Source of the DNA: Arachidicoccus sp.
GTDB taxonomy: Bacteria > Bacteroidota > Bacteroidia > Chitinophagales > Chitinophagaceae
Reading direction: 5' to 3'
DNA: 64,000 nt
NCBI GenBank assembly: GCA_028283605.1
Contig: JAPWKH010000002.1
Coordinates: 1 to 64,000, forward strand
Position numbers and translations under genes: made by a program. The notes under the pieces were generated by a model that saw only the letters and a program-made list of their open reading frames with translations, was not told where the DNA came from and did no database searches. Positions 1-64,000 of this stretch are shown in pieces (positions within the stretch are counted from its first letter, which is position 1; each line of letters starts with the position of its first letter).

Positions 1-104
1 TAGCAAAAAAGCTATTGCACATGCCTAAAAGAAATTTTTTCCAATTTATACGTGAAGATTTTATAGAACTCATCACATTCTTAAAATTGAAATTAAAAGT
101 TTAA
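1..104 (+). CDS. 3' end of an unidentified gene (partial)
   Basis: The frame starting at base 3 is open from the window edge to a TAA at 102-104. It encodes a basic, hydrophobic C-terminal tail of 33 residues that ends in KLKLKV. The next gene on the same strand begins 46 bases later and belongs to a glycan cluster, so this is probably the end of another polysaccharide gene such as a transferase or flippase. The tail is too short to identify. I place it on position and open frame only. Confidence 0.45.
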   Translation, partial: AKKLLHMPKRNFFQFIREDFIELITFLKLKLKV

Positions 105-150
105 AAATTGATATTCTTTCAGGATATAAATTATTAAAAATAAAATTTGA

Positions 151-1278
151 ATGAAAATTATTATAGCGGCATCTCACAGGTTTCACTTATTAGACCTCGC
201 TAAAACATTGGCGCTCCAAGGTCATGACGTGAAATTTTATTCTTATTTGTCGGCTAAAAGGCAGCAAAAGTTTGGATTGGAAAAGAAAAACACTAAATCC
301 CTACTTGTGATAATGTCCCCTTTATTGTTTTTAGTTAAATTTTCAAAACGTGCGCACTGGGCTATTCGGATGCAAAATTTGGTTTTAGATTATTATATGA
401 GCTTTTTCATACCTCGCTGCGATGTTTATATTGCTTTAGGAACTGTTTATTATAAATCATTTAAAGCAGCGAAATCAAAATACAATGCTTTAACTATATT
501 GGAATGGGGCAGCAAACACATTATTGAAGAAAATAAAAAGATTACAGAAAACTCCGATAAGCATAGCTTTAAAAAATGGATTATAGACCGCAGTATAAAG
601 GGATATAATTGTGTAGATAAAATTTCTATAGCCTCAGAGCATGTATTGGAAAGTTTTTTATTGCATGGCTACAAGTTGGAAAACTTTATTATCAATCCGT
701 ATGGGGTTGATTTGCATTCTTTTCATTCGACTGTTCTAAAAAAAGATCCCTTTGATATAATTTTTGTAGGAGGCTGGAGTTATAGAAAAGGGTGCGATAT
801 TATTGTAAATGTTTTAAAAGATGGCCCTTATACTTTTCTGCATGTAGGTTCGATAGTTGATCTTACTTTTCCGGCGTTATCAAATTTTACGCATGTTGAT
901 TCTGTGAATCAGCTTAATTTAATAAACTACTATTCCAAGGCAAGGATTTTTATTTTACTTTCAAGGACAGAGGGCTTGGCGATGGTACAGGCACAAGCTA
1001 TAGCATGCGGCTTGCCGGTTGTATGCACAAAAAATACTGGGGGTCGGGATCTTAGGAATCTCCTGACAGACAAAAAGTGGATTATTGAAACAAAAGATAA
1101 TACAAAAGAAGAGATTATTAATTGTATTAATGATGCTTTAAAGATAGCTAAAACTCAGCAAGGAGAAAGAAATTATGCACATGATGATATTGAAAATATG
1201 TCATGGGAAGCGTATGGGAAAAGGTATTCTGATATTTTAAATAATTTAAAAGAATTTCGAAATAATATAGATGTATAA
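151..1278 (+). CDS. GT4-family glycosyltransferase
   Basis: This 375-residue GT-B protein probably transfers a sugar to a lipid-linked glycan at the inner membrane. The C-terminal half has the GT4 nucleotide-sugar fold: a strand and loop FVGGWSYRKG near residue 207, then EGLAMVQAQAIACGLPVV near residue 275. The second Glu of the usual E-x7-E motif is Gln here, which is a departure from the family pattern. The ATG is well placed after the upstream stop. Its last 8 bases overlap the next gene (a polymerase), so the two are probably co-translated. Donor and acceptor cannot be read from sequence. Confidence 0.85.
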   Translation: MKIIIAASHRFHLLDLAKTLALQGHDVKFYSYLSAKRQQKFGLEKKNTKSLLVIMSPLLFLVKFSKRAHWAIRMQNLVLDYYMSFFIPRCDVYIALGTVYYKSFKAAKSKYNALTILEWGSKHIIEENKKITENSDKHSFKKWIIDRSIKGYNCVDKISIASEHVLESFLLHGYKLENFIINPYGVDLHSFHSTVLKKDPFDIIFVGGWSYRKGCDIIVNVLKDGPYTFLHVGSIVDLTFPALSNFTHVDSVNQLNLINYYSKARIFILLSRTEGLAMVQAQAIACGLPVVCTKNTGGRDLRNLLTDKKWIIETKDNTKEEIINCINDALKIAKTQQGERNYAHDDIENMSWEAYGKRYSDILNNLKEFRNNIDV

Positions 1279-2572
1279 TAAATCTTCTAAAATATTTGTC
1301 AAATCTGCTAAATGGGTAATATATTCTTTTTTTATGCCTGCATTAGTTATGTTATTATTTCCTGGTAAGATTGCAATTGTAACTATAGCATGTTGTTATC
1401 CATTAATCTTCCTGATGATTTACAATTATAAGGTCTTGTTTAATACTGATATTAGGCATAATATATATTTAAACTTATTTTTATTTTCTAATCTAATAAT
1501 ACTTATTAGAGGAATTTTTAATATTGAATCTAAATACGATCTGGGTTTATTTCTGGTAGGAACTGTACCCTTGACACTTTTATATCCCTATATTATATAT
1601 TGGGTTCAACGTCCCGTAATTTTACAAATATTTTTAAAAAAATTTTATTACATAATACTTCCATTTTCTCTAATTTTTCTATTTTTTCATAATCTTGCGG
1701 CAGGCTTTTCATTTATTGATGTTGTTAGTCCAATTTATATTTTTATTATTTTAAGTCCATATTTGAGTAAAAAACATAAATTAATTATAATTACCATTTC
1801 AATAATAAGCTTTTTTTTTGATTTAACTTCAAGAGCTAATATGATAAATATTATTGTTGCGTATTTAATTTCTTTTACTTTTTTATTTAAAAAAATAGGT
1901 ATATCTACAAAAATTACTAATAGACTTTTTAATTATATAAGAATTATTTTACTTGTGTCGCCGATTGTCTTAATTATACTTGGAATTACAGGAATTTTTA
2001 ACATTTTTGCTATGAATGATAGCTTATCCTCTTCGGCATCAATTAAAAATTCTTCTAATAATGAACAAGAACTACTTGTGGATTCGCGGACTACAATATA
2101 TTCAGATGTTTTTATTGAATTAAAAAACCAAAATTCATACTTTTTTGGATTAGGCGGAAACGGTAAGACTCATTCTTCCTTAACTAGTATTTCTTACGCT
2201 AATTTTGATAAAATTTATCAAGGAGGAAGACCACAAACTGAATCGGGAATGCTTAACTTTATTCAATGGGGGGGAATTTTTTCTAGCTGTTTATATTTTT
2301 TATTGATAACATATGCAGCTTATTTAGCGATAAAGAAATCGAATAATTGGTTTATAAAAGCAATTGGTTTATGGATTGCTTATAAGGGAATATTTTCATT
2401 TATTTCTGATTCACAAGAATATGACAATAATACACTTTTTTTGATGATAACTATAGGCATAGCATTAAATACTACTTTACGAAATCTTTCTGAAAAGGAA
2501 ATGAAATTATTTCTTCAAACAATATTTAGAAAAAATAATGGAACCAAAAGATATATTAGTGCGCTTTATTAG
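1271..2572 (+). CDS. O-antigen polymerase/ligase-like membrane protein (Wzy-type)
   Basis: This 433-residue polytopic inner-membrane protein has about ten or eleven hydrophobic segments and a large periplasmic loop around residues 255-325. The loop contains GLGGNGKTHSS and a late QTESGMLNFIQWGG motif, the G..ES..L...G pattern seen in Wzy polymerases and WaaL-like ligases. It probably polymerises the repeat unit made by the neighbouring transferases. It overlaps the preceding GT by 8 bases and the following gene by 35 bases, which indicates one operon. It is visibly richer in A/T than the genes after 5000. Polymerase versus ligase cannot be decided. Confidence 0.75.
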   Translation: MYNKSSKIFVKSAKWVIYSFFMPALVMLLFPGKIAIVTIACCYPLIFLMIYNYKVLFNTDIRHNIYLNLFLFSNLIILIRGIFNIESKYDLGLFLVGTVPLTLLYPYIIYWVQRPVILQIFLKKFYYIILPFSLIFLFFHNLAAGFSFIDVVSPIYIFIILSPYLSKKHKLIIITISIISFFFDLTSRANMINIIVAYLISFTFLFKKIGISTKITNRLFNYIRIILLVSPIVLIILGITGIFNIFAMNDSLSSSASIKNSSNNEQELLVDSRTTIYSDVFIELKNQNSYFFGLGGNGKTHSSLTSISYANFDKIYQGGRPQTESGMLNFIQWGGIFSSCLYFLLITYAAYLAIKKSNNWFIKAIGLWIAYKGIFSFISDSQEYDNNTLFLMITIGIALNTTLRNLSEKEMKLFLQTIFRKNNGTKRYISALY

Positions 2573-3536
2573 AAAAAGCTATCGATTAATTATGCGTGGC
2601 AAATTCGCTAATCTTTCTTGTGAAATAAATAGACAGCACTCTAATCAAATTATATATGAAAGTTTAATGCATAATGGCCCATTAATGATAAGCCGTTTTG
2701 GAACTGTTGAACTTAATGCAGTAAATAATTATTTGTGCATTATAAGTACTAAACCTTATTATAGAAAAATTTGGAAATATATTTCCGACAATACACACAC
2801 GCCATGGTGGTATTCTGAACATTTCAAATTTTTAGAAGTTAATGCAGGTGTTTTTCCTCAAGGCAAAGAAACAGCAACGAAATTTGCAGAAAGATATTTA
2901 GAGGATATTCCATTTATAGATATACTGGGTTCTTTTCAATATTACGAAAAATTTATGCCACTAAATCCAACAGTTCAAAGATTACATCTTGAAACATTGT
3001 ATCCCTTTTTTGTGGATAATCCTTGGACAATTGCATTAAAAAATAAAAAAGTCTTAGTAATCCATCCGTTTGAAGAATCAATAAAATATCAATATAATAG
3101 GCGAGATAAACTTTTTGAGAATAAAAATATTTTACCAGATTTTCAACTTATTACTTTCAAGCCTATTCAATCTGCTGCTGAGATGAAAGTCCCGTTTAAT
3201 GATTGGTTTGAAGCCTTGAATTTCATGAAAGAAAAAATAGAAAAAATAGATTTTGATATTTGTTTGTTGGGTTGCGGGGCTTACGGCCTTCCTTTAGCAG
3301 CACATATTAAAAGAATGGGCAAAAAAGCAGTTCATTTAGGTGGAGGGTTGCAACTGATATTTGGCATCAAGGGTAAACGATGGGATAATCCAAACTATGG
3401 AATAGAAGAGTTTAAACAATATGAAGGTTTAATGTCTAAACCATATCAATCCCTTTATAATGAATTTTGGATTCGCCCACTTCCAGAGAATACTCCGTCC
3501 ACAGCAGACAAAATAGAAAATGCAACATATTGGTAA
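2538..3536 (+). CDS. Polysaccharide-cluster protein, possibly GT-D-type glycosyltransferase
   Basis: This 332-residue soluble-looking protein has no signal peptide. Near residue 50 it has the segment MISRFGTVELNAV, which resembles the S-R-F/Y-G-x-x-E-L start of GT-D fold (DUF1792-like) glycosyltransferases. Further on it has a Gly-rich stretch CLLGCGAYGLPLAAHIK near residue 237 and HLGGGLQLIFGIKG near residue 258, suggesting a nucleotide-binding half. The ATG lies 35 bases inside the polymerase gene, typical of operon packing. The GT-D assignment rests on a short motif and is inference. A structure prediction would settle it. Confidence 0.6.
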   Translation: MEPKDILVRFIRKSYRLIMRGKFANLSCEINRQHSNQIIYESLMHNGPLMISRFGTVELNAVNNYLCIISTKPYYRKIWKYISDNTHTPWWYSEHFKFLEVNAGVFPQGKETATKFAERYLEDIPFIDILGSFQYYEKFMPLNPTVQRLHLETLYPFFVDNPWTIALKNKKVLVIHPFEESIKYQYNRRDKLFENKNILPDFQLITFKPIQSAAEMKVPFNDWFEALNFMKEKIEKIDFDICLLGCGAYGLPLAAHIKRMGKKAVHLGGGLQLIFGIKGKRWDNPNYGIEEFKQYEGLMSKPYQSLYNEFWIRPLPENTPSTADKIENATYW

Positions 3537-3584
3537 TATGTTACAATATTACTTTATCTATTTTTATCTAAATTAAAAATTATA

Positions 3585-4271
3585 ATGACAAAATTATTTG
3601 CTCATAATTGGTGGGCTATTTTATATTTTAATTTCAAAATGCTGCCCTTTGCGCAGGCTATAAAGTTGCCGTTTGATTTTTATTATAAAATAAGGTTTGT
3701 CAATATATCCGGAAAAATAAATATAAATACCCGGACACTCCGCAGAGGAATGATAAAAATAGGAGGTCGTGGTTCGGAAATGTTCTCAAAGCATCAAACG
3801 ATATTAGATATAAAAGGCTTGGTAGTTTTTAACGGCACAGCCGAAATAGGCCACGGAGCACTCTTGCGAGTCGAAAAAAATGCAAAAGTGAGTTTTGGGC
3901 ATAACAGCCGTATCGGCGCATTGTCAAAAATATTCTCAGAAAATGAAATATGGTTTGGCGATGAATTGGATTTTAGTTGGGAATGCCAGATATTCGATAC
4001 AAATTTCCACGATTTGAAAGAAGTAAATAGCGGGCTGTTAACCAATAAAACCGAAAAAGTATTTATTGCTTCCTATAATTGGTTCGGCAACAGGGTTTCC
4101 GTAATGAAAGGAACAAAAACAAATGAATATCTTACGGTAGCTGCAAATAGTTTGTGTAACAAAGATTATTCAGCCTTGGCTCCATATTCGGTAATTGCAG
4201 GCTCTCCGGCTAAATTAGTCGCGAAAGATAAAATGCGAATTTTCGAAAATATAAGTAGAAATGAACAATAA
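3585..4271 (+). CDS. Hexapeptide-repeat (left-handed beta-helix) acyltransferase
   Basis: This 228-residue protein has a C-terminal left-handed beta-helix region (about residues 75-215) with degenerate hexapeptides such as IGHGAL, VSFGHN, SRIGAL, WFGNRV and the terminal APYSVIAGSPAKLVAK. That last segment is the signature close of the WbbJ/CysE-type acetyltransferases. It probably adds an O- or N-acetyl group to a sugar of the surface glycan. A His in the NFHDLK loop (residue 145 region) is a candidate catalytic base. It overlaps the next gene by 11 bases, so it sits in the same operon as the flanking glycosyltransferases. Confidence 0.8.
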   Translation: MTKLFAHNWWAILYFNFKMLPFAQAIKLPFDFYYKIRFVNISGKININTRTLRRGMIKIGGRGSEMFSKHQTILDIKGLVVFNGTAEIGHGALLRVEKNAKVSFGHNSRIGALSKIFSENEIWFGDELDFSWECQIFDTNFHDLKEVNSGLLTNKTEKVFIASYNWFGNRVSVMKGTKTNEYLTVAANSLCNKDYSALAPYSVIAGSPAKLVAKDKMRIFENISRNEQ

Positions 4272-5094
4272 CATTGCCGTTTTATTAACATGTTTTAATC
4301 GAAAAGATAAAACAATTAAATGCTTACAAAGAATATTTGCTGGTTCTTATGCATTTGATGTTTACCTTGTAGATGATGGCAGTACAGATAATACCGCAGA
4401 GGAAGTCAAACATCTTTTCCCTGAGGTCAATGTTATTAAGGGAAATGGAAATCTTTTTTGGAACAGAGGTAATGCATTTAGCTTGGGCAACTGCTGCAGA
4501 AAAGGATTATGAATTTTATCTATGGCTAAATGACGATGTATATTTATATAATAATTTCTTGGAAGAAATTTTTGAAACTTATTATAAATTCAATAACCGG
4601 ATTATTGTTTCAGGAATCATTGAATCCATAGACAAATCTGAAATTTTATACGGAGGCTATGATGCAAATAAAAATCTCGTAAATCCTGCAGGAGAATCAA
4701 AACCGATTACCTATTTAAACGGAAATATCGTTTTAGTTTCTAAAGAAATATATCACATGCTCGGCAATCTCGATCCCTATTACTGTCACGATTTAGGCGA
4801 CGTGGATTATGGATTAAGGGCTTTGAAAAAAAATATAAAAATTTATTCTACCAAAGTTCCTGTAGGCGCAGGGGAAAAGAATCCGATTTGCAGAGAAAGA
4901 TTAAACAATACCACAATAGCCAAGCGTTTTAAAAGGTTATATGCACCGCTCGGAAGCAATCCTAAAATAAATTTTATTTTAGGAAGAAACATAAATCTCT
5001 TTTAAATGCAGTAACATATTTTGGTTTACAACATTTTATCAATATAATTCCCGATAATATAAACAATATGTTATTTGGAAGGAGATACCAATAA
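4261..5094 (+). pseudogene. GT2-family glycosyltransferase broken by two compensating frameshifts
   Basis: The product would be a GT-A family 2 transferase. The first frame (4261-4512) gives AVLLTCFNRKDKT, VDDGSTDNT and NLFWNRG. At 4471-4472 one extra A moves the protein into the next frame, which continues with MHLAWATAAEKDYEFYLWLNDD, carrying the DxD-like NDD. Near 4987-4989 one A appears missing: the second frame stops at 5005, but the first frame resumes as HKSLLNAVTYFGLQHF and ends at TAA 5092-5094, four bases before the next start. With both corrections the protein is about 277 residues and fits its family. Real decay or two base-call errors are both possible. Confidence 0.8.
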
Positions 5095-5098
5095 TACC

Positions 5099-6262
5099 AT
5101 GCGCATCCTTCGTGTCATCACATCCATGAATCCGGCAAACGGTGGTCCATCGCAGGGAATCAGAAATATGGTTCCTGCACTGGAGAAGCTCGGTATTGCC
5201 AACGAGATAGTTACCTTCGACAATCCTTCCGACACATTTCTACACGAGGAGTCACTGACGATACACGCATTAGGGGAAGCTAAAAATCCTTATCAATATA
5301 CATCCGCTCTCAATAAATGGCTGGAAACATATCTGGGCAAATATGATGTGGTAATTATTCACGGGCTTTGGCTATACAACAGCTACGGCACATATTTGTC
5401 ATGGCGTAGATACAAAAGGAAAAGCAAGGGCATTGCACCTGAATTATATGTGATGCCGCATGGTATGCTGGATCCCTGGTTTCAGCAGGCGCCCGAAAGA
5501 AAATTGAAAGCGCTGAGAAATACTATTGTATGGCGCCTCTTCGAACAGAAAGTCGTCAATGGTGCAGACGGTCTTTTATTTACCTGCGAAGAGGAGTTAT
5601 TACTCGCACGGACTACTTTTCCCGGCTATCATCCAAAAAAAGAAATCAATATAGGCTATGGCGTCAAACCGCCGCCGCCTTATACGGAGGAACTGATTGA
5701 ACACAAGCCTGCGCAGAAACCATACTTTCTTTTCTTAAGCCGTATTCATCCAAAAAAAGGGACGGACTTATTAATCCGCGCCTATATGGAACTAAAGACA
5801 ACCATACCCGATTTACCGCAATTGGTCATAGCCGGTCCCGGTCTCGATACGGCGTATGGAAAACAGCTGGCACAATTGGCGGAGACATGCACAAGCATAC
5901 TTTTTCCCGGCATGCTGAAAGGAAAGGATAAATGGGCAGCGTTTTATGGTTGCGAAGCATTTATTCTCCCCAGTCATCAGGAAAACTTTGGTATTGCCAT
6001 TGTTGAAGCCCTGGCGTGCGGAAAACCTGTAATTATTACCGATAAAGTCAATATCTGGAGGGAGATAAAAAAAGGAGGAGGAGGTTTGGTAAGCAAAGAC
6101 ACCTACGAATCTGTATTCGCTGCTTTAAAGCAATGGATAGAAAAATCCGCTTTAGAAAGGCAAACTATGGCTACCCGTGCCGCAGATACGTACAAAGAAC
6201 TATACGCTATAGAACCGGCAGCGGAAAAATTTAAGCGGGAATTGAGCTTCACGCAATCTTAA
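5099..6262 (+). CDS. GT4-family glycosyltransferase
   Basis: This 387-residue protein starts at the ATG at 5099 (MRILRVITSMNPANGG), the usual N-terminus of GT4 enzymes. An in-frame TTG at 5075 would add eight residues but lies inside the end of the preceding gene. A purine-rich GGAAGGAG at 5078-5085 is placed as a ribosome site for 5099. The N-domain has GGPSQGIRNM. The C-domain has FLSRIHPKKGTDLLI near residue 215 and the E-x7-E motif in ENFGIAIVEALACGKP near residue 299. It probably adds a sugar in surface-glycan assembly. Its base composition is clearly less A/T-rich than genes before 5000. Confidence 0.88.
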   Translation: MRILRVITSMNPANGGPSQGIRNMVPALEKLGIANEIVTFDNPSDTFLHEESLTIHALGEAKNPYQYTSALNKWLETYLGKYDVVIIHGLWLYNSYGTYLSWRRYKRKSKGIAPELYVMPHGMLDPWFQQAPERKLKALRNTIVWRLFEQKVVNGADGLLFTCEEELLLARTTFPGYHPKKEINIGYGVKPPPPYTEELIEHKPAQKPYFLFLSRIHPKKGTDLLIRAYMELKTTIPDLPQLVIAGPGLDTAYGKQLAQLAETCTSILFPGMLKGKDKWAAFYGCEAFILPSHQENFGIAIVEALACGKPVIITDKVNIWREIKKGGGGLVSKDTYESVFAALKQWIEKSALERQTMATRAADTYKELYAIEPAAEKFKRELSFTQS

Positions 6263-6326
6263 TTCCCAATTATCAATTGCCAATTTACAATATAGTTTCT
6301 GATCTGAAGTGACTAATGTAGATGCC

Positions 6327-6902
6327 CTATAGGCTTTTACAGCGAATGCCTAGGTTTATTTCTGTGTGTATGAGTTCTTTCTGTTTTAGCTTATCATTCG
6401 GCTTGCAATAAAATGTGTGTAATTTTTCCGAATGTTCTGCTGTTAAACCGGATAGGTTTTCAAGTTGGTTGTAGTGTACATAGAGTTCTCTCAGGTTAGT
6501 TAACCCGGAGACAGGTTGTAAATTATGGATATGGTTACAATGAGCATATAATTGTTCAAGATCTTTCATCTGTTCAATACCTTTCAAAGAATCGATTACG
6601 TTATTAAATATAAATAAGCTTTTCAGGCCTGTAATATCTTTCAAATCATCCAGAGTGCGAATATCATGGTGGGTGACAACGAGTATTTTTAATTGCTTCA
6701 ACGCGCGTAATCCGGATAAATTATGGAGCTGGAAATCCATGTTGGCGTAGGCAGCCCCCGGCCCGGCGAATCTGAGAACTTCTGTGGAAAAAAGCCTTTC
6801 TGCTTCCTCCTCGCTCGGAATAGTGGAGTGCATAAAAAAAACTTCGCCAAAGGCTCGCTGCCATTGTACTTCCAAAGATGTCCACCAATGTAAATAGTCC
6901 AT
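6327..6902 (-). CDS. Leucine-rich-repeat protein
   Basis: This 191-residue protein has no signal peptide. After about 60 residues it has four to five SDS22-like repeats of about 22 residues (LKQLKILVVTHHDIRTLDDL, then LKSLFIFNNVIDSLKGI, LEQLYAHCNHIHNLQPV, LRELYVHYNQLENLSGL). The repeats make a curved protein-binding surface. The start codon lies two bases after the stop of the upstream tail-collar gene, so the two are translationally coupled. That suggests a joint role, perhaps a cell-surface or particle-associated binding pair. Function is unknown. Confidence 0.75.
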   Translation of the reverse strand: MDYLHWWTSLEVQWQRAFGEVFFMHSTIPSEEEAERLFSTEVLRFAGPGAAYANMDFQLHNLSGLRALKQLKILVVTHHDIRTLDDLKDITGLKSLFIFNNVIDSLKGIEQMKDLEQLYAHCNHIHNLQPVSGLTNLRELYVHYNQLENLSGLTAEHSEKLHTFYCKPNDKLKQKELIHTEINLGIRCKSL

Positions 6903-6904
6903 GA

Positions 6905-7429
6905 TTAAGATCGGCTGGGGAATATGCCGGCAGTAGCAATGTAAAAATTTAAAACAATATAAGGCTGCATATTGGAGTGCGGCTGGCTGCCTCCAGCAGC
7001 AGATAATGCCTGTGTACTCATGGTAGCATTAGCAGTGCTGGTAGTATATTCTTTATCCAATGCACCTGTATTGGCCCATAAAGCGCCTTGTGGCGAAGAG
7101 GTAGTCCCTGCGCCGGTGTTGGCATTTACCGTATGGGTGTGTGCGGGCATTTCGCTAAGCGCTAATGTCACGCTTTCAGTTCCTGCCATTTCTCCTAATG
7201 TACGGGAACTTAGCCCACTGCCGGTTCCCATCCCAATAGGGACCCTTCCTTGTAGGTTAGGTATACCAAAATTTGTGGAGCCATTTCCTCCGAAAGTGGT
7301 GCCTAGCAAAGCAAATAGAGCCGCATATGAACTGATTGAAAGTAAACTTCCATTACAAGATTGATATCCGGCAGGCGCAAAGTTAAATCCCGCCATAAAA
7401 ATTTCTCCAAGAAAAGGATCCGAAGGCAT
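6905..7429 (-). CDS. Phage tail-collar domain protein (microcystin-dependent-protein-like)
   Basis: This 174-residue protein opens with DPFLGEIFMAGFNFAPAGYQSCNG, the typical start of tail-collar (Collar) proteins. It carries the family hallmarks NFGIPNLQGRVPIG and the histidine motif MPAHTHTV near residue 100, and ends with the beta-rich QPYIVLNFYIATAGIFP. Collar proteins are used in phage tail fibres and in stand-alone Bacteroidota proteins often annotated as microcystin-dependent protein; the true function of the latter is unclear. It follows an unknown gene by 18 bases and is coupled to the LRR gene. No other phage structural genes lie nearby, so a prophage is not supported. Confidence 0.85.
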   Translation of the reverse strand: MPSDPFLGEIFMAGFNFAPAGYQSCNGSLLSISSYAALFALLGTTFGGNGSTNFGIPNLQGRVPIGMGTGSGLSSRTLGEMAGTESVTLALSEMPAHTHTVNANTGAGTTSSPQGALWANTGALDKEYTTSTANATMSTQALSAAGGSQPHSNMQPYIVLNFYIATAGIFPSRS

Positions 7430-7447
7430 AGTTTTTATTTTTATTTT

Positions 7448-7951
7448 TTAAATAATATTTTTATATACGTTGGCATGAATGGTGGCTATAGTTGATGACA
7501 GAGAGACTCTTCCGCTCTCATCAATATTAATTTTAGCAAGTTCATAAGGAGTCTTCACCTGTAATAAATTTTTTAGGCCGGTATGTTTTATTGCGCTGCG
7601 CATAGTTGGATGCGTCAAAGCTATCAGTTCATATCGGTTGAGCGTAGTGATACAGGTAGTACCTCTATCATGCATATCATAAATGGTTACGAGTAAATCA
7701 CTGGGTTTGCAGGTGTTCACCCCATCCCAATATATCCATACGGGCCTTGCAATTACATGTTCTTCTTTCAATAGCATCGCCTCTCCGTAAATATGGCGAT
7801 GCCCCCAACAGGGAATTAGACCAGATGTTGTAAGAGAGGTTGTCATCGAGCTTGAAGACACAATATATTGATCGCAAAAACTTTTCCATAGCTTCTCCAA
7901 CTCATCTTCTGGTTTTCCTTTCCCGTATAAAAATTTTATAGCCGGCAGCAT
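7448..7951 (-). CDS. Hypothetical protein upstream of the tail-collar gene
   Basis: I do not recognise this 167-residue protein. It has no signal peptide or membrane segment. Notable stretches are GHRHIYGEAM near residue 51, ARPVWIYWDGVNTCKP near residue 68, and DMHDRGTTCITTLNRYE near residue 92. It has a mixed alpha/beta look with five Cys or His residues in the middle third. An in-frame stop lies 36 bases before the ATG, so the start is fixed within a narrow range. It precedes the tail-collar and LRR genes on the same strand at 18-base spacing, probably one transcript. Confidence 0.6.
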   Translation of the reverse strand: MLPAIKFLYGKGKPEDELEKLWKSFCDQYIVSSSSMTTSLTTSGLIPCWGHRHIYGEAMLLKEEHVIARPVWIYWDGVNTCKPSDLLVTIYDMHDRGTTCITTLNRYELIALTHPTMRSAIKHTGLKNLLQVKTPYELAKINIDESGRVSLSSTIATIHANVYKNII

Positions 7952-8051
7952 TAAACAACCGGTGGCTAAAAATTGACATACTTCCTATAAATTGCCTTCG
8001 GCTATTAAAAACAGAAGGATTGGGTATTGGTTCTTGCGAGTGCATGGATGA

Positions 8052-8942
8052 TTATTCTTTTATGAGCTTGGAGGTGGATAATTTACCATCGTTTACAACG
8101 TGAAGAAAATAAATGCCCGCACTGTTTCCGCTGAGATTAATCGGAACGTTGCCTGATTTTACTTTTTGGTTAAAAACCTTCGCTCCTCTTGTATTATATA
8201 CACTTACTGTTATATCCTTTCCGGATGGAATACTAATGACAAAAATAGCCTTGCTGGGATTATTTTTAATCTTATAATTTTCAGCATCCGAGGTAGAAAG
8301 AGAAATTGTTTTACTGTAACTTTTATTGCCTTCTATATCCTCTTGTTGTAATCTGTAATATTGTGAACCGGAAAACGAAAGATCTGTATAGCTGTATTTT
8401 TTTTCGGTATTGCTATGGAGAGCACCCTCCTTAAATCCTATGTTTAACCAGGAATATCCATTGTCACTTCGCTGTATAGTGAATCCTTTATTATTGATTT
8501 CAGAATAAGTATTCCAGGATAATACGGCAGCGCTGTTTTCTATAACACCACTGAAGTAGCCTATCGTAACAGGAAGTGTGGAAGTATTTGAAATAATGAG
8601 CTGTTCGCTGCCACTACAGGAAGTTCCATCTACAGCTTGCCAGGTGGCGGAAGATGTTGTAGGGACAGTATTTCCGGTATAGCTACTGTAAAAATAAGGC
8701 TGTCCGTCAAAAGATAGCACCCATAAATTGTCCGGGTCTCCCAACCAGCTGATGCTAACATCAGTACCGGATATACCATCTACTGTTCCTGTGGTTTCAT
8801 AAGCAGGCTTGCCGTTGACATCATCTGTTTTTGATAAAATCAATTCACCGCTGATACACGCATTAGATACGTATATAGATTGAGCCGATAAATAAAATAG
8901 AGAAACGGTAAAAACAATTGATAATAATATTGCCTTTATCAT
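8052..8942 (-). CDS. Secreted protein with C-terminal T9SS sorting domain
   Basis: This 296-residue protein has a signal peptide (MIKAILLSIVFTVSLFYLSAQS). A beta-rich middle follows, including WNTYSEINNKGFTIQRSDNG, the common stalk segment found just before type IX secretion signals. The last ~75 residues match a type A sorting domain: ITVSVYNTRGAKVF, GIYFLHVV and a basic tail LIKE. The product is probably exported by the Por/T9SS machinery and attached to the cell surface. The N-terminal domain (residues 25-130) is not recognised. The gene stands alone between the tail-collar group and the rpoC terminator. Confidence 0.8.
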   Translation of the reverse strand: MIKAILLSIVFTVSLFYLSAQSIYVSNACISGELILSKTDDVNGKPAYETTGTVDGISGTDVSISWLGDPDNLWVLSFDGQPYFYSSYTGNTVPTTSSATWQAVDGTSCSGSEQLIISNTSTLPVTIGYFSGVIENSAAVLSWNTYSEINNKGFTIQRSDNGYSWLNIGFKEGALHSNTEKKYSYTDLSFSGSQYYRLQQEDIEGNKSYSKTISLSTSDAENYKIKNNPSKAIFVISIPSGKDITVSVYNTRGAKVFNQKVKSGNVPINLSGNSAGIYFLHVVNDGKLSTSKLIKE

Positions 8943-9057
8943 AATCCAGTTTTTGATATAACAAATTTAATTATATTTTATGATAAATAATTTAAATCTT
9001 TATGTTTAATATGAAAAGTCTGGCGTCTTTTCATAGAAGTCACGTTACTACACAAAT

Positions 9058-9094
9058 AAAAAATCCGCTTCAATAAATTTGAAGCGGATTTTTT
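9058..9094 (-). terminator. Intrinsic terminator of rpoC
   Basis: A perfect 16-bp stem (9058-9073 with 9079-9094, core ATCCGCTTCAA / TTGAAGCGGAT) closes a 5-base loop, TAAAT. A6 and T6 tracts flank it on either side, so it can work in both directions. It lies 23 bases past the rpoC stop. Confidence 0.9.
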
Positions 9095-9116
9095 ATGTAT
9101 TTCATGAAAATATAAA

Positions 9117-12100
9117 CTATTCTTCTTCATCAAAAGACATTGCTTCACGTGCTGTAGTTAACAATTCATATTCTTCCTTGCTTCCTACAATCAGGTTTTC
9201 AAATTCACGCAATCCTGTTCCGGCAGGAATTAAATGACCTGTAATTACGTTTTCTTTCAAACCGGACATATTATCCGATTTTCCCTGAATAGCTGCAGAG
9301 CTTAATACTTTTGTAGTTTCCTGGAACGATGCTGCAGAAATCCAGCTTGGAACACCTAATGATGCTTTGGTAATACCCAGCAATACCGGTTGTGCCGTTG
9401 CAGGTTTTGCATCGCGTACTTCAATTAACTTCTGATCATTTCGGCGAAGTGTAGAATTTTCTTCTCTGAATTCACGCACACTTACAATTTGTCCGGATTT
9501 AAATTTTGCACTTTCTCCCGGATCAACTACTACTTTTTTATCAAAAATTCTATCGTTTTCTTCATTGAAATCGAAACGGTCTTCCAAATCCCCTTCCAGG
9601 AATCTTGTATCGCCGGCATCTACGATTTCTACTTTTTTCATCATTTGACGAACGATTACCTCGATATGCTTGTCATTGATTTTTACGCCTTGCAAACGAT
9701 ATACTTCCTGAATTTCATTTACCACATATTCCTGAACCGCATAAGGGCCTTTGATAGAAAGAATATCGAATGGAGCAATTTGTCCGTCAGATAAAGCAGT
9801 TCCGGCTTTTACGAAATCGCCGTCCTGTACCAATATCTGGCGAGTTAATGGAACAAGGTATTTTTTAATAATGCCGTCTTTCGCCTCTATGATAATTTCT
9901 CTGTTACCGCGTTTGATGTTTCCGAAAGAAACTACACCATCAATTTCTGCAACCACTGCAGGATTGCTTGGATTACGCGCTTCGAATAATTCGGTTACAC
10001 GCGGCAAACCTCCCGTAATATCTCCGCCTTTACGAAGCGTACGAGGAATTTTTACAATTACCTGGCCTGCTTTCACGGTATCTCCTTCTTCAACAGAAAG
10101 GCGGCTTCCGGTAGGCAAGTTGTATGATTTATTATCTTTTCCGGCTACAATTATTGCAGGAAGTTTAGTCTTATCTTTTGTTTCAATAACTACTTTTTCG
10201 CGGTGGCCTGTTTGTTCGTCAGATTCTTCACGGTATGTAATGCCATCTAAGATGCTGTCAAATTCCACAGTACCTGCCTGCTCTGCAACCACTACATTGT
10301 TAAACGGATCCCAGGTACAAATTATATCGCCTTTCTTAATCTTTTGTCCGTTCTTTACATTCAGTGTTGCGCCATAAGGAATATTCAAAGTATTCAGCAA
10401 TCTGTCGTTTTCAACATCCGATACACGAATTTCGCCTGTACGGCCAATAACAATTTCAACTTTTTTGCCTTCATTGTTTTCAGTATTTACTGTACGCAAT
10501 CCGTCAAATTGTATTGTACCGTCAAAACGTGCTACCAAAGAAGATTCTACAGAAGATGAACCTGCAATACCACCCACGTGGAAAGTACGTAATGTAAGCT
10601 GTGTACCAGGCTCGCCAATTGACTGCGCTGCAATAATTCCTACAGAATCGCCTCTTTGTGCAAGATAACCCGTTGCGAGATTTTTACCGTAGCATTTCAC
10701 GCAAACACCTTTCTTCGCTTCGCAAGTAAGTACGGAACGTATTTCTACTGTTTCAACTCCGGATTCTTCGATTTCTATTGCTTTGTTGTAAGTAATTTCT
10801 TCTCCGGCTTTTATTATTAATTCGTTTGTTACAGGATTATACACATCGTGCAAAGAAGTTCTGCCTTCAATTCTGTCAGATAGTGGTGAAATAATTTCTT
10901 CATTATCTTTTAAAGCAGATGTTGCAATACCGCGCAATGTGCCACAATCTTCTTCAGTAATTACCACATCTTGGGAAACATCCACCAAACGACGTGTTAA
11001 ATAACCCGCATCTGCTGTTTTCAATGCAGTATCGGCCAACCCTTTACGAGCACCATGTGTTGAAATGAAGTAATCCAATACATTCAGTCCGCCTTTAAAG
11101 TTGGAAAGGATCGGATTTTCGATAATTTCCGAGCCTGTGCTTCCTGATTTTCTTGGTTTAGCCATCAGTCCGCGAATACCGGCCAATTGTTTTACCTGTT
11201 GCTTAGATCCACGCGCACCGGAATCCAGCATCATATAAACAGAATTGAACCCTTGTTTATCAGTTTGCATTTCGCGTATAAGTGTTTCCGTCAAACGGGT
11301 ATCCACGCGAGACCAAATATCAATTACCTGATTATAACGCTCGTTATTGGTAATTAATCCCATGTTATAATTTTCCCATACTTCGTCCACTTCTTCTTTC
11401 GCGCGTTGCAGCAATTCATTTCTTAAATCTGGCACTATCAAATCATTAATGGAAAATGACAGACCTCCTTTAAATGCCATGCGGAAACCTAATTGCTTAA
11501 TATCGTCCAAAAACTTAGCAGTAGCAGGTACATCGGTAATATTGATAATTTCACCGATAATTTCTCTTAAAGATTTCTTTGTAAGAAGTGCATTTATATA
11601 ACCTACTTTTTCAGGTACAAATTGGTTGAAAAGTACGCGGCCAACTGTTGTTTCTACGAGCTGTTTCTTAAGGTCACCATTCTTTTGGCGAACATTTGCT
11701 TTTACTTTAATTGCTGCATGTAATTCTACGCGGCCTTCGTTGAAAGCAATAATAACTTCATCTGCATTATAGAAAATCTTGCCTTCTCCTTTTACCTTTT
11801 CGGTTTCGGTAGATTTTTTTCCTTTTGTAATATAATATAATCCCAACACCATGTCTTGCGACGGAAGTGTGATTGGGGTACCGTTTTGCGGGTTCAAAAT
11901 ATTATGAGAAGCCAGCATTAATAATTGCGCCTCCAAAATTGCCGCATTGCTCAAAGGTACATGAACAGCCATTTGGTCACCATCGAAATCGGCGTTGAAC
12001 GCAGCAGTTACCAATGGGTGCAATTGTATAGCTTTTCCTTCGATCATTTTAGGCTGAAATGCCTGAATAGACAATCTGTGAAGCGTTGGGGCACGGTTAA

Positions 12101-13406
12101 GCATTACAGGATGTCCTTTCAAAATATTTTCAAGAATATCCCAAACGATTGCTTCTTTTTTATCAACTAATTTTTTGGCTGATTTTACTGTTTTTACGAT
12201 GCCTCTTTCAATAAGTTTGCGGATGATAAATGGCTTGAATAATTCAGCAGCCATATCTTTTGGAAGTCCGCATTCGTGCATTTTCAATTCAGGGCCAACT
12301 ACGATTACAGAACGACCGGAATAATCCACACGTTTACCAAGTAAGTTTTGACGGAAACGGCCTTGCTTTCCTTTTAAAACATCGGAAAGGGATTTCAAAG
12401 CGCGACCGCCTTCTGCTTTTACAGCGTTTGATTTACGTGAATTATCGAAAAGAGAATCCACAGCTTCCTGCAACATGCGCTTTTCATTGCGCAAAATAAC
12501 TTCCGGCGCTTTGATTTCCATCAATCTTTTCAAACGATTGTTGCGGATAATGACACGGCGATACAAATCGTTCAAATCAGAAGATGCAAAACGTCCACCA
12601 TCCAAAGGAACCAACGGACGAAGTTCAGGCGGTATTACGGGAATATATTGCATAACCATCCATTCCGGACGATTAGTAATACGGGTAGCGGCATCGCGGA
12701 AAGATTCTACAACGCTCAATCTCTTTAATGCATCCGCGCGGCGCTGCTGTGATGTTTCATTAGCTGCCGCATTACGCAAATCAAAACTTAAACTATCCAA
12801 ATCTAATTGTGCCAATAAATCGGAGACAGCTTCCGCTCCCATTTTTGCAACAAATTTTTGCGGATCTTCATTAGGAAGATACTGATTATCCTTTGGTAAG
12901 GTATCAAGTATATCAAGGTATTCTTCTTCAGACAACAAATCACCCGCTTGATATTTATCGGCATGTATTCCGGGCTGAATGATTGCATATCTTTCATAAT
13001 ATACAATTGTTTCCAGTTTCTTTGAACTCATTCCCAATAAATATCCTATTTTATTAGGCAAGCTCTTGAAATACCAAATATGCACAATTGGCACAACCAG
13101 TTTGATATGACCCATGCGCTCGCGGCGCACCTTTTTCTCTGTTACTTCCACGCCGCAACGATCACAAACAATTCCTTTGTAACGAATACGTTTATATTTT
13201 CCGCAGGCACATTCATAATCTTTTACCGGCCCGAAAATTCTTTCACAAAACAAACCATCGCGTTCGGGTTTGTATGTACGATAATTAATTGTTTCGGGCT
13301 TTAGTACTTCACCGTAGCTGCGCTCAAGAATGCTGTCGGGAGAAGCCAATCCAATAGTAATTTTGGAAAAGCTCGCTTTTGTACGATTGTCTTTTTTGAT
13401 TGCCAT
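9117..13406 (-). CDS. rpoC: DNA-directed RNA polymerase subunit beta'
   Basis: This is a full-length 1429-residue beta' subunit of RNA polymerase. The first zinc site is [20 protein letters not shown] near residue 66. The catalytic Mg site is [14 protein letters not shown] near residue 470. The bridge-helix and trigger-loop region includes [19 protein letters not shown], and the second zinc site runs from DCGTLRG through [13 protein letters not shown] near residue 900. TLRTFHVGG follows, as in all beta' proteins. No rpoB or ribosomal-protein gene precedes it: the next gene upstream is an oxidoreductase, with a 271-base gap that holds a candidate promoter. Being alone is unusual because rpoB-rpoC is normally one operon. 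Confidence 0.99.
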
Positions 13407-13604
13407 GTTATTATTTCAAATTTGAAAAGAGATATACTTTCTTTATTTTTGGATAAGCAGCTTATTTTCAATAAATTATATTAGTAAAATAAAAATGCCG
13501 TACCACATCCTGAAAGAATGCGTACAGCTATTTAATTACCTACTGTATTTAATTCATTTTCCCAAAAAACTGAAAAACCCAAAACGACTATGCACATAGA
13601 CATG

Positions 13605-13612
13605 CAAAGGTA
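13605..13612 (-). promoter_or_regulatory. Candidate -7 box for rpoC
   Basis: Read on the minus strand, TACCTTTG fits the Bacteroidota -7 consensus TAnnTTTG. It lies 199 bases upstream of the rpoC ATG, which implies a long leader. A T-rich stretch lies where the -33 element should be, but there is no clear TTTG. Confidence 0.45.
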
Positions 13613-13648
13613 TGGTAAACATACTAAAATAAAAAGAAAAAATTATTT

Positions 13649-13664
13649 ATTCACATTTGTGAAT
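13649..13664. promoter_or_regulatory. Inverted repeat between oxidoreductase stop and rpoC promoter
   Basis: ATTCACA and TGTGAAT form perfect 7-bp arms around a TT spacer. The repeat is 13 bases past the oxidoreductase stop and about 37 bases upstream of the candidate rpoC -7 box. It could be an operator or a weak terminator without a clear T tract. It does not match the Rrf2 operators found nearby. Confidence 0.3.
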
Positions 13665-13677
13665 TTGATCCGAGCTT

Positions 13678-14328
13678 CTAATAAGCCGCCGTGAACCTTT
13701 CTTTAATATGCTTTGGATTTTCCAACTCATCTACGATGGCTACCGCTAAATCTTCGACCGACAATATACTTCGCCCTTTTTCATCGAATACGGGATTGTC
13801 CAATCCTGTGCGGTATTTTCCTGTTCTTGTTCCTGAAGATTGCTGATTCATTTCAATAGCAGGGCTGAAAAATGTCCAGTCCAAAACCTTATTTTCTTTT
13901 AAAATATTGAGATAATCTCTTGCTGCAGATGCGCCCGTATAATATTCTTTTGGAAATTGCGGCGTATCCACTAATTGAACATTACCGACATACAAACTTC
14001 CGGCCCCGCCGATAACAATCAACCTTTTCACATCCGATTTTTCAACAGCTGCTTCAATGGCTTTTGAACCAGCGATAAAATCACCATAAAAATTAGGATT
14101 TGTCCATCCTGCATTGAATGCGCTGATAACAGCATCATATCCTTTTAATCCGGCAGATAAAGCTTCTTCATTTTTTATATCTAAACTATCCAGTGTTAAA
14201 TTCGGATTGGCTTCTTCTACATCTTCTGGTTTACGCGCAATGCCTAATATCTGATGACCGCGCGATAGTAATTCTTTCAGGATGGCTTTGCCTACAAAAC
14301 CGGTTGTTCCTATAAGTGCAACTTTCAT
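13678..14328 (-). CDS. NAD(P)-binding NmrA/YwnB-like oxidoreductase
   Basis: This 216-residue Rossmann-fold protein of the atypical SDR type starts MKVALIGTTGFVGKAI, with the GxxGxxG dinucleotide site at residues 7-13. RLIVIGGAGS follows near residue 104, and the LDWTFFSPA segment is typical of NAD(P)H-binding sensors and reductases of the YwnB group. It lacks the classical YxxxK pair in its usual place. It follows an Rrf2 regulator gene. The 65-base gap between them carries a perfect dyad that is repeated at the regulator's own start, so it is probably the regulator's target. The stimulus is unknown; nitrosative or electrophile stress is plausible by analogy with other Rrf2 systems. Confidence 0.82.
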   Translation of the reverse strand: MKVALIGTTGFVGKAILKELLSRGHQILGIARKPEDVEEANPNLTLDSLDIKNEEALSAGLKGYDAVISAFNAGWTNPNFYGDFIAGSKAIEAAVEKSDVKRLIVIGGAGSLYVGNVQLVDTPQFPKEYYTGASAARDYLNILKENKVLDWTFFSPAIEMNQQSSGTRTGKYRTGLDNPVFDEKGRSILSVEDLAVAIVDELENPKHIKERFTAAY

Positions 14329-14357
14329 CTATTTACTTTTTATTAATAAAAAATTAA

Positions 14358-14380
14358 ACTGTAATAAATAATATTACAGT
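14358..14380 (-). promoter_or_regulatory. Rrf2 operator, copy 1 (upstream of oxidoreductase)
   Basis: ACTGTAA-N9-TTACAGT is a perfect 23-bp dyad, and the symmetry extends to 9-bp arms. It ends 30 bases upstream of the oxidoreductase ATG. The same arms with the same N9 spacing recur at 14802-14824. Confidence 0.75.
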
Positions 14381-14393
14381 TATGGTTAAAAAA

Positions 14394-14801
14394 TTATTTG
14401 AATTTATTGGCAAAATCCTGCAAGGATTCTTTTCCCAATGCTTTAATTATTTTTTTGTCTACTGTTTCGTACAGTTGTTCTAAATGCTTATTGATTTGTT
14501 TGCCAACATTACATGCCGGATTTGGCGTATTGGATTTTCCTAAAGCGGAATTGTCATTGACAAGATTATATATCTCAGATAATTTTATTTTCTTTGCAGG
14601 CCGCGCCAGTTTGCTTCCTCCGGTTTTTCCTTCTTTACTTTCTATTAAACCGCTGCTGCGCAATTCCGATAAATTTTTCCTTATTATTACCGGATGTATA
14701 TTAATGCTTGATGACAAATATTCCGATGATAAATAAATATCGCCCTCCTTTGCCATTAAAGTTAATATATGTAAATAAGTTGCAAACTTCGTATTACTCA
14801 T
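14394..14801 (-). CDS. Rrf2-family transcriptional regulator (YwnA-like)
   Basis: This 135-residue winged-helix regulator has the typical Rrf2 N-terminus: KFATYLHILTLMA, then the recognition region INIHPVIIRKNLSELRSSGLIESKEGKTGG with the hallmark wing GKTGG near residue 60. A single Cys near residue 99 (PACNVG) could take part in redox sensing, but there is no three-Cys Fe-S cluster set. I choose the ATG at 14801 rather than 14828, because a TAATTTTG -7 box (14826-14833) overlaps the longer start and an operator abuts 14801. It probably represses itself and the downstream oxidoreductase. Confidence 0.88.
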   Translation of the reverse strand: MSNTKFATYLHILTLMAKEGDIYLSSEYLSSSINIHPVIIRKNLSELRSSGLIESKEGKTGGSKLARPAKKIKLSEIYNLVNDNSALGKSNTPNPACNVGKQINKHLEQLYETVDKKIIKALGKESLQDFANKFK

Positions 14802-14824
14802 ACTGTAACAAAAATTATTACAGT
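14802..14824 (-). promoter_or_regulatory. Rrf2 operator, copy 2 (over regulator transcription start)
   Basis: ACTGTAA-N9-TTACAGT has the same arms and spacing as the copy at 14358-14380. It lies just downstream of the -7 box, so a bound repressor would block transcription. It touches the ATG at 14801. Confidence 0.75.
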
Positions 14825-14825
14825 T

Positions 14826-14833
14826 CAAAATTA
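14826..14833 (-). promoter_or_regulatory. -7 box of the Rrf2 regulator gene
   Basis: TAATTTTG on the minus strand matches TAnnTTTG. Transcription would start near 14820, inside the operator, leaving a leader of about 20 bases before the ATG at 14801. Confidence 0.55.
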
Positions 14834-14870
14834 AAAATATTATCCGCTTTAGAAAAATAAAATTTGTTAA

Positions 14871-15935
14871 TTATTTCCCGCTTAAAAAATCATTTATAAT
14901 TTTCGGAAATGCATATTGCCTTATCTCTTTTTTATCGATCCAAGAAGAATGCATTATGCTTGCCGGCTTTTTATCCAAAAAGATTTCTATAAATACGGCC
15001 TTTATAGTCTGATGAGTCAACTGCTGGGAATAAACATGCGATATATTTATCTTGGAAGGAATAACGGAAAACTGATTATTACAGAAATCGGTAACAGAAT
15101 CTTCGCCCCAATGAGGTTTATTATCTGTTTCCAATAAATAAAATTCATGCAGATTTTGCCATATATCATTAGCGGTTCGTTGATGAATAAAATATTTATC
15201 TTTTACGCGCAATACAAACCATGTAAAATGACGTGTTTTCTTTTGCAATACTTTCTCTTTTACAGGCAAAAGGCTTACGCGCCCGCTCAGATATGCATTG
15301 CAAATAGTATTCATGCAACAAACAGCGCACTGTGGATTTACCGGCTTACAAACCGTAGCGCCAAAGTCCATAATTGCCTGATTATACAAGTTGGCTTTCC
15401 CCGGCAGCAGATTTTTTTCAGCCAGTTCTGTAAATACATTCTTTCCTTCATTTGAATCAATGGCCGTTTCCACTCCATATATGCGCGACAATACGCGAAA
15501 TACATTGCCATCTACCACTGCATAAGGCTGATTGTATGCAAATGAACAAATTGCAGAGGCAGTATAACTTCCCACTCCTTTAAGCATTAAAACATCTTCG
15601 TAATTATCAGGAAAAATACCATTTAAATTATAGCAAATATACCTTGCCGTAAACAGAAGATTTTTACAACGGTTGTAATACCCCAAACCTTCCCAAAGCT
15701 TAAAAACTTCATTATCATCGGCTTTTGCAAGATCGCAAACGGAGGGAAAACGCCGAAGAATTTTTTCGTAATAATTTCTTCCCTGTTCAACTCTTGTCTG
15801 CTGAAGAATTACTTCGCTTAGCCAAATTTTATAAGGATCTTTTTCGCCCTTCCAGGGCATTTCCCTTTTATTAAAATGCTTATGCCAGTGTAGTAATTTA
15901 TGTGAAAATGAATTTCCGGTTTGCGAAGTAAGCAT
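14871..15935 (-). CDS. mutY: A/G-specific adenine DNA glycosylase
   Basis: This 354-residue base-excision-repair enzyme removes adenine mispaired with 8-oxoguanine. Glu41 in SEVILQQTRVEQ is the catalytic acid. The helix-hairpin-helix (MLKGVGSYTASA) leads to Asp142 in VVDGNVFRVLSR. The 4Fe-4S ligands are Cys196, Cys203, Cys206 and Cys212 with the standard C-x6-C-x2-C-x5-C spacing. The C-terminal ~110 residues form the NUDIX-like domain that recognises 8-oxoG. It is complete and of normal length. The genes around it are unrelated. Confidence 0.97.
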   Translation of the reverse strand: MLTSQTGNSFSHKLLHWHKHFNKREMPWKGEKDPYKIWLSEVILQQTRVEQGRNYYEKILRRFPSVCDLAKADDNEVFKLWEGLGYYNRCKNLLFTARYICYNLNGIFPDNYEDVLMLKGVGSYTASAICSFAYNQPYAVVDGNVFRVLSRIYGVETAIDSNEGKNVFTELAEKNLLPGKANLYNQAIMDFGATVCKPVNPQCAVCCMNTICNAYLSGRVSLLPVKEKVLQKKTRHFTWFVLRVKDKYFIHQRTANDIWQNLHEFYLLETDNKPHWGEDSVTDFCNNQFSVIPSKINISHVYSQQLTHQTIKAVFIEIFLDKKPASIMHSSWIDKKEIRQYAFPKIINDFLSGK

Positions 15936-15950
15936 GATTCAAAGATAACT

Positions 15951-16839
15951 TTATTCCTGAAGCATTTTGTCTTGTGGTTTGCGCGTAATACTGCGTGTTT
16001 GTAAGATTACCGCAAGCAATATGCAAATAAATCCTATGTAAAAAACGCTTGATAAATCCTTGTTTTCTTTATATAATATGAAAGCCAGAATAATACCATA
16101 TACAGGTTCTAACGTAAGTGTAATGTTTGCCGTAAAGGCGCTTATGGATTTCAGCGAATCTGTATAAAGCACAAAAGTAAATATAGTGCATACCCATGCT
16201 AAAAGCAACAACCACAGCCAATCAAACTTTTGAGGAATTATATTTTCCGCAGGAAATAAATGATGGTACACCGGCATCAATAAACTCAGCCCTATAAAAC
16301 CGCCCGTTAACTGATACAACACAAAAGTTTCCGGCTTGTAATCATTGACTATTCTTTTGCTGAAAAGAGAAACCAAAACACTCAGCAGCATAGCAGCAAG
16401 ACCTATATAAACGCCGGCAGAAAAGTGCATATTCCCATAGTACACAAGTACAATCCCTGCTATTGTGAGAGTGCCATATAATAATTCTTTGGGATTAATT
16501 TTTTTCCCGAAAAACATCGGCTCCAATATTGCCGAGGCAAACGCAGAAGAAGAAAGGCAGGTAAGCGAAATGGATACATTGCTGTATTTTATGCTTCCAT
16601 AAAAGCATAGCCAGTGCAATGCCAGTAATACACCAATGCCACCTATAGAAAGAAATTGCCTTATGGTTAATTTTTCTAGTTTTTTTCAAGAGAGAAAAGA
16701 ATATCCACATAGAGATCACCGTGAGCAACATTCGCCACCAGACCAGCCATCCTTCATTCAGGCTTATAGCGCGCCCAAGCACGCCGGTAAATCCCCAGAG
16801 AAAAACCGCAATGTTCACTTTTATCAAAGCCGGCTTCAT
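15951..16839 (-). pseudogene. EamA/DMT-family transporter with a frameshift
   Basis: The product would be a ten-helix drug/metabolite-type exporter of about 295 residues. The N-terminal piece begins MKPALIKVNIAVFLWGFTGVLG at 16839 (the in-frame ATG at 16893 is less likely). It loses frame at a 7-A run (plus-strand T7 at 16680-16686). Dropping one A joins SLLKK to LEKLTIRQFLSIGGIGVLLALHWLCFYGSI, and the rest reads on to the stop at 15951 with the second EamA half (LEPVYGIILAFILYKE). The homopolymer makes a base-call error, slippage or a real mutation all possible. Confidence 0.8.
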
Positions 16840-16914
16840 TTCAACTAATTTTATGCAAAGAAAAGCTATGCGGATGATAGATATGAAAATCAAAATTTTG
16901 AAACCGGCCGCAAG

Positions 16915-17799
16915 CTAATTATTGTTTAATACATATTTCCACTCATTTCTATAATGCAGCGGTGTTTTACCGGACATCTCTTTGAATTTTTTGGTAAAAT
17001 GGCTGTAATTATTAAAGCCGCATTCATAGCAAATATCTGAAACGCCGAGATTACTTTCGTGTAAAAGTTTCGCAGCGTGTATAAGCCGGTATTCATTTAC
17101 AAATTCCACAAAAGTTTTTCTTGTTACTTTTTTAAAATACTTGCAAAAAGCTGATGGCGTCATGCTTATATGGCCGGCAATCTCATCAAGGGATATTTGT
17201 TGCCTGAAGTTTTCTTTGACATAATTAAATACACTATTGATCCTGTTATGATCTTCCACTTTGGCTTCCAGCCAAAAACCCGCGGCATTAAGTATTGTAT
17301 AATTTTCGGAAACCGCCATCATACGAAGTACATCCAGCAATCCAATCAGTTTGCCGCAATTATCATGCTCTTCAATACTTTCAATTTTAGCTCCGATAAT
17401 TCGCTTGTCTTCTCCATGAAAAATTATTCCGCCTTTTGCATTTTCAAAAAGTTGCTTTACGGATTTCATTTCCGGAATATTAAACAACCCTGCCCCGAAA
17501 GCATCAATCTTCCATTGTATTACCGTTTCGCTTTGGTCTTTTTTTAATGTTCCCGTAAACCCGCAATGCGGAAGATTTGAACCTACTAATATTAAATCTC
17601 CGTTTCTGTAGTGCGATAGATGGCTTCCTATTTGTCTTTTACCGGCGCCATTATTAATATATACCAATTCCAGTTCGGGATGATAATGCCAAACCGATTC
17701 ATAATCGTTTTGCAGATCTTCCGTATATTTTTTATACACAAAGGAATTTCCAAAACCGGGTTCGATATTTTCGAAAATAGGATTAAAAGAATATTTCAT
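16915..17799 (-). CDS. AraC-family transcriptional regulator
   Basis: This 294-residue regulator has an N-terminal cupin-type sensor (WHYHPELELVYINNG near residue 37, GDLILVGSNLPHCG near residue 67). The C-terminal ~100 residues hold two helix-turn-helix motifs (ISLDEIAGHISMTPSAFCKYFKKVT and VSDICYECGFNNYSHFTKKFKEMSGKTP). The layout matches sugar- or metabolite-sensing AraC proteins of Bacteroidota. The downstream EamA transporter gene on the same strand, about 75 bases away, may be its target. The ligand is unknown. Confidence 0.92.
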   Translation of the reverse strand: MKYSFNPIFENIEPGFGNSFVYKKYTEDLQNDYESVWHYHPELELVYINNGAGKRQIGSHLSHYRNGDLILVGSNLPHCGFTGTLKKDQSETVIQWKIDAFGAGLFNIPEMKSVKQLFENAKGGIIFHGEDKRIIGAKIESIEEHDNCGKLIGLLDVLRMMAVSENYTILNAAGFWLEAKVEDHNRINSVFNYVKENFRQQISLDEIAGHISMTPSAFCKYFKKVTRKTFVEFVNEYRLIHAAKLLHESNLGVSDICYECGFNNYSHFTKKFKEMSGKTPLHYRNEWKYVLNNN

Positions 17800-18021
17800 T
17801 ACAACAAATTATATAATTAAATAATGTATAATAAATTTCATATTAATTGATAATATGATTATTTATAGCAATAATGAACAAATTAATTTTTATTTAATAC
17901 AAATTATATACTAACAATTGAATGTATTATTTTATTTGATTTTAGTAAAAACTAACAGTTACAGGACAAAATTACATAGTTTTTGGAATATTCTTTTGTT
18001 TTTTTACGATAAATACGGTTC

Positions 18022-18029
18022 TACATTTG
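18022..18029 (+). promoter_or_regulatory. -7 box of the 18068 gene
   Basis: TACATTTG matches TAnnTTTG. A TTTG at 17995-17998 may serve as the -33 element, although the 23-base spacing is a little long. Transcription would start near 18035. Confidence 0.55.
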
Positions 18030-18067
18030 TATTGTCAATTTAGGTAATAATAATAAAATTTAAGATC

Positions 18068-18655
18068 ATGAAAAATTTAGTAATTTATTTGATGTTGGTA
18101 ATTGCAGGTTCTTTTACCGCTTCAGCAGCAAATGAGAAAATGATCGATTACACAGTAAGTGTTACAAAAAATGAAGGAGAAGTTGTAACAATCGATTTTA
18201 ATAAAGCAGAAAATATGCAAGTTTCTATAATGGATTATAACGGCAATATTTTATGCAATTATACTGATATAAAAAATTCGCGTTCGTTCGATTTCACAAA
18301 TTTACCCGCAGGTAAGTATTTTATTAAAGTGGAAAATGACCACTATGCAGAAACTACACTTGTATCTAAAAATGATACAACTATAAATGTGAAGAACAAT
18401 TATAAACTTGTTTTAAAACCAATCTTTAAAAAAGAAGAAAACAAAATGCAGGTTTATGTTCCAAACCCGTCAAATTCACATGTAGAAATCGATGTTTATG
18501 ATAAAGACAATTATTTGGTTTATTCTTATAAAGATAATCAAAGCGTAATAAATAAAGTATTTGATTTCTCAAAATCTCCTTACGGAAAATATACTATCAA
18601 CATTAATTCTGCAAATGATGATATCAATTACAGCACAGATTTTGAACGTAAATAA
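18068..18655 (+). CDS. Small secreted protein with two similar beta domains
   Basis: This 195-residue protein has a clear signal peptide (MKNLVIYLMLVIAGSFTASAA). Two halves, about residues 25-110 and 112-193, share the pattern xVxVxDxxxxxxYxYxDxxxxxxxFDFxxxPxGKYxIxI (compare FDFTNLPAGKYFIKVEN with FDFSKSPYGKYTININ). The fold resembles the DUF3244 or T9SS-tail type of beta sandwich, but there is no typical sorting-signal tail. It is probably periplasmic or surface-exposed. It has its own promoter and a terminator, so it is monocistronic. Function is unknown. Confidence 0.75.
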   Translation: MKNLVIYLMLVIAGSFTASAANEKMIDYTVSVTKNEGEVVTIDFNKAENMQVSIMDYNGNILCNYTDIKNSRSFDFTNLPAGKYFIKVENDHYAETTLVSKNDTTINVKNNYKLVLKPIFKKEENKMQVYVPNPSNSHVEIDVYDKDNYLVYSYKDNQSVINKVFDFSKSPYGKYTININSANDDINYSTDFERK

Positions 18656-18696
18656 ATACTGAAACGAATTTTAAAGATAACAATTTTTATAAGCAA

Positions 18697-18724
18697 CCTG
18701 ATGCATAAAGCATCGGGTTTTTTT
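18697..18724 (+). terminator. Intrinsic terminator after 18068-18655
   Basis: CCTGATGC and GCATCGGG form an 8-bp stem with one T-G pair around an ATAAA loop. T7 follows directly (18718-18724). Confidence 0.85.
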
Positions 18725-19343
18725 ATAAGCGCTCAAATACAAATCCTTTTCCAGAAAAATAAAGTAAAGTTTCAGGCAGCGCATATTTCATTCTTTCAAA
18801 AGCTTTTTCACTGTCATGAAATACAATCACAGAGCCATTTTCTGCATTTTTTAAAATATTTTCCCGGCATTTTTCTCCTGTAATATTTTTATCAAAATCG
18901 CCGCTAAGCACATCCCACATTATAATTTTATAATCGGGACTTGATTTTAATAACACTTTTTCCTGTTCCCTCTTCATTCTTCCGTAAGGTGGCCGGAATA
19001 AATTGGAAGAAATTATTTTTTGCGCTTCACGAATATTTTTCAGATAAATATCTGTATCTGTCTTCCAGCCGTTCAGATGATTATAAGTGTGGTTTCCAAC
19101 AGAATGCCCTTCATCTAAAATTTTTTGATAAATCTCCGGATATTCCATTACATTTTTTCCGATACAAAAAAATGTAGCTTTTGCATTGTATTGTTTCAAT
19201 TGATCCAGCGCATACAAAGTAGCAGTTTCATGCGGCCCGTCATCGAAGGTCAGGTATAGAATTTTTTTTCCTTCCGTATCTTTCTTCCAGATTCGATGCG
19301 GATATAAATTCCTCAATAAAAAATTTGATTTTACTAAGTACAA
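18723..19343 (-). CDS. Polysaccharide deacetylase family protein
   Basis: This 206-residue NodB-homology enzyme is probably an N-deacetylase acting on peptidoglycan or another N-acetyl glycan. All five carbohydrate-esterase-4 motifs are visible: LTFDDGP (catalytic Asp34, metal Asp35), GNHTYNH (metal His85 and His89), FRPPYGR (Arg117), DVLSGDFD, and VIVFHDS. There is no obvious cleavable signal peptide, only the short hydrophobic start MYLVKSNFLL. Its stop overlaps the T tract of the convergent terminator. Confidence 0.9.
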   Translation of the reverse strand: MYLVKSNFLLRNLYPHRIWKKDTEGKKILYLTFDDGPHETATLYALDQLKQYNAKATFFCIGKNVMEYPEIYQKILDEGHSVGNHTYNHLNGWKTDTDIYLKNIREAQKIISSNLFRPPYGRMKREQEKVLLKSSPDYKIIMWDVLSGDFDKNITGEKCRENILKNAENGSVIVFHDSEKAFERMKYALPETLLYFSGKGFVFERL

Positions 19344-19499
19344 GTAATGCCTTTTAAATTGATATTGATTAAAAAATTAATGAACCTTTCGCCGCTATTG
19401 CCGTAACGGCGGTAATTTTTTCTATTTTATTGAGCTTCCTGCTTTCTCCGGAAAGACGTGGTTGCTTTCTTCGATTATTCTTAAAATATTCACTTAGAA

Positions 19500-20828
19500 T
19501 TACTTGATTTCTAAAACTATAACTGCATCTGGCTCTTGAGCGGTTACTGTAGGAATTGTTTTAAAATGCACAGTTTTGTTGTCCAAAAGTATTTGTACGG
19601 GCGAGTTATCTTTCAGCAAATAGGCTTTTTTTATTTTGCCATAAGGAAAGTTTTCCAGTTTAACATCCAACGAATTGTGCAAAATATGGACATACACTTT
19701 ATTATCTTTTTGCGTTATTGTACCCCAATCTTGCAATGTCAAATAACCTCCGCGCGTACCGTAAATACTTTCTCCATATATTTTTATCCAGCTTCCCATA
19801 CTATCCATCACATTCAGAAATGGCTGTGCTATTTTACCGTTTGGCATCGGGCCGATATTCATTAATAAATTTGCGTTTACGCCTGCATCATTTACCAATA
19901 AATCTACAAATTCTTTAAGCGTTTTATAATGGTTGTCTTTTAAGTTAAATCCCCATGAATCATTAAGCGTGGAACAGGTTTCCAAAGGTAATTGCGAAGC
20001 TTTTTGAAAACTCAATCCGCCTGTATTCTGCCCGGGAATATCACGTTCAAACATTTGAAAATCTTCTCCGGCTATCGGCGTCATGTGATGATTGTTGCCA
20101 ACCAGGCATTGCGGCTGTAATTTATGTATCAAATCATATATTTCGCGAATATGCCAATCTACATAAACGGAATCACTTCTGTTTTTGCCTTCTTCCTGCA
20201 TCTGGTCCCAATAACCGTCGAACCAAATGCCGCTGACTTCTCCATAATTGGTTAGCAATTCGGTTAATTGGTTTTTCATAAATTGAATATAATCGAGCCA
20301 ATTGCCATGTACAGTTCTTCCCGTTTCTTTACCTGTTCTTCCTGTCCAATAAGAATAATCATTTCTACGCCAATCGAGCAGTGAATAGTAAAAAACGATT
20401 TTTAAACCTTGTTTATGACATTCGTCAGCAATTTCCTTGACAATATCGCGATGAAAAGGTGTATGCATGATATTGTAATCGGAATATTTTGTATCCCACA
20501 TGCTGAACCCGTCATGATGGCGCGTTACCAACGTAATGTATTTCATGCCGGCGTTTTTTGCTGCGGCTACCCAATCATGTGCATTGAAATATATCGGATT
20601 AAAAAAATCTACCAGTTTGGCATAATCATTTACACGAATTTTATCTACGTTCATTACCCATTCTGCGCGGCCAAGCTCGCTATATAAACCCCAGTGAATG
20701 AACATGCCGAATTTATTATCCTGAAATATTTTTCTTGCTTCTATATTTTCTTTCGACGGAATATATTCTTGAGAAATACAAATAAATGCATGTAAACAAA
20801 ACGCAAGAGAAAGAATTATTTTTTGCAT
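19500..20828 (-). CDS. Alpha-L-fucosidase (GH29)
   Basis: This 442-residue secreted glycosidase has a signal peptide (MQKIILSLAFCLHAFICIS). The GH29 start FGMFIHWGLYSE contains the HWG substrate site. YITLVTRHHDGFSMWD carries the His-His pair, and SGIWFDGYW contains the nucleophile Asp. The C-terminal ~80 residues form a beta sandwich. It removes alpha-linked fucose from glycans in the periplasm or outside the cell. A polysaccharide deacetylase lies downstream on the same strand, which hints at glycan processing, but no SusCD pair is near. Confidence 0.95.
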   Translation of the reverse strand: MQKIILSLAFCLHAFICISQEYIPSKENIEARKIFQDNKFGMFIHWGLYSELGRAEWVMNVDKIRVNDYAKLVDFFNPIYFNAHDWVAAAKNAGMKYITLVTRHHDGFSMWDTKYSDYNIMHTPFHRDIVKEIADECHKQGLKIVFYYSLLDWRRNDYSYWTGRTGKETGRTVHGNWLDYIQFMKNQLTELLTNYGEVSGIWFDGYWDQMQEEGKNRSDSVYVDWHIREIYDLIHKLQPQCLVGNNHHMTPIAGEDFQMFERDIPGQNTGGLSFQKASQLPLETCSTLNDSWGFNLKDNHYKTLKEFVDLLVNDAGVNANLLMNIGPMPNGKIAQPFLNVMDSMGSWIKIYGESIYGTRGGYLTLQDWGTITQKDNKVYVHILHNSLDVKLENFPYGKIKKAYLLKDNSPVQILLDNKTVHFKTIPTVTAQEPDAVIVLEIK

Positions 20829-20895
20829 AAGAAGAATAATATCTGGAATTATTAAACGATTGTATTAAAAAAGAATGAAGAATATTGAATAATGA

Positions 20896-23292
20896 TTATT
20901 CTGTTACCATTTCTCTTACCGTATCAATTATCTGTTCCGCATTCGGCTTGCTGAAATAGTCGCCATCGCTTCCATAAGCGGGCTTGTGATTTTTTCCTGT
21001 AATCGTTCGCGGTGCAGCGTCCAGCAGTTTGTAACCGTCCTGTTCTTCCATTACTTTATTGAACATATATGCGGCTGCTCCGCCCGGAACGTCTTCGTCA
21101 ACAAATAAAATTCGATTCGTTTTTTTCAATGATTTTTTAATCATTTGATGAATATCGAATGGCAACAACGTTTGCACATCAATTATTTCGCAGGAAATAT
21201 TCATGCTTTGTAGCCGTTCTGCAGCTTCTGCAATAATGCGTAAAACCGAACCATAAGAAACAATGGTAATATCTTTTCCTTCACGAATAATTTCGGGTAC
21301 GCCGAGCGGAACGGTAAACGATGATAAATTATCCGGCAGTTTTTCTTTTAACCGATAGCCATTGAGGCTTTCAATAATCAACGAAGGCGTGATAGTCTGC
21401 AGCAAAGTATTATACATCCCGGCCGCTTGTGTCATATTGCGCGGAACGCATATATAAAAGCCTCTGAGTGAATTAATGATCGTGCCCATTGGAGAGCCGC
21501 TGTGGAAAATGCCTTCCAAACGATGACCGCGCGTGCGTACAATGATCGGGCAACTTTGTTTGCCTGCAGTACGATAATGCAGGGAAGCAATGTCATCACT
21601 TAAAGGTTCCAATGCATACAACAAATAATCGAGATATTGTACTTCGGCAATCGGCCGTAAACCACGCAATGCAAGACCAATACCTTTTCCCATAATGGAT
21701 AATTCTCTTATACCAGTATCGAAAATTCTGTTTTCGCCGTATTTGTTTTGCAAGCCGGCAAATCCTTGATTTACATCCCCTATTTTTCCTAAATCTTCCC
21801 CGAATGCAATTACAGACGAATTGTTTGCAAATAATTGATCAAAATATTTATTTAATATTTCATAGCCGTTTACCAAAGGCGAATTTTCTGAAAATTCAGC
21901 TTTAACTTCGGGAATATTTTCGGCAGATTTAGGGCCGTTGTCGTATTGATATTTATCATACAAAACATTCCATTCTTCTTTTTTTGATTGATAATAATCT
22001 ATTAAAGAAGCTGCAATATTTTTATTATAATTCAGCAATTCCAGCGTTTGCGATATAAAGGAAAGAATATCTTTTCGAAGTGGTTCTTTAATGCTTAATA
22101 ATTCGTCTGCCAATTTATCTGCGCGGGATTTTAACTGAGGCGCCGCTTGCATATTTTTGATTAACCGGGCAGCGTTATCTCTTTCTTCAATTAAAGGATT
22201 GATGTATTTTTCCCATGCGCTGTTTCTGCATTCCCTTACAAATTTTTTAGCTTCCTGTTGAATAGCGATTAATTCTTCATCGTTGGCAATTCCTGTTTCC
22301 AGAATCCATTCTTTCATCTTTTTGACACAATCAAAATCGCGCTCCCATTGCAAACGGCCTTGCGATTTATATCGTTCATGGCTTCCCGATGTTGAATGCC
22401 CTTGCGGCTGCGTAAGTTCTGTAATATGAAAAACGGCAGGCGTATGCGTTTGCCTTATTTTATCAATAGCATGTTCTAAGGTTTCGCACAATTCTGCATA
22501 ATCCCAGCCTTTCAGCTGATAAATATCTATGCCGTTTGTGCCATCTTCTTTTTGAAACCCTTTTAATGCTTCGGAAACGGAAGCCTTGGTGGTTTGAATT
22601 TCTTTAGGAACAGAAATTCCATAGCCATCGTCCCAAACGAAAACAGCCAAAGGTACTTGTAAAACGCCTGCGGCATTAATGATTTCCCAAAAATGCCCTT
22701 CGGAGGTTGCGGCATCACCGATTGTTGCAAAGCAAACTTCATTGCCATTTTTGGATAATGATTTATATTTTTCGCCCTTCAATGAAGTATTATTTCTGAA
22801 TTGCTTGGAAGCAAATGCAAGACCCAAAGCGCGTGGCATTTGACCAGCTGTGGGCGCAAAATCGGTCGCGGAATTTTTTATATTTATAAGCGGCAACCAG
22901 TTACCATTTTCATCTACATTGGCAGAAGTAAAATGCCCAACCATATTCCGACCGCCGCTTAACGGTTCATTGTTTCTATCGGTATCTGCATATAGTTGCG
23001 AAAAAAACTGCTCAATGGTTCCGATGCCGGCAGCGAAAGCAAATGTCTGGTCGCGATAATAACCGGAGCGCCAGTCTCCGTTTTGAAAAAAACGTGCGGC
23101 TGCGACTTGTGCCACTTCTTTCCCATCGCCGAAAATGCCGAATTTAGCTTTGCCGGTTAACACTTCTTTTCGTCCTAACAGACTTGCTTCCCGGCTTTGC
23201 ACAACTGATTTATAATCGTTTAAAACCGAATTTTTAAAATCTTCAAAGGAAAGCATTTCATCGATTTCGGTATTGCTCAGTTCATTTTCCAT
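20896..23292 (-). CDS. Fused alpha/beta E1 component of a 2-oxoacid dehydrogenase
   Basis: This 798-residue protein joins E1-alpha (residues 1-400) to E1-beta (about 460-798), a fusion common in Bacteroidota. The alpha part has the thiamine diphosphate region GDAATSEGHFWEIINAAGV, followed by WDDGYGISVP where many enzymes have NN-YG. It also has the phosphorylation-loop-like TSGSHERYKS. The beta part has VIAFGEDLGKIGDVNQGF, EVQYLDYL and VDEDVPGGAAAYMFN. It decarboxylates pyruvate or branched-chain 2-oxoacids for transfer to an E2 lipoyl protein. Substrate cannot be read. No E2 or E3 gene is adjacent. Confidence 0.93.
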   Translation of the reverse strand: MENELSNTEIDEMLSFEDFKNSVLNDYKSVVQSREASLLGRKEVLTGKAKFGIFGDGKEVAQVAAARFFQNGDWRSGYYRDQTFAFAAGIGTIEQFFSQLYADTDRNNEPLSGGRNMVGHFTSANVDENGNWLPLINIKNSATDFAPTAGQMPRALGLAFASKQFRNNTSLKGEKYKSLSKNGNEVCFATIGDAATSEGHFWEIINAAGVLQVPLAVFVWDDGYGISVPKEIQTTKASVSEALKGFQKEDGTNGIDIYQLKGWDYAELCETLEHAIDKIRQTHTPAVFHITELTQPQGHSTSGSHERYKSQGRLQWERDFDCVKKMKEWILETGIANDEELIAIQQEAKKFVRECRNSAWEKYINPLIEERDNAARLIKNMQAAPQLKSRADKLADELLSIKEPLRKDILSFISQTLELLNYNKNIAASLIDYYQSKKEEWNVLYDKYQYDNGPKSAENIPEVKAEFSENSPLVNGYEILNKYFDQLFANNSSVIAFGEDLGKIGDVNQGFAGLQNKYGENRIFDTGIRELSIMGKGIGLALRGLRPIAEVQYLDYLLYALEPLSDDIASLHYRTAGKQSCPIIVRTRGHRLEGIFHSGSPMGTIINSLRGFYICVPRNMTQAAGMYNTLLQTITPSLIIESLNGYRLKEKLPDNLSSFTVPLGVPEIIREGKDITIVSYGSVLRIIAEAAERLQSMNISCEIIDVQTLLPFDIHQMIKKSLKKTNRILFVDEDVPGGAAAYMFNKVMEEQDGYKLLDAAPRTITGKNHKPAYGSDGDYFSKPNAEQIIDTVREMVTE

Positions 23293-23390
23293 AATATAAA
23301 AATAGCAAAAAATGCGCTCAATTTTTAGTTGAACATATAATTTGAAGATGTTTTAAAAAAATGCCAAAAGAATGACAAATTGAATAAAAG

Positions 23391-26066
23391 TTATTCCATC
23401 ACAGGCCTTAGCCATTTTTGCGCAGTTTCATCGTCCCAATTTTTGCGCTGCTTATAATCTTCGTATTGATCTTGCAAAATTTTCCCCACGCCGAAATATT
23501 TGCTTTCTGGATGCGCAAAATACCAGCCGCAAACGCTCGATGCGGGATACATTGCCAAAGATTCCGTCAATTCAATGCCGATATTTTCGGTAACATTCAA
23601 CAAATCGAACAGCTTGTATTTTTCAGTGTGGTCGGGGCACGCAGGATAACCCGGTGCAGGACGAATACCGATGTATTTTTCTTTAATCAAATCTTCACTT
23701 GATAAGTCTTCGTCTTTTACATAACCCCAAAAATCTGTTCTTGTTTTTTTATGCAGCAATTCTGCGAAAGCCTCAACCAGCCTGTCGCTCAAGGCTTGCA
23801 GCATGATTTTATTATAATCGTCTTGCTCAGCCGTAAACCGTTCAATATGCTTTTCAATGCCCTGAATAGTTACGGCAAAAGCGCCGAGATAATCAGCCCC
23901 TTTATCCCCTAAAGGGGAAATGAAATCCGACAATGAATTATTGGGCTGATTTGCCGCCTTTTTTATTTGCTGACGAAGAAATTCCAACCGCGTTTTTTCT
24001 TTATCAAAATATACCTCAACAGAATCCGGCGCAATTTTATCGGCGTGCATAAAACCCAAGACTCCATTGGCTTGCAGCCAATTTTCTTCGATAATTTTAT
24101 CCAACATGGCATTGGCTTCGTTGAATAATTTTGTGGCTTCTTTGCCGACAACATTATCTGTCAAGATGTTCGGAGAATTGCTGTGCAATTCCCAACTGAT
24201 GAAGAAAGGTTTCCAATCGATGTATTGACGAATTTCCCGCAAATCATAATTCTTAAAAACTTTCGTTCCGATGAAACTCGGCGCAACAGGCTGATAATTT
24301 TGCCAATCGATTTTCACGGCATTCGCTTGTGCATCTTTAAAAGCGAGATATTCTTTTGTCGGTTTTTTATTTTCAAACTGTGTTTTAAGTTTAGTGTATT
24401 CTTCTTTCGTTTCTTTCAGAAAAACTTCTTTCTGCGTTTCATTTAACAGCGAACCCACAACCGATACGCTCCGCGAAGCATCCAGGCAATGCACTACACC
24501 ATGTTCATATTCAGGCGCAATTTTTACAGCCGTGTGCATCCGCGAAGTGGTCGCACCGCCAATCAGCAAAGGCAAGTGCATATTGCGACGTTTCATTTCG
24601 CGTGCAACGTTTACCATTTCATCCAAAGATGGCGTAATCAATCCGCTCAAACCAATCATCGCAACCTTCTCCTTCACGGCGGTTTCCAAAATTTTATCCG
24701 TCGGAACCATCACTCCCAAATCGATAATGTCATAGCCGTTACAACCCAGCACAACACCTACAATATTTTTCCCGATGTCGTGAACATCTCCTTTGACCGT
24801 TGCTAATAAAACGCGAGCAGCCCCGCTTTCAGAAAGAGGGTTATTCTTTTTTTCTTCTTCAATATAAGGCGTTAAAACCGCAACACTTTTCTTCATCACT
24901 CTTGCGCTTTTCACAACCTGCGGCAAAAACATTTTTCCGCTTCCGAACAAATCGCCGACAACATCCATTCCTGCCATTAAAGGACCTTCAATTACGTCCA
25001 AAGGCTTCGGATATTTCTGTCGAGCTTCTTCTGTGTCTTCATCAATATAATCTGTGATACCGTTTACCAGCGCGTGTTTCAAACGCTCTTCCACAGAAGT
25101 GCTACGCCAAGCGTCATCTTTTTTAATTTCTTTTCCTTTGGCTTTTACGGTTTCTGCAAAAGCGATTAATTTTTCGGTTGCGCCATTGTCTTCATTATTT
25201 TTATTTAGGATAACATCTTCACAAAGCTGTCGCAACTGCGGTTCTATCTCATCGTACACCACCAATTGTCCCGCATTCACAATACCCATGTCCATACCCG
25301 CTTTTGTGGCATAATACAAGAACACGCTGTGCATGGCTTCGCGCACGGTTTCGTTGCCGCGAAAAGAAAAAGATAAGTTGCTGACACCGCCGCTTATCTT
25401 AACCAAAGGAAATTTTTGCTTGATAATTTTACACGCTTCGATAAAATCAACGGCATAATTATTATGTTCTTCAAGACCTGTTGCAACCGCGAAAATGTTG
25501 AGGTCGAAAATAATATCCTGCGGCGGAAAACCGATTTGCTTCGTGAGAATTTCATACGCCTTGGAACAAATATCTACGCGCCTTTGCAAAGTATCTGCCT
25601 GTCCGTTTTCATCAAAAGCCATGACCACGACCGCCGCACCAAAGCTGCGGCATATATGCGCTTGCTGAATAAATTTTCCCACGCCTTCTTTCATGGAAAT
25701 GGAATTGACGATGCACTTTCCCTGTACACATTTTAATCCTGCCTCAATGATGTGAAACTTGGAAGAATCAATCATGATGGGAACTTTCGCAATTTCTGGT
25801 TCTGCTTGTACAAGATTTAAAAAAGTAGTCATTGCATGTTCTCCGTCAAGTAGCGCGTCATCCATATTGATGTCGATAACTTGCGCACCGCTTTCCACTT
25901 GCTGGCGTGCAACGCTTAATGCTTCTTCGTATTTTTCTTCACGAATCAACCGCGCAAACTTCTTGGAACCTGTAACATTTGTGCGCTCACCGATATTCAC
26001 AAAATTAGATTCCGGCCGCACGACCAAAGGCTCAAGACCCGATAAGTATAAGTAAGGTTTTATCAT
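23391..26066 (-). CDS. metH: Methionine synthase, C-terminal part (folate, B12 and activation domains)
   Basis: This 891-residue protein lacks the homocysteine domain, which is encoded separately at 27167-28210. It begins with the pterin-binding barrel ([18 protein letters not shown]). The cobalamin cap and Rossmann domains carry [21 protein letters not shown], where the His of DVHDIG coordinates cobalt. It ends with the S-adenosylmethionine activation domain ([19 protein letters not shown]). It moves a methyl group from 5-methyl-tetrahydrofolate via B12. Splitting metH is common in Bacteroidota, but here another gene sits between the halves, 15 bases upstream of this start. Confidence 0.97.
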
Positions 26067-26081
26067 TTATATAATTAAAAA

Positions 26082-27170
26082 CTAATTTTTAAGTTTTAAA
26101 TCTGCAACCAGCATATAATGATCTGAATTATTATTCACAAATCTTTTTACTTGTTGCACGGAAAAATTTTTATCTGCAAAAATATAATCAATGCGCAAAG
26201 TCGGAGCAATTGCATTATAAGTTCTTCCAATTCCAAAACCCTTTTTTATAAATACATCTTGCATGTTGCCTTTTATATTTTCGTATGTATAAGAATTAGG
26301 CACATCGTTGCAGTCGCCGCAAAACAGCGTGGGATAAGGACTTTGAGCAATCAGCGCTTTCGCTTTATCAACCTGAATGCTTCGCATTTTTTCGGACTTA
26401 ATCAGCCTATCAATAATAAAAAATCCATTATTCAGAACATTTCCTTTATTTCTTTTTACTTCTTCAATTTTTTCTCTGTCAGACGGATTAAAAAAGTTGG
26501 ATTGAAGATGTGTTGTATAAATTCTTACCATTCTATTATTAATACTAATATCGATATAATCTAAGTAATCTCTTATTTCTTCAGAATACAAATAATTCCC
26601 ACTATCAATAATCGGATATTTACTAAAAATAATATTGCCGTTATAATTTCCCGCACCTAATTTATCGTCATAAAAAGTATAATGATATTTCAACGATGCT
26701 GCCGTTGTTATCATGTAAATGTTGTCGGGAATATCTTTATTTTTATATTTCGAAACAAATTCCTGAAGGCAAAGTATATCCGGATTGAGCTCTTTTATTT
26801 GTGCAATACATTCGTCATGCCCACCGCTAAGATAATTAATATTCCATGTGGCGATTCTAATATTGTCTGCCGGTTTATTCTCATTAAATTTTGAAAAAAA
26901 ATGAAATGAAAAAAAATGGAAAACAGAACCTGAAGAAATCAATATTGCTACGCCGGAAATCAGGATGCGTTTAGGTTTTATTAATAGCCACCAAACAAAA
27001 AACAAAGAATTTATCAGTAAAAAAACAGGAAATAAAAGAACCAATAAATATGCAAATCCAAAATGATTCGGATTGATTTTACCGGCAAATGCAGCAAATA
27101 AAAAAGCAATTGCAAGAATGATATTTATGACAAATAAAAATGTTTTAATAAACTGAAACATTCTTTTCAT
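26082..27170 (-). CDS. Membrane-anchored endonuclease/exonuclease/phosphatase-family protein
   Basis: This 362-residue protein has three N-terminal membrane segments (about residues 8-30, 40-63 and 70-90), then an EEP domain. The EEP markers are [20 protein letters not shown] with the metal Glu, [15 protein letters not shown], and the terminal [12 protein letters not shown] with catalytic Asp-His. The active site probably faces the periplasm. The family includes nucleases and phosphodiesterases; the substrate here is unknown. Its start overlaps the stop of the homocysteine methyltransferase gene by four bases (ATGA), so it is translated inside the metH operon. Confidence 0.88.
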
Positions 27171-28210
27171 GTTGCATTTGCTTGTAGATCATTAATTGAA
27201 AATGCATTCGCAATTTCCTGCAACTTTCTCGGTGCAATATTCTTCACGGCATCTGCAATATGTTTGATATGATCAGGCGTTGTACCGCAACATCCGCCGA
27301 CGATATTCACAAAGCCTTGCTTCGCCCAGTCTTCTAAGAAATGTGCCGTTTCATGCGGTTGCTCATCATATTCTCCCATTGCATTAGGCAAACCTGCATT
27401 TGGATATGCCGATGTATAACAGCTCGCCAATTCGCTCAACTCCGCAATATGCGGGCGCATTTCTGCGGCACCTAAAGCACAATTTAATCCCACACTTAAC
27501 GGATTAGCGTGATTTACAGAAACATAAAATGCTTCCAATGTTTGCCCACTCAACGTTCTACCACTCGCATCGGTAATTGTACCCGAAATCATAATCGGCA
27601 ATTCGGGTTTCCCTGTTTCGTGGAAATATTTTTTAATTGCGTAAATCGCCGCTTTCGCATTGAGCGTATCGAAGATTGTTTCAATCAATAATAAATCAAC
27701 ACCACCGTCTACAAGACCCGAAACCTGCTCGTAGTAAGCATTTGCAACTTCATCGAAAGTAACAGCACGATAACCCGGATTGTTTACATCAGGAGAAAGC
27801 GATAAAGTTTTATTTAGCGGACCAATAGCGCCGGCAATAAATTTTGACTTTTGACTTTTGGCTTTTGAATTGTATTCTTCAATTGCCTGTCTCGCACATT
27901 TCGCGGAAGCAACATTCAGTTCGTAAGCCAGTGATTGCATATCGTAATCTGCTTGTGCAATAGCAGTGCTGCTGAAAGTATTCGTTTCGATAATATCCGC
28001 GCCTGCCTCGAGATATTGTAAATGAATTTCTTTAATAATCTCCGGCTGCGTAAGGCTAAGCAAATCGTTGTTGCCTTTTACATCTGTATGCCAGTCTTTA
28101 AAGCGTTCGCCGCGATAATCTTCTTCCTGCAATTTATAACGTTGAATCATCGTGCCCATTGCGCCATCAATGACAAGGATGCGTTTTTCCAATTCTTTTT
28201 TTATATCCAT
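27167..28210 (-). CDS. metH: Homocysteine S-methyltransferase (N-terminal module of split MetH)
   Basis: This 347-residue zinc enzyme provides the homocysteine-binding barrel of methionine synthase. It starts [17 protein letters not shown] and has [15 protein letters not shown]. The zinc cysteines are in VGLNCALG and in [12 protein letters not shown] near residue 309. It works with the 891-residue partner encoded at 23391-26066. Near residue 115 the coding region contains four heptads of the TTTTGAC type (27842-27869, plus-strand reading), which give the linker KAKSQKSKF. Its promoter region carries a structured leader. Confidence 0.95.
27842..27869. repeat. Heptanucleotide tandem repeat inside metH (N-terminal module)
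   Basis: Four consecutive 7-base units on the plus strand (TTTTGAC, TTTTGAC, TTTTGGC, TTTTGAA) fall in a variable linker of the homocysteine methyltransferase. A gain or loss of one unit would shift the frame. Confidence 0.7.
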
Positions 28211-28278
28211 CTTCTTAATAATGAAAAATAAAAAGTAAAAATTATTGAATAATAAATAATTTCTGCTTTTTGATTAAA

Positions 28279-28369
28279 CTAATAAAACGTTCGGGGGAAT
28301 TTTTGCTATAAGAAATTCGCAACGTTTATTAGTTCTTTTAAAGGCTGAACAATAAACAAATCTGCCTTT
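28279..28369 (-). promoter_or_regulatory. Candidate structured 5' leader of metH
   Basis: On the minus strand, a hairpin AAAGGC/GCCTTT (28364-28369 with 28340-28345) begins almost at the predicted transcript start. A larger stem follows, CTAATAAACGTT with AACGTTTTATTAG (28321-28332 with 28279-28291, one bulge). It encloses GAATTT/AAATTC (28313-28318 with 28297-28302), and a CCCCCG tract lies between the inner and outer stems. I could not match it to the SAM, cobalamin or THF riboswitch consensus from memory. The position upstream of a B12/SAM-dependent enzyme makes a metabolite sensor plausible, but this is inference. Confidence 0.4.
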
Positions 28370-28376
28370 TGTAAAG

Positions 28377-28384
28377 CAAAATTA
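28377..28384 (-). promoter_or_regulatory. Candidate -7 box for the split metH operon
   Basis: TAATTTTG matches TAnnTTTG. A TTTG lies upstream at somewhat short spacing. Transcription would start near 28370 and give a leader of about 160 bases. Confidence 0.5.
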
Positions 28385-28530
28385 CACTTTATTATATTCA
28401 AAAAAAAGTATCCCGAATGCTGCGCTTAACCGAAGTTAACTTTATGGCGGAATTTCTCAAGCAAGTTTTTTATTTCTTTATAGAATATTACACTTTGTCC
28501 ACATTACTAATAATAGATCAACGAACCTTC

Positions 28531-28643
28531 ATTTCCGCGAAAGCGGAAATCTCTATTCCAGTTACCACCGCAATTCATTTATCTTTCAATTGAAAAAGAA
28601 TTTTCGCGGCAGCGAAAATAAAGATTCCCGCTTTCGCGAGAAT
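28531..28643. repeat. Cluster of three short REP-like hairpins
   Basis: The three units share the pattern ATTYYCGC-N4-GCGRRAAT. Unit 1 is ATTTCCGC-GAAA-GCGGAAAT (28531-28550, perfect). Unit 2 is ATTTTCGC-GGCA-GCGAAAAT (28600-28619, perfect). Unit 3 is ATTCCCGC-TTTC-GCGAGAAT (28624-28643, one mismatch). They look like a repetitive extragenic palindrome family. Confidence 0.7.
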
Positions 28644-28791
28644 GACGTTTGAGAACTTTTTTATACGCATGCCGAATTTGTCCATGCGAGCAATCTATGT
28701 TATTCTACTATTTTATATCATTTGTTTAAACTTTATTAAATCACATTGTTCTTATTTATCAAACAATTTTTAAATACCAAAAAAGTAAAGA

Positions 28792-28956
28792 ATGAATAAG
28801 TATTTGAAACAAGGTAAAATAATTATTGCCGCAGCAATAATTGCGTTGAGTTTCAGCGCGTGTTATGTGGAAGAACCGGTAGGATATGGTTACGGTTATG
28901 ACGGGCATTATTATCATCACCACCATTATAGGCCTCGTCCGTATTATTACCGTTAG
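28792..28956 (+). CDS. Tiny His/Tyr-rich lipoprotein (54 residues)
   Basis: The frame begins ATG AAT AAG and encodes a basic hydrophobic leader KIIIAAAIIALSFSAC, a fair lipobox with Cys24. The short mature chain is rich in Gly, Tyr and His (GYGYGYDGHYYHHHHYRPRP) and ends at the TAG at 28954-28956. The His cluster could bind metal ions, which would fit the neighbouring porin-Rieske-imelysin module, but the two face each other convergently. The Gly/Tyr style recalls the lipoprotein at 40590. It is probably outer-membrane anchored. Confidence 0.65.
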   Translation: MNKYLKQGKIIIAAAIIALSFSACYVEEPVGYGYGYDGHYYHHHHYRPRPYYYR

Positions 28957-28987
28957 GAATTATTTTATTAATCAGTAAAAGGAATCG
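28956..28987. repeat. 32-bp direct repeat, left copy
   Basis: It matches 33526-33557 at 31 of 32 positions: 24 identical bases, one A/T difference, then GGAATCG. The left copy follows the tiny lipoprotein's stop. The right copy covers the 3' end of the rhomboid gene. Confidence 0.85.
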
Positions 28988-29015
28988 AAGAGAAAAATAT
29001 CGACTCCTTTTACTG
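28973..29015. terminator. Hairpin between convergent genes
   Basis: CAGTAAAAGGA (28973-28983) pairs with TCCTTTTACTG (29005-29015); after one mismatch four more pairs follow. The T tract is inside the stem rather than after it. It lies between the small lipoprotein and the dihaem gene, so a bidirectional terminator is likely. Confidence 0.6.
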
Positions 29016-29034
29016 TAACTCCAATGAAAATTTT

Positions 29035-30411
29035 TTACAAAGAGGCCAAAAATTTTAGCAGCGCTGTGCGATCGCTTTTAGAAAGATGTACAAATTGTTG
29101 TTTTGATTTCTCTGCTTCACCTCCATGCCATAAGATTGCTTCTGTAACAGTTCTTGCCCTTCCATCGTGTAAATAAAAATCTTTGCCTACACCATTCACT
29201 TTTTGGAAAAGTCCAATACCCCACAAGGGCATCGTACGCCATTCGTTACCGGTTGCAAGATAATCTGGTCTACCATCAGCCAAACTATCTCCCATATCGT
29301 GTAAAAGTAAATCGGTATAAGGATGGATTAATTGATTGCTCAACATTGGCAACCTTACATCAACTCCAGTTCTTATACTTTGTGCGTGGCAAGAGCTACA
29401 TTGAATTTGTTTAAAAATCTTTTCTCCTTCTAGACAAATACTATCATTCACATTTCTTCTCGCAGGTACTGCTAATGTTCTTGAATAAAATACGGTTGCA
29501 TTCAAAATGCTATCTGTAATTTCGGGATCGTCATCACGAGAATCATATTGTGACTGCCCGTAACTGCTTTCTTGCGGAAAAATATAACTAGTAATTCCTA
29601 TATCTTGCTGAAATGCAGATGCAACCTGTACTTGTATAGTTGATGTATTTGCTTTTAGTCCAAATCGACCTAATTCTTTTTTCTTTGTATAAGGATTATA
29701 AACATAATTTGCTTTACCACTTATGCCATCATTATTAGCATCATCGGGATCGGCATTTGACAAAATAGTAGCTTCAGGAATTAACTCCAATAACCCCAAA
29801 CCGAATACTGGTGGCGCAAGCCTTACGGAAATCATATAATTCGCCGGCAATGCAATGTATGGATTGGTAACTGTATAAGTTGGTTTTCTTAAAGATGCCG
29901 TTTCTCCATCCGGGAAAGTAAAAGGAATTTCAGTATAACTGATTGTTACTTTTGCTTCAGGAGAGCCATTATTAGATTTATCCTGCAATTGTAATCCAAA
30001 TCCGGGAGCAGCCAAAGGCCCTCCATTTTCATCAGTTCCCGGAATACTGATTCTTGTGAGCAATGATGAATTAACATCGCCCAAAGTTGGTGTTCCTTTA
30101 CCATCGTTATGATGGCAGGATACGCAAGATACATTATTATAAATAGTACCGAGGCCACCAAAATGTTCTGCCGGGGCAGATACAAATGTTTGACTAAAAA
30201 TATTATCTCCTACACTTTGTACATACGCGTAATAAGTTCCTAATCCGGAAACAGGATCACCAAATGATTGTGAATTAGAAAGAAAAGTTGTTGCTGCTCC
30301 ACCTGATAATTGTGTATTATAGTTTGATTCTGGAAAGTTTTCTGCTTTTCGACAAAATATCCCTACAGAAACAATTATGCATATAAAACACATCACACAC
30401 AACTTCTTCAT
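29035..30411 (-). CDS. Dihaem oxidoreductase-like c-type cytochrome (DUF1111 family)
   Basis: This 458-residue exported protein has a signal region ending in VGIFC (candidate lipobox, Cys20). Haem sites are CVSCH (Cys96, Cys99, His100) and CSSCH (Cys338, Cys341, His342). Both haems and the sequence LHDMGDSLADGRPDYLATGNEWRTMPLWGIG are typical of the dihaem family related to CcpA/MauG peroxidases. It probably oxidises a metal or small substrate in the periplasm. It is last in the porin-Rieske-imelysin-dihaem order, 82 bases after imelysin. Confidence 0.92.
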   Translation of the reverse strand: MKKLCVMCFICIIVSVGIFCRKAENFPESNYNTQLSGGAATTFLSNSQSFGDPVSGLGTYYAYVQSVGDNIFSQTFVSAPAEHFGGLGTIYNNVSCVSCHHNDGKGTPTLGDVNSSLLTRISIPGTDENGGPLAAPGFGLQLQDKSNNGSPEAKVTISYTEIPFTFPDGETASLRKPTYTVTNPYIALPANYMISVRLAPPVFGLGLLELIPEATILSNADPDDANNDGISGKANYVYNPYTKKKELGRFGLKANTSTIQVQVASAFQQDIGITSYIFPQESSYGQSQYDSRDDDPEITDSILNATVFYSRTLAVPARRNVNDSICLEGEKIFKQIQCSSCHAQSIRTGVDVRLPMLSNQLIHPYTDLLLHDMGDSLADGRPDYLATGNEWRTMPLWGIGLFQKVNGVGKDFYLHDGRARTVTEAILWHGGEAEKSKQQFVHLSKSDRTALLKFLASL

Positions 30412-30493
30412 TTTATTTGAATAGAATTTAATACTTATAAAGAGATAATTTACTTAAATTATCTCTTTATGTTTTGTTTATACTTGTAAATAT

Positions 30494-31549
30494 TTAATCT
30501 TTTATGTATTGCTGTACATATGGGATTAATTCATTGCTCAAAAGTGTTTGCAATGTTTCTATTTGATCTATTATATTTTGAACAGCAGATCTGCTATTGT
30601 ATATAGCTAATTCAAATGTAGTATTATCTAAAGCACTAAAAGAACTAATCGCATTAGTAAACGCTTGTCTAATTTTGTTATCAAGGCTTTTATTATTAAT
30701 CTGAACTATGTCACTCAAACTTTTTCCTGTGGTTCCATTATAAGAGCATTTATAACTATTAAATGCGCCTTGAATATTATTTTTAAAATCAGCTACTGAA
30801 TTATGTGAATAAGGAGATTCTGTTAAAGTTGAGTCTTGCGCATTAAAGGGTTCAGGCATTTTACTTTCACCCACTTCACTACAAATATCTATTAATGAAT
30901 TTGCAATTGTTTCTAAAGCATTCTCTTTGCTAGTAAAAGAACTGCTAGATTGTCCGGCATTTATTATTTCATTTCCATAACCTCCGGTAGTCCAACTCGC
31001 TTCTAAAGCTTTTGTGTTATCTAAAATATTTGCAGCTAAAGCTGTCATATAATTTTTTTGAGCATCAGTATATGTTTCAGGTTTAAAATCCCACAAATAA
31101 TATTCTAATGGGTGAAAACCTTTCAAAGCATCGTCAACATTGTCTAAAAATGAATCATCCATATTAGGATTTTTATTCAACATTGAATCAATTGAGTTTT
31201 TGTCTGTTGGCCAAGTATCCATATTGGGATCATAATTATCATCCTCTACAGGGCCTATCAAAAAACCCTCGCTTTGTTCCCAAATTACACGTGTTGCTAC
31301 CCACGCATTTTGTGCTGCTGTTTGATTTGCGGCAGTTGGATTTGCTACTAAAGCTACTACAGCATCATTCAACGCAGTTGCTTTAGTAACAAAATCTGCA
31401 TATAAAGGTTCTCCTAATACATTAACGAAATCCTTAAGGGCTTGAGTAGATACATCCGAAATATTTTCATTACTACTATTGTCGTCTTTAGAGCAAGAAG
31501 ATAATCCAATAATTGCTATGGCAGTTATAAATAAAATTTTCTTTTTCAT
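30494..31549 (-). CDS. Imelysin-family iron-binding lipoprotein
   Basis: This 351-residue protein has a lipobox LSSC at Cys19, so it is probably outer-membrane anchored. The imelysin core includes TRVIWEQSEGFLIGPVEDD and the metal motif G-x-H-x-x-E at residues 144-149 (GFHPLE). A second four-helix half follows, with EATWTTGG-like and SKMPEPFNAQDSTLTESPYS segments. Imelysin/EfeO-like proteins bind periplasmic iron for uptake. It lies 29 bases after the Rieske gene, probably in one operon. Confidence 0.93.
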   Translation of the reverse strand: MKKKILFITAIAIIGLSSCSKDDNSSNENISDVSTQALKDFVNVLGEPLYADFVTKATALNDAVVALVANPTAANQTAAQNAWVATRVIWEQSEGFLIGPVEDDNYDPNMDTWPTDKNSIDSMLNKNPNMDDSFLDNVDDALKGFHPLEYYLWDFKPETYTDAQKNYMTALAANILDNTKALEASWTTGGYGNEIINAGQSSSSFTSKENALETIANSLIDICSEVGESKMPEPFNAQDSTLTESPYSHNSVADFKNNIQGAFNSYKCSYNGTTGKSLSDIVQINNKSLDNKIRQAFTNAISSFSALDNTTFELAIYNSRSAVQNIIDQIETLQTLLSNELIPYVQQYIKD

Positions 31550-31578
31550 ACTTTTTTTAATGTTTTTTGAAAAATTTT

Positions 31579-32031
31579 TTAAGATGAATAATAATTTGAA
31601 TCCAGTTTAACTAATAAATTTTGGTCAACTATTTTTATGGGAAGATGCTGTAAAGGATCTGTTGCCGGGCCTTTCAGCACTTCTCCACTTTGTGAAAACC
31701 TACTTCCATGCAATGTGCAGAAGTAACCGTTACCTGCTTTTGTAAGCGCCTGACCAGCGTGTGTACACATTAATAATATCGCATCGTAATCTCCTGTTTT
31801 TTGCTTCAATATGGCTATATCAAAATTGTAATTGTTTACACGTACCAATTTAAAATCCGTATCAGAAAAATTTAGTAGAGGAACGGTTGCCCATCCTTTC
31901 TCTGAACCGGTCTTATAGAGGCTTAATGAAACTGTTTTGCAGGATTCTAAAACAGAACTCAATAATAATGTTCCAATACTCATTGCTGCACATGTACCAC
32001 AAGCCTTTTTCAAAAAATATCTTCTTTCCAT
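31579..32031 (-). CDS. Rieske [2Fe-2S] protein, Tat-exported
   Basis: This 150-residue protein has a Tat-like start (MERRYFLKKAC...AAMSIGTLLLSS) with the twin arginines and FLKK. It carries the Rieske ligands Cys89 and His91 in LMCTHAGQ and Cys105 and His108 in YFCTLHGSRF. The cluster is probably low- or mid-potential. It sits 12 bases after the porin gene, between porin and imelysin, so it may pass electrons to or from the dihaem protein during metal redox cycling. No cytochrome b partner is nearby, which argues against a bc1 role. Confidence 0.92.
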   Translation of the reverse strand: MERRYFLKKACGTCAAMSIGTLLLSSVLESCKTVSLSLYKTGSEKGWATVPLLNFSDTDFKLVRVNNYNFDIAILKQKTGDYDAILLMCTHAGQALTKAGNGYFCTLHGSRFSQSGEVLKGPATDPLQHLPIKIVDQNLLVKLDSNYYSS

Positions 32032-32043
32032 ACAATTGTGTAT

Positions 32044-33336
32044 TTAAAAGGCATATCCCAGTCCAATATTCAAGAATTGATTGTTGCGTTGATAAGGCTG
32101 CATTACAGAGGGCGGATTAATTATCAAACTTTCATTTTGAGGTCCGGTATGTGTAAAGCGCACATCGGCTTTGATTACAATATTAGGTATTGGAAAATAA
32201 TTCAACCCTGCAATTATATGCCATTGTTTTAACGTAGGGTCATCAATTCCATTTTGTGGAATTTTGTTGTTCATGTCTAAATTTTCGTATCTCCCGAAAG
32301 CTACTAATTGATGCTTGGAACCGGAATTGTGCAAGAGATCGTATGCCAATTCTGCATATGCACCATACATGGCTTTTGAAACATTACTCCCAAAAGCTGA
32401 ATTTATATCAGAAGCATTTGGTAAAGAAACATAAGTCCCTAATGCTTTTGCGGAGAATCCGGCGTTGTTGTATTGAATGTCTGCTTCTCCTAAATACAAA
32501 GGATTGCCGAACATTCCCGATTTCAAACCCAAACTATCCGCCTGATACGCGCCTATTCCTGTTGTTCCACCCATATATCCCGAAACCTGAAACTGGAAAT
32601 CGCCGGCAAACGCACGTAAAGAAGCCGTTAGTGCAAGATTGTCGCCGGTTGCCAATTGCCCGTCGCTTTGTCCACCTGCAAAGCCAGTTCCATGGGTAAA
32701 ATTTTCTGAATTTAATCCGCTAACCAAAGCAACACTATATGCCAATGGAAGTGTAGCCGTTTGTCCATACAAACCAATACCAATCTCGCGCCACGTAGTC
32801 GGAATAATTAATTGTTCTACTAACGGGCGTTCTGTTCCATAAAAATTTACTGGCAAATGATTTTCATTCGTTATACCAATTCTCGGCAAAAACAGTCCTG
32901 CAACAATGTATTGTCTTGGGTTTAAAGTAAATTTCAAATATGCCTGTTCCATGCCAACTTCGCCTTTTGTTCCGCCGCCTTCTACTTTATCATTTTCTAC
33001 TTCCAGCTCAGAGAAAAATGAAATTCTTTTATTGAATTGGTGTCCTACAAAAAGCACAGCACGCGCTAAATTGATCGTGGAGTTTTTATATTTGAAATCG
33101 TGTTGATAAGTTGCCTCACCATAACCGGAAATGACGGTTTGCGAATTTTTTGCATTGCCGCCTGTTAATAGATCTTCTCCGGAGCTTGCTACCAATTTTT
33201 GAGCAGGTGTAAGTAAATAACCTTTAGCCTGTTTATTCAAAGAACTTAAATCCTGATGCGTTGTATCCGACTGCGCATGGACATAAAATATATTAGCTAA
33301 GACAAAGCCTCCTACAATAAATAAAACTTTACACAT
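32044..33336 (-). CDS. Outer-membrane porin-like protein
   Basis: This 430-residue protein has a signal peptide (MCKVLFIVGGFVLANIFYVHAQ). Alternating hydrophobic strands follow, such as AYLKFTLNPRQYIVAGLFLPRIG and HQLVAFGRYENLDMN, and the end NQFLNIGLGYAF closes with a terminal Phe typical of outer-membrane barrels. It resembles the phosphate-selective porin O/P-like family of Bacteroidota. It is first in its operon and may admit the substrate of the downstream Rieske-imelysin-dihaem proteins. Confidence 0.8.
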   Translation of the reverse strand: MCKVLFIVGGFVLANIFYVHAQSDTTHQDLSSLNKQAKGYLLTPAQKLVASSGEDLLTGGNAKNSQTVISGYGEATYQHDFKYKNSTINLARAVLFVGHQFNKRISFFSELEVENDKVEGGGTKGEVGMEQAYLKFTLNPRQYIVAGLFLPRIGITNENHLPVNFYGTERPLVEQLIIPTTWREIGIGLYGQTATLPLAYSVALVSGLNSENFTHGTGFAGGQSDGQLATGDNLALTASLRAFAGDFQFQVSGYMGGTTGIGAYQADSLGLKSGMFGNPLYLGEADIQYNNAGFSAKALGTYVSLPNASDINSAFGSNVSKAMYGAYAELAYDLLHNSGSKHQLVAFGRYENLDMNNKIPQNGIDDPTLKQWHIIAGLNYFPIPNIVIKADVRFTHTGPQNESLIINPPSVMQPYQRNNQFLNIGLGYAF

Positions 33337-33525
33337 AATTTTTGCTCACAATTGAAGGGCGAAATTATCACGTCAATTATTAATACATTTACGAAATCGG
33401 GAAATTTTTGCAAGCAACAAATTAATTTATATGTTATACCCCCATTATGGTTAAAATATAAGTAGGTGTTTTTTGATGTGAAGTTTAATTATTTTCATTT
33501 AGGAATATCTTCCTTAGAACAATTC

Positions 33526-33557
33526 GGAATTATTTTATTAATCAGTAAATGGAATCG
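33526..33557. repeat. 32-bp direct repeat, right copy
   Basis: It matches 28956-28987 with one difference. It covers the last codons and 3' flank of the rhomboid gene (stop codon at 33542-33544, minus strand). Confidence 0.85.
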
Positions 33558-35212
33558 GTATTTTCTGTTCCGTGAGCAGCGTGGTTAAGATTACTTTCTT
33601 GTTGAGGCAAAATATCTTTTATAAAAGCATTTTGTTCATTATTTTTCGGCTGTTTATTTTTCTTTCGCACAAAAGGGAGATAAATTGTTCCGATTATTAT
33701 ACCTGCAATCAGTCCGCCTATATGTGCAGCATTATCGATTCCTTTTACTGTAAAACCCAATGAAAAATTTATAATTATATAAATACCCAGTGCCCAAATG
33801 AATAACGCAGATATTTTTTGTTGGGTTGATTTCGTGAGTACTAATACATAAAACGCGCTGAATAGTCCCATAATTGCGCCAGAAGCGCCAACAGCCACGC
33901 TATTCCAATTATGATATGCACTTACCATTCCGGAAAAGATAAGTGCTGCGCCATATAATAAAATCATTTTGGTTTTTCCTATCATTGCCTCCAAAGATTT
34001 TCCTATGATCACAAGGAAAAACATATTACTCACAAAATGAAACAATCCCTGATGTATAAATCCGTAAGTAAACAATCTCCAGTATTGATGCCCGTTAATA
34101 GTAACAAATCCTAAATTGCCTCCATAGTTGTACAGTATATAAACAGGAAACGAAAAGAAGCCTGTAAAAGAAAACAGCACGGCAACAAACATAAAGCTAT
34201 TGAGGTACAAAATCCAGGGAGTAGCTACATAGTTTTCCTTAATGTAAATAAATTCGAAAAACCGGGCTACATAATTTTTTCTTTCAGGGTAAGGCAGATA
34301 ATCACTTTCCGGATTATTTTCGGTAATATTTTCTTTAAACGAAACAAAAGCTACTGCCAGTATCCATATTATAACCGAAGCAAAAAATATATAAGCAATT
34401 TTTACCTGTGCAACAGCAACCGTACTTCTGTACGATTCCGCATGCGGAATAAAAAAAATCCTGTCTGACCCGGTAACATCTAAATGCGCTTTGTCAGCAG
34501 CATCGTCCAAGGCTTCGGACAGATAAGATTTATTATCTATTCTTTCATAAAAACCGATCCCGGAACGAATTTCTTTTTGAAATAATTTTTCGCATTCTTT
34601 ATCATAATCTTTTAAAAGAAAAGGCACAGATTCTTCGCTGATATTGCTGCTTACTTTTTTTACATATTGCACAGCCAGCCAATAGTCAGCTAAATGGTTA
34701 ACGGTATCATTTGAATTTTTATACATCGGGCTGCAAATGCAGATAGTAAGATCGGCAGAGTCTGCAGAAACATTGTCCTGCACTACCGTTCTGAACGCAG
34801 GATGAACTGCCGTATCGAGAAAATATTTTTGTATGAAAAAATAATCCGTGTTTTCATACTTATCACTTTCCTGAGGATATGTTACAGCTTTATATCCGTG
34901 AAGTTTTATGAGCAATAATTGTTGAGAATATTTTGCACAAAACATCATCAATACAGCTGCAAGAAGCTGCCAAAAGAATAAAAAATAATAATTATTTACT
35001 TTAGGAATATGAAGTTTGGCAATGTATTTTCTCAGCCAAATCAAGATAGGAATCCACGCGAAAACAAATGCTAAATCTGTAGCTACAAACCTTTGTGAAA
35101 CATCAAACATTTTGTTTCTGATAATCAAAAACCAATTCAGAAACGTAAAGCATATTACGAATAATACAGTAATGATGATAAAAGGCAGTATTACCTTTTG
35201 CAGTTTTTTCAT
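33542..35212 (-). CDS. Rhomboid-family intramembrane serine protease with large N-terminal region
   Basis: I use the ATG at 35212 (MKKLQKVILPF, 556 residues); an earlier ATG at 35254 would overlap the alanine dehydrogenase gene by 20 bases. The N-terminal ~310 residues hold three membrane helices and an extracytoplasmic segment of unknown role, then a fourth helix. The C-terminal rhomboid core has GHQYWRLFTYGFIHQGLFHFVSNM, the nucleophile Ser in GASGAIMG (residue 444) and the His in NAAHIGG (residue 497). It cleaves substrates within the membrane. The 3' end lies in the 32-bp direct repeat. Confidence 0.88.
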   Translation of the reverse strand: MKKLQKVILPFIIITVLFVICFTFLNWFLIIRNKMFDVSQRFVATDLAFVFAWIPILIWLRKYIAKLHIPKVNNYYFLFFWQLLAAVLMMFCAKYSQQLLLIKLHGYKAVTYPQESDKYENTDYFFIQKYFLDTAVHPAFRTVVQDNVSADSADLTICICSPMYKNSNDTVNHLADYWLAVQYVKKVSSNISEESVPFLLKDYDKECEKLFQKEIRSGIGFYERIDNKSYLSEALDDAADKAHLDVTGSDRIFFIPHAESYRSTVAVAQVKIAYIFFASVIIWILAVAFVSFKENITENNPESDYLPYPERKNYVARFFEFIYIKENYVATPWILYLNSFMFVAVLFSFTGFFSFPVYILYNYGGNLGFVTINGHQYWRLFTYGFIHQGLFHFVSNMFFLVIIGKSLEAMIGKTKMILLYGAALIFSGMVSAYHNWNSVAVGASGAIMGLFSAFYVLVLTKSTQQKISALFIWALGIYIIINFSLGFTVKGIDNAAHIGGLIAGIIIGTIYLPFVRKKNKQPKNNEQNAFIKDILPQQESNLNHAAHGTENTDSIY

Positions 35213-35234
35213 ACATGTTTTAGAAATTCTTCTG

Positions 35235-36452
35235 CTATCTTTTGCTTGTTGCAAGTAATAGATTGAGGTCGGTATATTTTAAATCATACCGTTCACTTAA
35301 GTAAATATTTGTGATATGTCCTTTGTAGATATAAATGCCATTACGCAAATTAAAATTGTGCCACAGCATGGCATCCAGTCCGCCATTATCTGCAATCTTC
35401 AAAGTCAATGGCATCAACACATTGCTGATGGCATGGCTTGCTGTCCTTGCAAATGAACTGGCAATATTGGGCACGCAATAATGAATTACATCATACTTAC
35501 GAAAAGTGGGTTTTTCCTGCGTAGTAAGTTCACTCGTTTCAAAGCAGCCGCCGCGATCTATGCATACATCAATAATTATACTTCCTGGTCGCATCCGCGA
35601 CACCATAGCCTCTGTAACTACAACGGGCACGCGTCCTTTTTCACTGCTCAAAGCGCCTACCGCTACTTCACATGTTTTGATCTGTTTAGCAAGAATATTC
35701 GGTTCTATCACGCTTGTCCATACTGGAAAGCCAAGATTATTTTGTAGTCTTTTCAGCCGATAAACATTATTATCAAAAACTTTGACTGAAGCGCCCATCG
35801 CGAGCGCCGAACGTGTAGCTGACTCTCCCACTACGCCTGCACCGATAATAATTACTTTGGTTGGCGGAATCCCGCTGATACCGCCTAATAATACGCCTTT
35901 CCCTTTATTTGACGAAGCTAAATACTGGCCTGCGAATAACATGGCTGCACTGCCGGCAATCTCACTCATGCTTCTTACAATCGGGAAAGTGCCGCTATCA
36001 TCTTTCAACAATTCAAAACCAAGCGCCGTAATTTTTTTCTTAACCAGCTCTTCCAATATTTCTTTCTTTAATAAAGAAAAATTCAGAGGCGAAATAATTG
36101 TCTGGTCTTTTTGAAAATAAGGCGTATCGTTCAATGAAATAGATGCACTTTTTATGATAACAGGCTGGCTGTAAACTTCCTCTCTGTTATAGACTATTTT
36201 TGCTCCTGCTTCGCTATAATCTTTATCGCTGAAGCGGCTTCCTATGCCGGCTTTGGATTCGACAGTTACAGAATGCCCGTTGCTTACTAAAACATTTACG
36301 GCTTCGGGAATCAATGCAATTCTGTTTTCCTGCGAAAGAGATTCATTCGGTATGCCGATAGCAAGCTGCTTGCTTTTACTTTTGATGTCAAGCGTTTCTT
36401 CAAGAGGCTCGTAATTGAATGCAGTCGTCACAATAGGTTTAGCTGTTGCCAT
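35235..36452 (-). CDS. Alanine dehydrogenase/transhydrogenase-like oxidoreductase
   Basis: This 405-residue protein has an extra ~25-residue N-terminus, then the family start IGIPNESLSQENRIALIPEAV. It has a Rossmann site VIIIGAGVVGESATRSALAMGASVKVFD (GxGxxG) near residue 200, an IIDVCIDRGGCFETS segment and HYCVPNIASSFARTASHAISN near the active site. This is the alanine dehydrogenase pattern, interconverting alanine and pyruvate with NAD. It lacks the membrane domain of PntA. A 23-bp dyad lies 17 bases upstream. Confidence 0.88.
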   Translation of the reverse strand: MATAKPIVTTAFNYEPLEETLDIKSKSKQLAIGIPNESLSQENRIALIPEAVNVLVSNGHSVTVESKAGIGSRFSDKDYSEAGAKIVYNREEVYSQPVIIKSASISLNDTPYFQKDQTIISPLNFSLLKKEILEELVKKKITALGFELLKDDSGTFPIVRSMSEIAGSAAMLFAGQYLASSNKGKGVLLGGISGIPPTKVIIIGAGVVGESATRSALAMGASVKVFDNNVYRLKRLQNNLGFPVWTSVIEPNILAKQIKTCEVAVGALSSEKGRVPVVVTEAMVSRMRPGSIIIDVCIDRGGCFETSELTTQEKPTFRKYDVIHYCVPNIASSFARTASHAISNVLMPLTLKIADNGGLDAMLWHNFNLRNGIYIYKGHITNIYLSERYDLKYTDLNLLLATSKR

Positions 36453-36468
36453 GTATTTATTTTCTTAT

Positions 36469-36491
36469 ATGTAAAATTATTTTTTTTACAT
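36469..36491. promoter_or_regulatory. Dyad upstream of alanine dehydrogenase gene
   Basis: ATGTAAAA-N7-TTTTACAT has perfect 8-bp arms and ends 17 bases before the start codon. It is a candidate operator. AT-rich composition makes chance occurrence more likely than for the Rrf2 sites. Confidence 0.4.
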
Positions 36492-36555
36492 TAGGATTGG
36501 AAATGTTTTTTTGAAGTATAATGAAGAAAAGATTTTTCTTTAATGATAAGCATTC

Positions 36556-36593
36556 AAAAAAGCCACTTAAAACAGCATTACTTAAGTGGCTTT
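36556..36593 (-). terminator. Intrinsic terminator of the cupin gene
   Basis: On the minus strand AAAGCCACTTAA and TTAAGTGGCTTT form a 12-bp stem around an 11-base loop, and T6 follows. It ends 30 bases past the cupin stop. Confidence 0.85.
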
Positions 36594-36622
36594 AAATTTA
36601 GTTTTTATAAAATAATATTCTT

Positions 36623-37501
36623 TTATACCAACTCCTTTGCGGCATTCTCAAATATTTTTTTATGCTTCCATTCATACCATTCTTTTGGGCGGTATTTTTT
36701 CATAAGCGTATCTATATTGCGCATACCTACTATATTCCAGACGCCTTTCATTTTTCCGCTGAAAGAATTGTTAAGTGCGCGCAAGCTCATGGCAAAACCG
36801 CTTTCCAAATATTCCATGTGATGCCAATAAGCGGCAGGCATATAAAGCGTATCGCCATGTTCCAAAATGGTTTCAAAGCCTTCCGCTTTGTCTATTGCCG
36901 GAAATTTTTGTAAATCAAGTTTGCTTTTTTCTTCGACATAATAATTGGTATAATCTGCCAGGCTCAGTACTTCATAAGGTTTACGGTAGAGCTTATGTTG
37001 TTCTTCATAAGGGAAAAGTAAAATCCTCTTTCTTCCTATAAATTGAGTGTGCAGAATATGGCTCAAATCTATATCAAAGTGCATGTGCGTAACAGCGCCT
37101 TCACCTCCGGTGAACAGCATCGGCGCGCGTTTTACAAATCCTTTCATCAAATGCACAGGCCAGATAAAATCTTTGGATAACTGCGGCGCATGACTGAAAA
37201 TATTGAATAAAAATATTCTCCATTGTGCAGGTCCTTTCCGGATCATATCTATATAATCGCCGAATTTTATATAATCATCTGCCTTATTAATAGGTGTATA
37301 AGCATCGCTTTTAATATTGTTGTAAATACCAACTTCCTTACTGCCAACGGCTTCCTTAAAATAGTCCCAGTTCCATTTTTTGTAAGCAGGCCATTGTTTT
37401 GCCAAGCCACGAATTACCAAAGGCGTACGGGTATTATAATATTTTGTTTTAAATTCTTCGGGGCTGATGTTTTCTACAACATCAACTTCTTTTAATTGCA
37501 T
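36623..37501 (-). CDS. Cupin/JmjC-like 2-oxoglutarate-dependent oxygenase
   Basis: I start at the ATG at 37501 (MQLKEVDVVENISPEEF, 292 residues) because a -7 box lies between it and the earlier ATG at 37555. The protein is of the Cupin_8/FIH type: TPLVIRGLAKQWPAYKKWNWDYF near the start, the iron motif in AVTHMHFDIDLSH, IGRKRILLFPYEE, and GDTLYMPAAYWHHMEYL with the distal His. It probably hydroxylates a protein side chain or small molecule using Fe(II). The substrate is unknown. It is monocistronic, with a terminator. Confidence 0.87.
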   Translation of the reverse strand: MQLKEVDVVENISPEEFKTKYYNTRTPLVIRGLAKQWPAYKKWNWDYFKEAVGSKEVGIYNNIKSDAYTPINKADDYIKFGDYIDMIRKGPAQWRIFLFNIFSHAPQLSKDFIWPVHLMKGFVKRAPMLFTGGEGAVTHMHFDIDLSHILHTQFIGRKRILLFPYEEQHKLYRKPYEVLSLADYTNYYVEEKSKLDLQKFPAIDKAEGFETILEHGDTLYMPAAYWHHMEYLESGFAMSLRALNNSFSGKMKGVWNIVGMRNIDTLMKKYRPKEWYEWKHKKIFENAAKELV

Positions 37502-37520
37502 TTTACAAAAATTTAATTTG

Positions 37521-37528
37521 CAAAAGTA
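37521..37528 (-). promoter_or_regulatory. -7 box of the cupin gene
   Basis: TACTTTTG on the minus strand matches TAnnTTTG and lies 20 bases upstream of the ATG at 37501. It rules against the upstream ATG as start. Confidence 0.6.
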
Positions 37529-37599
37529 CGATAAAGTAATACTTCCGGCTTGCAATATTCTTAAGTTTTAGGAAAGACTTTTTCAATTGTTATAATTTT

Positions 37600-37607
37600 T
37601 ATTTTTG
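37600..37607 (+). promoter_or_regulatory. -7 box of the deoxynucleoside kinase gene
   Basis: TATTTTTG matches TAnnTTTG. It ends 10 bases before the ATG at 37618, so the transcript leader would be only a few bases. Confidence 0.45.
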
Positions 37608-37617
37608 CTTTTCTTAC

Positions 37618-38247
37618 ATGCAATATAAATTCATAACGATCGAAGGCAATATCGGCGCCGGCAAAACCACATTGGCTAATATTTTGGCAGAGCGGCTACA
37701 GGCGCGGTTGATTTTGGAAGCCTTTTCCGATAATCCTTTTTTGCCGAAATTTTATGAAAATCCCGCACAGTTTGCTTTTCCATTAGAGCTGTTTTTTATG
37801 GCGGAGCGATTTAAGCAACTGAAAGAAATATTGCAGCCGGATATGTTTCGTACAACAACCGTATCGGATTATTTATTTACCAAATGCCTTCTTTTCGCAA
37901 GAGTAAATTTATCTGACGAAGAATTTAAATTGTATCAAAGATTGTTTGATATTATTTTACAGCAATTGGTCTTACCGGAAATATTGATTTATCTGCATGC
38001 GCCTGTTGAGAAATTGCAGGAAAATATTAAAAAGAGGCAAAGAAATTACGAGCAGCAAATATCCGACGATTATTTACAAAGCATTCAGGAAACTTATTTA
38101 AATTATATTCAACAGCAAAATTTACCTACCTTATTTATTGATGCATCCAATGCCAATTTTTTAGAAGACAAAAGGCATGTGCAAGTTGTTCTCGATGCAT
38201 TAAATAATATTTACGGTAAAGGTATTCACAGAATTTCACTACCATAA
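37618..38247 (+). CDS. Deoxynucleoside kinase
   Basis: This 209-residue dNK-family enzyme phosphorylates deoxynucleosides for nucleotide salvage. The P-loop is GNIGAGKTT (residues 10-18), followed by LEAFSDNPFLPKFYENP, the acidic substrate-base region. AERFKQLKE and TVSDYLFTKCLLFARVNL carry the DRS-like segment. IYLHAPVEKLQENIKKRQRNYE forms the lid. The length fits deoxyguanosine/deoxyadenosine kinases. It is followed after 7 bases by an MFS gene, probably one transcript. Confidence 0.92.
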   Translation: MQYKFITIEGNIGAGKTTLANILAERLQARLILEAFSDNPFLPKFYENPAQFAFPLELFFMAERFKQLKEILQPDMFRTTTVSDYLFTKCLLFARVNLSDEEFKLYQRLFDIILQQLVLPEILIYLHAPVEKLQENIKKRQRNYEQQISDDYLQSIQETYLNYIQQQNLPTLFIDASNANFLEDKRHVQVVLDALNNIYGKGIHRISLP

Positions 38248-38254
38248 TTTTTTT

Positions 38255-39574
38255 ATGACAAAAGACGATTCGCTTTCTTTTTTAGATAAAAATCCTGTTT
38301 TAAGAAACAAAGAATTTTTATGTTTATTGCTGTTCCGTTTCGGAATATTTTTTGTTCTGAACCTGCAATCTACCGCGCTTTACTTTTGGGTCTATCAGAT
38401 TACGGGAAGTAATCTGAAGATGGGCTTAATTGGATTGGCAGAAGTGATTCCTGCAATTTTATTTTCACTTATATCGGGATATATCGTAGATATGCGTGAG
38501 AAGAAAAAAATGTTGCTGATTTGCGCCATAGGATATGTTTGCCTTGGCGGCGGCTTATCGCTACTTTCTACAAATACATCTTTGAATCATTTGGGATTGA
38601 ACTGGACATTGAACTGTATTTTTTCACTGATTTTTTTAGGCGGGGTTTTGCGCGCATTTCTTGCGCCATCGTTATTTGCATTGCTTGGCTTGGTAATACC
38701 GCGCGAACATTATACAAACGCTACAAGTTGGAGTAGTTTGGCTTTTAAAATTGGTACGGTATTAGGACCGCTTTCTTTCGGCGTCATTGATGCTTTAATG
38801 AGTTTAATTATAAAAAGAAATTCTCCGGTTACTGCGGGTGTAGTACGTGCAATACCGGCGGTTACAGGATCTATGTGCTTTATATTTTTTATGGAATTGA
38901 TTTTAATTGTTCTTGTTATTCTCGTAAAAGCACGGCCTTTTGTAAAAAAGGAAAAAAAAGAAACCATAAGCCAAAGCCTTTCACTTGGCGTAAAATTTAT
39001 ATGGAATACAAAAGCATTGCTTGGCGCACAAGCATTAGATATGTTTACCGTTCTGTTTGGCGGCGCCATTGCTTTATTGCCGGCGTTTGTGGATATTTAT
39101 AAAATGACGGAAATTGAATATGGCATTCTTCGCGCTGCACCTGGAATAGGTTCCATACTCACTTTAATAATACTTGTTTATCTGCCTTTAAATACGCAAC
39201 CCGGTAAAAAATTATTATGGTGCTGCGCCGGTTTTGGAGCAGCAACAATTGCCTTCGGATTATCTCATGAAATAATTTTATCAACAGTTGCTTTAATACT
39301 TACAGGAATGTTTGATGCCGTAAGTGTAGTAGTACGCGGAACTATTTTACAATTGGTAACGCCTGAAGAAATGCGCGGGCGCGTAGCTTCGGTAAACACC
39401 ATGTTCGTCAGCTCTTCAAATGAGCTCGGTGATTTTGAAAGCGGCATAATGGCCCACTGGCTGGGAACGGTTCGCGCCATTATTGTAGGCGGATGCCTTA
39501 CCTTAGGTGTTGTCGGATTGATTGCGGCGACTACTAAAAAATTGAGGCGATTTGATTATAAGGAATATCAATAA
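38255..39574 (+). CDS. MFS transporter
   Basis: This 439-residue protein has about twelve hydrophobic segments. The loop 2-3 signature is SGYIVDMREKKKM. It has the exporter-type segment GVLRAFLAPSLFALLGLVIPREHYTNATSWSSLAFKIGTVLGP and TPEEMRGRVASVNTMFVSSSNELG, both typical of the enterobactin-exporter-like/MFS_3 group. Substrate unknown. It is in an apparent operon with the deoxynucleoside kinase, which may be coincidence. Confidence 0.9.
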   Translation: MTKDDSLSFLDKNPVLRNKEFLCLLLFRFGIFFVLNLQSTALYFWVYQITGSNLKMGLIGLAEVIPAILFSLISGYIVDMREKKKMLLICAIGYVCLGGGLSLLSTNTSLNHLGLNWTLNCIFSLIFLGGVLRAFLAPSLFALLGLVIPREHYTNATSWSSLAFKIGTVLGPLSFGVIDALMSLIIKRNSPVTAGVVRAIPAVTGSMCFIFFMELILIVLVILVKARPFVKKEKKETISQSLSLGVKFIWNTKALLGAQALDMFTVLFGGAIALLPAFVDIYKMTEIEYGILRAAPGIGSILTLIILVYLPLNTQPGKKLLWCCAGFGAATIAFGLSHEIILSTVALILTGMFDAVSVVVRGTILQLVTPEEMRGRVASVNTMFVSSSNELGDFESGIMAHWLGTVRAIIVGGCLTLGVVGLIAATTKKLRRFDYKEYQ

Positions 39575-39727
39575 AAAATATCCATTCTTAACTTATTCAT
39601 CTTAAAACTGTAATCCTTTAATAATTCCGTAAAACATTTAAAAGTATTTCAAAAACACCTCTTTGCTTGTGCGCAAAATTTATAATTCAAAACTGTTTTC
39701 AAAAATCATTAAAAAGGCCGGGGCCGA

Positions 39728-40327
39728 TTATTCCGCTTCAGCAATCACTTCTTTTACTTCGGGAATCATTCTTTTCATCATGCCTTCAATGCCTGCCTTA
39801 AGGGTAATCATGGAAGATGGGCAACCGCTGCAACTTCCTTGTAACATAAGGTTCACGATGCCCTCGTTATAGCTTTTGTATTGTATTGCGCCACCATCCA
39901 TTTCAACTGCCGGCCGTACATAATTATCCAGCAATTCTTTAATTCTTTTTACTACATCATCATCATCCAGGCTTACCGTATTGCTAGATTCCGGAATTAT
40001 TTTAGAAACCTCATCTTCATTAACTATTACCGCACCGCTTTCTAAATAATCTTTTAAAAATTGTTTTATTTGCGGAATTACTTCTTGCCAGTCATCCACA
40101 TCATTGGTCTTGGTAAGCGTTACAAAATTACTTGCAATGAAGACACTTTTTATAAAAGGAAAACTGAATAATTCTTTAGCCAAAGGAGATGGATTCGCTG
40201 TTGTCTCATCCTGAAAATCGATGCTCTTGCCCGGATATAATAATTTATTTGCAACAAATTTCATCGTTGCCGGATTCGGTGTCATTTCTGTATATATACT
40301 GATTATCGGACTACCTGTTTTAATCAT
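39728..40327 (-). CDS. Fe-S cluster scaffold/carrier Nfu
   Basis: This 199-residue protein has the Nfu N-terminal domain (TEMTPNPATMKFVANKLL, SPLAKELFSFPFIKSVFIASNFVTL). The C-terminal NifU-like domain carries GACSGCPSS-type CSGCPSSMITLKAG, whose C-x2-C binds a 4Fe-4S cluster. It delivers clusters to target enzymes in the cytoplasm. It stands alone with convergent and divergent neighbours. Confidence 0.95.
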   Translation of the reverse strand: MIKTGSPIISIYTEMTPNPATMKFVANKLLYPGKSIDFQDETTANPSPLAKELFSFPFIKSVFIASNFVTLTKTNDVDDWQEVIPQIKQFLKDYLESGAVIVNEDEVSKIIPESSNTVSLDDDDVVKRIKELLDNYVRPAVEMDGGAIQYKSYNEGIVNLMLQGSCSGCPSSMITLKAGIEGMMKRMIPEVKEVIAEAE

Positions 40328-40500
40328 TGCACAAATATTTAAAGATGTTCAACACAAAGATACAAAGACTTGATCTACTTACTAATTATTTTATAATAAA
40401 GAAGAGTTTAATTTCTGGCAATAATTAACCATTCATTAACTTTTTTAATTTAAATATTTATAATTCAAATCGTCAAAGAATATACTTGTTTTAAAAAGCA

Positions 40501-40508
40501 TAACTTTG
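40501..40508 (+). promoter_or_regulatory. -7 box for the 40590 gene
   Basis: TAACTTTG matches TAnnTTTG and lies 81 bases upstream of the ATG. A TTG upstream is at short spacing. Confidence 0.5.
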
Positions 40509-40589
40509 TTACAGATTGTATTCGCAACATGTAACAAAACGGATTATCGAAGCGTTATAGATGAGCAATTATTTTTAAATAGTAAAAAA

Positions 40590-41453
40590 ATGAAACATAA
40601 AATTTTAGGTATTGGCATTCTATCACTCGTAATGGGAAGTTGTACGGTTGTATATCCTACTGCTCCGCAAAATCAGGTAGCAGCCAATTATCCTCAAAGC
40701 AACTCTCAACAATATGATTATCGCCAGCAGTATGATGATCAGCAATCTAATGATGGATATTCAGATGACTGGGATGCAGATACATCTGCAAGCAAAGAGC
40801 CGGCTATCGATTATAACAGCGGCGCTTATGATGACGGTTATGTTTACAACCCTGCCTATTTCAACAGTAACTTTTATGCAGGTAATCCGTATTGGGGATT
40901 AGGAATCTATGCCGGATGGGGCTGGGCCGATCCTTTCTGGGGAATCGGAGTAGGATATGGTTGGGGAGGTTTCTATGGTTGGGGAAGCATTTATACCGGA
41001 TGGGGCGGTTATTTCGGCTGGCCGGGCTATTATCCTTGGGGATATTGGAATACTGGATATTATGGCCACGGATGGGGGTATTCTCCTTATGTAGTTAACC
41101 GGCATGTGAATTTTACCAGAGCAAATACCTCTGCAAACACATCATCTGTAAGAAGCAGTTCTTTTCGGACAAATACTTCTTCTTTAAGAAGCTCAGCAAA
41201 TAGATCTGAACTTAATGTAGCAAATACAAGAGGCCAGAGAATGTATGCAAGCAGGGCTGTTTCTGAGAATGCCAATCGTAGTTTTTCAAACAGAAATATC
41301 AGATCTTATTCAGCGCCATCTTCAAATTCTTATTCTCCGCAAAGCAGAAGCTATTCGGCTCCGAGCAGAAGCTATTCCGCGCCAAGCAGGAGTTACTCTG
41401 CTCCAAGCAGAAGTTTTTCAGGCGGAGGCTCACGCGGCGGTGGAAGAAGATAA
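40590..41453 (+). CDS. Gly/Trp/Tyr- and Ser-rich lipoprotein
   Basis: This 287-residue protein starts at ATG 40590 (MKHKILGIGILSLVMGSC), with lipobox Cys18. The longer frame from 40506 begins upstream near the -7 box and is not used. Residues 20-90 are rich in Gln, Asp and Tyr. The middle is Gly/Trp/Tyr-rich (WGWADPFWGIGVGYGWGGFYGW). The last third is Ser/Arg-rich, with four repeats of the type SRSYSAPS, ending GGGSRGGGRR. It is a low-complexity, probably surface-exposed lipoprotein of unknown function. Confidence 0.8.
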   Translation: MKHKILGIGILSLVMGSCTVVYPTAPQNQVAANYPQSNSQQYDYRQQYDDQQSNDGYSDDWDADTSASKEPAIDYNSGAYDDGYVYNPAYFNSNFYAGNPYWGLGIYAGWGWADPFWGIGVGYGWGGFYGWGSIYTGWGGYFGWPGYYPWGYWNTGYYGHGWGYSPYVVNRHVNFTRANTSANTSSVRSSSFRTNTSSLRSSANRSELNVANTRGQRMYASRAVSENANRSFSNRNIRSYSAPSSNSYSPQSRSYSAPSRSYSAPSRSYSAPSRSFSGGGSRGGGRR

Positions 41454-41474
41454 GGCCAACCAACCCTTTTCAAT

Positions 41475-41513
41475 AATAATAAGGCATTCTTTTATGAATG
41501 CCTTATTATTTTA
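41475..41513 (+). terminator. Intrinsic terminator after the 40590 gene
   Basis: A perfect 15-bp stem (41475-41489 with 41496-41510, core AAGGCATTC / GAATGCCTT) closes a 6-base loop; a TTTT tract follows (41509-41512). Confidence 0.85.
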
Positions 41514-41560
41514 GTCTACTGAGATCGGAAAATATTTAGGAGAGGAATAGTTAGTATAAA

Positions 41561-42403
41561 TTATTCGATAGTAAATACAAAATGTTTTTCCAAAGCCTTA
41601 TCCAAGAATGCCGGCAAGATGATTTTTTGTGTCAGTAAAATTTTATCTTCATCTTCCAGTTTATCAAGCATATCGTAATATTTTGCTGCGCCGTGTTCGT
41701 TTATTACACGTTCTTTATTAATGTCTTGCAGCAAATGGTCGCGCATACTATTGGCGTCTGCTTCCGGGTGAAACTGTGTGCCAATCATTTCCGGAGAAAA
41801 TCTTATCGCCATAATTGCACGTTCCAAAGGCACATGCGGCCTTTCTTTTTCAATTGCCAATATGGTTGCGCCTATAGATTTTAATTGATCAAAATCGGGT
41901 TCAATAACCTGAAAATCACGGCTGTCTACTGCATAGAACGGATCGGGCAGTTGCTCAAATAACGATTCTTCAAAACCGCCCCAGATTTTGTGTACAGGAA
42001 ATACGCCGAAGGAAGTGGATTTGCGCCTGCATACCTTGCCAATTTTAAAAAATCGGCAAGCCAGTTGAAAAGAATGACAAATGAAGAAAACGTGCTTTTT
42101 TGTGTCATTGTCCGCTTTCTCATTATGTTTATATAACTGATTGATCAATAAGAAAAATTTTTGCTCCCATGTCCAGCCTTCTTCGTCAAATGGGGAGCCC
42201 GGTCCACCGCTTGATATATATACATCAAAAGATATGTCGGGAATTTCGTCTTTCTGTCTTACATCAAAAACCCGGATATCGAAAGCTATATTTTTTGACT
42301 TGAAATAGCTGTTCAATATTTCCAAAATGCATCGCAGCCCTTGGTTTTTCATGCCGTTATTCATATCCAGTACGGCAACGCGGATATTGCAGTTTTTTGC
42401 CAT
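41561..42403 (-). CDS. Class I glutamine amidotransferase-like protein
   Basis: This 280-residue protein has the class I amidotransferase triad: nucleophile Cys109 in FFICHSFQLACRFF (variant of the G-x-C-x-G-x-Q elbow), and His212 and Glu214 in GTQFHPEAD. The oxyanion strand VYISSGGPGSPFDEEG is also present. No synthase domain is attached. It may act as a free glutaminase or gamma-glutamyl hydrolase-type enzyme. It is monocistronic. Confidence 0.88.
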   Translation of the reverse strand: MAKNCNIRVAVLDMNNGMKNQGLRCILEILNSYFKSKNIAFDIRVFDVRQKDEIPDISFDVYISSGGPGSPFDEEGWTWEQKFFLLINQLYKHNEKADNDTKKHVFFICHSFQLACRFFKIGKVCRRKSTSFGVFPVHKIWGGFEESLFEQLPDPFYAVDSRDFQVIEPDFDQLKSIGATILAIEKERPHVPLERAIMAIRFSPEMIGTQFHPEADANSMRDHLLQDINKERVINEHGAAKYYDMLDKLEDEDKILLTQKIILPAFLDKALEKHFVFTIE

Positions 42404-42617
42404 TTTGCAAAGATATTAATTTTCTGTTTCAGAGTTTTAATATAGAACCACTATTGTAATCAGCCGAAAAAAATTATTCATTCAAAATAAAAAAATTATT
42501 GAATTTAGTTTGATTCTTATAAACTTAAGAAATATTTATCAGCATAATGCGTTATGTAAAAAGTAATATTACCTTTCAAATAAATATCTATTTTTAACCC
42601 GAATTATATTTTACTTT

Positions 42618-45122
42618 TTGAAAAAATTTACATTCATTTTTTATTTTCTCCTGAATTGCCTGCTTTCTGCAAAACTTTTTGCACAGGAGAATAATGCATT
42701 TATTTCAGGAAAAATATTAGATGAAAAATATCATCCGCTTGAAAATATTTTTGTTCATATTTCCAATAATCCAACTGGCGTACACAGTAATGACAGTGGC
42801 TGTTTCAAATTAAGCATTCCCTCCGAAACGCCTGTTACAGTTGAGTTTTCGGCTGCAAATTATTCAGGTTACAAAAAAATATTTTTCGCAGAAAAAAATC
42901 AAACGCTTCAGGCAGAAATCGTATTACTTGAAAAAACAACCACTTTAGCAGATGTAAATGTTTCTTCACAAAAAGAAAGAGAACAGGCGGGTTTAATTGT
43001 TATCAGCCCTGAAAAAGCGATGATTAATCCTTCTCCTGTCAATGGAATTGAAGGATTGATAAAAACATTGGTAGGCAGCAATAATGAACTGACTTCGCAA
43101 TATTCCGTGCGCGGCGGCAACTTCGATGAGAATCTTGTTTATGTAAACGGTTACGAAATTTATCGTCCGTTTTTGGTCAGCAGCGGGCAACAGGAAGGTT
43201 TGAGTTTTATCAATCCTACGCTTACGCAAAATGTAGATTTCTTTACGGGCGGATTTCAGACAAAATATGGCGATAAAATGAGTTCTGTTCTGGATGTAAC
43301 ATACATTCATCCTGCAGAAAATCACGGTCAGGCTTATGTGAGTTTACTGGAACAAGGCCTGAGCTTTGAAGGGTTAAGCAAAAATAAAAAGTTCACTTAT
43401 GTGATAGGCGCACGCACGCGCGACAACAGGAATGTTACCAAAAGCCAACCTACCCAAGGCAATTATATTCCTTCATCTTCCGATGCACAGGCACTGCTTA
43501 CTTATTCGTTCAGCAATAAATTCAGTATTGAATTGTTGGGCAATTATTCAAAAACAAAATTTACATTTTATCCTCAATCAGAACAATTAACTGCAAGCGT
43601 GTTCTCGCCTTTGTATGCTGCGGATTATGGAGCGGATATTGATTTTACAGGCTCCGAGAAAGATAAATACACAACTGCTTTTGCAGGCCTGACGTTTATT
43701 CATAAACCGAATAAGAAACTTAATTTAAAATATTTATTCAGCTATTTCGGCGATAATGAAAAACAAAATACAGATATAACCGGCTCTTATATCTTCGGTA
43801 ATCGCGACGGCAACGGCAATATTGATACCGATCCGGATAATTTATTGGGCGAAGGAATTACGCAAAATTATGCAAGGAACAATCTCAACATACATCTGTG
43901 GTCGGCACAGCATTTGGGAAGCTACAACGGCGGCAAAAATTTTGTACAATGGGGATTGAAAGCCGAACGGCAAAATGTTACAAGCCTTATGAATCAATGG
44001 ACACGCAGTGATTCCGCAGGTTATACTTTGCCTTACGGCGGCGATGAATTGCAATTAAGCAATGTATTGCAAAACGATGAACATTTGAACATCACACGCT
44101 TTAGCGGCTTTGTACAGGATAATATTTTGTTCAACGATTCTTCAGCTTATGCCTTGCAGGTAGGCGCAAGATTTAATTATAATAATATGAATAAAGAATT
44201 TCTTGTATCGCCGCGTATAGGGTTTTCTTTTAAGCCGAAAAACTGGCAGCGCGATGTAATATTTAAAGCATCAGGCGGCATTTACGACCAACCTCTGTTT
44301 TACCGAGAAATGATCGGATTGAACGGCGATGTGAACACACAACTGAAAGCGCAGAAAAGCTGGCAGGTAACTGTTGGCGCGGATTACAGCTTACAGGTTT
44401 TCAATCGACCCGCGCGTTGGGTAACGGAAGCTTATTACAAAAATATGTGGGATGTAGATCCTTATGATATCAACAATGTAAGCATCCAGTACTATGCGAA
44501 TAATAATGCAAAAGCGTATGCTTACGGTATTGAAACGCGATTATTTGCACAACTTGTAAAAGATGCCGACAGCTGGATAAGTCTCGGCATCATGCGTACA
44601 AAAGAAAATATAAATGGATTAAATTATACCGATTACTTAAACGCCGAGGGGCAGGTAATTACTTCTTCTTCGCAAGATAAAACTGTAGCCGACAGTGCTG
44701 CACATTCGGTCGGTTGGATAAGAAGGCCAACGGACAGGCTCGTAACTTTCGGCATGTTTTTTCAGGATTATCTGCCGCAGAATAAAAACTTTAAAGTATA
44801 TCTCAATACAATATTCGGAACAAATTTGCCTTACAACATTACAGGCAGCACGCGTTACAGAAACGCATTGGAAATTCCATCGTACTTACGTGTAGATATG
44901 GGTTTCAGCGCATTATTGCTCGATGCTGAAAGAAAGCAGCGAAGTCGGTCTCCTTTCCTTGGTGTGAAAAATATATGGGCGAGTTTGGAAGTATTTAATC
45001 TGATTAATAAAGACAATACAATCAGTTATACATTACTCAAAAGTTTTGACAACAATACTTATGCATTGCCCAATCGCCTTACGCCGCGCCTGCTGAACTT
45101 TAAGATAATGTTGAATTGGTAA
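42618..45122 (+). CDS. TonB-dependent receptor
   Basis: This 834-residue outer-membrane receptor seems to start at TTG 42618, which gives the signal peptide KKFTFIFYFLLNCLLSAKLFAQ; no in-frame ATG fits better. A carboxypeptidase-D-like beta domain follows (residues 28-105, ISGKILDEKYHPLENIFVHIS). The plug (about 125-220) contains SQYSVRGGNFDENLVYVNGYEIYRPF, and the barrel runs to the C-terminal FKIMLNW. It imports a substrate with TonB energy; the ligand is unknown and no SusD is present. Its last ~90 bases are duplicated after the HepT-MntA pair. Confidence 0.93.
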   Translation: MKKFTFIFYFLLNCLLSAKLFAQENNAFISGKILDEKYHPLENIFVHISNNPTGVHSNDSGCFKLSIPSETPVTVEFSAANYSGYKKIFFAEKNQTLQAEIVLLEKTTTLADVNVSSQKEREQAGLIVISPEKAMINPSPVNGIEGLIKTLVGSNNELTSQYSVRGGNFDENLVYVNGYEIYRPFLVSSGQQEGLSFINPTLTQNVDFFTGGFQTKYGDKMSSVLDVTYIHPAENHGQAYVSLLEQGLSFEGLSKNKKFTYVIGARTRDNRNVTKSQPTQGNYIPSSSDAQALLTYSFSNKFSIELLGNYSKTKFTFYPQSEQLTASVFSPLYAADYGADIDFTGSEKDKYTTAFAGLTFIHKPNKKLNLKYLFSYFGDNEKQNTDITGSYIFGNRDGNGNIDTDPDNLLGEGITQNYARNNLNIHLWSAQHLGSYNGGKNFVQWGLKAERQNVTSLMNQWTRSDSAGYTLPYGGDELQLSNVLQNDEHLNITRFSGFVQDNILFNDSSAYALQVGARFNYNNMNKEFLVSPRIGFSFKPKNWQRDVIFKASGGIYDQPLFYREMIGLNGDVNTQLKAQKSWQVTVGADYSLQVFNRPARWVTEAYYKNMWDVDPYDINNVSIQYYANNNAKAYAYGIETRLFAQLVKDADSWISLGIMRTKENINGLNYTDYLNAEGQVITSSSQDKTVADSAAHSVGWIRRPTDRLVTFGMFFQDYLPQNKNFKVYLNTIFGTNLPYNITGSTRYRNALEIPSYLRVDMGFSALLLDAERKQRSRSPFLGVKNIWASLEVFNLINKDNTISYTLLKSFDNNTYALPNRLTPRLLNFKIMLNW

Positions 45123-45171
45123 GAAGATTAGGAAAAAACGCATTGATATTTTTTCTAATTTTGTAGTTGCA

Positions 45172-45468
45172 ATGCTGAACAGAGCCGAAATATTAAATAC
45201 TTTAAAAGAACAAAAGTCTTTTTTACAAGAAAAATTTCATGTAAAAGAAATTGGTTTATTTGGCTCTTATGCGCGCAATGAAGCGACACCGAGTAGCGAT
45301 ATAGATTTTGTAGTAGAATTTTTATTCTCTCAAAATTATATCGAAACAAAAGAATCTTTACGCTATTATTTAAGTAATTTATTTAATAAAAAAATCGATT
45401 TAGCTAATCCTCGCTCACTTAAACCACATTTTAAAAAGCGCATACTAAGCCAAACAATATATGCGTGA
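45172..45468 (+). CDS. MntA-type nucleotidyltransferase antitoxin
   Basis: This 98-residue minimal nucleotidyltransferase has the motif GLFGSYARNEATPSSDIDFVVE, with Gly31-Ser32 and the metal Asp43 and Asp45. MntA proteins add AMP to a conserved Tyr of the HepT toxin and so neutralise it. It overlaps the next gene by 8 bases, as in known MntA-HepT pairs. Both lie between the two copies of the receptor 3' end, consistent with a mobile module. Confidence 0.9.
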   Translation: MLNRAEILNTLKEQKSFLQEKFHVKEIGLFGSYARNEATPSSDIDFVVEFLFSQNYIETKESLRYYLSNLFNKKIDLANPRSLKPHFKKRILSQTIYA

Positions 45469-45802
45469 AAACGACGAAGCAAATATCGAAGATTGTTTGT
45501 ATGCCATCAATCATATTGAAGAATATACCAAAAATATTCTATCCTATGATGAGCTTTTGGGAGACAGTAAAACTTACGACGCTGTTTTGATGAATTTTGT
45601 AGTTATTGCTGAAGCCTGTAACAGAATAAGCACGGAACTGCAGAAAGAATTTTCCGAAATAAATTGGAATGGAGTCAGACGATTCAGAAATTATATTGCA
45701 CATGATTATTTTGGCGTGGATATAGAAGTTGTTTGGCAATCGCTCACAAAAGAGTTGCCTAAGTTGAAAATTGAATTGCAGAAAGTATTGGACAACGGAT
45801 AA
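45461..45802 (+). CDS. HepT-type HEPN toxin (RNase)
   Basis: This 113-residue all-helical protein carries the HEPN RNase motif R-x4-H as RNYIAH (Arg76, His81), followed by DYF with Tyr83 at the AMPylation position of the RNxxxHxY motif. HepT cuts RNA (tRNA in the studied system) unless its Tyr is AMPylated by MntA, which is encoded just upstream and overlaps. The motif is intact, so the toxin is predicted active. Confidence 0.9.
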   Translation: MRENDEANIEDCLYAINHIEEYTKNILSYDELLGDSKTYDAVLMNFVVIAEACNRISTELQKEFSEINWNGVRRFRNYIAHDYFGVDIEVVWQSLTKELPKLKIELQKVLDNG

Positions 45803-45906
45803 TTTTCAGCCACACATTACTCAAAAGTTTTGACAACAATACTTATGCATTGCCCAATCGTCTTACACCGTGTTTATTGAATTTTAAAATAATGGTAAAC
45901 CGGTAA
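45803..45906 (+). pseudogene. Duplicated 3' end of a TonB receptor gene
   Basis: The stretch encodes a receptor tail (frame from 45811 to TAA 45904-45906) homologous to the end of the 42618 gene. Forty-seven bases are identical (45814-45860 with 45030-45076). The next ~45 bases differ at about a third of positions but keep the protein (NRLTP-LLNFKIM). It has no start and follows the HEPN stop directly. Confidence 0.85.
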
Positions 45907-46034
45907 ATGGTTATTTTTCATGTTTCCTTCATCACATTATTTTATTACATTAGCGGCGTAAAATTTCAGAAACACGCGCGCACAATCATCAGGCTCTAAT
46001 GCGCGATTATTTCAATAAAAAATAAATATCTCGA

Positions 46035-47999
46035 ATGAAAAAAATTTGTTTACTCTCATTGGCAATTATTTCGTGTTGCCTGATAAAAAGCTATGCGCAG
46101 GATTCATCCGAATATAATCAGCACGATTTATTCAGTCCGGATTTCTTTACAAAAAACGGAAATGAATATCGCAGCGCAGACGGTACACCCGGCCCGAAAT
46201 ACTGGCAAAACTCGGCAAGCTACCTGATACATGCCACACTTACCGAAGCGCCGGATACAACTGTATCAGGCGACGTTATAATTGATTACACAAATAACAG
46301 CCCAGATTCATTAAAATTTCTCTGGTTGCAGGTAGATCAAAATTTATTCGATCCACGTTCGCGCGGCATTGCAACCGTTACGGTAAGTGGTGGCAGATTT
46401 GACATGCACGGATTTACACGCGGTGGAGAGCAAATAAAATCCGTTACTGTTACTTATAAGGGAAAATCTTACGACATTAAACCTATTATTACAGATACGC
46501 GCATGCAGGTTCGTCTACCCTTTGTTATGAAACCCGGTGGCGATAAAGTGAGCATAAAAATAAATTTCTCTTTTGCAATTCCTGAATACGGTGCAGACAG
46601 AATGGGAAGATTATATACAAAAAACGGCGTGGTTTATCAGATTGCGCAATGGTATCCGCGCATGTGCGTGTATGATGATGTAATGGGCTGGAATACTTTG
46701 CCATATATGGGCGCCGGAGAATTTTATTGCGAATACGGCAATTATGATTATTATGTCACTTTGCCGGCAGATATGATCGTAAACGGTTCGGGCGATCTGC
46801 AAAATCCGCAGGAAGTGTTGACTTCGGAAGAAATTGCCCGGTTGAATAAAGCTAAAAGCAGCGACAGCACAGTATTTATCGTGTCGGCAGATGAAATAGG
46901 AAAAGCTTCTGCAAGACCTAAAACTTCCGGAACACTTACATGGCATTATAAAATGACTAATTCGCGAGATGTTTCCTGGGCTGCATCAAAAGCTTTTATC
47001 TGGGATGCGGCGAGGATAAATTTTCCTTCCGGAAGAAAAGGAATTTCAATGGCTGTTTATCCGATAGAAAGCGCCGGCTACCAGGCTTATGGAAGAGGTA
47101 CTCAATATTTGAAACAAAGCATAGAATTTTATTCCAAAACGTATTTCGAATATCCTTGGAACAGTGCTTCTGTCGTAGCAGGTATTGCTCTTGGTATGGA
47201 ATATCCAGGTATTATCTTTTGTAGTTATAAAATAAAAAATAACAGCCTCTGGGGTGATGTAACCCATGAGATTGGACACAATTGGTTTCCGATGATTGTA
47301 GGTTCAAATGAAAGAAGATTTATGTGGCAGGATGAAGGATTCAATACATTCATCAATGGCTATGCTACAAAATGGTTTCATAATGGCGAATATTATAACA
47401 AAAGACAGGAAAACGGAATGAACAACTATATGATAATGAGCATGTCGAGCCCGAATTCCGAAGCTTTAATGTTGCCGCCGGATGCTACGAGCGATAAGAC
47501 GATGGGAGAATATTATTACAAAACTTCTTTTGCTTTGAATATTTTGAGAAATTATGTCCTCGATAGTGAACGGTTTGATTACGCTTTTAAAAATTATGTA
47601 AGCACCTGGGCATTTAAACATCCGCAGCCGGATGATTTTTTCAGGTTCATGAATAATGCTACAGGCGAAGATTTGGGTTGGTTCTGGAAAGAATGGTTTT
47701 TTCAAACATATACTTTAGACCAAGCAGTTGGGGGAGTAAATTATATAAATGGAAATGCTTCCGAAGGCGCATTAATTACAATTAAAAATTTGAAAAAAAT
47801 GGCATTGCCTGTTTCCATTAAAATTAACGAGGAAAACGGAGATTCTTCCATTGTAAAACTTCCGATTGATATTTGGTCTCGCGGAAGCAAATGGACATTC
47901 AAGTATAATTCAAAATCGCCTTTAAAATCAATAGTTATAGATCCGCAACAGATTTTGCCGGATATTAACAGAAACAATAACGTATGGAATAATCAATAA
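46035..47999 (+). CDS. M1-family metallopeptidase
   Basis: This 654-residue exported zinc peptidase has a signal peptide (MKKICLLSLAIISCCLIKSYAQ). The zinc site is HEIGH (residues 411-415) with the third ligand Glu434 in FMWQDEGFN at the exact HExxH-x18-E spacing. The upstream GxMEN motif is altered to GMEYPG, a variant seen in a Bacteroidota subgroup of M1-like proteins, so aminopeptidase specificity may differ. It probably works in the periplasm on peptides. It is monocistronic. Confidence 0.92.
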   Translation: MKKICLLSLAIISCCLIKSYAQDSSEYNQHDLFSPDFFTKNGNEYRSADGTPGPKYWQNSASYLIHATLTEAPDTTVSGDVIIDYTNNSPDSLKFLWLQVDQNLFDPRSRGIATVTVSGGRFDMHGFTRGGEQIKSVTVTYKGKSYDIKPIITDTRMQVRLPFVMKPGGDKVSIKINFSFAIPEYGADRMGRLYTKNGVVYQIAQWYPRMCVYDDVMGWNTLPYMGAGEFYCEYGNYDYYVTLPADMIVNGSGDLQNPQEVLTSEEIARLNKAKSSDSTVFIVSADEIGKASARPKTSGTLTWHYKMTNSRDVSWAASKAFIWDAARINFPSGRKGISMAVYPIESAGYQAYGRGTQYLKQSIEFYSKTYFEYPWNSASVVAGIALGMEYPGIIFCSYKIKNNSLWGDVTHEIGHNWFPMIVGSNERRFMWQDEGFNTFINGYATKWFHNGEYYNKRQENGMNNYMIMSMSSPNSEALMLPPDATSDKTMGEYYYKTSFALNILRNYVLDSERFDYAFKNYVSTWAFKHPQPDDFFRFMNNATGEDLGWFWKEWFFQTYTLDQAVGGVNYINGNASEGALITIKNLKKMALPVSIKINEENGDSSIVKLPIDIWSRGSKWTFKYNSKSPLKSIVIDPQQILPDINRNNNVWNNQ

Positions 48000-48086
48000 A
48001 ATTTAAAGAATACTTTATTAAGACAAGCGATAAAAAAAATAAAATCGTCTATCTTTGACCCCACAACTTTAAAAAGTAAAACAGAA

Positions 48087-48935
48087 ATGGCAGATATTCA
48101 AGAATTAAAAACATTAGCAACACAAATCAGAAGAGATATTCTCAGAATGGTTCACGGCGTACAAAGCGGGCATCCCGGCGGTTCGCTCGGCTGTACGGAT
48201 TTTTTTGTAGCATTGTATTTCGATATAATGAAAAGGAAAGATGGTTTTGATATCAATGGCATTGGCGAAGATATTTTCTTTCTTTCCAACGGTCATATTT
48301 CACCTGTATTTTATTCTACATTGGCGCGCGCAGGATATTTTGATGTGAAAGAATTGGGAACATTCCGTAAATTAAATTCCCGCTTGCAAGGTCATCCCAC
48401 TACACACGAGCATCTTCCCGGCATACGTATTGCGAGCGGTTCTTTGGGTCAGGGGACAAGTGTTGCAGTTGGCGCTGCATTGGCAAAAAAGGCGAATGGA
48501 GACGACAGCTATGTTTACGTACTTACCGGCGACGGGGAATTGAATGAAGGGCAAAATTGGGAAGCATTCATGTCTGCACCAAATTTGGATATTCAAAAGT
48601 TGATTTTGACTATCGACTGGAACGGACAGCAAATTGATGGTCCTACAAAAGAGGTAATGGATCTGGGCGATTTAAAAGCAAAGCTGGAAGCCTTCAAATG
48701 GCAGGTATTAATATTGGAAGAAGGCAACGACATTGAAGCAATAATAAAAACACTGAATCATGCTAAACAAATTGCTCAACCCGGCAAACCTGTTGCAATT
48801 CTGTTGAAAAGTGTTATGGGCAAAGGCGTTGATTTTATGGAAGGTCACCACGAATGGCATGGCACAGCTCCCAATGACGAACAATTGGCAAGCGCATTGA
48901 ATCAGTTGCCTATAACAGCTTTCGGTGATTATTAA
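48087..48935 (+). CDS. Transketolase, N-terminal subunit
   Basis: This 282-residue protein carries the thiamine-diphosphate domain: RMVHGVQSGHPGGSLGCTDFFVALYF, HLPGIRIASGSLGQGTSVAVGAALAKK, and GDGELNEGQNWE through DWNGQQIDGP, the GDG-x(n)-N cofactor motif. It stops where the N-terminal half of transketolase ends. The C-terminal (pyrimidine-binding) subunit must come from elsewhere, because the next gene is a beta-galactosidase. Together they would shuttle two-carbon units in the pentose phosphate pathway. Confidence 0.93.
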   Translation: MADIQELKTLATQIRRDILRMVHGVQSGHPGGSLGCTDFFVALYFDIMKRKDGFDINGIGEDIFFLSNGHISPVFYSTLARAGYFDVKELGTFRKLNSRLQGHPTTHEHLPGIRIASGSLGQGTSVAVGAALAKKANGDDSYVYVLTGDGELNEGQNWEAFMSAPNLDIQKLILTIDWNGQQIDGPTKEVMDLGDLKAKLEAFKWQVLILEEGNDIEAIIKTLNHAKQIAQPGKPVAILLKSVMGKGVDFMEGHHEWHGTAPNDEQLASALNQLPITAFGDY

Positions 48936-48962
48936 AAAATACTTTCTTAGTATAAATTATAC

Positions 48963-49000
48963 AAAGAGACTGCCAGGAATCAGAAGGGCGGTCTCTTTTT
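48963..49000 (+). terminator. Intrinsic terminator after transketolase subunit
   Basis: AAAGAGACTGCC and GGCGGTCTCTTT form a 12-bp stem with one T-G pair. A short T tract continues to 49000. Confidence 0.85.
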
Positions 49001-49172
49001 ATTGAATGATAATGATTATTGTACAACGTTTGCGTTGCCTTATTCAAAAAAGTATGTCTTATATTCACAAAGAAAAATAGAAATATGAAATGAGCCGTAA
49101 TAACTTTGTATACCCAAAGCAATGATTATTTGGTCAATTCCATCTGACAATTAAAAAAATAAAAACAAATAG

Positions 49173-51044
49173 ATGAAATTTATAGTGTTGGCTCTTATCT
49201 CTCTTTCCTCGGTAATAAATATTCATGCCCAAACTGCAAAACATACTTTTGAGATTAAAAACGGCTCTTTTGTTTATGACGGCAAACCTGTTGAAATCCA
49301 TTCCGGAGAAATGCATTATCCGCGCGTACCGCACCAATATTGGAGGCAGCGTTTGGAAATGATAAAGGCAATGGGTATGAATGCCGTTACGACGTATGTA
49401 TTTTGGAATTATCACGAAACGGCACCGGGAGTTTGGGATTTTAAAGGCGATCGCGATCTTGCAAAATTTGTAAAAACCGCTCAGGAAACAGGCTTATTTG
49501 TAATACTGCGACCAGGCCCGTATGTATGTGCAGAATGGGAATTTGGCGGTTATCCTTGGTGGCTGCAAAAAGTAAAGAATATGGAAGTACGCACTTACAA
49601 CCAACCATTTTTAGACAGCTGCAACACTTATATACATCATATTGCCAATCAACTTAAAGATTTACAAATAACGCATGGCGGCCCGATTATTATGGTTCAG
49701 GCAGAGAATGAATTTGGCTCGTATGTATCACAGAGAAAAGATATTCCGTTGGAACAACACAAAAAATACAGCGAGGCTATAAAGCAACAACTCATCGCTA
49801 ATGGATTTGATGTTCCTTTCTTTACAGCAGATGCAACCGGTTTATTCAACGGCGGCAGCGTATCTGATGCACTTCCATGCGGGAATGGCGAAGATAATGT
49901 AGATACATTGAAGAAATATGTAAATCTTTTTCATAATGGAGAAGGCCCTTACATGGTATCTGAATTTTATCCCGGATGGCTGGATCATTGGGGAGAACGT
50001 TTTGTAAAAGTTGCTCCGCAGGAAACAATAAATCAAACGGAAAAATTCCTAAAAAACAAAATCTCTTTCAGCTATTACATGATTTTCGGAGGTACAAATT
50101 TCGGCTTTACAAGCGGAGCAAATTATGATGGAAAACATCACATTCAGCCTGATCTTACAAGCTATGATTACGATGCGCCTATAAGCGAAGATGGCCGCGC
50201 AACGCCTAAATTTACAATGCTACGTGACCTCATGAAAAAATATGCAGATTATAATATTCCCAATCTTCCGGCAATGCCTGCTATTATATCAATCAACAAT
50301 ATTCAGTTGGATAAAACGGTAGATGTGTTCAGCAATCTGGTTCTGAAAATGAAACCGGTAACCTGTGATACGCCGATGACATTTGAAGATCTGAATCAGG
50401 GATACGGATATGTTTTGTACCAAAAACATTTTAATAAAGCCGTTAGCGGAAAGCTGGATTTAAAAGGACTTCGGGATTATGCGCTGGTTTTTATCAATAA
50501 TAAAAAAGTCGGAGAATTGAACCGCCAATCCAATGTATATTCTTTAGATATAAATATTCCCGAAAATGCTACGCTGAGCATTTTTGTCGAGAATATGGGA
50601 AGAATTAATTACGGATCCGAAATAGTACATAATTTAAAAGGAATTATTTCTCCTGTAAAAATAAACGAAACCGCAATTACCGGAAATTGGAAAATGTATA
50701 AATTCCCTTTTGATGCAATACCCGACTTATCGAAGGAAAAGAATAACTATACTACAGGCGTTCCCGTCATCTATAGCGGTAAATTTTCTCTCAACGCAAC
50801 AGGCGATACATTTTTAGATATGAAAGATTGGGGTAAAGGAATAGTATTTATCAACGGGCACAATCTTGGCCGCTATTGGAAAATCGGCCCGCAGCAAACA
50901 TTATATGTGCCGGGTTGCTGGTTAAATAAAGGAAAAAATAAAATTGAAATATTTGAACAGCAAAACGATATAAAACATACATTAATCAATGCAGTTGAAA
51001 CGCCTGTTTTGGATAATCTGAATAAGGCAGCTGCAAAAGGGTAA
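49173..51044 (+). CDS. Beta-galactosidase (GH35)
   Basis: This 623-residue exported enzyme has a signal peptide (MKFIVLALISLSSVINIHAQ). The GH35 start has SGEMHYPRVPHQYWRQRLEMIKAMGMNAVTTYVFWNYHE. The acid/base is Glu180 in VQAENEFGSY and the nucleophile is Glu264 in VSEFYPGWLDHWGE. The C-terminal jelly-roll domains end in GKGIVFINGHNLGRYWKIGPQ, the usual family close. It removes terminal beta-galactose from glycans. It is monocistronic with a strong terminator. Confidence 0.95.
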   Translation: MKFIVLALISLSSVINIHAQTAKHTFEIKNGSFVYDGKPVEIHSGEMHYPRVPHQYWRQRLEMIKAMGMNAVTTYVFWNYHETAPGVWDFKGDRDLAKFVKTAQETGLFVILRPGPYVCAEWEFGGYPWWLQKVKNMEVRTYNQPFLDSCNTYIHHIANQLKDLQITHGGPIIMVQAENEFGSYVSQRKDIPLEQHKKYSEAIKQQLIANGFDVPFFTADATGLFNGGSVSDALPCGNGEDNVDTLKKYVNLFHNGEGPYMVSEFYPGWLDHWGERFVKVAPQETINQTEKFLKNKISFSYYMIFGGTNFGFTSGANYDGKHHIQPDLTSYDYDAPISEDGRATPKFTMLRDLMKKYADYNIPNLPAMPAIISINNIQLDKTVDVFSNLVLKMKPVTCDTPMTFEDLNQGYGYVLYQKHFNKAVSGKLDLKGLRDYALVFINNKKVGELNRQSNVYSLDINIPENATLSIFVENMGRINYGSEIVHNLKGIISPVKINETAITGNWKMYKFPFDAIPDLSKEKNNYTTGVPVIYSGKFSLNATGDTFLDMKDWGKGIVFINGHNLGRYWKIGPQQTLYVPGCWLNKGKNKIEIFEQQNDIKHTLINAVETPVLDNLNKAAAKG

Positions 51045-51076
51045 TTTGATTAGGAAATATTACAAAAGATCTTATC

Positions 51077-51117
51077 ATTATAAGGCATGCTGTATGATTT
51101 ACAGCATGCCTTATAAT
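51077..51117. terminator. Bidirectional terminator between convergent genes
   Basis: A perfect 17-bp stem (51077-51093 with 51101-51117, core AAGGCATGCTGT / ACAGCATGCCTT) closes a 7-base loop. It separates the GH35 gene (+) from the T9SS repeat protein (-). Confidence 0.85.
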
Positions 51118-51129
51118 TAAAGGAATGTA

Positions 51130-52707
51130 TTATTGTTTTATAAAAGAAACCGATTGAATAGCTCCATTTTTTTTAATTATTCTTAAATAATAAATTCCTG
51201 CACTAAGCCGCGATACATCGTATTGCAACGTGCTTATAGGACTAAAACGCATCACTTCATTTCCGTTCAATGTTATTACGCGCAAGGAAGTAATATCTTC
51301 TGTTTTCAAATTTCTAATTGTAATAATATTTCGGGCAGGATTAGGAGATATTGTTATTCCGTTTGTTTGTGTTATTGTATTTACTTGAACAATTTGGCTT
51401 AAGATTGATTTGCCATCAATATCTACCTCATTCAAGCGATAATAACTTATGCCGTTCAGTGGATGTGAATCGTCAAAATTATAACTGTGCCCGCCTGCGG
51501 TATTAGAAGCCGACACATTCCCAATTGATTCAAAACTTGTACCATCTGCGCTTCTTTCAATATCGAAATGAGATGTATTTATTTCATTTTCTGTTTTCCA
51601 AAGAAGCGTTATTTTATCCCTATTTATTTGCGCAATGAATGATAAAAGATGCAACGGCGTAACACTGCCTACAACAAAATTATTGGCAGAAGTAATACTC
51701 CAATCGTCCAAGCTGCGTATATATAAAACATGGTTCCCATCTGCTAAAGAAGATGTATTGGCATTGAAACTAATGTTGTTCAAATTCACACCCGGCGTGA
51801 TGCTTACGGAATTTGCGTTACCAAATCCGGGGTCGGTATCGAAGAAATATTCAACATACTTAATATTGCCGGGCGTGTGTGGCGCGCCGGGGTAAGCAGG
51901 GTCAATATCAATTGTAAAATCTTTTTCATTTACAATACTCCATTTACCGTCTGCGCTGCGCGTACGGAGATATGCACGATGCACGCCATTGCTCAAGCCT
52001 AATGTATTGATGCTTGCAGTAATATTACTCAAATTTAATCCCGGTGTAATGCTGATGGGAGTTGCGTTTCCAAAGCCGGGGTCGGCATCTACAAAATATT
52101 CTGCAGCTGTAATGTTTTGTGCTGCCGTAGGCGCAGTAGGATAAGCGGGATCGTAATCAACAATAAAGCTTTGTACGTTGGTAATGCTCCATTGTCCGTA
52201 TGCATTTTTACTGCGTAAATAGATATGATGCATACCATTGCTTAAACTTGATGTATTAATACTTGCCACAACATTATTTAAGTCCAATCCCTGTGTAATG
52301 CTGATAGATGTTGCGTTTCCAAAGCCGGGGTCTGCATCAATAAAATATTCTGCGGCTGTAATGTTTTGTGCTGCCGCAGGTGCGGCGGGGTAATCGGGAT
52401 TATAATCAACGATAAAGCTTTGTACGTTGGTAATACTCCATTGTCCGTTTGCATTTTTGCTGCGTAAATAGATACGATGCACACCATTGCTTAAGCCTGA
52501 TGTATTAATAGATGCGCTCACATTGCTCAAATTCAAACCTGCTGTAGCACTGATGGATGTTGCATTTCCAAAGCCGGGGTCTGCATCAATAAAATATTCT
52601 GCGGCTATAATATTGGATGCAGATGGCGAGGATGGATAATCGGGATCATCTTGTGCCGATGCTTTTATAATAAAAAGCAGCAGCATAACCAATAAATATT
52701 TTTTCAT
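51130..52707 (-). CDS. T9SS cargo protein with four tandem ~83-residue repeats
   Basis: This 525-residue exported protein has a signal peptide (MKKYLLVMLLLFIIKASAQ). Three repeats of 83 residues and a fourth partial one follow, each starting near AAEYFIDADPGFGNAT and containing GLxNGxHxxYLRSxxAxGxWSI. The signature DADPGFGNA is nearly invariant. A stalk (LLWKTENEINTSHFDIERSADG) precedes the C-terminal type A sorting domain (SPNPARNIITIRN, LSAGIYYLRII). The protein is probably displayed on the surface by T9SS. It is the last gene of operon B, 47 bases after the gene at 52755. Confidence 0.88.
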   Translation of the reverse strand: MKKYLLVMLLLFIIKASAQDDPDYPSSPSASNIIAAEYFIDADPGFGNATSISATAGLNLSNVSASINTSGLSNGVHRIYLRSKNANGQWSITNVQSFIVDYNPDYPAAPAAAQNITAAEYFIDADPGFGNATSISITQGLDLNNVVASINTSSLSNGMHHIYLRSKNAYGQWSITNVQSFIVDYDPAYPTAPTAAQNITAAEYFVDADPGFGNATPISITPGLNLSNITASINTLGLSNGVHRAYLRTRSADGKWSIVNEKDFTIDIDPAYPGAPHTPGNIKYVEYFFDTDPGFGNANSVSITPGVNLNNISFNANTSSLADGNHVLYIRSLDDWSITSANNFVVGSVTPLHLLSFIAQINRDKITLLWKTENEINTSHFDIERSADGTSFESIGNVSASNTAGGHSYNFDDSHPLNGISYYRLNEVDIDGKSILSQIVQVNTITQTNGITISPNPARNIITIRNLKTEDITSLRVITLNGNEVMRFSPISTLQYDVSRLSAGIYYLRIIKKNGAIQSVSFIKQ

Positions 52708-52754
52708 CGGTTTAATTTTTATTTTTTTAATGAAAAAAAATGCCGTGAAAAAAT

Positions 52755-53813
52755 TTATGGATTACTCTTGGTGCTGAATGTAACAGTCATGCTTGTTGCA
52801 CCTGTAGGAATACTTGCTGGAACAGTTAAAGTGTAAATAGTGGGTATTGGCGGAATACCGGAAAGTATGTATGGGTCCGGACCGCCGAATGCTCCGCAAT
52901 CGGGTGTGGTTACAGAACCAACAGTAAGCCCTGCACTAATAGCGGGAGAGCTTGTTGCCAAGCGCCATTGTCCGTCTGTGCTGTTGCTGGTTATGCCTTG
53001 AAATAGCTGAGCATCATTGTAATTCCAGCTGTTGCCGTTTGTACCTTGATAGCTTGAAAAACTTGACGGTTGCCCTTCAACAAGATTATTTTTTGCTACA
53101 GTATTGGTAAGTGTAATTGTTGTATTAACAATAATATTATTCGCAAAATAACCATTGTACACATTTACAGAGCCCCTGAATACATTGTTGCGCACTACAT
53201 TGCCTGCATTGGCGGCATTACTCAAATCGACAGCACTTGTGAAAATATTATTTTCCACATCCCAGTTATGCCTGCTTGCTGCGGAAGCATTTATGTTGTT
53301 TATATAGCATTTATTTATCTTCCATCCGTCATTCGTATTACTTGCCGATTGTGTGCCGCAACACTGGTCGTAAAAGCTTGAGTTGGCAATATAACAGCGT
53401 GTAATGGTAATATTGTCTGCTCCGTAGCCTTGATTTTGACGATTAGCTATATATAAAACTTGTAACCCATCAATAATCGAACCTGAACCGAGCGTATCAA
53501 TGTTAATCCCACCCAATTGTGCGGCGTTCGTGTTCGCCTGCAAGCCTGCATTGCTGTTGCTTCCGCTAAGAAAATAACCTGTTCCGAGAAGCACAAGGCG
53601 TTTGGTTAAAACTGCATCGCCATAGCTTGTGGCGCTTGCTTCAAAGTGAAGCGTATCGCCATTTACTACCGAAGCGCTTGTTACTGCAGCGTTGAAAGAA
53701 GTAAAATCGGCGATAACGCCGGCATTGTTGTTTACGCGCCAGATTTTTGCATTGGCGTTTGTGCATAAGCCTGTTGCTGCAACAAGCATAATGAAGAGAA
53801 GTTGTTGTTTCAT
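52755..53813 (-). CDS. Secreted right-handed beta-helix-like protein
   Basis: This 352-residue exported protein has a signal peptide (MKQQLLFIMLVAATGLCTNANA). Many short strand-turn units with Asn ladders follow (ITITRCYIANSSFYDQ, WKINKCYINNINAS, VVRNNVFRGSVNVYNGYFANNIIVN), typical of parallel beta-helix proteins of the pectate-lyase-like type. No catalytic site is evident. It lacks a sorting tail but ends in a Thr-rich strand (TLTVPASIPTGATSMTVTF). It is the first gene of operon B, which carries the shared dyad upstream (53866-53883). Confidence 0.75.
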   Translation of the reverse strand: MKQQLLFIMLVAATGLCTNANAKIWRVNNNAGVIADFTSFNAAVTSASVVNGDTLHFEASATSYGDAVLTKRLVLLGTGYFLSGSNSNAGLQANTNAAQLGGINIDTLGSGSIIDGLQVLYIANRQNQGYGADNITITRCYIANSSFYDQCCGTQSASNTNDGWKINKCYINNINASAASRHNWDVENNIFTSAVDLSNAANAGNVVRNNVFRGSVNVYNGYFANNIIVNTTITLTNTVAKNNLVEGQPSSFSSYQGTNGNSWNYNDAQLFQGITSNSTDGQWRLATSSPAISAGLTVGSVTTPDCGAFGGPDPYILSGIPPIPTIYTLTVPASIPTGATSMTVTFSTKSNP

Positions 53814-53865
53814 ACGATAAGATTTTTTGTTTAAGCAAAACTGAAAACACTTGCAGACAATTCCT

Positions 53866-53883
53866 ATCCCTGAAAAAAGGGAT
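53866..53883 (-). promoter_or_regulatory. Shared dyad element, copy upstream of operon B
   Basis: ATCCC-N8-GGGAT starts 52 bases upstream of the operon B start codon. With one flanking base left and three right it matches the copy at 58705-58722 at 20 of 22 positions. A TTGCA (plus-strand reading) lies at identical spacing beside both. Confidence 0.65.
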
Positions 53884-53884
53884 T

Positions 53885-54533
53885 TTAATTATTCCCGTTT
53901 TGTACCAAAGGAGCGGCTGATGTATCGCTTGGTATTGCGGCAGCCGGCTGATTTTCTTGCGGCGGTGCGCTGTCTCCTTTCTTTTTTGATTTTTTTCCTT
54001 TTTTACAGGATGAAAAACCTTGTCAAGAATTTTATCTGTTTTTGCGGAAGCCTCAGTATCACTTGGGCCATTGGTACTTGCAAATATAACTTCCGGCGTG
54101 CCTGCCGGTTCATTAAAATCTTTACCGGCATTGGGATAATACATATCTACATTTACTGTTGCGGCATGTTCTTTGTTGTCGCTGCCAGTATATATTTTTA
54201 CTGTTATGCCAGTAATATAGTACGCATTATAGCAGGTAAGAACTCCCAAAGTAGATTCCTGATGAGCGGGCCATCCGCATAAATTTGTTGTGGTTGAAGA
54301 TTGTTGCGAAGCAGTTGCCGCCTTGGTTGAAGGCGTTGAGCTTGTAGTGGTTTTCACGCTGATGTTTGACGCAGGCGCCGATTCAATCACAGATGCAGCC
54401 GGCTTAACTGTAACGGCAGATTTGGAAGTGATTACAGTTTGTTTTTTATTGAAGAAGGTGTTACAGTTTGTACCTGTGCATTTACCGAGATACTTGCTGC
54501 AATGAGTGCTGTAAGAAGAAATAAATTTTTCAT
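53885..54533 (-). pseudogene. Secreted Ser/Thr-rich protein with two frameshifts
   Basis: The first frame gives a signal peptide (MKNLFLLTALIAASISVNAQ) and stops after 33 codons. Adding one A at the A6 run (plus-strand T6, 54442-54447) joins it to TVITSKSAVTVKPAASVIESAP, which runs through NLCGWPAHQESTLGVLTCYNAYYITGITVKIYTG and TPEVIFASTNGPSD. Adding one T near 54013-54017 then gives FSSCKKGKKSKKKGDSAPPQENQPAAA and a stop at 53885 (VQNGNN). The corrected product is about 215 residues. Function is unknown. It is the last gene of operon A. Confidence 0.7.
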
Positions 54534-54602
54534 AAGGAATTTTATTTTTAGAAATTAAGAATATTGATTTTTTGATAAAATATGTGTTGTATTTCTTTTA
54601 TT

Positions 54603-56441
54603 CTACTTGCTTATCGGTGTATCACTTTTGATATAAATATTGCTGAGGCCGATGCTTGCGTCTCCTGAATACCATCCATATCTTTTAAATGTATATCCGG
54701 CGGAAAGAACGCTGTTATCTTGCATCACTTGTTTCCCGTTTACAGATACAGCTACTGCCGCGCCTTTAACAGACACGGTAATATGTGTAACTTCATCGTT
54801 TTTTAATTCAGGAATGCCTCCTCTTTCATTCGGTTTTACATAACTGATTTCTTGAAAATTTTTTCCATATTCGATTTCTCCACTTTGTGCTATGGCAAAT
54901 TCAAATCCGTCGCGGTTCACATCGCTCAGGTCTATCTCATTATGTTTCTTCAGGTCATCCTCATAAGTTTCTAATCTAAAAACAAATGACGACCTTTTGT
55001 TGCTGATGTCCTTGCCAAAAATTACATCGTAATTCACTGTAAAGCTGCTTGGGAGTAACTTGGGAAAATCGGGAAAGAAAGTAAATGCACCGGGAATGGA
55101 TATCCATTTGCCGGGCTTCCCGTCAATCGTTTTCAGTGTAGCATTTTTATATTCGTTTCCATCGTGTCCATAAGTATGCCAGCCTGTTGCAGAAAAAGTT
55201 CCGGTAGGATAGCCTTCAAAATCTTCATACAAAATAGTGTAAGGGTCTTTGCGTTTTGCGGCTGTTGTTGCCGATACATTTGCAGGTGCAGCTATGTTGT
55301 TGAAAGATTTTTTTGGTTCATGCAAAGGCGTATAAGCGATACCTCTTACTTTATCAGGATTGGACAGCCAATTATACACATAATCGAAATTGAAATTGCG
55401 TAAAAAGGAATAAGTAAGATATTGATTGCCGTTTTTCATCGTAGAATCTGAAAGGCAGCCTGTTATTTCAGGCAGCGTGATGTACAACCACAACGGCTTA
55501 TCCGTTTTGGATTGGTCAATTACCTGTTGCGTTGCAGATACGAGCGTGTATTTATCGAGTAAGTGCTCTTCCTCGCCATTCATAATACTTCTTGGGTTGA
55601 TGATTGCATGACCATTATCATCATCCAATAACGACAAGCCACCGCTAATTGCCTGCTGATTGTAATATGGCTTTAAACGCTCTTCAGCATCTTTAACATC
55701 GGCAGCAACGTATTGGTCTTTTAAAATGCCGGGATATTTTGCCAACTGTTCATCTATATACTTTACCGCGTCTTTTACTAATACAGGTTTAAATGGCCAT
55801 TCGCCATTTTTGGGAATAACGATTTGTAATTCGGTAATCTGCTTGCCATCGTTGTGATAGTGATGAACATAAGTACGGTAAGGATACAAGTCAGGTTGTA
55901 TTCTTTTATCTATGCCTTCGCCTTTTAATGTAGCATCGCTTTCGTTAAAATTCTCGTTATTGAAGCGCTCTTTTTCTATAAAAAAATACAAGCCTTCGGG
56001 GTTAAATCCTGAAGCATAGTTGCCGGGAAATCCGTTAAAATACATGCTAAGCGTTCCCCACGCTATTTCACAGCAATGTAAATTAATAGCGCCATCTACA
56101 AATCGCGCACTGAAAGCGCCCAAACCAATACCATAACTATGTGTCCCGGCAGCTATTATCTGCCCACTATAATTTTTGCCTAATCCACGCATTACAAGCC
56201 CACGCGGCAGGTACGATTTCATTACCCATTGAGCCAGCGTATCGCCGATTTGCTGTTGCCAAACGGTATAAGTATCATCTGAATACCGGTCTTTTACAGG
56301 CTTATACGTTTGCGCTTTAAATGGCGGCGTCAGATACTTCCACCCTAATACGGAATCTCTGGCAAGTTCTATATCGCTGCGCTGTGAATGAGCAATTGAG
56401 GTTGTAAAAATTGCGATTATTATAAAAAACTTTTTCATCAT
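54603..56441 (-). CDS. Secreted hypothetical protein with C-terminal lectin/LamG-like domain
   Basis: This 612-residue exported protein has a signal peptide (MMKKFFIIIAIFTTSIAHSQ). The N-terminal 370 residues are not recognised. The C-terminal ~200 residues look like a concanavalin-A-type jelly roll (ILYEDFEGYPTGTFSATGW, SSFTVNYDVIFGKD, FVFRLETYED, HITVSVKGAAVAVSVNGKQV, WYSGDASIGLSNIYI), as in LamG or 3-keto-disaccharide-hydrolase domains. It may bind or process glycans at the surface. It lies 29 bases after the TPR gene, in operon A. Confidence 0.75.
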   Translation of the reverse strand: MMKKFFIIIAIFTTSIAHSQRSDIELARDSVLGWKYLTPPFKAQTYKPVKDRYSDDTYTVWQQQIGDTLAQWVMKSYLPRGLVMRGLGKNYSGQIIAAGTHSYGIGLGAFSARFVDGAINLHCCEIAWGTLSMYFNGFPGNYASGFNPEGLYFFIEKERFNNENFNESDATLKGEGIDKRIQPDLYPYRTYVHHYHNDGKQITELQIVIPKNGEWPFKPVLVKDAVKYIDEQLAKYPGILKDQYVAADVKDAEERLKPYYNQQAISGGLSLLDDDNGHAIINPRSIMNGEEEHLLDKYTLVSATQQVIDQSKTDKPLWLYITLPEITGCLSDSTMKNGNQYLTYSFLRNFNFDYVYNWLSNPDKVRGIAYTPLHEPKKSFNNIAAPANVSATTAAKRKDPYTILYEDFEGYPTGTFSATGWHTYGHDGNEYKNATLKTIDGKPGKWISIPGAFTFFPDFPKLLPSSFTVNYDVIFGKDISNKRSSFVFRLETYEDDLKKHNEIDLSDVNRDGFEFAIAQSGEIEYGKNFQEISYVKPNERGGIPELKNDEVTHITVSVKGAAVAVSVNGKQVMQDNSVLSAGYTFKRYGWYSGDASIGLSNIYIKSDTPISK

Positions 56442-56470
56442 TCATTATTTTTATTCATAAGACTAATTGA

Positions 56471-58633
56471 TTAGTTTCCAAAAAATTTGCTTACCATATC
56501 AGGCACTATGCTTGCGCTGTTGAAGCCGCTGCTGAGGCTGATTTCTGCATTTCCTAAATCTACAGACTTACCGATTCCACCGGGACCATTCACGCCTGCG
56601 CTTGCTGTGCCTGAAACAATGAAATCAGTCGGATTTAAGCCGCCGTCTAACTTTAAAGTTAATTTTCCTTCTGCGCCTATTTCGCCGCTTACGCCTTTTC
56701 CGCCGAACTCTTTGGATGCGCCGGCTGTTACGGAAATGCTGTGTGCTGTTGATGCCCATGTTACGGGATCTAATTTTGAATCCCATTCACCTCCGAGGCC
56801 ATTCGGAAATTTGAGTGTAATTTTATTTTCAGTACAGGTCATGTGCCATGTTGATAATTTCGCATCTATCTCAATATTCAGGTTGCAATGGTCGGCTTCC
56901 CATCGTTGCAATTGGCCTGTTATATCAGGCGAGGTAGTCGTATCATTTTCACATGGAGGCACCGCCGGATTTTCAAAACTTGGATACAGGCTGCGGAAAG
57001 CGTCTATTGCTACAAGATATTGGGCATACACCTGATATACTGAACTCGTAGGGTCGTTGGGATAGGCGTAAATTGTTGTCCAAAATGCTTTTTCCTTTAA
57101 CTCCTGGTTCAGCAAATCTTCGGTGTTATGCATATAAGTATTGTTTATTTCAGCCTCACCCGCAGCTTTTGTATTTACCCGTTTTACACTGAGCGTGCAT
57201 TGTTGTTTTTCAAGTTCTTCATCTAATTTATTGTCTGGTTGTCCTTCCCCGGTTTTTAATGTACTTCTTTGCTTTCCGATAGCACTTATTTGTTTATCTA
57301 TGTCTTTTAAAGAGTTTTCTAATTGGATTAGTTTTTCTTGCCTGCTGTCTTTTTCTCTTTGCAAACGAGTGGCATAGGAAGTGCTGTATTGAGGATTGTC
57401 AATATCGCCAAGCATAATGCCTGCAAGTATTTGCAGCGGATGATGATATTTTGACAGAAATGCGATTCCCGCGCCTGTGGTGTTTGTACCGCTGACTGCG
57501 AGATTTCCCATACTTGTTACGTCTTGGCGCATTTGCGTTACATTTTGCTGCCGTTGTTGCTGATATTTAGCCAAAAGTTCGCTTGCTTGTGTGTTTGCTT
57601 CATCTTTCGTAACATCCAGATTTTTGAAAAAAGTTTCTACTTCCGTCCATGTTGCTGCGTATTGAGTGTAAGATGCAGGAATTGCAGGCGGTACAAATCT
57701 TTTGGTAATGGATTGGTCTGTGTAATATTTTTGGAAGCGTGGTCTGATGAAGTCTGCCAAGTTTTTTTCAGGTTCATATTCGTGAAGTATATTTATTTCA
57801 TCCGAGCCTGCGATGGCAGAAGCTATTGCATCTTCGGCATAGCCTGCACATTCAGCCGTATTGCCTTGCTGTTTAGCCATTACAGCAAGCGAATGAGCAG
57901 CTTCAGGATTTTTATCTTTGCTCAATGCCTGCGTTAGAAACGGTTTGGCTTTGTCTGTGTAACCAAGACTAAGATATGCCTGCCCGATATTGTTGAGCAA
58001 GGTTGGACTATTAGGATAAGTTTTTTGTATATAATTTAAAATGGGCAATGCTTTATTGGCATAGCCGCTCATGGTAAGCGCGGCGGCAAAATTGTTGAGC
58101 AAAAGCGCATCATCCGGCGCAGAAGCGCAGGCGTTAATCATCAGATAAATGGCTGCATCAGTGCGTTTTCCCATCCAGAAAGTAAGCGCAGCGTAACCTG
58201 TTTGACGACCTTTGTTGAGGTATTGAGAAACTTTCGCTTTTATGTCGGGGACTAATGCGGCTTCTGCTGTTGTTTTAAACTGATTGATGTATGAAACCAG
58301 TTCGGCTTTGCTTGAGGGAGTTGCAGGAATGGTTTTGGATAATGGCTTGTCAAGTATTCTGTCTGTCTGATAATCTTCGGGATTGCCTTTCATCGAAGCT
58401 GCATTCTGCGTGGCTTGTTGCAGGTTTTTCGTGAGATTGCCCAGACCCATTTTTTCCATTGCCGCTTTGGTTTCGGGGTCTGCATTGTCCATTTGCTTTT
58501 GCAGTTCCTGCATTTGTTGTTGCATATCTTCATTGTCGGACTTTGACTTTTTGTTTTTTTGCTGCGACATGGACATCGCAGGATAGGCAAGTACTATGCA
58601 TATCAAAACCGCGCGGATCAAATACTTTTTCAT
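56471..58633 (-). CDS. Secreted TPR protein, first gene of operon A
   Basis: This 720-residue exported protein has a signal peptide (MKKYLIRAVLICIVLAYPAMSMS). A Gln/Lys-rich coiled-coil comes next (residues 26-60, MQQQMQELQKQMDN). Three to four TPR units follow (about 165-270, including DDALLLNNFAAALTMSGYANKALPIL and SPTLLNNIGQAYLSLGYTDKAKPFL). A second coiled coil (about 425-475) and a C-terminal Gly-rich beta region (GASKEFGGKGVSGEIGAEGKLTLKLDGG) complete it. It may be a scaffold for an envelope complex. The dyad element lies 71 bases upstream. Confidence 0.75.
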   Translation of the reverse strand: MKKYLIRAVLICIVLAYPAMSMSQQKNKKSKSDNEDMQQQMQELQKQMDNADPETKAAMEKMGLGNLTKNLQQATQNAASMKGNPEDYQTDRILDKPLSKTIPATPSSKAELVSYINQFKTTAEAALVPDIKAKVSQYLNKGRQTGYAALTFWMGKRTDAAIYLMINACASAPDDALLLNNFAAALTMSGYANKALPILNYIQKTYPNSPTLLNNIGQAYLSLGYTDKAKPFLTQALSKDKNPEAAHSLAVMAKQQGNTAECAGYAEDAIASAIAGSDEINILHEYEPEKNLADFIRPRFQKYYTDQSITKRFVPPAIPASYTQYAATWTEVETFFKNLDVTKDEANTQASELLAKYQQQRQQNVTQMRQDVTSMGNLAVSGTNTTGAGIAFLSKYHHPLQILAGIMLGDIDNPQYSTSYATRLQREKDSRQEKLIQLENSLKDIDKQISAIGKQRSTLKTGEGQPDNKLDEELEKQQCTLSVKRVNTKAAGEAEINNTYMHNTEDLLNQELKEKAFWTTIYAYPNDPTSSVYQVYAQYLVAIDAFRSLYPSFENPAVPPCENDTTTSPDITGQLQRWEADHCNLNIEIDAKLSTWHMTCTENKITLKFPNGLGGEWDSKLDPVTWASTAHSISVTAGASKEFGGKGVSGEIGAEGKLTLKLDGGLNPTDFIVSGTASAGVNGPGGIGKSVDLGNAEISLSSGFNSASIVPDMVSKFFGN

Positions 58634-58704
58634 ATGGAAAAATCTTTGTTACTTTTTAATAAATTTTAGCGATGTGAAAGTAGAATGCATTGCAATGAGC
58701 TTAT

Positions 58705-58722
58705 ATCCCTTAAAAAGGGGAT
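58705..58722 (-). promoter_or_regulatory. Shared dyad element, copy upstream of operon A
   Basis: ATCCC-N8-GGGAT lies between the divergent operon A and the histidine kinase gene. Downstream on the minus strand, TGCAA at 10 bases and a TACTTTCA box (TAnnTTTG-like) have the same spacing as in operon B (TGCAA, then CAGTTTTG). Confidence 0.65.
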
Positions 58723-58816
58723 TTTTAAATCCGAAAAAATCATGGAAAATGGGGAGAAAGAAATGTATGTCAATAACGTTTTTTTGTAACAAATAAGAAA
58801 GATATTAAATTTAGGA

Positions 58817-60754
58817 ATGAAACCACGATTGCTTATACTACTCATAGCACTGCTGGCGGGCTTATGTGCACGAACACAAATGTTGAACAAGGATAGCTTG
58901 CTAAAACTGCTGCCTGCCGCTAAAAACGACACTAATAGGATTGCGCTATTGCTTAAAATTCAAAAGCTGTATGCCCACCAAAACTTTGACAGCTCTTTTT
59001 ATTACCTGAATACTGCAAATGCGCTTGCAAAGGAATTGAAAACTACAGCATACGCCCGCTTTATCAATACAAGATTTGCCGAATATTACTATAATAACAA
59101 TGATTATAAAAAAGCAATTGAGTATACTATGGCTAATAAAAAAGTTGCAGAAAGTACCAACGATCAAGGACTGCTGGCACAAACTTACAACAATCTTGCA
59201 GCTATTTACAACCACTTTGGTAAATACAAAGATGCCGTTGATTGTGTATTAAAATGCCTGGACTTATCCGAAAAAATGAAAGATAGCACAAGCTTCCCTG
59301 TCCGCTACCTTACTGCATCTGCAACCTATTATTATCTTAAACAGCCGGAGCAATCCATTATTTATGCAAAGCAGGCAGTAAAATTTGGGGGGCAATTTGG
59401 AAACAAATATGTCGTTATGATGGGAATGAATAATATGTCGGCTTCTTATACCGATTTAAATAAATTAGATAGTGCAATTATTATCTTGAAAGAACAACTC
59501 GCGCTTGCCAAAAAAGAAAAAGATATATTAAATACAACCTACTCATTAATTAATCTTTCTTACAATTCTTTCAAAAACGGTAATACGGAAGATTTGGAAA
59601 AATATACGGCAGAACTGAACAAATATGCCGCTCAAATGCCCGACGACAAGGTTATTGCAGAAATACAAAATGCAGAAGCGATGGGTTTGATGATGGAAGG
59701 AAAGTATGATGCAGCGAAAGGCGAATTGGATAGTGGAATTGCAATTGCAAACAAAGAAAGCAGTAGCGAAGCACTGGAAAACTTATATTTTACTTATTCA
59801 AAACTTTATTACGTCCAAAACAAAATAAAAGAAGCAGAGAGTTATAGTTTCAAAAATGATTCTATGAAAAACATTGCTAATCGGAAAGAATTGAGCAGTT
59901 ATGCAGAAGATATTGAAGCAAAATATCAAACCGAAAAAAAAGAAGCACAAATAAAATTTCAACAAGCATCAATAAAACAAAAAACCACGCTTAATTATTT
60001 TCTCATTGGTGGCGCAGTTGCATTGTTGATTATATTGTTACTCATTTATCGCAACTATCATCATCGCCAGCAGTTGCAGCAAGCGCGCATCAATGAACTG
60101 GAAACTGAAAAACAATTTACCGCTACCGAAGCCGTATTAAAAGGCGAAGAACAGGAACGTACAAGGCTTGCGAAAGATTTGCACGATGGACTTGGCGGAA
60201 TGCTCAGCGGTATTAAATACTCATTTCAAAATATGAAAGGCAACTTAATAATGACGCCCAACAATGCACTGGCATTTGAACGCAGCATGGATATGCTGGA
60301 CAGCTCAATACAGGAAATGCGCCGCGTGGCACACAATATGATGCCCGAAGCATTGGTAAAATTCGGGTTGGATACGGCGCTGAAAGATTTTTGTAACGAT
60401 GTAAATCAAAGCGGCGCTTTGCACGTAAATTATTTGTCAATGGGCTTGGACAATGCGGAAATTGAACAAACGACGGCAATTACCATTTATCGTATTGTAC
60501 AGGAATTGCTCAATAATACCATCAAACATGCATCCGCAAAAAATGCCATTGTACAAATTACAAAAACGGGAACAGATATTTCCGTTACCATAGAAGACGA
60601 CGGTAAAGGATTTGATACTGCCGTATTAAAAAGTACAAAAGGTATTGGCTGGAGCAATATACAAAGCCGTATTGATTATCTTAAAGGAAAGCTGGATGTG
60701 CAATCGGGTAAAGGAAAAGGAACTTCTGTATTAATAGAATTACATACTGCGTAA
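58817..60754 (+). CDS. TPR-domain sensor histidine kinase (HisKA_3 type)
   Basis: This 645-residue inner-membrane kinase has a signal peptide (MKPRLLILLIALLAGLCART). Periplasmic TPR repeats cover about residues 40-380, including GLLAQTYNNLAAIYNHFGKYKDAVDCVLKCLDL. A single membrane helix (near 395-415, YFLIGGAVALLIILLLIY) and a coiled coil follow. HisKA_3 contains the phospho-acceptor His456 in LAKDLHDGLGG. HATPase_c has the N box LNNTIKHA and DDGKGFD. It should sense an envelope signal, perhaps a protein, through the TPRs and phosphorylate the response regulator encoded 92 bases downstream. Confidence 0.95.
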   Translation: MKPRLLILLIALLAGLCARTQMLNKDSLLKLLPAAKNDTNRIALLLKIQKLYAHQNFDSSFYYLNTANALAKELKTTAYARFINTRFAEYYYNNNDYKKAIEYTMANKKVAESTNDQGLLAQTYNNLAAIYNHFGKYKDAVDCVLKCLDLSEKMKDSTSFPVRYLTASATYYYLKQPEQSIIYAKQAVKFGGQFGNKYVVMMGMNNMSASYTDLNKLDSAIIILKEQLALAKKEKDILNTTYSLINLSYNSFKNGNTEDLEKYTAELNKYAAQMPDDKVIAEIQNAEAMGLMMEGKYDAAKGELDSGIAIANKESSSEALENLYFTYSKLYYVQNKIKEAESYSFKNDSMKNIANRKELSSYAEDIEAKYQTEKKEAQIKFQQASIKQKTTLNYFLIGGAVALLIILLLIYRNYHHRQQLQQARINELETEKQFTATEAVLKGEEQERTRLAKDLHDGLGGMLSGIKYSFQNMKGNLIMTPNNALAFERSMDMLDSSIQEMRRVAHNMMPEALVKFGLDTALKDFCNDVNQSGALHVNYLSMGLDNAEIEQTTAITIYRIVQELLNNTIKHASAKNAIVQITKTGTDISVTIEDDGKGFDTAVLKSTKGIGWSNIQSRIDYLKGKLDVQSGKGKGTSVLIELHTA

Positions 60755-60846
60755 AATGAGCCAAAAGCATATGCATTCGCACTCAAACGAAATAATTGTT
60801 TTAGCCCGATACATCTGACAATTAAATAAATAATAAAAACAGCAGA

Positions 60847-61473
60847 GTGAAAACAAAAGTATTTATAGTAGATGACCATTATATGATAATAGAAGGTATC
60901 CATTCGCTGTTGCAGAACGAAAAGGAAATAGAATGGTGTGGCCATGCTACAACAGCAGATTCCTGTCTTGCTTTTTTGAAACAACGCCTGCCCGATGTAA
61001 TATTGATGGATATTAATTTGCCCGGCAAAAGCGGTATTGAATTGTGTAAAGAAATAAGGGAAAAATATCCCTCGGTTTTTATAATTGCGCTCAGCACTTT
61101 TAACCAACACAGCTTTATTAGTAAAATGATGGAAAATGGCGCATCGGGGTATATTTTAAAAAATGCCACTCGCGAAGAACTGATGCACGCCATCCATACA
61201 GTACTCAAAGGAAAGGAATACTTAAGCCACGAAGCAGCCTTATCATTAAGAAAGCCCGATGAATCCAATATTGTGCTTACGCGAAGAGAACAAGAAGTGC
61301 TGCAACTGATAGCAGAAGGGCTGACGAATAATGAAGCGGCGCAAAAATTATTTATCAGCACCGCTACCGTAGATACGCATCGTAAAAACTTACTTATGAA
61401 ATTGCATGCGCGCAATACTGCCGAACTTATCAAAAACGCAATATTGCATCACTTACTTGACTTGCACTTATGA
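60847..61473 (+). CDS. NarL/FixJ-type response regulator
   Basis: This 208-residue regulator starts at GTG 60847. The receiver domain has the acidic pair Asp9-Asp10 and phospho-acceptor Asp55 in VILMDINLPG, plus the conserved Lys in GYILKNATREEL. The C-terminal LuxR-type helix-turn-helix is LTRREQEVLQLIAEGLTNNEAAQKLFISTATVDTHRKNLLMKL. It is the partner of the preceding kinase. By position it is the first candidate to bind the dyads at 53866 and 58705, which is inference. Confidence 0.95.
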   Translation: MKTKVFIVDDHYMIIEGIHSLLQNEKEIEWCGHATTADSCLAFLKQRLPDVILMDINLPGKSGIELCKEIREKYPSVFIIALSTFNQHSFISKMMENGASGYILKNATREELMHAIHTVLKGKEYLSHEAALSLRKPDESNIVLTRREQEVLQLIAEGLTNNEAAQKLFISTATVDTHRKNLLMKLHARNTAELIKNAILHHLLDLHL

Positions 61474-61482
61474 AAATATAAA

Positions 61483-61806
61483 TTAAACAGTTTTTTCTTC
61501 GTCTTTAATTGTATCGGCTAATTTATCTTTTGCATCGTTATATACTTCCGCAGTTTTATCTTTTGTTTTTTCCCAGGCATCGCTTGCTTTGTCTGAAACA
61601 TCGGAAGCTATTTCTTTTGTTTTATCCCATGCTTCACTTGTTTTTTCTTTGGTTGCATCCCAAAGATCGCCGGCCTTATCGCTTATTTTATCTGTAAGAT
61701 CTTCCGCTTTCTCTTTCAAATGCGACAATGATTCTTTTGCTTTGTCAAAAAAACTTTTACCTTCCGGAGTTTCTTGTTGTTCGTTGGTAACTAAGTCGTT
61801 GCTCAT
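61483..61806 (-). CDS. LEA-like amphipathic helical protein
   Basis: This 107-residue, highly charged Lys/Asp/Glu/Ala-rich protein has helical repeats of about 11 residues (KAGDLWDATKEKTSEAWDKTKEIASD, KASDAWEKTKDKTAEVYND). The pattern resembles group 3 LEA proteins and YtxH-like stress proteins. It has no signal peptide or membrane segment. It is probably a disordered, stress-related cytoplasmic protein. It ends 9 bases from the convergent response regulator. Confidence 0.75.
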   Translation of the reverse strand: MSNDLVTNEQQETPEGKSFFDKAKESLSHLKEKAEDLTDKISDKAGDLWDATKEKTSEAWDKTKEIASDVSDKASDAWEKTKDKTAEVYNDAKDKLADTIKDEEKTV

Positions 61807-61891
61807 ATTAAATTGTTTTTAGATTTAAAAATTATACCACAATTTATACAATAATTTTCTTCCGTAAATGAATTTAACGTTAATAAAAAAG

Positions 61892-61926
61892 AAAAAGAGA
61901 ACCTCTAAAATTAGGCTCTCTTTTTT
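61892..61926 (-). terminator. Terminator of the bamA-ompH cluster
   Basis: AAAGAGA and TCTCTTT pair, with an inner CCT/AGG after one mismatch. T tracts lie on both ends. It is 23 bases past the stop of the second ompH gene. Confidence 0.75.
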
Positions 61927-61948
61927 GTTAATATAAATTATATTGAAA

Positions 61949-62527
61949 TTATTTTCCGGCTGCCGGAGTACTTGCGTTCGGCGATGTTGTATTTTGATTT
62001 GGTAATGTTACACCCAATATCTTCGCAACAGGAATAAACATATTTATTACTTGTTTATCATCAATCCATTCAAGCGCATCTATTTTAACTACTGTTGTTA
62101 CATGATTTTCTTTTGCTGCTTTTTCCAAAGCATCATGAACTTTCTGGAAAGTTGGCCCTGCTAATTCATAGTATTTATTTTGTGTAGCTTGTTGTTGATA
62201 TTGCGACCATTGTATTTCCTGGCTGTATAATTCCTGCAATTTTTGTCTGTCATAGCCCAATATAGAAGCAGATTTTTTTGCTAATGAATCATTTTTATAA
62301 GTATTTTGTGCATTGTTGAACAATGTATCCAACTGATCTTTTTGCGTTCCCAAACTATCTCTTTGAAATGCCTGAATTTTTGTTTGTACCGTTTTCATTT
62401 CGGGCATAAGATTGGCCATTTGCTCTGAATCAAAATAGCCTATTTTTGTGCCTGTTGTTTGCGCACTTGCTTTGCCCGCGACAAAACCAGCAATTATTAC
62501 CAATAAAGAAAAAATAACCTTTCTCAT
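61949..62527 (-). CDS. OmpH/Skp-family periplasmic chaperone (second copy)
   Basis: This 192-residue protein has a signal peptide (MRKVIFSLLVIIAGFVAGKASAQ) and the family start KIGYFDSEQMANLMPEMKTVQTKIQAFQRDSLGTQ. A long coiled-coil arm (about residues 55-130) and the terminal strand NHVTTVVKIDALEW follow. Skp-like proteins hold unfolded outer-membrane proteins for BamA. It follows the other ompH by 75 bases and lies downstream of bamA, the usual Bacteroidota order. Confidence 0.92.
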   Translation of the reverse strand: MRKVIFSLLVIIAGFVAGKASAQTTGTKIGYFDSEQMANLMPEMKTVQTKIQAFQRDSLGTQKDQLDTLFNNAQNTYKNDSLAKKSASILGYDRQKLQELYSQEIQWSQYQQQATQNKYYELAGPTFQKVHDALEKAAKENHVTTVVKIDALEWIDDKQVINMFIPVAKILGVTLPNQNTTSPNASTPAAGK

Positions 62528-62602
62528 TCTGTTTTTATTTTTTATTAAAGCTGTTTTTTAAAAATGCGTGTAAATATATGAACTTAAATTATTCTGCCAA
62601 TT

Positions 62603-63253
62603 TTATTTTGTTGCAAGCCCCAATTCTTTTAATATAAGATCACTTTTATCCAGTTTCGGATCTGAATACAACAAGCCGGTTCCGGCGCTTTTATCTAAAA
62701 CATAATCCCATCCGGAACTAAGCGCCATTCGCTGAATAGTATTGTACAATTTGTTTTGCAATGGTTGTATCAATCTTTCGCGCTCCTTGAATAATTCGCC
62801 CTGATATCCGAAATAATGGGTATTTAAATAAATAACTCTTTTATTCGCATTATCCACTTCAATTTTACGTTTTTGTTTTAATTCGTCGTTCAGCATGTAT
62901 TGCTCCGCATCAAACCTATGTGCCAGAGAGTCTGCATACAATTTTGCGCTGTCTACAATTTTTTCCCATTTAAATGCTTCGAGCTTCACAGTGGTATCGG
63001 CCTTATGATATTCCGGCCACTGACTCTTGATGTACTGTACATCTACAACAGCATAGCGTTGTGCGGCTGTACAGAAAGCAAAAAGTAAAAAACAAAAAGT
63101 AAAAAATATATGAATTCCGTTTTTACTTTTTCCCTTATATAAAGAAGACGTGTAAGGATGAAATAAAAACTCTTTATTCATACGAATAACCGTTTCGGAT
63201 TGAGATTGCCTATTTCGCGAGCATAAAGTATAAAGTTTCACTTTCATGTCCAT
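62603..63253 (-). CDS. OmpH/Skp-family periplasmic chaperone (first copy)
   Basis: This protein is 216 residues from the ATG at 63253, but the signal peptide (FFTFCFLLFAFCTAAQ) begins near residue 50, so a later start such as 63181 (MNKEFLF) is possible. The mature part begins RYAVVDVQYIKSQWPEYHKADTTVKLEAF. The coiled-coil arm follows, with DNANKRVIYLNTHYFGYQGELFKERERLI near the end of the arm. It ends in SGWDYVLDKSAGTGLLYSDPKLDKSDLILKELG, as in Skp. It starts 29 bases after the bamA stop. Confidence 0.9.
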   Translation of the reverse strand: MDMKVKLYTLCSRNRQSQSETVIRMNKEFLFHPYTSSLYKGKSKNGIHIFFTFCFLLFAFCTAAQRYAVVDVQYIKSQWPEYHKADTTVKLEAFKWEKIVDSAKLYADSLAHRFDAEQYMLNDELKQKRKIEVDNANKRVIYLNTHYFGYQGELFKERERLIQPLQNKLYNTIQRMALSSGWDYVLDKSAGTGLLYSDPKLDKSDLILKELGLATK

Positions 63254-63282
63254 TGCAAATAATTATATTTCCATAGCATCTT

Positions 63283-64000
63283 TTAATCCGGTTCATAACC
63301 GAGCATAAAGGTAAACCTTCCGGCTTTTCCAATTCCTTGCCCGGAGTGTAATCTATCCAGGCCTATACCATAATCAAATCCAAGCAATCCGAACATTGGT
63401 AAATAAAATCTTGCACCTATACCCACGGAACGGCGAAGTTGAAAAGGATTATAATCGTGGAATGAATACCATCCGTTTGCAGCTTCCGCAAAAACCAATC
63501 CGAAAATGGTACTGCTTTGGCTTAATGTAAGCGGATAGCGCAGTTCCATTGTGTATTTATTGAATATGGTAAAGTAATCTGTTGCACCTGATTGATCCGG
63601 ATTTTTACTCGGATCGGGATTATCATATACGGGATAGCCGCGTTGTGCAATAATGTCGTAACCAAGGAAGCTGTATGTATTACTCATACCGGCATCTCCC
63701 AACTGGAAACGCTGGAATGGAGATAAAGTAACATTAGGATTTGAATTGTATTTTCCTACAAAGCCCATCTTTACCGCTACGCGAAATACAAATTGTTTAT
63801 GATCATCGCCGTGCGGCGGACCTATCGGCACATACCAGTCTCCGGTAAATCTGTATTTCTGATATTCTATGTATTTATATTTTTTCGCCGGATCGGGCGA
63901 TGTAGCTTCATCATAGCCCATTAAGGAATATGGCGGTGTAAGTTGCGCAAAAGCCGATATGTTTGAGCCGGTAGTAGGATATTGAGCGCTGTTTAAATTA
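63283..64000 (-). CDS. bamA: Outer-membrane assembly factor BamA, C-terminal part (cut by window edge)
   Basis: The frame stays open from the window edge at 64000 to the stop at 63283, beyond the first internal ATG at 63921. The visible part is the end of an Omp85 barrel: strands such as WYVPIGPPHGDDHKQFVFRVAVKMGFVG, the loop LGYDIIAQRGYPVYDN, and the L6-like RSVGIGARFYLPMFGLLGFDYGIGLDRL. It closes with AGRFTFMLGYEPD. BamA inserts beta-barrel proteins into the outer membrane. The POTRA domains lie outside the window. Confidence 0.92.
   Translation of the reverse strand, partial: NLNSAQYPTTGSNISAFAQLTPPYSLMGYDEATSPDPAKKYKYIEYQKYRFTGDWYVPIGPPHGDDHKQFVFRVAVKMGFVGKYNSNPNVTLSPFQRFQLGDAGMSNTYSFLGYDIIAQRGYPVYDNPDPSKNPDQSGATDYFTIFNKYTMELRYPLTLSQSSTIFGLVFAEAANGWYSFHDYNPFQLRRSVGIGARFYLPMFGLLGFDYGIGLDRLHSGQGIGKAGRFTFMLGYEPD

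Follow-up and report, generated by a model that had tools for sequence, protein, structure and literature searches.

FimR, the regulator of the FimS-FimR system of Porphyromonas gingivalis, is described as an activator of the fimA cluster (PMC5706477). PorXY, from another Bacteroidota system, PorX-PorY-SigP, are reported to target genes of the secretion machinery through an ECF sigma factor (PMC4800418). NarL of Escherichia coli is described as binding sites of the 7-2-7 type (PMC7419079). The sigma-A type box relevant here is given as TAnnTTTG at -12 to -5 (PMC9723704).

The locus analysed here lies in a stretch of 64,000 nucleotides, referred to below as the window. It has in common with FimS-FimR a TPR sensor kinase with its regulator and a cluster of surface-protein genes (PMC5706477); control of the cluster by the pair and, for most of its proteins, the surface location are, here, our proposal. 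The window kinase combines a TPR sensor region with a HisKA_3/HATPase kinase, as FimS does, and gives a match to the NCBIfam FimS model across residues 43-599 (E 1.4e-11). Its score, however, is 43.4 bits where the curated cut-off is 600, and, in a further difference from FimS-FimR, the four operon proteins scanned matched no Pfam fimbrial family, only other families or none. The window regulator belongs to the same family as NarL (E 1.4e-28). Both systems involve inverted repeats, those of the window being candidate regulator sites, and the position described for NarL at ogt, -44.5 (PMC7419079), is close to the -43.5 predicted here. The arrangement differs, since the window has an 18-bp dyad with ATCxx/xxGAT arms and an 8-bp T-rich centre rather than two 7-base elements 2 bp apart, and the sigma-A type box is also unlike that of the NarL/ogt system. 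With PorX-PorY-SigP the locus would share two-component control of protein export in Bacteroidota, as one of its products carries a type IX secretion (T9SS) tail. Unlike that system, it has a NarL-type regulator and sigma-A type boxes in front of genes for exported proteins. A search of openly accessible papers, judged by titles and the beginnings of abstracts, yielded no description of the element or of the island.

We consider it highly probable that this is a FimSR-like two-component system that drives an island of exported-protein genes through promoters with a dyad spaced at 22 bp, a reading in which we infer both binding and activation. The features concerned are as follows.

51130..52707, minus strand: operon B, second gene; T9SS repeat protein, with a sorting tail for type IX secretion
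52755..53813, minus strand: exported beta-helix-like protein, first gene of operon B (fold label from the initial annotation)
53836..53843, minus strand: putative -7 box of operon B, CAGTTTTG, 22 bp after dyad B
53866..53883, minus strand: dyad B, ATCCCTTTTTTCAGGGAT, putative operator of operon B
53885..54533, minus strand: Ser/Thr-rich gene with two frame breaks, decayed or mis-sequenced, last of operon A
54603..56441, minus strand: exported 612-aa lectin-fold protein, operon A; N-terminal part without assigned fold, predicted lectin-like beta-sandwich at the C-terminus
56471..58633, minus strand: operon A, first gene; exported TPR protein of 720 aa, modelled with a helical TPR body and a beta C-terminus of low confidence
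58675..58682, minus strand: putative -7 box of operon A, TACTTTCA, 22 bp after dyad A
58705..58722, minus strand: dyad A (proximal), ATCCCCTTTTTAAGGGAT, putative operator of operon A
58739..58756, plus strand: imperfect dyad (distal), ATCATGGAAAATGGGGAG, putative operator of the kinase/regulator operon
58779..58786, plus strand: putative -7 box for the kinase and regulator genes, TTTTTTTG, 22 bp after the distal dyad
58817..60754, plus strand: TPR sensor histidine kinase; Pfam TPR_12, HisKA_3 and HATPase_c above cut-off
60847..61473, plus strand: NarL/FixJ-type response regulator, receiver plus GerE/LuxR HTH, recognition helix TVDTHRKN (D-type)

Products of the two operons and of the regulator gene

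The gene calls of the initial annotation stood for both operons, including the two frame breaks in the Ser/Thr-rich gene, which has an intact 284-aa relative in locus L153. The TPR protein has full-length relatives at 36-41% identity, and its structure model is of moderate quality (pLDDT 64, pTM 0.52). The model of the lectin-fold protein is also moderate (pLDDT 65, pTM 0.49), and we used its C-terminal beta-sandwich alone. This protein has no Pfam match; its predicted fold resembles those of CBM66, galectins and L-type lectins in Foldseek, with target-normalised TM scores of about 0.5-0.7. A toxin link was considered and rejected, as clostridial neurotoxin binding domains matched in Foldseek merely through the common lectin-like fold. 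Neither Pfam nor a profile search of PDB sequences linked the protein to a toxin by sequence, and the matches of its family in the latter search, all short and to repeat proteins, were taken as spurious.

The beta-helix-like protein likewise has no Pfam match, and homologs occur in 73 of 394 family genomes. The T9SS repeat protein carries the C-terminal sorting domain of type IX secretion substrates (PF18962, 34.6 bits with a cut-off of 27; TIGR04183, 39.2 bits with a cut-off of 23). For the other operon proteins, a surface location is a presumption. The regulator has the domains of the NarL/FixJ type, both over cut-off (PF00072, 93.3 bits; PF00196, 69.2 bits). Five of the six proteins had no anti-phage defence match in PADLOC at E 0.001, and the regulator gave only weak matches, to the CARF3 and PDC-M60B models over its HTH and receiver parts. 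No match to a known defence protein thus marks the locus as an anti-phage system.

A dyad at fixed distance from the -7 box

The ATCCC-N8-GGGAT motif noted upstream of both operons is exact at each (ATCCCTGAAAAAAGGGAT, 53866-53883; ATCCCTTAAAAAGGGGAT, 58705-58722), and the 22-base blocks at the two sites do differ at only two positions. Dinucleotide shuffles of the window gave a mean of 0.02 such motifs, with 0 of 100 shuffles reaching two. A third bare dyad lies elsewhere in the genome, in the gap of a convergent gene pair (C13:67969), so the bare dyad by itself is too common genome-wide to carry much meaning. When a -7 box at 22 bp is required as well, the 3.59-Mb genome yields two exact matches and no more, both of them the window sites, and the reversed control yields 0.

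Allowing one mismatch in dyad plus box added 19 genome sites. A larger regulon in the genome was rejected because 14 of the 19 lie wholly within start-to-stop ORFs of at least 100 aa and the other five (L054, L056, L060, L063 and L066) have no perfect dyad. Four of those five precede an ORF start, so the genome may contain a few weak additional sites. Site B itself falls within a spurious 249-aa ORF, which makes position inside an ORF a weak argument against a site. Stop-to-stop frames were too generous a criterion: they placed 18 of the 19 sites in frames of at least 99 codons, and the two true sites likewise fall in stop-to-stop frames, of 377 and 97 codons. With up to two mismatches there were 306 matches vs 152 in the control, a pattern too degenerate to interpret.

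In other Bacteroidota, too, homologous operons stand in divergent orientation to a TPR-kinase/NarL pair, with the same element. Of 54 related loci whose upstream part spans 6 kb or more, the pair is divergent from the TPR gene in 38 and no divergent pair is present in 16, which bears out the suggested conservation of these genes alongside the two-component system. The T9SS repeat gene adjoins the beta-helix gene in L115 and L116 too, and in both of these relatives the gene pair carries the element. The distance from dyad end to a TAnTTT-like box was 22 bp in 38 of 42 loci (shuffled mean, 11 of 42) under a box search that slightly favoured 22 bp. Without optimisation, 34 of the 42 loci had the box at 22 bp, and no other distance was seen in more than one locus. 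The TAnnTTTG-like box of the initial annotation is real, and what is conserved is its 22-bp spacing from GGGAT; the consensus in relatives is TAnTTTTAC.

A scan of 76 related loci, with the box as part of the search rule, found 142 elements vs 2 in the reversed control. Together with the two exact genome matches, this argues against an element scattered at unrelated sites. The TGCAA noted 10 bases after GGGAT did not hold up as a conserved promoter part: it occurs in 2 of the 142 elements, both in the window, so its presence near both window sites is a coincidence. For 131 of the 142 elements an ORF begins between -60 and 250 bases from the box, and a crude signal peptide was seen in 108 of 124 proteins downstream of elements vs 573 of 1022 background ORFs. 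Before beta-helix homologs, the element was present at 13 of the 30 loci examined (window included) vs 0 of 90 in-gene controls; 17 of the 30 had no scored element. Many loci come from related genomes or from one and the same genome, and rows in these counts are not independent.

Site type and recognition helix

Regulators with a TVN recognition helix go with ATCAT/ATGAT arms, and those with TVD or TVE go with ATCCx/GGGAT arms. Loci with N-type regulators had 72 N-type and 0 GG-type elements; loci with D/E-type regulators had 16 GG-type elements and one N-type element, which lies within a gene. AGGAT arms occur with both regulator types, and a further 40 elements (36 N-type, 2 GG, 2 AG) belong to loci whose regulator type was not seen. 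On divergent promoters, the association between site type and regulator type gave a Fisher p of about 3e-9 over 40 rows, a value that overstates independence because N and D/E form a single split on the regulator tree. For this table, L116 was dropped because the rule picked its distal site, the site of L119 was set by hand from the sequence, and a site was missing at L175 and a regulator type at L180. On the kinase tree there were only three independent supported pairs, which pointed in the expected direction in almost every random pairing (p 0.25).

In an alignment with NarL, the varying N/D/E residue falls on the lysine of the recognition helix. We take K180 of RcsB to be its equivalent. 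RcsB K180 is described as contacting bases (PMC5829831).

Regulator and element also occur together across genomes. All 13 genomes with a D-type element, the window genome included, have a regulator ortholog, which is found in 44 of 147 genomes overall, and 12 of 15 D-type sites lie within 10 kb of it. Seventeen of 19 genomes with an N-type element have the ortholog as well; 17 of the 44 family genomes with the ortholog match neither strict pattern. The link to the regulator, which the initial annotation had offered as inference, is strengthened by this co-occurrence and by the matched changes of site and helix.

The window locus is itself mixed. Its regulator falls within the D/E group (support 100/95), its kinase groups with kinases of N-type systems (support 100/100), and the TPR and lectin-fold genes are also of the N lineage. 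Since both operons nevertheless have D-type sites, the candidate sites follow the regulator.

Proposed mechanism, alternatives and meaning

The sequences themselves show the elements with their spacing, as well as conservation of the elements alongside these genes and covariation with the regulator. On that basis, we propose that the kinase and the NarL-type regulator (58817-61473) form one two-component system. A regulator dimer, probably in a phosphorylation-dependent manner, would bind directly to the 18-bp dyad, which has an outer ATC/GAT, a T-rich centre and, between these, two base pairs that would be dictated by the recognition helix. The dyad lies at a fixed 22 bp upstream of the putative sigma-A type -7 box, in place of the -33 box, and would thus be centred at about -43.5, where transcriptional activation is the likeliest outcome. 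Two such promoters would drive operon A (TPR, lectin-fold and Ser/Thr-rich) and operon B (beta-helix-like and T9SS repeat), whose products may act jointly at the cell surface. A third copy in the divergent promoter would serve the kinase/regulator operon; this own copy implies autoregulation. In 26 of 40 loci the distal copy is followed by T...TTT at 22 bp before the kinase operon, and several D-type relatives carry ATCATGGAAAAAGGGGA[GT] as their distal dyad.

It is unlikely that the regulator binds the dyad and represses the operons, or that its sign switches with phosphorylation. A regulator bound near -43 might also stand in the way of polymerase, and sequence does not give the sign, but the fixed 22-bp spacing and the location at the -33 box fit an activator, and NarL is described as activating from -44.5 at ogt (PMC7419079). 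That another regulator, whether global or a different LuxR protein, reads the dyad while the two-component system is merely adjacent seems quite improbable. The genome does have four further regulators of the family at E 1e-10, and the ortholog-bearing genomes that lack a strict match fit this reading too; however, the next best regulator is 40% identical to that of the window and the rest no more than that, the strict patterns occur almost only with the ortholog (13/13 and 17/19 genomes), and the arms track the recognition helix of the neighbouring regulator.

Little speaks for terminators or RNA hairpins, a very remote prospect that we rejected on position and covariation. A run of T does follow each dyad on the plus strand, but no plus-strand gene ends just before the dyads, and they lie upstream of the -7 box and so are absent from the transcript they precede. 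Their arms also change with the regulator, at a fixed spacing to the box. Chance alone is hardly credible as the source of two similar neighbouring dyads: the third bare copy has no gene downstream, which would suit it, but the shuffle expectation is far below two and the element is conserved in many genera.

If regulator binding and activation are as proposed, the locus would provide a sequence-level operator code for TPR kinase and NarL-type regulators of Bacteroidota, with targets predictable by inspection. Two codes tied to one helix residue would make a clean test case for joint change of regulator and site, and the element would define a co-regulated set of exported protein families without assigned function. 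More tentatively, and as a joint reading that we hold to be possible rather than probable, Bacteroidota may contain unrecognised mobile or mosaic islands for exported proteins, with FimSR-like control, operator codes set by the helix, and one new extracellular assembly. Each island would then be run via many identical fixed-spacing promoters; ATCAT versus ATCCx/GGGAT, set by one helix residue, would separate co-resident copies; regulator exchange would rewire island operators, as at the window locus; and the assembly would include the TPR, lectin-fold, beta-helix and repeat proteins. The lectin-fold protein is fused to a TPR protein in L134 and L141, suggesting that these two work together.

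Layout of the window locus and chance expectation

In the window, two minus-strand operons for exported proteins (A and B) adjoin a divergent operon for a TPR kinase and a NarL-type regulator.

Features of the window locus
60847-61473, plus strand: NarL-type regulator
58817-60754, plus strand: TPR kinase
58739-58756: kinase-facing copy of the element, imperfect dyad, with box TTTTTTTG at 58779-58786
56471-58633, minus strand: operon A, TPR gene
54603-56441, minus strand: operon A, lectin-fold gene
53885-54533, minus strand: operon A, Ser/Thr-rich gene with two frame breaks
52755-53813, minus strand: operon B, beta-helix-like gene
51130-52707, minus strand: operon B, repeat protein with a T9SS tail

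The initial annotation had placed an ATCCC-N8-GGGAT dyad upstream of each minus-strand operon, and both positions are correct (dyad A, 58705-58722; dyad B, 53866-53883). Dyad B starts one base past the stop codon of operon A's last gene. That gene has its signal peptide, body and end in three different frames, with the breaks in A-rich stretches. Because an intact relative at locus L153 is longer (284 aa), the gene looks decayed, unless the breaks are assembly or sequencing errors.

Shuffling the window gave an expectation of 0.02 bare dyads. The bare dyad occurs at three places in the genome, the third (G000:C13:67969-67986) lying between two convergent genes, where it is perhaps a terminator. 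When a TAnTTT-like box was required 22 bp on, the only two exact matches in the genome were dyads A and B. One mismatch gave 19 matches, 14 of them inside ORFs of at least 100 aa; the other five have no perfect dyad, and four of these lie upstream of an ORF start. Two mismatches gave 306 matches (reversed control, 152); these were left uninterpreted. An imperfect element-like site (L060, G000:C10:366113-366158) has a small exported-protein ORF 52 bases downstream; the second-best regulator match of the genome (C10:368227, 40% identical) is about 2 kb away.

The element and the island in relatives

Many relatives have two dyad copies in the divergent region, one per operon direction. In 38 of 42 loci, the copy facing the exported-protein operon has the box exactly 22 bp on; counted without optimisation, 34 loci do, with at most one locus at every other distance from 12 to 33. 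Shuffled sequence under the optimising rule gave a mean of 11 and a maximum of 19 of the 42 loci. For the kinase-facing copy, T...TTT stands 22 bp on in 26 of 40 loci, and seven others have it at 21 bp. PMC9723704 places the F. psychrophilum sigma-A box TAnnTTTG at -12 to -5, by which the dyad would sit at roughly -52 to -35.

Across 76 loci (1.47 Mb), a scan found 142 elements against two in reversed sequence; since the scan required the box, the reversed control is independent evidence and the presence of the box is not. An ORF starts -60 to 250 bases from the box in 131 of the 142, most often at 24-30 bases; nine elements lie inside ORFs.

A regulator ortholog (E 1e-70) is present in 44 of 147 family genomes. 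These 44 include all 13 genomes with the D-type pattern (ATCCx/GGGAT; the window's genome counted) and 17 of the 19 with the N-type pattern (ATCAT/ATGAT), the others being G020, with an imperfect dyad, and G139, with a perfect one. Twelve of 15 D-type sites have the regulator gene no more than 10 kb away (exceptions G106, G034 and G103:C42). A strict match to either pattern was found in 27 of the 44 genomes and none in 17. Reversed controls gave two matches for the N pattern and none for the D pattern.

Full-length relatives of the TPR protein at 38-42% number six among the 147 genomes; matches at E 1e-5, distant relatives and the window genome included, occur in 39. Scanning named genomes yielded 71 loci, which belong to Chitinophagaceae, Pedobacter, Cytophagales, Prolixibacteraceae, other Bacteroidales and Flavobacteriia (Lutibacter, Mariniflexile). 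Among the 54 with at least 6 kb upstream of the first TPR match, the regulator/kinase pair is divergent from the TPR gene in 38. Of the 16 exceptions, five (L114, L115, L121, L122, L166) either carry a divergent kinase but no regulator match or are cut by the stretch end; L171 has a divergent kinase, with a second kinase and the regulator encoded on the opposite strand; in L123 the pair lies upstream, co-directional with the TPR gene; and nine (L132, L133, L136, L148, L157, L163, L165, L169, L179) gave no kinase or regulator match over thresholds. The TPR gene is found in one of six genomes of the window's own genus, and the island is therefore patchy.

The genes for operon B's beta-helix and repeat proteins (43-44% and 46-48% identical) are also neighbours in L115 and L116, with an N-type element at 22-bp spacing in front both times. 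The beta-helix protein is common in the family (73 of 394 genomes). Of its 30 best-matching loci, which include the window, 13 carry a scored element in front of the gene; in-gene stretches gave 0 of 90. Some of the remaining 17 loci have near-threshold sites.

Regulator type and site type

Where a regulator's recognition helix has TVN, its sites are ATCAT/ATGAT (or ACGAT, some AGGAT); where it has TVD or TVE, they are ATCCx/GGGAT (some AGGAT). In divergent promoters, G at position 15 is present in 2 and absent from 23 N rows, and present in 15 and absent from 0 D/E rows (p 3e-9, to be read with N and D/E forming one split in the regulator tree). Among all elements with known regulator type, N loci have 72 N-type, five AG, one GC and no GG elements; D/E loci have 16 GG, six AG, one TG and one N-type, the last in-gene. 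The kinase tree mixes the types several times and yields only three supported independent pairs; averaged over random pairings, 2.7-2.9 of the three show the expected site type (p 0.25).

We take the lysine of NarL TVKVH to be K188, and RcsB K180 presumably holds the same position as the variable regulator residue. Alignment with NarL (1a04) places the variable residue on that lysine. PMC5829831 reports that K180 and S184 in RcsB helix alpha-9 contact bases.

The window locus is mixed. Its kinase clusters with four N-system kinases (support 100/100). The window TPR protein shares 36-41% identity with those of L110-L128 and L130, loci in which every regulator seen is N-type, against 24-33% over matched parts for D/E-locus proteins. 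The lectin-fold protein shares 45-52% identity with relatives from 11 loci, with N-type regulators where seen (L110, L123, L127, L134), and matches in D/E loci reach 22-26%. The window regulator falls in the D/E group (100/95; 74% to L149), and both dyads are D-type. The sites therefore follow the regulator, not the kinase or operon A genes; operon B is not counted here because beta-helix family elements are mostly D-type elsewhere. This mixed ancestry argues more strongly than any other observation that the sites are read by the regulator. We infer a regulator exchange here, by recombination or gene replacement.

Genome SZAS-9 carries an N-type and a D-type island together (L141, L151). Each island has the sites of its own type, which is what two insulated copies should show.

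Exported proteins and likely role

A crude signal peptide was found in 108 of 124 element-led proteins versus 573 of 1022 background ORFs. Among the exported products, one ends in a type IX secretion sorting tail, and the lectin-fold protein has a CBM66/galectin-like beta-sandwich. Lectin-fold and TPR parts form one long ORF in L141 (12008-15904, 1298 aa) and L134 (13484-17359, 1291 aa), which suggests that the two proteins act together.

According to PMC5706477, P. gingivalis FimSR controls surface fimbriae, a control that the window system resembles; unlike FimSR, no fimbrial family was recognised for the window system. We read it as FimSR-like, serving a group of exported proteins that are probably surface-associated, for which we infer activation of the operons, a signal and protein assembly.

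At L035 (15596-18247), a single open frame of 883 aa covers kinase and regulator; this may be a hybrid protein or an effect of the assembly.
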